DNA from: a virus
DNA length: 24,106 bases
Virus record (IMG/VR): IMGVR_UViG_3300044613_000130
Span: 1-24,106 of that record
Reading direction: 5' to 3' (one strand)
Every line of letters begins with the position of its first letter. Position 1 is the first letter of the stretch. A program made the translations under genes and the position numbers. This document shows positions 1-24,106 of the stretch, one piece after another. Under the pieces are notes generated by a model that had not been told where the DNA came from, searched no databases, and saw only the letters and a list, made by a program, of their open reading frames with translations.

Positions 1-181
1 GGTCAAAAAAATATAAATGTTTACATACGTATACATACAGTAAAAATGTATAGCGACTTAAAACGTCTTTGCTATATCGCCTAATAGCATAACCCACCAA
101 AATGGTAGACTATGCGCGCGGTCGTCTAGGCGCGCGTTATTTGCCTTCACGCAAAAAGTCTGACTCGACTTGAAACAGACT

Positions 182-208
182 CGCCTAAATGACCTAAACC
201 GCCTAACC
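182..208. repeat. CCTAA iteron-like repeats, 9-bp period
   Basis: CCTAA occurs at 184, 193 and 202, exactly 9 bp apart. The longer heptamer CGCCTAA occurs at 182 and 200, and again at 78-84. The regular spacing on one strand resembles a protein-binding array. The binding protein is not identifiable here. Confidence 0.5.
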
Positions 209-226
209 CTTTCTGTTTACGTAAAC

Positions 227-292
227 GCTATGACTTGAGCGTTGACAGACGTTGACATTAAGCTGTTGACATTGAGCAGTAGACATTCAGGG
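227..292. repeat. 14-bp GTTGACATT tandem repeats
   Basis: Three head-to-tail 14-bp units are visible: GTTGACATTAAGCT (251-264), GTTGACATTGAGCA (265-278) and a decayed GTAGACATTCAGGG (279-292). They follow a 10-bp partial copy, GTTGACAGAC (241-250), and a more degenerate unit at 227-240. TTGACA matches a sigma-70 -35 box at 242, 252 and 266, but no -10 box follows at 16-18 bp, so a binding-site array (iterons or operators) is the better reading. Confidence 0.55.
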
Positions 293-369
293 GCGGGGGG
301 CTGGGCCTTGGGATCTCCTTTAAGAAATACGCAGGGGCTGCACAAAATTTTTTAAATTTTATTTTTTCA

Positions 370-378
370 TGCTATAAC
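370..378 (+). promoter_or_regulatory. Candidate extended -10 promoter of the terminase operon
   Basis: TGCTATAAC (370-378) matches the extended -10 consensus TGnTATAAT at all but the last base. Initiation 6-8 bases downstream would fall on or next to A384, the first base of the small terminase start codon. No Shine-Dalgarno sequence lies before 384, which fits a leaderless transcript. No good -35 box is present, as is common for extended -10 promoters. Confidence 0.35.
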
Positions 379-383
379 AAACC

Positions 384-890
384 ATGTTTCACTCACTCCC
401 CTATGAGCCGCGCCAGATCGCCGCGACGGAAGCGGTGCTGGAGCGCATATACGAAGCTGCTCGTAAGGGCCTGCGCGGCGACTCCATGGCGCTGGCGGCC
501 GGGCTGACGCCGCATGAATACCGGACGCTTGTGCAACTCGACCCGATAGCGGAGTATGCCGAAACAAAGGGGCGCGCTGACGGAGAGGCGGAACTGGCCG
601 ACGTGATGATGAAGGCCGCGCGGAGCGGCGACACCAAAGCGGCCATGGACATGCTGAAGTTCGCGCATAAGTGGACGGCCCCGCAATCAATTCAGGTTCA
701 GGTAGAGCAAAAAATTAGTATTTTGGCGGCTTTAGAAGAAGCTACCGCTAGAGTTATTGAAGGTTCTGTGTTAGATACAGTTGAGGCCGCCGACGCGGGA
801 ACGTCAGACGGCCTCTTGGACCACCGTAATAGGGACGGTAGCTATGCACAGGATTACGCACGACAGACTGAAAAGTCTACTGGCTTATGA
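384..890 (+). CDS. Terminase small subunit (probable)
   Basis: This 168-residue protein probably recognises phage DNA and delivers it to the large subunit for packaging. It is called from its place directly before the large terminase gene, its length, and its helical, HTH-like N-terminal region (about residues 10-50, with ALAAGLTPHEYRTL). A segment KAAMDMLKFAHKW (about 86-98) is typical of phage small terminases. ATG 384 is the first possible start because an in-frame stop lies at 375-377. No ribosome binding site precedes it. Third-position GC drops sharply after codon 100: by hand count 78 of 100 in codons 1-100 and 7 of 30 in codons 101-130. The last 47 bases overlap the HNH gene, so the C-terminal tail may have been replaced when that gene arrived. 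The operon role is firm; the exact family is inferred. Confidence 0.72.
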   Translation: MFHSLPYEPRQIAATEAVLERIYEAARKGLRGDSMALAAGLTPHEYRTLVQLDPIAEYAETKGRADGEAELADVMMKAARSGDTKAAMDMLKFAHKWTAPQSIQVQVEQKISILAALEEATARVIEGSVLDTVEAADAGTSDGLLDHRNRDGSYAQDYARQTEKSTGL

Positions 891-1332
891 CCCGGACACC
901 GGGGTTTTTACCCGCGACGGCAAACCGGCGGGCTACGCCCATCACACCGGCTACCGATATGTTGGCGTAGACGGCGAAACGATAATAGAGCATCGTTTAG
1001 CGTGGTTTTACGTATATGGAGTTTGGCCTTCCGCCGATCTGGACCACATAAACCGCGTTCGCTCCGATAACAGAATCGCTAATCTCAGAGAGGTTTCCCG
1101 CTCTGAAAACTGTCAGAATCAACCGATAAGACGCTCAAATAAAAGCGGTCGGACCGGCGTTTACTACCACAAAGTATCTGGTAAATGGGCAGCGACTATA
1201 AACGTAAACAGACGGCAGATACATTTAGGTATATACGACACTGCGGAAGAGGCAATATCAGTGAGGCGCAAAGCCGAGCTGGAGCACTACCCATATAGGG
1301 CTAAAGATGCAGACTCCGATATACGATCCTGA
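844..1332 (+). CDS. HNH homing-type endonuclease with AP2 DNA-binding domain
   Basis: This 162-residue protein is a probable free-standing homing endonuclease that cuts phage DNA and spreads its own gene. The HNH core runs from about residue 45 to 95: EHRLAW around H50, DHIN at 67-70 and NRIANLR at 76-82. It is followed by an AP2-type domain (about 103-150; GVYYHK, GKWAATI, HLGIYDTAEEA). HNH plus AP2 is a common phage homing-endonuclease architecture. ATG 844 was chosen over an upstream in-frame TTG at 781 because AGGGACGG (831-838) is well spaced before it. The gene overlaps the end of the small terminase by 47 bases and the start of the large terminase by 26. A packaging role, as known for the HNH protein beside the HK97 terminase, is possible but the AP2 domain argues for homing. 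Confidence 0.9.
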   Translation: MHRITHDRLKSLLAYDPDTGVFTRDGKPAGYAHHTGYRYVGVDGETIIEHRLAWFYVYGVWPSADLDHINRVRSDNRIANLREVSRSENCQNQPIRRSNKSGRTGVYYHKVSGKWAATINVNRRQIHLGIYDTAEEAISVRRKAELEHYPYRAKDADSDIRS

Positions 1333-2833
1333 AGACGAGCAAAAACTGATGGCGACCTTTTGGTCGCCTCAGATAAAAAACGATCCTCTGGCGTTTGTGA
1401 GGCTTTGTTTTCCGTGGGGTAAAGCCGGCACGCCACTAGAGCATTTCTCCGGGCCCCGGCGTTGGCAGGTAGATGTTCTGCGCGAGCTGCGCGATCACAT
1501 AGCGGCCAATAACAACCGCGTGGATTACGAGACTTTTCGTATGGCCGTGTCGTCAGGGCGCGGTATTGGTAAGTCCGCGTTAGTCAGTTGGCTTATTATT
1601 TGGATGGTGACGACGCGCATAGGGTCTACTGTCATAGTGTCCGCTAACAGCGAGGCTCAGCTCCGATCTGTTACTTGGGCGGAAATAACCAAATGGCTAA
1701 GCATGGGCCTTAACTCCCATTGGTTTGAGATTAGCGCCACGCGCGTATCTCCCGCCAAATGGCTAACAGATCTTGTAGAACGCGATCTTAAAAAAGGTTG
1801 CCGCTACTGGTCCGTGGAAGGGCGTTTGTGGTCTGAAGAAAACCCGGACAGTTATGCGGGCGCGCATAACATGGACGGTATGATGCTGATATTTGACGAA
1901 AGTTCGGGCATACCCGATGCGATCTGGAGTGTGGCTAGTGGATTTTTTTCGGAAAATACTCCTAATCGCTTTTGGCTTGCTTTCAGCAACCCCCGGCGCA
2001 ACTCAGGATATTTCTACGAGTGCTTCAACAGCAAGCGAGAGTTCTGGCGAACCAAGACTGTTGACGCCCGAAGCGTGGAGGGAACTGACAAGGCCGTTTA
2101 TCAACAGATTATCGATGAATACGGCCCTGACAGCAGCGCAGCCCATGTCGAGGTCTACGGAGAGTTCCCCAACGCCTCAGACGATCAGTTCATTGGATCC
2201 ATGCTCGCTGAAGAAGCCATGGCAAGAGCGCCGTCAAAGGATCCGTCCGCGCCGATTGTGGTCGGGGTGGACCCGGCGCGGTTCGGGGCGGACGCGACGG
2301 TCATCGCGGTAAGGCAGGGGCGCGACATTATCGCGATCCGGCGCTACCGGGGCGACGACACCATGGAGGTGGTGGGGCGCGTCATCGACGTGATAACGGA
2401 GTTCAGCCCGGCGCTTGTAGTCATTGACGAGGGCGGGCTGGGCGCGGGCGTCGTCGACCGTCTGAAGGAGCAGCGTTACAAGGTGCGCGGGGTGAACTTT
2501 GGCCAGAAGTCCGTCAAACCGTTGATGTATGGCAACAAGCGGGCTGAGATGTGGGGCGCGATGAAGGAATGGCTGAAGACGGCCAGCATCCCGAAAGACC
2601 GCTTCCTGAAGTCTGACCTGACCGGGCCGATGATGAAGCCGGACTCGAAGGGCACGATCTTTCTGGAGAGCAAGAAGGATATGAAGGCCAGAGGGCTGGC
2701 CTCGCCCGACGCGGCCGACGCTATCGCCATAACATTCGCCTATCCGGTGGCGCACCGCGAGGCGCGGCCGATGGACAACAGACGCCGGCTCAGTTATGGT
2801 GGGGCGATTTCATCTGGATGGATGGCAAGCTAA
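1307..2833 (+). CDS. terL: Terminase large subunit (packaging ATPase-nuclease)
   Basis: This 508-residue motor pumps DNA into the prohead through the portal and cuts the concatemer. In the N-terminal ATPase, SGRGIGKSA (83-91) is the Walker A motif and MLIFDE (193-198) is Walker B with its catalytic Glu. FSNP (226-229) fits the coupling motif. The C-terminal RNase H-like nuclease shows VGVDPARFG (D322), VVIDEGG (D374) and a late SPDAAD (D468/D471), the expected acidic metal-binding set. The start overlaps the HNH gene by 26 bases and has only a weak ribosome binding site (AGGG, a few bases upstream). Codon use changes at the domain junction: third-position GC is 58 of 100 in codons 1-100 and 87 of 100 in codons 308-407, so the ATPase and nuclease halves may have different histories. 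Confidence 0.95.
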   Translation: MQTPIYDPEDEQKLMATFWSPQIKNDPLAFVRLCFPWGKAGTPLEHFSGPRRWQVDVLRELRDHIAANNNRVDYETFRMAVSSGRGIGKSALVSWLIIWMVTTRIGSTVIVSANSEAQLRSVTWAEITKWLSMGLNSHWFEISATRVSPAKWLTDLVERDLKKGCRYWSVEGRLWSEENPDSYAGAHNMDGMMLIFDESSGIPDAIWSVASGFFSENTPNRFWLAFSNPRRNSGYFYECFNSKREFWRTKTVDARSVEGTDKAVYQQIIDEYGPDSSAAHVEVYGEFPNASDDQFIGSMLAEEAMARAPSKDPSAPIVVGVDPARFGADATVIAVRQGRDIIAIRRYRGDDTMEVVGRVIDVITEFSPALVVIDEGGLGAGVVDRLKEQRYKVRGVNFGQKSVKPLMYGNKRAEMWGAMKEWLKTASIPKDRFLKSDLTGPMMKPDSKGTIFLESKKDMKARGLASPDAADAIAITFAYPVAHREARPMDNRRRLSYGGAISSGWMAS

Positions 2834-3345
2834 TGGCCGGCGAAACCCCCAAAACAAGATCTTACGCACAGCCCCGAACAACAATGACCGGTAAGATCGT
2901 GCGAGATGACGACGCCGCCGTAGGTGTTGGAGACAGAAACCTTTTTTTAGGGCCTCTGGATCAAGGGTTTATGGGGCGATCGCCACGCGAATACGGTCTA
3001 TATGTTCCGAATCCCGATGTCACGCCGCAGGCTAATCCGGCCGCTGTGCGGGCCTATACGCGCAACGCGCCGTATATGGAACAGTTTATGTCTGATCCGC
3101 AAGCTATGATGCGAGAAATGAATAATATACAAAACGAGCTAAGAAAAAATCCTGACGATGTAATTAATCAATACAGGCTGCGCGTTTTACGACAGGCTAT
3201 GGGCGACGTATTTGGTATGCAAGCGCCGGAGGATATATATAGCTTTACCCGCGCGCAGGCTCCTGTAACGCCGAGCGATACTTACGAAGGCGCTCGTACG
3301 ACTACACCGCAATCGCCGCCCACTATGCCCCGTCGGGGGCGCTAA
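2833..3345 (+). CDS. Hypothetical protein, possible head-associated
   Basis: This 170-residue protein is not recognised. It is hydrophilic, has no membrane segment, and ends in a Pro/Thr/Arg-rich tail. A central region around NNIQNELRKNPDDV is probably helical. The start chosen is ATG 2833, which shares its A with the terminase stop (TAATG), a junction used repeatedly in this operon. An in-frame ATG at 2818 would add five residues and cannot be excluded. Codon use is less GC-rich than in the nuclease half of the terminase just upstream, suggesting a separate module. Position between terminase and portal suggests a packaging or head role, but only by context. Confidence 0.6.
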   Translation: MAGETPKTRSYAQPRTTMTGKIVRDDDAAVGVGDRNLFLGPLDQGFMGRSPREYGLYVPNPDVTPQANPAAVRAYTRNAPYMEQFMSDPQAMMREMNNIQNELRKNPDDVINQYRLRVLRQAMGDVFGMQAPEDIYSFTRAQAPVTPSDTYEGARTTTPQSPPTMPRRGR

Positions 3346-3608
3346 TGGTTAAAAAATCTGTTTCTCTGTCTGTTGGCCGTGGTGAGAAGCTGTCCACCAA
3401 GGCGGGCGCTGGCCTGACCGCCAAGGGTCGGGCCAAGTATAACGCGGCGACGGGGAGCAAGCTGAAGGCTCCAGCGCCCAACCCCAAGACCGAGGCTGAC
3501 AAAGGCCGGAAGGCGAGCTTCTGCGCGCGGATGGGCGGCGTTGTCGCCAAGTCGAAGAACGCAGAGCGGGCCAAGGCGTCAATGCGGAGATGGAACTGTG
3601 GCAAGTAA
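3345..3608 (+). CDS. Small basic protein, DUF6321-like
   Basis: This 87-residue protein is very rich in Lys, Arg, Ala and Gly (about 22 basic against 4 acidic residues). The pattern LTAKGRAKYNAATGSKL, then SFCARM and a terminal RRWNCGK, matches the phage family I know as DUF6321, whose function is unknown. Two cysteines (in FCARM and WNCGK) sit in the conserved positions. The start ATG overlaps the previous stop as TAATG. The 3' end overlaps the next gene by 11 bases. Strong positive charge and position between packaging and portal genes suggest nucleic-acid binding, which is an inference only. Confidence 0.75.
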   Translation: MVKKSVSLSVGRGEKLSTKAGAGLTAKGRAKYNAATGSKLKAPAPNPKTEADKGRKASFCARMGGVVAKSKNAERAKASMRRWNCGK

Positions 3609-3747
3609 ACCGGGGCTCTACGCCAACATCCACGCCAAACGGGCGCGCATCAAGGCCGGCTCGGGCGAGAAGATGCGCAAACCGGGCGCTGAGGGTGCGC
3701 CAACGGCCAAGGCGTTCAAGCAGTCAGCCAAGACGAGGAAAAAGTAA
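3598..3747 (+). CDS. Very small basic protein
   Basis: This is a 49-residue, strongly basic protein (about 14 Lys/Arg against 2 Glu) with no predicted membrane segment. GTG 3598 is chosen because GGAG (3586-3589) lies 8 bases upstream; a longer reading from 3541 would run through the body of the previous gene. I recall similar short phage proteins with the pattern KPGLYANIHAKR and GEKMRKPG, all of unknown function. The 11-base overlap with the previous gene and the TAATG junction with the next indicate translational coupling. Confidence 0.7.
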   Translation: MASKPGLYANIHAKRARIKAGSGEKMRKPGAEGAPTAKAFKQSAKTRKK

Positions 3748-4175
3748 TGGCGAATACTAAGCCAATCGGCGTCGCTTATGAAGATCAAGATATTATTGGC
3801 GCAACGACTGTATCGGCCACTAATATCCTGTCAACAGGCGCGATTGGATATGCGGCCGGCGCATATGGAAATGTGACGCAGCAGAACAACAAGACAACAG
3901 CGGTGACGGTCAACGCATCGTCAGGCCAAATCATTACGGCTAATTCACAACTTGCGCCTAGTGCTAACGCGCTGTTTAAAGTAAACAATAACGTTGTATC
4001 TTCTAAAGATGTGGTAATTGTCAGCCCTGCAACGGGCGGCACAAACGGGGCCTATAACGTATTTATAACATCTATTGACGATGGGTTTTTTTACATTGAG
4101 ATTAAGAACGTAACGAACAACGCCTATTCTGAATCAATCCGCCTTAACTTTGCAATCTTACATACGGTGACATAA
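3747..4175 (+). CDS. Putative structural protein, paralogous N-terminus with the gene at 11321
   Basis: This 142-residue protein is rich in Asn, Thr, Val and Ala and looks all-beta, as expected for a virion surface or decoration protein. Its start MANTKPIGVAYEDQDIIG resembles the start of the gene at 11321 (MPNTKAVGVAFSDPELVSG), so both may use the same docking segment. The rest of the two proteins differs. No enzyme motif is seen. The start forms TAATG with the previous stop. Codon use is more AT-rich than in the portal gene downstream. A decoration or fibre-base role is inferred, not shown. Confidence 0.65.
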   Translation: MANTKPIGVAYEDQDIIGATTVSATNILSTGAIGYAAGAYGNVTQQNNKTTAVTVNASSGQIITANSQLAPSANALFKVNNNVVSSKDVVIVSPATGGTNGAYNVFITSIDDGFFYIEIKNVTNNAYSESIRLNFAILHTVT

Positions 4176-4176
4176 C

Positions 4177-4341
4177 ATGCCTCTAGTCAAAAGCACCAGC
4201 AAAGAAGCCTTCCGTAAGAACGTAAAGGCTGAGATGAAGGCTGGAAAGCCGCAGAAACAGGCAGTTGCGATTGCCTACTCGACCAAGCGCGCGGCGGCCA
4301 AGAAGCCGGCTATGAAAGGCAAGTCTAGTGGCTGCAAGTGA
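4177..4341 (+). CDS. Very small basic protein (54 residues)
   Basis: This short gene encodes 54 residues with about 15 Lys/Arg against 2 Glu and one Cys near the end. The core NVKAEMKAGKPQKQAVAIAY matches a short conserved pattern I recall from many phage genomes, always without known function. It begins one base after the previous stop and its end overlaps the portal start by 14 bases. With the genes at 3345 and 3598 it makes a set of three tiny basic proteins just before the portal. Nucleic-acid binding or an internal head role is a guess from charge and position. Confidence 0.72.
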   Translation: MPLVKSTSKEAFRKNVKAEMKAGKPQKQAVAIAYSTKRAAAKKPAMKGKSSGCK

Positions 4342-6460
4342 TGTCAGGGACGCCGGCAAGGTAGCCAGCGCCGACGAGGGCGACGAGCGCCTGTCGACGC
4401 TGCGGCATCGCTTTACGGTAGCGATGTCCGCCTACAGCGACACCCGCGAGGACGAGCTGGACGATCTGCGGTTTATGGCGGGCTCGCCGGACAACCAGTG
4501 GCAGTGGCCGGCTGATGTATTAGCTACCCGAGGCGCGGTGCAGGGGCAGACGATCAACGCGCGGCCGTGCCTGACGATCAACAAGCTGCCGCAGCACGTT
4601 CGGCTCGTGACCAACGAGCAGCGGCAGAACCGGCCGCAGGGCAAGGTCATACCGGCCGACGAGAACGCGGACCCGGCGGTGGCCGAGGTGTTCGACGGCA
4701 TCATCAAGCACATCGAGTATCTGTCCGACGCGGACGTGGCCTATGACACGGCCTGCGACAATCAGGTCACATATGGCGAGGGCTATATCCGCCTGATAAC
4801 GGAATATTGCCGCGAGGATTCCTTCGATCAGGACATCAAGATCGTCCGGGTCAGGAACAGTTTCAGCGTCTACATGGACCCGATGATTCAGGATCCGTGC
4901 GGTTCGGACGCGGAATGGTGTTTCATCACGGAAGACATCGCCAAGTCGGAGTATGAGCGGCTATATCCCGACGCAACGCCGATCTCGACGATGATGGCGC
5001 AGGGCGTCGGCGACCAGTCGCTGAGCATGTGGCTGTCGCAGGAGACCATCCGCATCGCGGAGTATTTCTACGTCGAGCATAAAAAGGCGACGCTGAACCT
5101 TTACCCGGACAATATCACGGCGTTCGACGGCACGCCGGAGGACAAGCGGCTGAAGTCGGCCTATGGCAAGCCGCTGCGCAGCCGGCAGAGCGACCGCCGG
5201 CAGGTGAAGTGGGTCAAGACTAACGGCTACGAGATCCTCGAAGAGCGGGACTGGGCGGGCAAGTGGATCCCGGTCGTCCGCGTTATCGGCAACGAGTTCG
5301 AGGTCGACGGCCAGCTCTACATCTCTGGTCTGGTGCGCAACGCGAAAGATGCGCAGCGCATGTATAACTACTGGGTCAGTCAGGAAGCAGAGATGCTCGC
5401 GCTGGCCCCGAAAGCGCCCTTCATTGGCTACGGCGGCCAGTTTGAAGGCTATGAAATGCAGTGGAAGACGGCCAATACGAACAACTGGCCGTATCTGGAG
5501 GTCAACCCGGATGTTACTGACGGAGCTGGAAGCCCTCTGCCGTTGCCCGAGCGCGCTCAGCCGCCTCTGGCGCAAACCGGCCTCATACAGGCGAAAATGG
5601 GTGCTGGCGAAGACATTAAGTCGACAACGGGTCAATACGACAGTTCAATTGGTGCGACCAGTAACGAAAGAACGGGTCGTGCTATATTGGCACGCGAGCG
5701 GCAGGGCGACACGTCAACCTTCCATTACGTAGATAATATGAGCCGCGCGGTGCGCTACATCACGCGGCAGATGGTCGACCTTATCCCGAAAATCTACGAC
5801 ACACAGCGCGTCGCGCGGATCGTGGGTATCGACGGCGAAGTTGGGATGGTCAAGATCAACCCGATGCAGCCGGAGCCGGTGCGGATTATCAAGGATCCGA
5901 TCACGGGCGAGACCATCGACAAGATCTACAACCCGAACGTCGGTCTGTATGACGTGATGGTTACGACCGGCCCGAGCTACATGACCAAGCGGCAGGAGTC
6001 CATGGACGCGATGGCGACCATCCTCCAGTCCAACCCGCAGCTCTGGACGGTCGCAGGCGATCTGTTCATCAAAAACATGGATTGGCCGGGGGCGCAGGAG
6101 ATGGCGGCGCGCTTCGCCAAGATCCTCGATCCGAAGGTGCTGGAAGGCTCTGACGAGTCGCCTGAAGCGCAGATGATGCGCGCTCAGATGAACGACATGG
6201 CCAACCAGATGGAGCAGATCACGGGCCTTGTGACGCAGCTCCAGCAGTCCTATGACATGCAAAAGCTCCAGATTGACCAGCAGAACAGCCAAATCAAGGC
6301 TTACGAAGCCGAGACGAAGCGGATTCAGGTCACGCAGCCGGCCATGACGCCCGAGCAGATCCAAGATATTGTGCAAGGCACCATCGCTGCGGCTCTGGAC
6401 ATGGGCGACATCGTGCCGGCCATGCCGCAACAGCAGGTTTTACCGGGGTTTGAGCAATGA
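4328..6460 (+). CDS. Portal protein, P22 gp1-like
   Basis: This 710-residue protein should form the dodecameric ring at the capsid vertex through which DNA enters and leaves. P22 gp1 has 725 residues. Recognisable portal features include an N-terminal wing-like region with DNQVTYGEGYIRL, a central SIGATSNERTGRAI segment and a long helical, Gln/Met-rich C-terminus (about 610-700) resembling the P22 barrel. GTG 4328 is the start because GAAAGG (4314-4319) lies 8 bases upstream and the nearby ATG at 4342 is out of frame. It overlaps the small gene before it by 14 bases and the next gene through ATGA. Third-position GC is high throughout. Confidence 0.92.
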   Translation: MAASDVRDAGKVASADEGDERLSTLRHRFTVAMSAYSDTREDELDDLRFMAGSPDNQWQWPADVLATRGAVQGQTINARPCLTINKLPQHVRLVTNEQRQNRPQGKVIPADENADPAVAEVFDGIIKHIEYLSDADVAYDTACDNQVTYGEGYIRLITEYCREDSFDQDIKIVRVRNSFSVYMDPMIQDPCGSDAEWCFITEDIAKSEYERLYPDATPISTMMAQGVGDQSLSMWLSQETIRIAEYFYVEHKKATLNLYPDNITAFDGTPEDKRLKSAYGKPLRSRQSDRRQVKWVKTNGYEILEERDWAGKWIPVVRVIGNEFEVDGQLYISGLVRNAKDAQRMYNYWVSQEAEMLALAPKAPFIGYGGQFEGYEMQWKTANTNNWPYLEVNPDVTDGAGSPLPLPERAQPPLAQTGLIQAKMGAGEDIKSTTGQYDSSIGATSNERTGRAILARERQGDTSTFHYVDNMSRAVRYITRQMVDLIPKIYDTQRVARIVGIDGEVGMVKINPMQPEPVRIIKDPITGETIDKIYNPNVGLYDVMVTTGPSYMTKRQESMDAMATILQSNPQLWTVAGDLFIKNMDWPGAQEMAARFAKILDPKVLEGSDESPEAQMMRAQMNDMANQMEQITGLVTQLQQSYDMQKLQIDQQNSQIKAYEAETKRIQVTQPAMTPEQIQDIVQGTIAAALDMGDIVPAMPQQQVLPGFEQ

Positions 6461-6813
6461 GCTGCGCTGATTTTGTAGGCCAACTGTTCTTGGCGCGGGA
6501 TGTGACCCATTCTGTGCATCTCAACACGCGGTCATATGCCAAACATAAGGCTCTGGGCGGCTTTTATAGCAGGGTCATCGACCTGACGGATGATTTGGTG
6601 GAAACCTATCAGGGTCGGCACGGGCTGATCGGGCCAATTACGCTGCATTCGGCTGAAAAAACAGGAAATGTCGTTGAATTTCTTGAAGATTCGCTGAAAA
6701 AGATCGAAAAAGGCCGCGAAGAGTTCGGCGACGACACGGCTATTCAGAACATTGTCGACGAGATAGTTGGCTTGTATCTGAAAACGCTGTATAAATTGAA
6801 ATTCTTGGCGTGA
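6457..6813 (+). CDS. DUF5856-like protein, possible ferritin/Dps-like fold
   Basis: This 118-residue, mostly helical protein matches the phage family I know as DUF5856. The segment HLNTRSYAKHKALGGFYSRV followed by DLVETYQGRHG resembles the first helices of Dps/ferritin-like proteins (HxxT..Y..H..L..FY..). The second half, NIVDEIVGLYLKTLYKLKFL, would be the last helix. Whether it binds metal or DNA is unknown. The start ATG overlaps the portal stop as ATGA, so it is translationally coupled to portal and probably made in step with it. No signal peptide or membrane segment is present. The family call is fairly sure; the Dps-like fold is inference. Confidence 0.7.
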   Translation: MSCADFVGQLFLARDVTHSVHLNTRSYAKHKALGGFYSRVIDLTDDLVETYQGRHGLIGPITLHSAEKTGNVVEFLEDSLKKIEKGREEFGDDTAIQNIVDEIVGLYLKTLYKLKFLA

Positions 6814-6820
6814 GGCTGAC

Positions 6821-7123
6821 ATGGAACTTCTGAATCCGCTTGCTGACGGCAACTTTCCGGCCCGAACGGTCAGCTATACCGGCACAGCCGGCTCTACCGC
6901 GACGTGGCCAGCAGGTCCGCAGGGCGTCGTTATCTGGTCGACGACGGAATGCTATGTTATTGTCGGCGAGGGCGTCACGGCTACGACGGCTTCTACGCCT
7001 ATCCCGGCGTATACGCCGATCCCGTTTACGGTGCCTTCAGGGACAGGCGCGCCGTGGCGTGTCAGCGCTATTCAGGTCGGCACAGGCGGCGACATCTACT
7101 GCAAGCCGATTAACATACGATGA
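6821..7123 (+). CDS. Small putative virion protein
   Basis: This 100-residue protein is Thr/Pro/Gly-rich and probably all-beta, with no catalytic motif. GAGG (6812-6815) lies 5 bases before the ATG. The composition (TVSYTGTAGSTATWPAGPQG) resembles small phage head or tail surface proteins, but I do not recognise a named family. The end overlaps the next small gene by ATGA. An overlapping reading in another frame over much the same span is Arg-rich and rejected as a shadow. Confidence 0.65.
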   Translation: MELLNPLADGNFPARTVSYTGTAGSTATWPAGPQGVVIWSTTECYVIVGEGVTATTASTPIPAYTPIPFTVPSGTGAPWRVSAIQVGTGGDIYCKPINIR

Positions 7124-7278
7124 GCTGGGGCGTCGCGCTTAGAAATTCACTCGCTATAGGGTTAGGCGGTATTGCCACCCTATTCTCCGGGTATGGCCGC
7201 GACGAAGCGCTCAATAATCTGGCGACTGAATCCGGCGCTAATCTCGTCCAGGAGGACGGCGGGTTCATTCTTCTTTAA
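7120..7278 (+). CDS. Very small hypothetical protein (52 residues)
   Basis: The start codon overlaps the previous stop as ATGA. The protein begins MSWGVALRNSLAIGLGGIAT; residues 10-22 are hydrophobic enough for a weak membrane segment, and the C-terminal half is acidic and polar. Its short length and lack of family recognition lower confidence, but coupling to the gene before it and the next start only 12 bases after its stop fit an expressed gene. The function is unknown. Confidence 0.55.
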   Translation: MSWGVALRNSLAIGLGGIATLFSGYGRDEALNNLATESGANLVQEDGGFILL

Positions 7279-7289
7279 GGACTACTCGA

Positions 7290-8183
7290 ATGGCTGACGT
7301 AAAAATCTCCGCTCTTCCCGCTGCTACGACGCCTGTCGCAGGAACGGAAGTTCTGCCTATCGTGCAGTCCAGCACGACCAAGAAAGTCGCTATCTCGGAT
7401 CTTACAGCGGGCCGCACTATGTCGGCGGCGGGTCTGACGCTTACGACCACGCCGCTCGGTGTTGCGTCCGGCGGCACCGGGCTCACTTCGCTTACTGCTG
7501 GATATATTCCGTATGGCGCTGGGGCAGGTGCGTTTGGGAATAGCGCGAATTTACAGTTCGATGGCAACTATCTTGGCATTGGTGGCGCACCTAGCGTTGC
7601 CTTAGACATTTTTTCAGGTGTTCCTCAGATCAGAGTGCGTGGCACGGGAACCACATCAGAATTTAGGATAAATTCAGCTTTTGGTGCTGCTGCTTTGGCG
7701 GCCATAGGGACGGTAGATGCGTCTCCTATGATGTTCTTTACGAACAACACAGAACGCGCCCGCATCGACAGCAGCGGGAACCTGCTAGTTGGGACGACTA
7801 GCAGTCCAAGCGGCACGAAGAAGCTCCGCGTTGCTGACAGTATTCTTGATGACCTAGCAGTTGGCTCTGGCGCGCACTTCGATACATCAAATGCAACTCC
7901 TATATCTTTAAGTGAGAGCAGCAATGCGCTTCTTATTACTGGCACCGGCTACTATTTGGTTCTCGTAGCTGAGAGAAACCAAACAGGAAATACAGCGCTC
8001 TTCCTTCTTGGAAATGGCGCTGCCGTTTTAATAAACCAAACCGGCGGCGCGTGGACAACCGGAACAACGCCCAGTGCGACACAGATGTCCATTGGCTTTT
8101 CTGGCGGAAACTACCGCCTCTATAACGGCCTTACGACGGTAGCCACATATTTGTTTTCGGCCACCATTATTCGGTGCTTCTAA
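7290..8183 (+). CDS. Tail-fibre-like protein
   Basis: This 297-residue protein opens with an N-terminal pattern common to phage fibre proteins (ADVKISALPAATTPVAGTEV, then LPIVQSSTTKKV and SDLTAGR). GVASGGTGLTSLTAGYIPYG and NTERARIDSSGNLLVG are repeat segments widely seen in fibres and in proteins with intramolecular chaperone tails. The C-terminal 100 residues look like a beta-rich tip. AAGGA lies about 8 bases before ATG 7290. Its position, between portal and scaffold instead of beside the tail genes, is unusual, so a head fibre is as likely as a tail fibre. Codon use becomes more AT-rich after about 7560, suggesting a separately acquired tip. Confidence 0.7.
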   Translation: MADVKISALPAATTPVAGTEVLPIVQSSTTKKVAISDLTAGRTMSAAGLTLTTTPLGVASGGTGLTSLTAGYIPYGAGAGAFGNSANLQFDGNYLGIGGAPSVALDIFSGVPQIRVRGTGTTSEFRINSAFGAAALAAIGTVDASPMMFFTNNTERARIDSSGNLLVGTTSSPSGTKKLRVADSILDDLAVGSGAHFDTSNATPISLSESSNALLITGTGYYLVLVAERNQTGNTALFLLGNGAAVLINQTGGAWTTGTTPSATQMSIGFSGGNYRLYNGLTTVATYLFSATIIRCF

Positions 8184-8195
8184 CAGGTGAAACAC

Positions 8196-8525
8196 ATGCC
8201 AAACACATATACATGGGTAATCTCCCAGCTTGACTGCTACCCACAACAGGACGACCACACGGACGTTGTGTTCACCGTCCACTGGAGACGCCAAGCGACT
8301 GACGGAACCTACAGCGCCGACATCTACGGCTCACAGTCCGTCACCCTGGACCCTGAAGCGCCATTCACGCCGTATGAAGACCTGACGGAAGCACAGGTTA
8401 TCGGGTGGCTCGAAGATGCAATGGGCGAAGAGGTGCTTGCCGCGCAGGTGGCTGCGCTTGACAAGCAGATTGAAGATCAGATCAACCCGCCGGTCGTGGT
8501 TTTGCCGCTGCCGTGGGCTGAATAA
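8196..8525 (+). CDS. DUF7936-like phage protein
   Basis: This 109-residue protein carries the pattern YTWVISQLDCYPQQDDHTDVV, then a TDGTYSADIYG strand, FTPYEDLTEAQVIGWL and a terminal NPPVVVLPLPW. It matches a small phage family I associate with DUF7936, of unknown function and often found near fibre genes. ATG 8196 is preferred over an in-frame GTG at 8187 because AGGTGA sits just upstream of the ATG. The protein has no membrane segment. Position directly after a fibre-like gene suggests a virion or assembly role. The family name is from memory and moderately sure. Confidence 0.65.
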   Translation: MPNTYTWVISQLDCYPQQDDHTDVVFTVHWRRQATDGTYSADIYGSQSVTLDPEAPFTPYEDLTEAQVIGWLEDAMGEEVLAAQVAALDKQIEDQINPPVVVLPLPWAE

Positions 8526-8531
8526 CCCCCT

Positions 8532-8581
8532 TGACGCGGGAGGTCGTCGGCTCGGCCCGCGTCATTCTCCACCGGGCCGAC
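8532..8581 (+). promoter_or_regulatory. Two mutually exclusive hairpins
   Basis: TGACGCGGG (8532-8540) can pair with CCCGCGTCA (8556-8564), a perfect 9-bp stem. TCGGCCCG (8552-8559) can instead pair with CGGGCCGA (8573-8580), a perfect 8-bp stem. Bases 8556-8559 belong to both, so only one can form at a time. No U-tract follows. The element sits in a 72-base gap, ending just before the ribosome binding site GGAG (8588-8591) of the next gene. Confidence 0.45.
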
Positions 8582-8597
8582 AACCTTGGAGAAGGTT

Positions 8598-8753
8598 ATG
8601 TTTAACATTGACGAGCTTCAGAAGCTCTTACAGATGCTCGATATTGCTACAAAAGCTGGCGGCCTTGCCGTGGCTAACGAAGCGCTTCCTCTAGCGGTTA
8701 AGATTCAAGACCTTGCAAAGGGTCTTGTTGACGCACCCGCTGAAGAGGCGTAA
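8598..8753 (+). CDS. Very small hypothetical protein (51 residues)
   Basis: A start at 8598 follows GGAG (8588-8591) with 6 bases between, an excellent ribosome binding site. The 51-residue product is helical and amphipathic (MFNIDELQKLLQMLDIATKA, then an alanine/valine-rich middle and an acidic end DAPAEEA). No family is recognised. It lies just before the scaffold gene, so a minor head or assembly role is possible. Confidence 0.6.
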   Translation: MFNIDELQKLLQMLDIATKAGGLAVANEALPLAVKIQDLAKGLVDAPAEEA

Positions 8754-8787
8754 TATTTGTAAACCGACTGGCCGGAAAGCTAGGTAA

Positions 8788-9567
8788 ATGACAGAAGATG
8801 AACAGGCTGTAGCGGAGATCAGCCCCGCGCCGGAACCGGAAGCCACGGCAGCACCGGAGACCGCTGTAGAATCGCCGGAGGAACAGCAGCCTACAAAATC
8901 GTTCACTCAGGAAGAGCTGGACGCCATTGTAAGCAAGCGCCTTGCAAGAGAACAGCGGAAATGGGAACGTGAGCAGGCCCAGCGGCTTGCGGAGCAACAG
9001 GTCAGACAACCTGTCGCACCTCCTGCGGACCCCAACGATTTCGAGTCAGCTCACCAATACGCGGAAGCGCTGGCGGAGCAAAAAGCTCGGGAGTTGTTGG
9101 CTCAGCGTGAGGCCGCAAGGCAACAGGCCGAGATCATTGAGTCCTATCGCGACCGTGAAGAGGAAGTAAGGGATAAATACGAGGACTTCGAGCAAGTCGC
9201 GTATAACCCCAACCTACCCGTCTCGGACGTTATGGCTCAGGCTATTCAGGCTTCTGATATTGGCCCCGAGGTTATCTATTTCCTCGGATCCAACCCGAAA
9301 GAAGCCAGCCGTATATTCCGTCTGCCGCCCGTCTTGCAGGCAAAAGAGATCGGTAAGATTGAGGCCAAACTGGTCGACAATCCGCCGGTCAAGAGGACAT
9401 CAACCGCGCCAGCGCCTCTTGCGCCTGTCACGGCAACCCGGTCGAACTCTGGCCCGAGACGAGACACGACGGACCCCCGGTCCATAAAGGAAATGTCAAC
9501 GTCGGAATGGATTGAAGCGGAACGTCAGCGGCAGATCAAGAAGTGGGAAGCGCAGAACCGGAGATAA
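8788..9567 (+). CDS. Scaffolding protein, P22 gp8-like
   Basis: This 259-residue protein should direct coat assembly inside the prohead and then leave. It has the usual features: an acidic, disordered Pro/Glu/Ala-rich N-terminus (1-38), a FTQEELDAIVSKRLAREQ helix, a long charged coiled coil (about 50-130), a conserved VIYFLGSNPKEASRIFRL segment, and a basic helical C-terminus (SEWIEAERQRQIKKWEAQ), the region that binds coat in P22. It sits directly before coat, as in P22 (gene 8 before gene 5), with only 3 bases between. P22 gp8 is about 300 residues. GGAAAG and TAGG lie upstream of ATG 8788. Confidence 0.88.
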   Translation: MTEDEQAVAEISPAPEPEATAAPETAVESPEEQQPTKSFTQEELDAIVSKRLAREQRKWEREQAQRLAEQQVRQPVAPPADPNDFESAHQYAEALAEQKARELLAQREAARQQAEIIESYRDREEEVRDKYEDFEQVAYNPNLPVSDVMAQAIQASDIGPEVIYFLGSNPKEASRIFRLPPVLQAKEIGKIEAKLVDNPPVKRTSTAPAPLAPVTATRSNSGPRRDTTDPRSIKEMSTSEWIEAERQRQIKKWEAQNRR

Positions 9568-9570
9568 GGA

Positions 9571-10767
9571 ATGTCTAATTCGCTTCTTACCATTGACATG
9601 ATTACTCGCAAGGCTTTGGAAATCCTTGAGAATAATCTTGTCCTGACCCGCACGGTCAACCGTCAGTATGACGACTCTTTCGCCGTTGAAGGCGCGAAGA
9701 TCGGCTCGACCCTCCGCATCCGTCTGCCCGACCGCGCGCTGGTCACGGACGGCGCGGCGCTTCAGGTGCAGGACGACAACGAGCAGTACACCACGCTCGC
9801 TGTTTCCAGCCAGAAGCACATCGGCGTCAACTTCACGACCGCCGAACTCACCATGCAGCTCGACGATTTTGCTGAGCGTGTTCTGAAGCCTCGTATTTCG
9901 CAGCTCGCGTCGTCCATCGACGCCGACGTTGCGAACGCCTTCAAATACATCGGCAACTCGGTCGGCACGCCGGGCACGACGCCCGCCACGTCGCTCGTTC
10001 TGCTTCAGGCTCAGCAGAAGCTCAACGAGAACGCTGCGGTCATGTCGCCCCGCTATGCGACGGTCAACCCGGCTGCGAACGCCGCGCTGATCGAAGGCAT
10101 GAAGGGCCTCTTCAACCCGGTCTCGGCGATTTCGAAGCAGTTCAAGAACGGCATGTTCGGCGAAGGCATTCTCGGCTATGACGAGCTGAATATGTCGCAG
10201 TCGATCAAGCAGTTCACGACGGGCTCGCGCACGGGCACGCTGACGGTCAACGCGTCGGTTACGTCGGAAGGCGCGACCAGCATCGTTGTTACGGGCCTCG
10301 GCTCGACGGTCGTCAAGGCCGGCGACGTGTTCACGGTTGCTGACTGCTTCGCCGTCAACCCGCAGACCCGCGAGTCCACCGGCTCGCTGTTCCAGTTCGT
10401 CTGCCTTGAGGACGTTACGGCGTCTACCACGGCGACGATCAAGGTCAATGCGATGTATTCGGCTTCGCAGGCTCTTGCGACGGTCGACGCTCTGCCGCAG
10501 TCTGGCAAGACCGTCACCTTCCTCGGCTCGCCGTCGACCCAGTATCCGCAGAACCTGATCTACCATCGTGACGCGATTGCGTTCGCGACGGCCGATCTGC
10601 TTATGCCGAACGGTGTCGACATGGCCTCGCGTCAGGTCCACAATGGTATCTCGCTCCGCGTTGTCCGTCAGTATGACATCAACAACGACCGACTGCCCTG
10701 CCGTATTGACGTTCTGTATGGCTACAGCGTCATTCGTCCGCAGATGGCGGTTCGCCTTTGGGGCTAA
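9571..10767 (+). CDS. Major capsid (coat) protein, P22 gp5-like
   Basis: This 398-residue protein forms the icosahedral shell. It matches P22-type coat proteins: start NSLLTIDMITRKALEILENN, then FAVEGAKIGSTLRIRLPDR, LASSIDADVANAFKYIG, and the C-terminal ISLRVVRQYDINNDRLPCRIDVLYG. P22 gp5 has 430 residues. A Thr/Val-rich stretch (about 220-300) is where the P22 coat has its inserted I-domain. GGAG (9560-9563), inside the last codons of scaffold, lies 7 bases before the ATG, so coat is coupled to scaffold. Third positions are strongly G/C, consistent with very high expression. A strong terminator follows directly. Confidence 0.95.
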   Translation: MSNSLLTIDMITRKALEILENNLVLTRTVNRQYDDSFAVEGAKIGSTLRIRLPDRALVTDGAALQVQDDNEQYTTLAVSSQKHIGVNFTTAELTMQLDDFAERVLKPRISQLASSIDADVANAFKYIGNSVGTPGTTPATSLVLLQAQQKLNENAAVMSPRYATVNPAANAALIEGMKGLFNPVSAISKQFKNGMFGEGILGYDELNMSQSIKQFTTGSRTGTLTVNASVTSEGATSIVVTGLGSTVVKAGDVFTVADCFAVNPQTRESTGSLFQFVCLEDVTASTTATIKVNAMYSASQALATVDALPQSGKTVTFLGSPSTQYPQNLIYHRDAIAFATADLLMPNGVDMASRQVHNGISLRVVRQYDINNDRLPCRIDVLYGYSVIRPQMAVRLWG

Positions 10768-10770
10768 TCA

Positions 10771-10796
10771 GATGGGGCTTCGGCCCCGTCTTTTTC
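10771..10796 (+). terminator. Intrinsic terminator after coat
   Basis: GATGGGGC (10771-10778) pairs with GCCCCGTC (10783-10790) around a TTCG tetraloop, followed by TTTTTC (10791-10796). It is a textbook Rho-independent terminator with a stabilising UUCG loop. It lies 3 bases after the coat stop and before the next gene's ribosome binding site (AGGAG, about 10805). Confidence 0.9.
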
Positions 10797-10818
10797 TCTA
10801 ATTCAGGAGCATTGAACC

Positions 10819-11310
10819 ATGGCTGCTTATGATCCCGTTACGCAGAGCGCTGCTTATCCGCTCGACACCCTCGGCCCGACGCCGCTTATCCCGAACGCTG
10901 TTGGCGGCTATCAGCTCGGCGCTGGCGCGCTGACCGAGCCGCTTATGACTCCGCAGCCCGCCCCGAGCGCGCTGACGGGCGCGACGGTCACGGTCACTGT
11001 TGGCAATCTCGCCAACGGCATCATCACCGTTGACTCTGGCGGCACGGACGCGGGCACTTACACGTTCCCGACGGGCGCGCTGATCGACGCGGCGTTCCCG
11101 AGCATCAAGACGAACTCGGCGTTCGATGTCGTTGTCATCAACCTTGGTGACGCGGCCCAGAATGACGTGACGTTTGGCGCGGGCGCTGGCAACACCATCG
11201 TTGGTAACGCGGTTGTTGTGGACGGCGCTGCTGCGGCAAATGCGTCTTCGGCGATTTTCCGTTTCCGTCGCACGGGCACGTCCGCCTACACGATCTATCG
11301 TATCGGCTAA
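10819..11310 (+). CDS. Putative capsid decoration protein
   Basis: This 163-residue protein is Ala/Gly/Thr/Val-rich and probably all-beta in its last 110 residues (TVTVTVGNLANGIITVDSGG and later strands). The N-terminus is Pro-rich (YPLDTLGPTPLIPNAVGGYQ) and could be an extended arm. It follows coat after a terminator, has AGGAG about 9 bases before its ATG, and shares coat's strongly biased codons, so it is probably abundant. Decoration or head-stabilising function is inferred from position and composition; no named family is recognised. Confidence 0.7.
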   Translation: MAAYDPVTQSAAYPLDTLGPTPLIPNAVGGYQLGAGALTEPLMTPQPAPSALTGATVTVTVGNLANGIITVDSGGTDAGTYTFPTGALIDAAFPSIKTNSAFDVVVINLGDAAQNDVTFGAGAGNTIVGNAVVVDGAAAANASSAIFRFRRTGTSAYTIYRIG

Positions 11311-11320
11311 GGAGGGCTCT

Positions 11321-11638
11321 ATGCCTAATACCAAAGCGGTAGGCGTCGCGTTCTCGGATCCGGAGCTTGTCTCCGGCACGACGATCACGGGCGCTACCAT
11401 CTCTGGCTCGACACTAACGACGGCGACGGCCTCCGGCACGTTCACGTCCACGGCGACGAGCGGCCCGGTTATCGCGAATGCGACGGCCGGACTCTACTTC
11501 CTGACCACGGCCATCACGGCGGGGTCGACGACCACGACCGCTCCGGCGGGCTCGCTGGCCACGACGACCAACGCCACGGGCGCAGGTAAGCTGTTCACTT
11601 CGGTGGGCGGCAAATGGGAATTCCCCGTTCTCACCTAA
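11321..11638 (+). CDS. Small Thr-rich virion protein, N-terminal paralogue of the gene at 3747
   Basis: This 105-residue protein consists largely of Thr, Ala, Gly and Ser (TTITGATISGSTLTTATASG) and ends KLFTSVGGKWEFPVL. ATG 11321 is chosen because GGAGG (11311-11315) lies 5 bases upstream; an in-frame reading from 11174 would overlap the previous gene. Its first 20 residues resemble those of the gene at 3747. The composition suggests a surface-exposed beta-fibre or decoration. GC is high, matching its neighbours. The exact role is unknown. Confidence 0.65.
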   Translation: MPNTKAVGVAFSDPELVSGTTITGATISGSTLTTATASGTFTSTATSGPVIANATAGLYFLTTAITAGSTTTTAPAGSLATTTNATGAGKLFTSVGGKWEFPVLT

Positions 11639-11648
11639 ATCAATCTTA

Positions 11649-11670
11649 CGAGCGGCCTACGGGCCGCTCG
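11649..11670 (+). other. 9-bp hairpin with UACG tetraloop
   Basis: CGAGCGGCC (11649-11657) pairs perfectly with GGCCGCTCG (11662-11670) around TACG. UNCG loops are exceptionally stable in RNA. The bases after it (GCCCTTACC) contain no proper U-tract, so this is at best a weak terminator and may instead mark RNA processing or protect the 3' end of the transcript. Confidence 0.55.
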
Positions 11671-11690
11671 GCCCTTACCATAGGTGTAAA

Positions 11691-11975
11691 ATGGCTGTAA
11701 TTTACCTGCGGCACCCCAAGCACGGGGTGAAGGTCGCTACCATGGATTTGGAAGCCGCCTACGACGAAGAGAACGGCTGGGAAAGGTTCGATCCAGATGA
11801 CGACGACAGCGGGCGATCAGATCAACGGGGCGCTGAGACTGTTGGGCGTCCTCGCAGAGGGCGAAACGCCCTCAGCCGAGACCTCGCAGGACGCGCTGAC
11901 CGCGCTGAATCAGATGATAGACTCGTGGAACACCGAGCGGCTGTCGGTATTTTCGACACAGGACCAAGTTTTTAA
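11691..11975 (+). CDS. Small phage protein running deep into the gp4-like gene
   Basis: The first 38 residues look like a genuine small phage protein: MAVIYLRHPKHGVKVATMDL, then AAYDEENGWERFDP and an acidic DDDD. Similar short proteins are known to me just before gp4-like genes. AGGTG (11682-11686) lies 4 bases before the ATG. The frame stays open for 179 bases inside the gp4-like gene in another frame, giving a 94-residue product with a basic tail (VGRPRRGRN). The N-terminal part is well supported. Whether the overlapping tail is functional, or the true stop was lost by mutation or error, is open. Confidence 0.6.
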   Translation: MAVIYLRHPKHGVKVATMDLEAAYDEENGWERFDPDDDDSGRSDQRGAETVGRPRRGRNALSRDLAGRADRAESDDRLVEHRAAVGIFDTGPSF

Positions 11976-12510
11976 CTGGCCGTCGGGCGAGCTGTTCCGC
12001 ACGCTTGGCCCGACCGGAAATTTCGTAGGTGAGCGCCCGGTTCTGCTGGATGATTCGACCTATTTTCGAGACCCGCAGACCAACGTCTCCTACGGCATAA
12101 AGTTCATCAATCAGCAGCAGTATAACGGCATTGCTGTCAAGACCGTGACCAGCACCTATCCGCAGGTTATTTTTGTCAACAATACGTTCCCCGACATTGA
12201 AATGTATATCTACCCAAGACCCCTGCGGCTATTGGAGTGGCATTTCATTTCGGTTGAGAAGCTGACCCAGCCTGCCCAATTGGCTACGACGCTGACATTC
12301 CCGCCGGGCTACCTGCGGGCGTTCCGCTATAATCTTGCGTGCGAGATCGCGCCGGAGTTCGGCGTCGAACCTTCCGCGCAGGTGCAGCGGATTGCTATGT
12401 ATAGCAAGCGCAATCTGAAGCGCATCAATAACCCCGACGACATCATGGCGCTGCCTTATAGCATTGTCGGCACACGTCAGCGCTTTAACATCTACGCAGG
12501 GAACTACTAG
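11797..12510 (+). CDS. Tail accessory factor, P22 gp4-like
   Basis: This 237-residue protein should attach beneath the portal and help retain packaged DNA; P22 gp4 (166 residues) also has peptidoglycan-hydrolysing activity. Family-like features are GDQINGALRLLGVLAEGETP, then QDALTALNQMIDSWNTERLS and an FPPGYLRAFRYNLACEIAPE helix near the C-terminus. It has weak upstream GAAAGG (11781-11786). It lies between capsid genes and a gp10-like gene, as in P22. Its TAG stop (12508-12510) overlaps the stop of the convergent HNH gene within a CTAG. The first 179 bases are also open in the frame of the preceding small gene. Confidence 0.88.
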   Translation: MTTTAGDQINGALRLLGVLAEGETPSAETSQDALTALNQMIDSWNTERLSVFSTQDQVFNWPSGELFRTLGPTGNFVGERPVLLDDSTYFRDPQTNVSYGIKFINQQQYNGIAVKTVTSTYPQVIFVNNTFPDIEMYIYPRPLRLLEWHFISVEKLTQPAQLATTLTFPPGYLRAFRYNLACEIAPEFGVEPSAQVQRIAMYSKRNLKRINNPDDIMALPYSIVGTRQRFNIYAGNY

Positions 12511-13046
12511 GTATGTTGCATTTTAGCATACTTACTACGCGGCCCTCGTCTTTGTCCTTTAGCAAGATGTTGCCGTTCTTCACTGTATATCTCATGGGCA
12601 TGAAGGATATTTTCTTGGTGCGTAACAAGCTCAAGATTTTCCAGCCTGTTATCGGCTCGGTCTAAGTTCTTATGGTTTATCTCCAGCCGACCGGGAATAG
12701 GGCCAATAAATGCTTCCCAAAGCATACGATGTATAGACAAGCATCTATACACGCCGTTTTTGCACAGCCGAACGACAACATAATGCTTCAGCAGCCCAGT
12801 TTTTACGGGCCTATAATTTACGTCCCCCGCCCATGTTTTGCCGTGCTTAATAGACATGACAGTGGTGACGCTTGTGTTCAAAAACGCCGCAATGTCTTTC
12901 AATTTGGCCCCATTAGCCAATCGACGCTTAGCTTCCGCAATTTGATCTGCGGAAAACAATTTGCCGCGCGCTATGCGGCGCACGTTGCCAAGATTGCTAA
13001 TTTCGTAAAGTCCTTCATAATTAAGAACTGGTCGCCATTCTTCCAT
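12507..13046 (-). CDS. NUMOD4-HTH-HNH homing endonuclease on the opposite strand
   Basis: This 179-residue protein has a NUMOD4 DNA-binding motif at residues 1-26 (EEWRPVLNYEGLYEISNLGN), an inserted resolvase-like helix-turn-helix at about 29-70 (AKLKDIAAFLNTSVTTVMSI), and an HNH_3 nuclease core at about 103-150 (IHRMLWEAF, INHKN at 123-127, DNRLENLELVT). It is a free-standing homing-type endonuclease. Its ATG follows AAGGAG (13059-13054 on this strand) with 7 bases between. It has its own sigma-70-like promoter and is transcribed against the late operon. Codon use is more AT-rich than in gp4 or gp10, consistent with separate origin. It separates two genes that are normally adjacent. Confidence 0.92.
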   Translation of the reverse strand: MEEWRPVLNYEGLYEISNLGNVRRIARGKLFSADQIAEAKRRLANGAKLKDIAAFLNTSVTTVMSIKHGKTWAGDVNYRPVKTGLLKHYVVVRLCKNGVYRCLSIHRMLWEAFIGPIPGRLEINHKNLDRADNRLENLELVTHQENILHAHEIYSEERQHLAKGQRRGPRSKYAKMQHT

Positions 13047-13071
13047 AAGGTGTCTCCTTCAATGAACATGC

Positions 13072-13100
13072 AGTATATCTACATGTATATTGGAGGTCAA
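13072..13100 (-). promoter_or_regulatory. Sigma-70-like promoter for the minus-strand HNH gene
   Basis: Read on the minus strand, TTGACC (13100-13095) and TATACT (13077-13072) are separated by exactly 17 bases, with one mismatch from each consensus hexamer. Transcription would begin near 13065, upstream of the ribosome binding site and start of the HNH gene. The -35 box overlaps the plus-strand GGAGG (13092-13096) of the gp10-like gene. Confidence 0.6.
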
Positions 13101-13102
13101 GC

Positions 13103-14830
13103 ATGAAGACGCCGGTCCTCGGCTCCAGCTATGTCCTGCGCAGCCCTAATGCGGCTGACAGCCGCATGGTCAATCTCTATCCTGAGATTGTGCCAGAAGG
13201 GGGCAAAGAGGCCGCTTGGCTTCAGCGAGCGCCGGGGCTCCGTCAGCTCGCCGTGTTTCCGACCGGCCCTGTGCGGGGGCTTTGGCAGTATGGCGACTAT
13301 GGTTACGCCGTCGCGGGCACCAAGCTATACCGTGTAGACACGGATTGGAGTTACCACGAACTCGGCACAGTAGCCGGCGCAGGCCCGGTCAACATGGTCG
13401 ATAACGGCACGCAGCTATTCATCGCTGCGGGCGCTAACGGCTACATCTACAACAACACCAACGTAACGCTGAGCTGCAATACGACCAACGGTTCGCCCAC
13501 TGTTACGACCGCTGATACATCTCTTATCTGGGTCGGCCTCCCTGTCACGGGCTCGGGCATTCCGGCCAGCACGACGGTCTCCAGTATTACGGACGGAACG
13601 ACTTTTGTTTTGTCGGCCAACGCTACAGCCACGGCGACGACGGATCTGACGTTCTCGCCGCTCTTCAGCGACATCACGGACCCGGATTTTCCGGGCGCGA
13701 TTGGCGTCGGGTTTATTGACGGCTATTTTGTATTCAACGAGCCCAACAGCCAGAAATTCTGGGTGACTGAGGCCTATAACGGCCTGTCCATCGACGCGCT
13801 GGACTTCGCCAGCGCGGAAGGCTCGCCGGACAATCTGGTCACGCTGATCGTTGACCATCGAGAAATCTGGCTGTTTGGCGTCAACACTGTCGAGGTCTGG
13901 TATAACGCCGGGCTCCCTGACTTTCCGCTTGCGCGCATCCAAGGCGCGTTTAATGAAATAGGTTGCCTCGCCGCCTATTCGGTCGCCAAACTCGACAATG
14001 GTCTGTTCTGGCTCGGGCGCGACGCGCGCGGTAACGGTATCGTCTACAGGTCCAAAGGTTACTCGGGCGAGCGCGTCTCGACGCACGCGGTCGAGTGGCA
14101 GATACAGCAATACACCACGCTTAACGACGCCGTGGCCTACACCTACCAGCAGGACGGCCACAGCTTCTACGTGCTGAATTTTCCGACCGCCAATACGACG
14201 TGGGTCTATGACGTGGCGACCGGCGTCTGGCATGAGCGCGCCGGGTGGGAAAACAACAACTTCACGCGCCATCGCGGCAACTGCCAGATGAACTACAACA
14301 ACGAAATCGTCATCGGCGATTACGTCGGCGGCGGGTTGTTTGCTTATGATTCAACAGTTTATACCGAAGCGGGCTCTATCCAGAAGTGGCTGCGGTCGTG
14401 GCGCGCGCTGCCTACGGGCCAGAATGATCTGAAGCGCACGACGCAACATAGTCTGCAACTTGACTGCGAGGCGGGTGTAGGTCTTACCGGCGACGACTAT
14501 CAATATCTGGACGGCCAACATCTGACTACTGAGTTAGGTGAGTGGCTGTTGACCGAGAATGGCGATTACATAGTAACGCAAAGCGCGCCTCTGGCTCCGG
14601 GCGTCAATCCGCAGGTCATGCTGCGCTGGTCGGATGACGGTGGCCATACGTGGTCAAACGAGCATTGGAAGTCGATGGGCCGCGTCGGGCAATACGGCTA
14701 CCGAACCATCTGGCGGCGGCTTGGCATGACATTGAAAATCCGCGACCGCGTGTATGAGGTGTCAGGGACCGATCCGGTCAAGATCGCGATCATGGGCGCT
14801 GAACTTATATTGAGCCCAACGAATGCCTGA
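13103..14830 (+). CDS. Tail accessory factor (packaged-DNA stabilisation), P22 gp10-like
   Basis: This 575-residue protein should form the hub joining the gp4 ring to the tail tip and fibres. P22 gp10 has 472 residues. Family-like features include the N-terminal NAADSRMVNLYPEIVPEG and RAPGLRQLA, the repeated beta-propeller-like strands, ITDPDFPGAIGVGFIDGYFV (about 191-210), and a C-terminal Asp-box-like SDDGGHTW (510-517). Two insertions explain the extra length: a Thr/Ser-rich beta module at about 120-184 and a short LTTELGEWLLTENGDYI module at about 474-490. GGAGG (13092-13096) lies 6 bases before the ATG. The end overlaps the next gene by 8 bases. Confidence 0.88.
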   Translation: MKTPVLGSSYVLRSPNAADSRMVNLYPEIVPEGGKEAAWLQRAPGLRQLAVFPTGPVRGLWQYGDYGYAVAGTKLYRVDTDWSYHELGTVAGAGPVNMVDNGTQLFIAAGANGYIYNNTNVTLSCNTTNGSPTVTTADTSLIWVGLPVTGSGIPASTTVSSITDGTTFVLSANATATATTDLTFSPLFSDITDPDFPGAIGVGFIDGYFVFNEPNSQKFWVTEAYNGLSIDALDFASAEGSPDNLVTLIVDHREIWLFGVNTVEVWYNAGLPDFPLARIQGAFNEIGCLAAYSVAKLDNGLFWLGRDARGNGIVYRSKGYSGERVSTHAVEWQIQQYTTLNDAVAYTYQQDGHSFYVLNFPTANTTWVYDVATGVWHERAGWENNNFTRHRGNCQMNYNNEIVIGDYVGGGLFAYDSTVYTEAGSIQKWLRSWRALPTGQNDLKRTTQHSLQLDCEAGVGLTGDDYQYLDGQHLTTELGEWLLTENGDYIVTQSAPLAPGVNPQVMLRWSDDGGHTWSNEHWKSMGRVGQYGYRTIWRRLGMTLKIRDRVYEVSGTDPVKIAIMGAELILSPTNA

Positions 14831-15428
14831 TATTGCAAACAATACGCAGATCCCGGCGGCGCGTGTTCCGATATGGGATAAGCTGACTAATTTCGTCACC
14901 CGCGAATGGTATAGGTGGTTTTATAACACCTACATCGCGGTCGAGGCTGGCCGGCGGTATGGCTCATTCTACAGCACGACGACGTTCACGCCCGCTGCGA
15001 CAAATACGGCCTACGCGCTGACCTTTAACCAGACATACACCCGCGCTGACGGGTCCAATGTAGTCTACGGCGTCTATATCGGGACGCCATCGTCGAGGAT
15101 ATATGTAGACAACGTGGCCACGTATAATTTTCAGTTTTCGGCGCAACTCAGGCAGACTTCTGGCGGCACGCATAACATTTATATCTGGCCCCGCGTGAAC
15201 GGCGTCAACGTCGATGACTCGGCCACGCAGATCACGATGAGCGGCGGGTCAAATACGGCCACTGTCGCCGCGTGGAATTTCGTGCTAAATCTTCAGGCGG
15301 GCGATTATTTTGAGCTGATCTATTCGGTAAGCAGCACAAATATTCAGATCCCCTATGTGGCGGCGGCTAGCCCGGTCCCGGCTATTCCTTCGGTCATCCT
15401 GACCGTAACCAGTTGTGTAGGTGCATAA
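14823..15428 (+). CDS. Tail tip or knob protein with C1q/TNF-like domain (probable)
   Basis: This 201-residue protein has a short N-terminal segment (IPAARVPIWDKLTNFVTREWYRW in outline, residues about 11-33), probably for docking, then a jelly-roll-like beta domain. YGSFYSTTTFTPAATNTAYA, VDNVATYNFQFSAQL, IWPRVNGVNVDDS and LQAGDYFELIYSVSS are typical of C1q/TNF-like phage knob domains. It occupies the place of the P22 tail needle gene (26) just after gp10. The Sf6 needle carries a TNF-like tip knob, so this could be a needle analogue, although a long coiled-coil shaft is missing. It overlaps gp10 by 8 bases and the next gene through TAATG. Confidence 0.65.
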   Translation: MPDIANNTQIPAARVPIWDKLTNFVTREWYRWFYNTYIAVEAGRRYGSFYSTTTFTPAATNTAYALTFNQTYTRADGSNVVYGVYIGTPSSRIYVDNVATYNFQFSAQLRQTSGGTHNIYIWPRVNGVNVDDSATQITMSGGSNTATVAAWNFVLNLQAGDYFELIYSVSSTNIQIPYVAAASPVPAIPSVILTVTSCVGA

Positions 15429-17125
15429 TGGCTGTCATCACCCCCATACCCAAGACCCAGTTCATCGGCGCTAATGGCGCTCCTCTGGTCGGCGGTAAGG
15501 TCTACACTTATCAGGCCGGCACGACGAGCCCGCAGGTTACATATACGGATTCGACCGGATCGTCAGCTAACACGAACCCGATCATTCTCGACTCGCGCGG
15601 CGAGGCGAATATCTGGCTCGGTGAGGCGACGTATAAATTCAAGCTGACCGACGCCAATGATGTTGAGATCTGGACGGTCGACTATATCTCCGCCCCGACG
15701 ACGGCCGTCTCGCCGGTTCTGACCGGCAACGTCACGATCTCGACCGACTCGTCTGGCCCGGCGCTTAAGATTACCCAGACCGGCACGGGCGACGTTCTGC
15801 GTGTGCAGGATAGCGTCGACCCTGACCTTACGCCTTTCGTTATCAACGCGGCCGGTCTGGTCGGGCTTGGGACCGTCGCCCCGGCCGAAGCGCTGGACAT
15901 AGACAACAACGGGCGCATACAGTTTTCGGCTAACGGCACCCCGCGCACGGTCATCTCGGCCGACGCCACCAACTCAACCGTGGATGTCCGTGACGCCCGC
16001 AATCTTGTCCTGCGCGTTAATGGCGGGGACCGGCTGACGATTGCCAGCACGGGCATGACATCGCTCGCGAATGGTCTGACCGTGTCGGCCAGCGGCGCGG
16101 CGATCACGGGTAACAGCTCAGTTACGGGTACGTTCACTTCGTCCGGCGCGCTCACCGTATCGTCCGGCGGCGCTACCATATCTGCCGGAGGACTGACCGT
16201 GTCTGCTGGCGGTGCAGCCATCACGGGCAACAGCTCGGTCACTGGAACGCTTGGCGTTAGCAGCACACTGACGGCTTCTAATGGACTGACCGTGTCGGCT
16301 GGCGGTGCGGCCATTACGGGCAACAGTTCTGTTACGGGCACGCTAGGCGTTAGCAGCACACTGACGGCTTCTAATGGACTGACCGTGTCGGCTGGCGGTG
16401 CGGCCATTACGGGCAACAGTTCTGTTACGGGCACGCTAGGCGTTAGCAGCACACTGACAGCTTCTAATGGACTGACCGTGTCTGCTGGCGGTGCGGGTAT
16501 AACAGGGACGCTCACGGCTAACAGCGGCGTTTCTGTTCCTTCTGGCGGCGTCAACGTCACGGGGACGGTCACAGCCACGACGTTCTCGGGCGCGTGGGCG
16601 AATATCCCTGCCGGCACCGTTATGCTGTTCGTGCAGACTTCGGCTCCAACGGGATGGACGAAATCCACCGCGCATAACGATAAAGCACTGCGCGTGGTCT
16701 CCGGCTCAGCCTCGTCGGGCGGCAGCGTCGCGTTTACAACGGCGTTTGCTTCGCAGGCTGTGACCGGCACGGTTGCCAGCTATACGCTGACGACGGCGGA
16801 CATCCCGTCGCATAATCATAGTGCCACCAGCACCAGCACCAGCACCAGCTCGGTAACAGATTCGGGGCACACGCATAATTATGATAGATCTGGCTCTAAC
16901 ACGGGCGTTTATCAACCGGGCGCTGTCGGCGCTACCGGATCGCTTAACTATACCGCCACCGCTACGACCAGCGCCACTACAGGAATTAGCGTTAGCACAT
17001 CGACTTCCACATCTACGACTATCGGCAATACGGGCGGCGGCGGTGGTCATAGCCACGGCTTCTCCGCACCTAATATAAACCTCGCCGTTCAGTATGTAGA
17101 CGTAATCATAGCGACGAAAGACTAA
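15428..17125 (+). CDS. Tail fibre with P22-tailspike-like N-terminus and collar-like tip
   Basis: This 565-residue fibre has three parts. Residues 1-90 (TPIPKTQFIGANGAPLVGGK, then VYTYQAGTT and GEANIWLGEATYKFKLTD) match the particle-binding domain of P22-type tailspikes and related fibres. Residues about 200-390 form a Gly/Thr/Ser/Ala shaft with three full 31-residue repeats. Residues about 393-565 form a tail-collar-like tip (IPAGTVMLFVQTSAPTGWTK) with three HxH motifs at H462/H464, H481/H483 and H541/H543, the metal-binding signature of T4 gp12-type fibres. It probably binds the host receptor. ATG 15428 is chosen over an upstream TTG because it forms TAATG with the previous stop. Confidence 0.87.
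   Translation: MAVITPIPKTQFIGANGAPLVGGKVYTYQAGTTSPQVTYTDSTGSSANTNPIILDSRGEANIWLGEATYKFKLTDANDVEIWTVDYISAPTTAVSPVLTGNVTISTDSSGPALKITQTGTGDVLRVQDSVDPDLTPFVINAAGLVGLGTVAPAEALDIDNNGRIQFSANGTPRTVISADATNSTVDVRDARNLVLRVNGGDRLTIASTGMTSLANGLTVSASGAAITGNSSVTGTFTSSGALTVSSGGATISAGGLTVSAGGAAITGNSSVTGTLGVSSTLTASNGLTVSAGGAAITGNSSVTGTLGVSSTLTASNGLTVSAGGAAITGNSSVTGTLGVSSTLTASNGLTVSAGGAGITGTLTANSGVSVPSGGVNVTGTVTATTFSGAWANIPAGTVMLFVQTSAPTGWTKSTAHNDKALRVVSGSASSGGSVAFTTAFASQAVTGTVASYTLTTADIPSHNHSATSTSTSTSSVTDSGHTHNYDRSGSNTGVYQPGAVGATGSLNYTATATTSATTGISVSTSTSTSTTIGNTGGGGGHSHGFSAPNINLAVQYVDVIIATKD
16190..16498 (+). repeat. 93-bp in-frame tandem repeat in the tail fibre
   Basis: Units run 16190-16282, 16283-16375 and 16376-16468, then a partial copy to about 16498. 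The second and third differ at one visible base (ACGGCTTC versus ACAGCTTC near the end); the first is more diverged at synonymous sites. Each encodes 31 residues beginning GLTVSAGGAAITGNSSVTGT. Near identity implies recent duplication or continuing homogenisation. Confidence 0.9.
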
Positions 17126-17391
17126 TGGAACTCAAAAACGGAACCTTCTGTCCGCTTATCAAAAAAGACTGCGTGCAATTAAAATGCGCGTGGTTTACAT
17201 TGTTGCGCGGGACAAACCCCAATACGGGCAAAGAAATAGACGAATGGATGTGCGCTATTACGGCTATGCCTATGCTTCAGATTGAAGTGGCAAAAGAAGT
17301 CCGTCAGGGCGCAGCCGCGACCGAGTCTTTCCGTAATGAAGTGGTTGCTATATCATCGCAACCCGTCACGCCGCTCATCGGCAGGAGCTAA
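17125..17391 (+). CDS. Small four-cysteine protein
   Basis: This 88-residue protein has Cys at 9, 16, 21 and 43 in CPLIKKDCVQLKCAWF and EWMCAI. The spacing suggests a zinc or iron-sulfur site. I recall phage proteins with the same pattern (CPLI..DC..L.C.WF and a later W.C) encoded near tail or ejection genes, without known function. The start overlaps the fibre stop as TAATG and the next gene starts 3 bases after the stop, so it belongs to the late operon. No membrane segment is seen. Metal binding is inferred from the cysteines. Confidence 0.68.
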   Translation: MELKNGTFCPLIKKDCVQLKCAWFTLLRGTNPNTGKEIDEWMCAITAMPMLQIEVAKEVRQGAAATESFRNEVVAISSQPVTPLIGRS

Positions 17392-17393
17392 CA

Positions 17394-19079
17394 ATGGACC
17401 CTTTCACCTTAGCCCTTCTCGGCAGTTCCGCCGCCAGCGGTCTGGGGTCCGTTCTAGGCGCGCGCGCTTCGGGACAGGCGGCGCAAGCACAATCCCAAGC
17501 TGCTATGTTGAGCGCGGTTCTTCAGGCGCAGGCGCAGGAGCGCGCAAGACAAGACATCCTTCAGGGCAGGGCCAGCGGCGAGCAGGCTCTTAGATCCGCC
17601 GCCCAGCCAACATTGGAGGCTCTACGCGCTTCGACCGCGCGCGCTGAAGAGGTCCGGCGGGCGGGCGCTGGCGAGGCTGCGGCCGAGCTGGAGCGTGGGC
17701 GCGCGGCGTCTATCTCTCCGTTATTGGCGGCGCAGCAGGCGCAGCAGCAAGCGCTTTTAGGCGCTACCGGCGGTCAGTTGGAAGCGCTTTACGGCGGCGC
17801 TGGGCTGGGAATGCAGGCGCTTCGTCAGGCTGAGCTTGGACAGCTCGGCGCGTTACGAGGCGGAGCGGGTCAAGCTGCCGGCGCAATTCAGCGCGGTATG
17901 GGGCAGGGCGCAGGCGCGCTCACGGGGGCAGAACGCCGCGCGGCGGGAGAACTGACCGCAGGCGAGATGGGCGGCCTTGGCGCACTAGGCGGCGCGTTTG
18001 GTATGCAAGCCGGCTATCAACAGCCATATGTGTCGACAGGCGCAGGCGCGCAGAATCAGCTTGCGGCGCTTTACGGCGTCGGCGGCGATCCTAACGCGCC
18101 GGGCTATGGCTCGTTTATGCGTCAGCCGACGCTCGAAGAACTTCAGATGGACCCCGGCTACGCGTTCCGCATGGCTGAAGGCCAGCGGGCTATGCAGTCG
18201 ACGCTTGGCTCGTCGGGTATGCGCGGCTCGGGCGCAGCGCTGAAAGCTGCGACTCGCTACGGGCAGGAAGCTGGCAGTCAGGAATATCAGAACGCCTACG
18301 CGCGGTTCATGGCAAACCGTCAAGCGGCACTGTCCGGCCTTCAGGGCCTTGCGGGCTCGGGTCAGGGTGCGGCAAATGTAATGACGCAGGCTGCGGGTGG
18401 TCTTGGCACCGGAGCGGCAGGGCTTATGCAGACCGGCGCTACAGGCCGTGCGGGGCTTGCGTCCCAGACCGGTGCTAATCTCGCGAACATCTATGGAACC
18501 GGCGCACAGAACCTTGCGAACATCTATGGTGCGCAAGGCCAGAATGTCGCGGGTGTGCTGGGTCAGACGGGCGCTAATGTCGCTAATATTGCAGGCACGA
18601 CAGGTCAGAACGTCGCGGGTGCGTTGGGTCAGACAGGCACTAACCTTGCGAATGTCTATGGCACGACGGGCCAGAACGTCAGTAATATTCAGGGCGCGAC
18701 CGGGCAGAACCTTGCCGGGCTACGCGGCGCGCTCGGCACGGGGCTGTCGGCGGACATTCTTGGCAGCGGCCAGAACATCGCGAATGTCTACTCTGGACTT
18801 GGCACCGGTCTAGCCAATCTTGCCACGGGCGCGGCCGTCCCGCTCGCTAATCTGGCGACCGGCGGCGGCCAAGCGCTCGCGACCGGGCTGGAGAACGCCG
18901 CGCAGGCCCGCGCGTCCGGCTATATGGGCGGCGCGTCGGCGCTGTCTCAGGCGCTGGGCAATGTTGGGCAGAACGCGCTGGCCTATAGCATGATGGACCG
19001 CATGTATGGTCAAGCGCGGCCGGCGACGGCGCAACCGTTCAACCGAAATTATGGTATGGGTTACGGCCCGCAGCTTTGA
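17394..19079 (+). CDS. DNA ejection protein built on 11-residue repeats
   Basis: This 561-residue, Ala/Gly/Gln-rich protein is a probable internal virion protein ejected with the DNA, corresponding to the P22 gp7/gp20/gp16 set. The centre (about 252-320; MDPGYAFRMAEGQRAMQSTL, then MRGSGAALKAATRYGQ and QEYQNAYARFMANR) is a conserved segment I recognise from phage ejection-type proteins. Two blocks flanking it have a strict 11-residue period: residues 121-208 (eight units starting L/I and mostly ending A) and about 338-502 (units like GQNLANIYGAQ). The N-terminus has a short hydrophobic stretch. AGGAG (17383-17387) lies 6 bases before the ATG. The role is inferred from family and position. Confidence 0.78.
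   Translation: MDPFTLALLGSSAASGLGSVLGARASGQAAQAQSQAAMLSAVLQAQAQERARQDILQGRASGEQALRSAAQPTLEALRASTARAEEVRRAGAGEAAAELERGRAASISPLLAAQQAQQQALLGATGGQLEALYGGAGLGMQALRQAELGQLGALRGGAGQAAGAIQRGMGQGAGALTGAERRAAGELTAGEMGGLGALGGAFGMQAGYQQPYVSTGAGAQNQLAALYGVGGDPNAPGYGSFMRQPTLEELQMDPGYAFRMAEGQRAMQSTLGSSGMRGSGAALKAATRYGQEAGSQEYQNAYARFMANRQAALSGLQGLAGSGQGAANVMTQAAGGLGTGAAGLMQTGATGRAGLASQTGANLANIYGTGAQNLANIYGAQGQNVAGVLGQTGANVANIAGTTGQNVAGALGQTGTNLANVYGTTGQNVSNIQGATGQNLAGLRGALGTGLSADILGSGQNIANVYSGLGTGLANLATGAAVPLANLATGGGQALATGLENAAQARASGYMGGASALSQALGNVGQNALAYSMMDRMYGQARPATAQPFNRNYGMGYGPQL
17754..18017 (+). repeat. 33-bp-period coding repeat, first block (8 hendecads)
   Basis: Residues 121-208 of the ejection protein divide into eight 11-residue units without gaps: LLGATGGQLEA, LYGGAGLGMQA, LRQAELGQLGA, LRGGAGQAAGA, IQRGMGQGAGA, LTGAERRAAGE, LTAGEMGGLGA, LGGAFGMQAGY. 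DNA identity between units is low, so the repeat is old and kept at protein level. Confidence 0.75.
18405..18866 (+). repeat. 33-bp-period coding repeat, second block
   Basis: Residues 338-491 have the same 11-residue period. The clearest eight units start at residue 360 (GANLANIYGTG, AQNLANIYGAQ, GQNVAGVLGQT, GANVANIAGTT, GQNVAGALGQT and so on), with looser units on both sides and traces to about residue 530. The units here are more alike in DNA than those of the first block, suggesting more recent expansion. Confidence 0.8.
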
Positions 19080-19089
19080 GGTCTGACTA

Positions 19090-20724
19090 ATGGCCGTTCG
19101 ATATGACATTGCGTCTATGGTGCCCCAAATGAGTGGCGGCGGCATAGATCCGCTTAACATGATGGCTCAGTTGCGTCAGCAAGAATACCAGCAGGCGCAG
19201 CTTGCGCGTATGGCGCAGAGCATGGACGTGCAGGATCTTCAGGCGCAGATTGCCGCGCAGCGCGAGCTTCGCCAAGCCGAAGCAGCACAGCGTCAGGCGG
19301 GACTATATGGCGCGCAGCAGCAGGAAGCGGAGCAGAAAATACAGGCCGGCAAGATCGACCTTTATAAGAATATGTTCCAGAATTTCGTCAACGACCAAAA
19401 GTCGCTCGATAGTTTTGTGGCTATGATGGAGCGCGACTTTCCGCAGGGCGTCGCAGCGTTCAAAGGCAAGACTTATTCGGACGATTGGAAACAGGGGCTT
19501 TTGAAGCCTGAAGGCGACTATATGGAAGCCGGCGGCGAAGTATATCAGAAAACCGCGCGAGGACTTAGGCCCGCACCTATCATCCAGCCCGAAGCCATCC
19601 CCGGCCCGCGTCAGGACATGGCGACGGCGCTTATTAAAGAGCGCGAAGGGTTTATTGAGAAGCCGAAATACGATGTGAACGCCTATCGTGCCGGGTATGG
19701 TAGCGACACCGTGACGTTGCCGGACGGCACTGTCCAGAAGGTGACGCCCGGTATGCGCGTGTCGCCTGAGGATGCTGAACGCGATCTTCAGCGGCGTATT
19801 CAGACCGAGTTTGTCCCGAAGGCTGCGGCCAAAGTCGGCGAAGAAGTTTGGTCTACGCTGCCTGAGAATACGCGCGCGGCGCTGACTTCGGTCGCATATA
19901 ACTACGGCACGGTCCCCAGCCGTATCGTCCCGGCTGTGCAGTCCGGCAACCCTGAGACTATCGCGCGGGCTATCGAGAGTCTGGCCGGCGATAACAAGGG
20001 TATCAACGCCGGGCGACGTATGCAGGAAGCTAATATCGCTCGCGGCACGGGTATGCCCGGCTCGCGCGCGGTGCCGGCTTTTGCCGCTGGCGGCGCGCCG
20101 TCGTTCATGGGCGGCCCCGAGATCACGCCGCCGATCAATATGATGGCCCCGCCGGCTGCACCTATGAACGCGATGGCTGCGCCGGCTATGCCGACGCCGC
20201 CTGCGCCGCAGCCAGCTCAGCCGATCACGGTCGGCACCAAGACGCAGGTCAAAGGCCAGAGCAACGTCGAAACGACGCTCGGTAAGATGATGGACAAATA
20301 CAACAAGCTCGATCAGTTGGAGGCTATCCCCAGCTCTTCGCGCGGCGCGCTGTCCAACATCGCCGCTTATGCGGCTGGCACGACTGTCGGGCAGGAAGTC
20401 GAGAAGGCCCGCGCAACGCCGGCTCAGCAGCAGCGTAACGAGTTAAAGGCGCTTCGTCGGTCGCTTCTGAAAGACATCATGTCTGCTACCGGCGCATCCG
20501 CCAAAGAACTCGACTCTAATTTTGAGTTGAAAAGTATGCTGGAGTCGTTGTCTGACGAGACTATGGACATTGATTCCGTCCGTCGTATTATCGCTGATCT
20601 TTCAGCGCGCTACGGCCGTGGCGGTGTCTCTGCGCCAGAAGAAGCGGCTCCTGCGCCGGCTGCGCCGGCCGCTGCGGCAGGGCCGCAGGTCATTGATTTC
20701 AGCCAGCTTCCCAAGAGGCGCTAA
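19090..20724 (+). CDS. DNA ejection protein with internal lysozyme (GH24-like) domain
   Basis: This 544-residue protein combines an N-terminal Gln-rich coiled coil (about 23-90), a lysozyme-like domain (about 176-320), a Pro/Ala/Met-rich linker (about 325-380) and a helical C-terminus. In the lysozyme domain the Glu of KEREGF (E186) and the Asp of KYDVN (D195) have the 9-residue spacing of T4 lysozyme E11 and D20. GYGSDTV and ALTSVAYNYG also fit. At the third catalytic position (Thr in the TIG motif of T4) the sequence reads RAG, with R200. It is probably ejected and opens the peptidoglycan locally. GAGG (19078-19081), spanning the previous stop, precedes the ATG by 8 bases. It follows one ejection-type gene and overlaps another. 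Confidence 0.82.
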   Translation: MAVRYDIASMVPQMSGGGIDPLNMMAQLRQQEYQQAQLARMAQSMDVQDLQAQIAAQRELRQAEAAQRQAGLYGAQQQEAEQKIQAGKIDLYKNMFQNFVNDQKSLDSFVAMMERDFPQGVAAFKGKTYSDDWKQGLLKPEGDYMEAGGEVYQKTARGLRPAPIIQPEAIPGPRQDMATALIKEREGFIEKPKYDVNAYRAGYGSDTVTLPDGTVQKVTPGMRVSPEDAERDLQRRIQTEFVPKAAAKVGEEVWSTLPENTRAALTSVAYNYGTVPSRIVPAVQSGNPETIARAIESLAGDNKGINAGRRMQEANIARGTGMPGSRAVPAFAAGGAPSFMGGPEITPPINMMAPPAAPMNAMAAPAMPTPPAPQPAQPITVGTKTQVKGQSNVETTLGKMMDKYNKLDQLEAIPSSSRGALSNIAAYAAGTTVGQEVEKARATPAQQQRNELKALRRSLLKDIMSATGASAKELDSNFELKSMLESLSDETMDIDSVRRIIADLSARYGRGGVSAPEEAAPAPAAPAAAAGPQVIDFSQLPKRR

Positions 20725-22298
20725 TGGACGTTCGGCTTCCTGACGGCACGATTGTAAAAAATGTGCCGGATGACATAACGCAGGAAGACTTGATGGAGCG
20801 CGTCGGCATGATGCGTCAGCCATCTGAAGGTCTGACTATGGGCCGCGCGGCGGAAGTCGCGGGCGGCGCTGTCGCGCCTATCGCTGCCGCAGCCGGGTTG
20901 GGCGGCCTCGTCGCAGGCCCGGTGGGCGCTGTCGCGGCTCCTGCTGCGCTCGGCGTCGCGGATCTGGCAACAACACTCTATAATCTGGCCGCGCCCAAGA
21001 TGGGCACGTCGCAGGTCCGCACGCCGTCTGACATCGCGCGCCAGTATCTGACGCCGGAATCATTCAAACCCCGCACTCAGGCTGAAGAACTGTTGGCTGC
21101 TGCGGCTGAAGGCGGCGCGGGGGCGTTGACGGGCGCGGGCGCAGCGAACGTGCTGGCGCGCCGCGCGGCCCCCGGCGTCGTGCGTAACGTCATGACCACC
21201 ATGGGCGAGCGTCCGCTTGTGCAGGCAGGCGCTGGCGCGGGCGCAGCGGCCGCCCCGGTTCGCGCTGAGCAGATGGGCGTCGAGGATCCTCGCGCGCTGC
21301 TGGCGACGAGCCTTGTTGGCGGTCTGGCCGGTGCGCGCGGCGCAGCCGGGCTACAGCGTGGCGTCGAGTCCGCGACAGCGGCGGGGCAGCGCGGGCTCAT
21401 GGGTCTGGTCGGCAAACCCCCAACAACCGAAGCGCTCGGGCAGCGCGCCTCCGAGTCCTTTGAACGCGCCACAACTATGGGCGTGCAATATGACCCGAAG
21501 GCGTATCAGTCATTTGCGGGCGGTCTGGAATCTAGCCTGAAGGGATACGATCCTGACTTCAGCAAGTTCGCCGATGTTAAAGTCGCCATTAACAAGCTGA
21601 AAGATCTAGACAGCCAGCCGTTGACGATTGAGCGGCTGCACAACGCGCGGCAAATGCTGGGCGTTTTGCGTGGTGACAGCGAGAAAGACGTGCGCCGGAT
21701 GGCCGGCATCCTGACGGATCGTCTGGATAGTTTCATTACCGACAGCAAGAACGCCATCGGGGCTAATTCTCAAGAAGCCGCCGACGCGCTTATGTCCGGT
21801 ATCCGTGACTACCGCATGATGTCAAAGAGTTCGGAGATCGAGCGTCTTATCGACCGCGCCAATCTGTCGGGCGGATCAGCCGAAAACATCGAGTCCCAGT
21901 TCCGTTCGTTGGCAAAGAACGAAGGCCGTATGCGCAAGTTTACGCCTGACGAACAGACGATGATCCGACGCATCGCCAAAGGCGAAGAGGGCTTGTCTCT
22001 CGCCAATCTCGCCAGCATGGTCTCCCCGACGCGTAACCCTACTATGCTCGCTTCGCAGGCGCTTGTCGGCGGGTATGGATTGTCCAGTGACGATCCTTAC
22101 GCAGTCTTTGGTGCGGGCGGAGCGGCGTTGGCCGGCGCGAGCGGCAGGGCTGTCCGTAACGCTTTGGCGCGGCGGGCGGCGTCCAACGTCGCGGCTATGA
22201 CGCGCGGCGCGCCGACAGCCGTTCCTTTCTCAGTTCAATTTGCGCCGCTGGCCGCTCCTATTGCGACACAGGGCGTCAACGCAATGGCGAGGCGATGA
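20724..22298 (+). CDS. DNA ejection protein, third of the set
   Basis: This 524-residue protein begins with a short module common at the start of phage virion proteins (VRLPDGTIVKNVPDDITQED, residues 3-22). An Ala/Gly-rich hydrophobic region follows (about 40-88 and 105-220) that could insert in or cross a membrane. The second half (about 240-430) is polar and helical (TIERLHNARQMLGVLRGDSE and similar). This layout, the length and the position after two other ejection-type proteins fit a P22 gp16/gp20-like role in passing DNA through the envelope. The start forms TAATG with the previous stop and the end overlaps the next gene by ATGA. No catalytic motif is seen. Confidence 0.72.
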   Translation: MDVRLPDGTIVKNVPDDITQEDLMERVGMMRQPSEGLTMGRAAEVAGGAVAPIAAAAGLGGLVAGPVGAVAAPAALGVADLATTLYNLAAPKMGTSQVRTPSDIARQYLTPESFKPRTQAEELLAAAAEGGAGALTGAGAANVLARRAAPGVVRNVMTTMGERPLVQAGAGAGAAAAPVRAEQMGVEDPRALLATSLVGGLAGARGAAGLQRGVESATAAGQRGLMGLVGKPPTTEALGQRASESFERATTMGVQYDPKAYQSFAGGLESSLKGYDPDFSKFADVKVAINKLKDLDSQPLTIERLHNARQMLGVLRGDSEKDVRRMAGILTDRLDSFITDSKNAIGANSQEAADALMSGIRDYRMMSKSSEIERLIDRANLSGGSAENIESQFRSLAKNEGRMRKFTPDEQTMIRRIAKGEEGLSLANLASMVSPTRNPTMLASQALVGGYGLSSDDPYAVFGAGGAALAGASGRAVRNALARRAASNVAAMTRGAPTAVPFSVQFAPLAAPIATQGVNAMARR

Positions 22299-22555
22299 CG
22301 AGCGAAACACAGATCTTTTTTGACGTGGCTGTGGCCGTCATCGGCGCTATGGGCGGCTGGATTCTCAACACCGTCTGGAACTCGGTGAAAGAGTTGCAAC
22401 GCGAAGACAAAGAGCTGGCCGATAAGGTCGCCGCTATAGAGGTGCTGGTTGCCGGGCGCTACGTCACTCGCGACGAGTTCAACAGTACCTTTGCGCAGGT
22501 TTTCGCCAAACTCGACACGATCCGCGATCTGATAGCGACAAAGGCCGACCGATGA
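22295..22555 (+). CDS. Small membrane protein of the lysis cassette
   Basis: This 86-residue protein has one hydrophobic segment near the N-terminus (about 7-27, IFFDVAVAVIGAMGGWILNT) followed by a charged coiled coil (about 30-52) and a conserved-looking YVTRDEFNSTFAQVFAKLD tail. The layout resembles small phage membrane proteins of lysis clusters (XhlA-type or holin-associated), though those usually have the membrane segment at the C-terminus. It is coupled by ATGA to the ejection gene before and the endolysin after. A holin or holin-partner role is inferred from context. Confidence 0.65.
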   Translation: MTSETQIFFDVAVAVIGAMGGWILNTVWNSVKELQREDKELADKVAAIEVLVAGRYVTRDEFNSTFAQVFAKLDTIRDLIATKADR

Positions 22556-23193
22556 ATTTGGCCGTCTTCTTCGACGAGGTCCGCAACAGCCTGTTTGGTG
22601 GCAGGCTGACGCAGGATCAGGTCGTCGGGATGGAGAACATCATCAACTACCGCGACGACAACTATCGCGGCGTCACGGACGACCAGCTCGCCTATATGCT
22701 CGCCACGGTCAAGTGGGAGACGGCGCACACGATGCAGCCTATCAAGGAGTATGGCTCGCAGGCGTATCTGAAATCGAAGCCTTATTACCCCTATTACGGG
22801 CGCGGGCTTGTCCAGTTGACGTGGAAGGCCAACTATGAGCGTTACAGTATCGCCGCCACGCCGGACAAGGCGCTGGAGTGGCCAACATCGCTGTTCGTGA
22901 TGTTCGACGGCATGACCAAGGGTATTTTTACAGGCAAGAAATTATCCGACTATATTGCAGACGGCCGACGCGACTACGTGAACGCGCGCCGTATCATCAA
23001 CGGCACCGACCGCGCCAAAGAGATCGCGGCCATAGCGGACGACTATCGCGACGCTATCATCAAGGCTCAAGACGCCGTCGAGCCGCCCCCACCTTCAGAC
23101 GATCTGCAAGCCCGTTTCGACGCCATGCTTATTGTGGCTCTCCAAACCAACCCCCAAGTTCAGGAGTTGGTTCGGCAACTCAAAGAGGACTAG
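22552..23193 (+). CDS. Endolysin, chitinase-like (GH19-type) muralytic enzyme
   Basis: This 213-residue protein is the probable peptidoglycan-degrading lysis enzyme. The pattern YMLATVKWETAHTMQPIKEY (E56 and E66 as candidate catalytic acids), YYGRGLVQLTWKANYERY (81-98) and MFDGMTKGIFTGKKLSDYI (117-135) matches phage endolysins related to class I chitinases. The catalytic domain ends near 175, then comes a PPPP linker and a 30-residue helical tail. No signal peptide is visible, so release probably needs a holin. ATGA joins it to the membrane protein before it. The family call is strong; which glycan bond it cuts is not shown. Confidence 0.88.
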   Translation: MNLAVFFDEVRNSLFGGRLTQDQVVGMENIINYRDDNYRGVTDDQLAYMLATVKWETAHTMQPIKEYGSQAYLKSKPYYPYYGRGLVQLTWKANYERYSIAATPDKALEWPTSLFVMFDGMTKGIFTGKKLSDYIADGRRDYVNARRIINGTDRAKEIAAIADDYRDAIIKAQDAVEPPPPSDDLQARFDAMLIVALQTNPQVQELVRQLKED

Positions 23194-23197
23194 TTCA

Positions 23198-23371
23198 ATG
23201 ATTCACAGCCCCTACACCACCATCTCCGGCGTTCTCGCGCTCGCGACCGTCCTGTGGCACGCGTGGCAGACGAAGACGGTTAACTGGGAAGATCTCCAGA
23301 ACGCTCTGGTCGGGCTTGGCCTTATCGCCGCCAAGGACTGGAACGTGACCGGCGGCACCAAGAGCAACTGA
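23198..23371 (+). CDS. Small holin-like protein
   Basis: This 57-residue protein has one clear hydrophobic stretch (about 9-21, ISGVLALATVLWHAW) and a second weaker one (about 34-45, LQNALVGLGLIAA) ending in KDWNVTGGTK. Short phage proteins with this ending (GLIAAKD.NVTGGT) are common near endolysins and sometimes annotated as holins. ATG 23198 is chosen because AGAGG lies upstream; an in-frame reading from 23132 would start inside the endolysin. A holin role is inferred from size, membrane segments and position. Confidence 0.65.
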   Translation: MIHSPYTTISGVLALATVLWHAWQTKTVNWEDLQNALVGLGLIAAKDWNVTGGTKSN

Positions 23372-23387
23372 AGGCGACAGGCCGAAA

Positions 23388-23606
23388 TTGCCAAACCCAA
23401 GACTACGGAAGAGACTGCTGCTGATCTTGACGCTGGTCGGTTCTAGCGGCTGTCAGTCGACGAGCGGGGGTTGCCCTCCGCTCGTAAACTATACTGTCGA
23501 TCAGCAATTACGTGCCGCGCGTGAACTGCGAAGCCTCCCGAAGGGAAGTCAGCTCGCTCAGTTTGTCACTGACTACGGGAAGTTTCGCAGCGCGTGTCGG
23601 CTTTGA
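23388..23606 (+). CDS. Putative lysis lipoprotein (o-spanin-like)
   Basis: This 72-residue protein has a basic N-terminus, a hydrophobic stretch and a possible lipobox (LTLVGSSGC, with C22), then a periplasmic part CPPLVNYTVDQQLRAARELR and SLPKGSQLAQFVTDYGKFRS. The CPPL...ELR.LP..S...FV.DY..LR..CR pattern is a frequent phage lysis-region protein. Lipid attachment would suit an outer-membrane spanin. No ATG is available; TTG 23388 is the most upstream choice, and the lipobox is weak at -3 (Ser). The 3' 99 bases overlap the minus-strand gene at 23508-23936. An inner-membrane spanin partner is not evident. Confidence 0.6.
   Translation: MPNPRLRKRLLLILTLVGSSGCQSTSGGCPPLVNYTVDQQLRAARELRSLPKGSQLAQFVTDYGKFRSACRL
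23460..23485. other. Strong hairpin at the convergent junction
   Basis: ACGAGCGG (23460-23467) pairs with CCGCTCGT (23478-23485). Inside it GGG (23468-23470) can pair with CCC (23474-23476), leaving a TTG loop and one bulged T. No U-tract follows on either strand. It lies inside the lipoprotein gene and 22 bases past the stop of the minus-strand gene, so it could help end minus-strand transcription or influence lipoprotein translation. Confidence 0.4.
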
Positions 23607-23936
23607 CGCCTGCGCTACCTTCCGGTTGGCCTTCTTCTGATAGGCAATCGCTTCCGATCCCTGCTTTGACATGATGTAGTCCTCGGCGAAGGTCGCCGCA
23701 AACATCTCATAGTTCATAGCGTCAACATGGCTGTCGAGGTGATTCGGCGACGCAAACGCACGCGCATTCTTGACACACGCCATGATGACGGCGATCTCGT
23801 AAGGATGAAAGTCGCGCCCGAGGCGCAGACTGGCGAGGTCAGAGATCAACTGGAAGTTGTCTTCGATTCCGCCGTAGTTAGCGCCGCGCTCGGCGATTAC
23901 GTCCCCGGCCAGCTTTAGAAGTTCGTGCGGTGTCAT
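23508..23936 (-). CDS. DUF6378-like protein
   Basis: This 142-residue protein matches the phage family I know as DUF6378: ELLKLAGDVIAERGANYGG, then IEDNFQLISDLASLRLG, HPYEIAVIMACVKNARAF and the later SHVDAMNYEMFAATFAEDYI. The function of the family is unknown; its members occur with phage metabolism genes. The conserved part is residues 1-90; the rest is basic and probably disordered. GAGAGAAA upstream on this strand may be its ribosome binding site. It is transcribed towards the late operon and its last 99 bases overlap the lipoprotein gene. It probably belongs to the early or middle region. Confidence 0.75.
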   Translation of the reverse strand: MTPHELLKLAGDVIAERGANYGGIEDNFQLISDLASLRLGRDFHPYEIAVIMACVKNARAFASPNHLDSHVDAMNYEMFAATFAEDYIMSKQGSEAIAYQKKANRKVAQASKPTRAAKLPVVSDKLSELTSLREASQFTRGT

Positions 23937-24106
23937 CTATTTCTCTCATCAATTCGGCCCGTTCACGTAACATCCGCAACGTCGTAAAACGCTGGTGCAG
24001 ACGTATGATGAATGTAGACCGCCGAGCGTTACGGCGCTCGTCCTCCAAGAGGTCCAATACCTCTCGTTCCGTCAGGCTGGTCAGCACGTTCTGGAGTTCC
24101 GGCCAA
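23878..24106 (-). CDS. Hypothetical charged helical protein, partial at the window edge
   Basis: The reading frame is open to the right edge, so the true start may lie outside. A GTG at 24087 would give 69 residues starting MLTSLTEREVLDLLEDERRN. The in-frame residues before it (WPELQN) contain no stop and read like a natural continuation. The protein is rich in Arg, Glu and Leu and probably all-helical (FIIRLHQRFTTLRMLRERAE), ending in a basic KAGRGRNRRARR. No family is recognised. Its last 59 bases overlap the start of the DUF6378-like gene, indicating co-transcription on the minus strand. Confidence 0.5.
   Translation of the reverse strand, partial: WPELQNVLTSLTEREVLDLLEDERRNARRSTFIIRLHQRFTTLRMLRERAELMREIDDTARTSKAGRGRNRRARR

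Follow-up and report, generated by a model that had tools for sequence, protein, structure and literature searches.

Why would an ejection protein of a short-tailed phage carry two long arrays of 11-residue repeats, one on each side of a conserved core, and what can these arrays tell about the course of its chain? Few parts of phages are so poorly understood as ejection proteins, since they can be observed in just two transient states. The window, that is the whole stretch of DNA analysed here (24,106 nucleotides, a 24.1-kb IMG/VR record), contains podovirus genes for portal, major head protein, Ad3, Hc3 and collar/fibre, the gene in question and two large genes. The ORF at 17394-19079 (+) encodes a 561-aa protein, and residues 121-491 correspond exactly to 17754-18866, the segment which the initial annotation had attributed to an ejection protein. 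That attribution agrees with a profile search, where the middle of the protein (residues 205-398) matches phrog_598, 'DNA ejection', with E 2.7e-10; P22 gp7 used as a query finds the same profile with E 2e-95, so that phrog_598 represents the P22 gp7 family. The order phrog_637 (Ad3), phrog_578 (Hc3), collar/fibre, phrog_598 and two large genes is that of P22 (Ad3, Hc3, tail gene(s), gp7, gp20, gp16), and on the P22 map the 561-aa gene occupies the gp7 slot. Judging from profile and gene order, this is a P22 gp7-like protein of the DNA-ejection family, predicted to be packaged in the virion and ejected into the host; Pfam and NCBIfam searches returned no family for it. The features referred to below are as follows.

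13103-14830 (+): head closure protein Hc3, P22 gp10-like, a synteny marker (phrog_578, E 1.2e-127).
17394-19079 (+): CDS of the 561-aa gp7-like ejection protein with two hendecad arms (phrog_598; 107 unique full-length homologues).
17394-17459 (+): residues 1-22, hydrophobic N-terminus of small residues (GRAVY +1.03).
17460-17753 (+): residues 23-120, base-proximal part of arm 1, an ordinary Ala-rich predicted helix (AlphaFold2 puts a helix at 22-133, with most blocks from residue 31 onward at pLDDT 74-93).
17754-18017 (+): array 1, the distal part of arm 1, with eight 11-residue units over residues 121-208 (autocorrelation; predicted helix 140-227).
18018-18383 (+): core or tip, residues 209-330, conserved, a cassette exchanged by recombination (phrog_598 match; DNA identity between A- and B-type genes confined to the core).
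18405-18866 (+): array 2, forming arm 2, with about fourteen 11-residue units over residues 338-491 (z11 = 10.5; predicted helices 281-388 and 394-477, with low confidence from about residue 450).
18867-19076 (+): residues 492-561, C-terminal module of a conserved anchor LENAAQARASGYMGGASAL (499-517) and a variable tail (family A alignment).
19090-20724 (+): gene in the P22 gp20 position, with a phage lysozyme domain (Pfam PF00959, E 1.3e-8 at 184-297; phrog_3572).
20724-22298 (+): gene in the P22 gp16 position, third in the ejection block, without family match and assigned by position only.

By its lysozyme domain, the second ejection protein (19090-20724) seems to be the seat of muralytic activity. 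Residues 1-22 of the 561-aa protein may possibly serve as a membrane anchor; this N-terminal DPFTLALLGSSAAS (17394-17459) is similar to DPLAIMGSSAAS, a stretch close to the C-terminus of T7 gp14, a likeness that may be due to chance or to a comparable membrane segment. The collar/fibre gene (15413-17125) harbours 3.3 near-identical tandem copies of a 93-bp unit (31 residues) at 16190-16496, with 94% matches, likely a recent copy-number variation.

The arrays had been described as gap-free 11-residue units flanking a conserved core, with a peak at 11 expected in the autocorrelation of the protein, and this is what we find. Compared with shuffled sequences, the best lags of the whole protein are 22, 11, 33, 44 and 55 (z 11.3, 9.3, 7.9, 6.9 and 5.4); residues 121-210 give z11 = 3.5 and z22 = 5.8, residues 338-491 give z11 = 10.5 and z22 = 11.0, and a peak at 11 is absent from the core (211-337). 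Eight gap-free units with Leu/Ile at position 1 fill residues 121-208, and about fourteen, of the form QNLANIYGTTG, cover 339-492, with weaker units continuing in phase to about residue 525. The units are indeed Gly-rich and low in charge (Gly 31% in array 1 and 23% in array 2; charged residues 11% and 2%, respectively). When the DNA is compared at a lag of 33 nt, the first and second codon positions give a strong signal and the third a weak one, therefore the period is kept at the level of the protein; TRF reports a 66-bp unit at 18510-18680, alongside the lag of 22 that is often the best one. An 11/3 helix, as suggested initially, fits array 2, where the hydrophobic moment has its maximum at 98.5 degrees; the picture is less clear in array 1, where 98.2 degrees is only a secondary peak and the maximum lies at 131. 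On the 11/3 wheel array 2 presents three faces, one of Asn/Gln, one of Leu/Ile/Val/Tyr and one of Gly/Ala, and the Gln, Asn and Asn of the unit fall within 0-98 degrees, which places the amide side chains on one face. Both arrays were checked for a column of Trp/Phe at a fixed unit position, and neither has one.

Scans of IMG/VR, genome contigs and two phage records yielded 107 unique full-length proteins with the core. Arrays occur in close as well as in distant homologues, and the number of units varies among them at a constant spacing, where irregular spacing would have spoken against the repeat. P22 gp7 itself (229 aa, z11 0.8) and cultured Vibrio, Thalassomonas and Rhodoferax relatives are without arrays, and a search of plasmids found no relatives. 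Homologues from Acinetobacter prophages are few, with C-termini too different for a comparison of arm lengths; in one genome of the Acinetobacter group (L235) the homologous region lies inside an open stretch of 665 residues with one internal TAA.

The main finding is that the length of both arms shifts equally across about 70 unique homologues. Arms were measured between fixed anchors, D1 from the start to the core and D2 from the core to the C-terminal anchor, and only unique proteins were counted. For family A (n=37) D1 ranges from 96 to 230 and D2 from 90 to 224, with r = 0.99987 and a slope of 1.002, the difference between the two having a standard deviation of 0.64 residues against an arm variation of 134 residues. 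Family B (n=21) gives D1 of 75-318 and D2 of 91-333, r = 1.00000, slope 0.994 and a standard deviation of 0.47 residues over 243 residues. Ten more short members of family A lie within a few residues of its line, with L186 (protein 3327-4208) as the one clear exception: its N-arm is short as in L189 and its C-arm long as in L188, a mismatch of 7 residues, so that it looks like a recombinant. A third, distant lineage (L051/L229) differs by +11/+11 in the two arms.

Relatedness was taken into account in several ways. Phylogenetic independent contrasts on the core tree give r 0.9994 (A) and 0.99999 (B); among disjoint related pairs that differ in length, 17/17 are matched within 2 residues, by steps of 7, 11, 22, 33, 44, 66, 77 and about 133 residues; permutation of collapsed length levels returned 0/100,000 for family A (10 levels) and 1/100,000 for family B (8 levels). 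In pairwise alignments the same is seen as gaps that come in twos (22+22, 44+44 and 66+66), before and after the core, and internal gaps of at least 5 residues between close homologues are multiples of 11 in 105 of 108 cases. L003, for instance, is about 94% identical to the 561-aa protein outside gaps, yet it is 22 residues shorter in each arm. Seven residues make two turns of a helix and eleven make three; steps of 7 and 11 are whole turns and therefore preserve the helical phase at almost every step. Array-less Vibrio phages carry an 11-residue insertion beside the tip exit that is unmatched in the N-arm, therefore the matching rule covers the arms and not the tip. The two ejection genes that follow downstream do not visibly change in length with the arms.

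The core behaves separately from the arms. Three times (L042/L031, L041/L057 and L130/L169) it has been swapped between A- and B-type genes, with 84-87% DNA identity by blastn over about 290-390 bp of exchanged core and neither flanking arm alignable, and the N-terminal type is paired with the matching C-terminal type in 58/58 proteins. From these sequence comparisons, the ends belong together and the middle is an exchangeable cassette.

The simplest architecture that would demand arms of equal length is a hairpin of antiparallel helices whose tip is the core, and the exact 1:1 matching in whole-turn steps suggests that the two helices are rigid and lie next to one another. We propose, with a probability of roughly 0.72, that the protein is a gp7-like hairpin of antiparallel helical arms which has been lengthened stepwise. 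The chain would run out along helical arm 1 (the N-terminus and array 1), turn in the conserved core and return along arm 2, from array 2 to the C-terminal anchor. With antiparallel and adjacent arms, a change in one would be viable only with an equal change in the other, and arm length would shift by full turns of the helix, in steps of 7 or 11 residues and mostly of 22.

The two long helices are those of a model. An AlphaFold2 run with 56 sequences for the 561-aa protein predicts two helices (22-133 and 140-227) before a small tip and two more (281-388 and 394-477) after it, so that each side extends over close to 30 nm (about 206 and 197 residues, respectively); the layout predicted for a family B protein (L026) is similar. 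Residues 31-120 and much of the tip are predicted with good confidence, array 1 with moderate and late array 2 with low confidence, and with a pTM of 0.31-0.34 and block pLDDT of 35-74 in array 2 the packing of the arms is not defined by the prediction. Against the hairpin, besides the mismatch in L186 and the unmatched insertion of the Vibrio phages, it should be noted that both arrays are Gly-rich, poor helix formers in water. Among solved structures (PDB) there was no significant match by sequence or by fold, and predicted viral structures gave matches to other 'DNA transfer proteins'.

The closest published architecture is that of T7 gp14, which after ejection consists of two antiparallel helices with a short loop, six copies being found in the extended outer-membrane channel (PMC11784390). 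Peru-2 P2_38 is likewise a hairpin, for which the unresolved termini are presumed to go into the membrane (PMC13320782); P22 gp7 is listed in a review as a gp14-like protein (PMC8954989). Two long helical arms of nearly equal length joined at a tip, published for T7 gp14 and P2_38, are what we propose here by analogy, and we suggest that the 561-aa protein is a channel protein belonging to their functional class. The arms there have about 50-60 residues and a short loop, whereas those of the 561-aa protein would have about 200, with a tip domain and 11-residue units, and sequence homology was undetected: hhalign against T7 gp14 gave a probability of 0.1, in a weak comparison (core Neff 1.9) that also missed P22 gp7. 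With P22 gp7 (phrog_598; 'DNA transfer protein p32') the protein shares the core profile and the gene position before two further ejection genes; it differs by its 561 residues and two arrays, against 229 aa and no period of 11, and by the lysozyme domain in the next gene.

Following the same analogy, several copies may assemble after exit from the virion into an alpha-helical channel which extends the short tail, like ejected T7 gp14. The termini would lie in the membrane, and the tip would be an exchangeable contact site. Such an oligomer, its conduit for DNA and its orientation we infer from the T7 system. Lining of a DNA conduit, one of the two functions considered in the initial annotation, is the one that we favour as possible. 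Arm length would then set the length of the channel, about 206 residues x 1.5 A or roughly 31 nm here. Much more tentatively, and as something quite possible if short of probable, we suggest a DNA channel of evolvable length, with arms lengthened in lockstep by hendecads from about 60 to >300 residues per arm (roughly 9-45 nm), a swappable tip and a reach tuned to the host surface or envelope.

The main rival to the intrachain hairpin, which we consider unlikely though worth attention, is that the arms pair between neighbouring subunits of an alpha-helical barrel, arm 1 of one chain with arm 2 of the next. It would impose the same constraint on length, and barrels of the phiX174 H tube type do set adjacent chains side by side; that tube, with hendecads and an amide-lined lumen (PMC7354561), resembles our case as a DNA-translocating phage protein with hendecad helices and an Asn/Gln-rich face. 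It comes, however, from an unrelated virus and has a single helix per chain in a decamer, three hendecads followed by heptads and no hairpin, whereas here each chain has two matched arms. What speaks against the rival is that in T7 gp14, once ejected, the hairpin forms within a single chain (PMC11784390). Antiparallel packing within one chain is a strong inference from the arm lengths and from this analogy.

It is a good deal less probable that both arms independently track one external length, for example that of the periplasm or a tail channel, without contact between them. Some tape measure proteins do vary in the number of their 11-residue repeats (PMC3271669), in multiples of 33 bp, as the arms do here. 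An external ruler would nevertheless tolerate a temporary mismatch, and close relatives match to the residue, even in 7-residue steps; the Trp/Phe at fixed positions typical of tape measure arrays are missing. Siphovirus tape measures have a single such marked array in a long-tailed phage and no second matched array. The identification of the 561-aa protein as a tape measure protein was itself rejected, for want of these markers and for its podovirus gene order.

Still more improbable is the idea, also present in the initial annotation, of a flexible chain whose amphipathic 11/3 segments fold on a membrane as in synuclein or apolipoproteins. The period of 11 and the moment of array 2 agree with it, but synuclein and apolipoprotein 11-mers are charged, rich in Lys/Glu, whereas array 2 is almost uncharged, with 2% of charged residues, and array 1 has 11%; nor does it give any reason for the exact match of two separate arrays in whole-turn steps. 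Synuclein-type 11-mers were rejected on both counts, low charge and arm matching. It is scarcely credible that the matching is an artefact of how repeats were assembled, of which start codons were chosen or of kinship among the proteins, for while repeats are prone to mis-assembly and many contigs are near-duplicates, unit copies differ in DNA, unique proteins were counted, the match survives phylogenetic contrasts and disjoint pairs, identical proteins were found again in several independent metagenomes, and mis-assembly would not equalise both arms.

Returning to the intrachain hairpin, matched arms are strong sequence-only evidence on the fold of this chain, and the natural variants change one physical dimension with the tip nearly constant. 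This makes a long-standing question testable, namely what channel reach a short-tailed phage requires and what sets the length of the channel. If the arms pair, few examples of co-evolving length would be as clean as this one, which may be compared with the arms of SMC proteins, whose length distribution is quantised (PMC5344682). SMC/Rad50 share with our protein the two arms flanking a hinge and the quantised lengths (PMC5344682); they differ as cellular proteins with heptad coiled coils, ATPase heads and an unrelated function. The arrangement had been thought undescribed, which holds for matched arms, since in the open-licence literature we found no report of ejection proteins with 11-residue arms or with arms matched in length, but not for 11-residue arrays of phages as such, which are known from the phiX174 H tube and some tape measure proteins.

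Two further observations concern variants of the ejection block. The C-terminal part of the L046 protein (3875-4723) resembles what we take to be an S74-type intramolecular chaperone domain fused to the ejection core. In four Vibrio phages (L238, L240, L241 and L244) the third gene of the ejection block is replaced by a gene of about 8-11 kb, 'DarB-like' in VvAW1, and differences of 11 or 18 residues in the tip-exit region go with changes of 5 or 10 residues in the tip loop.
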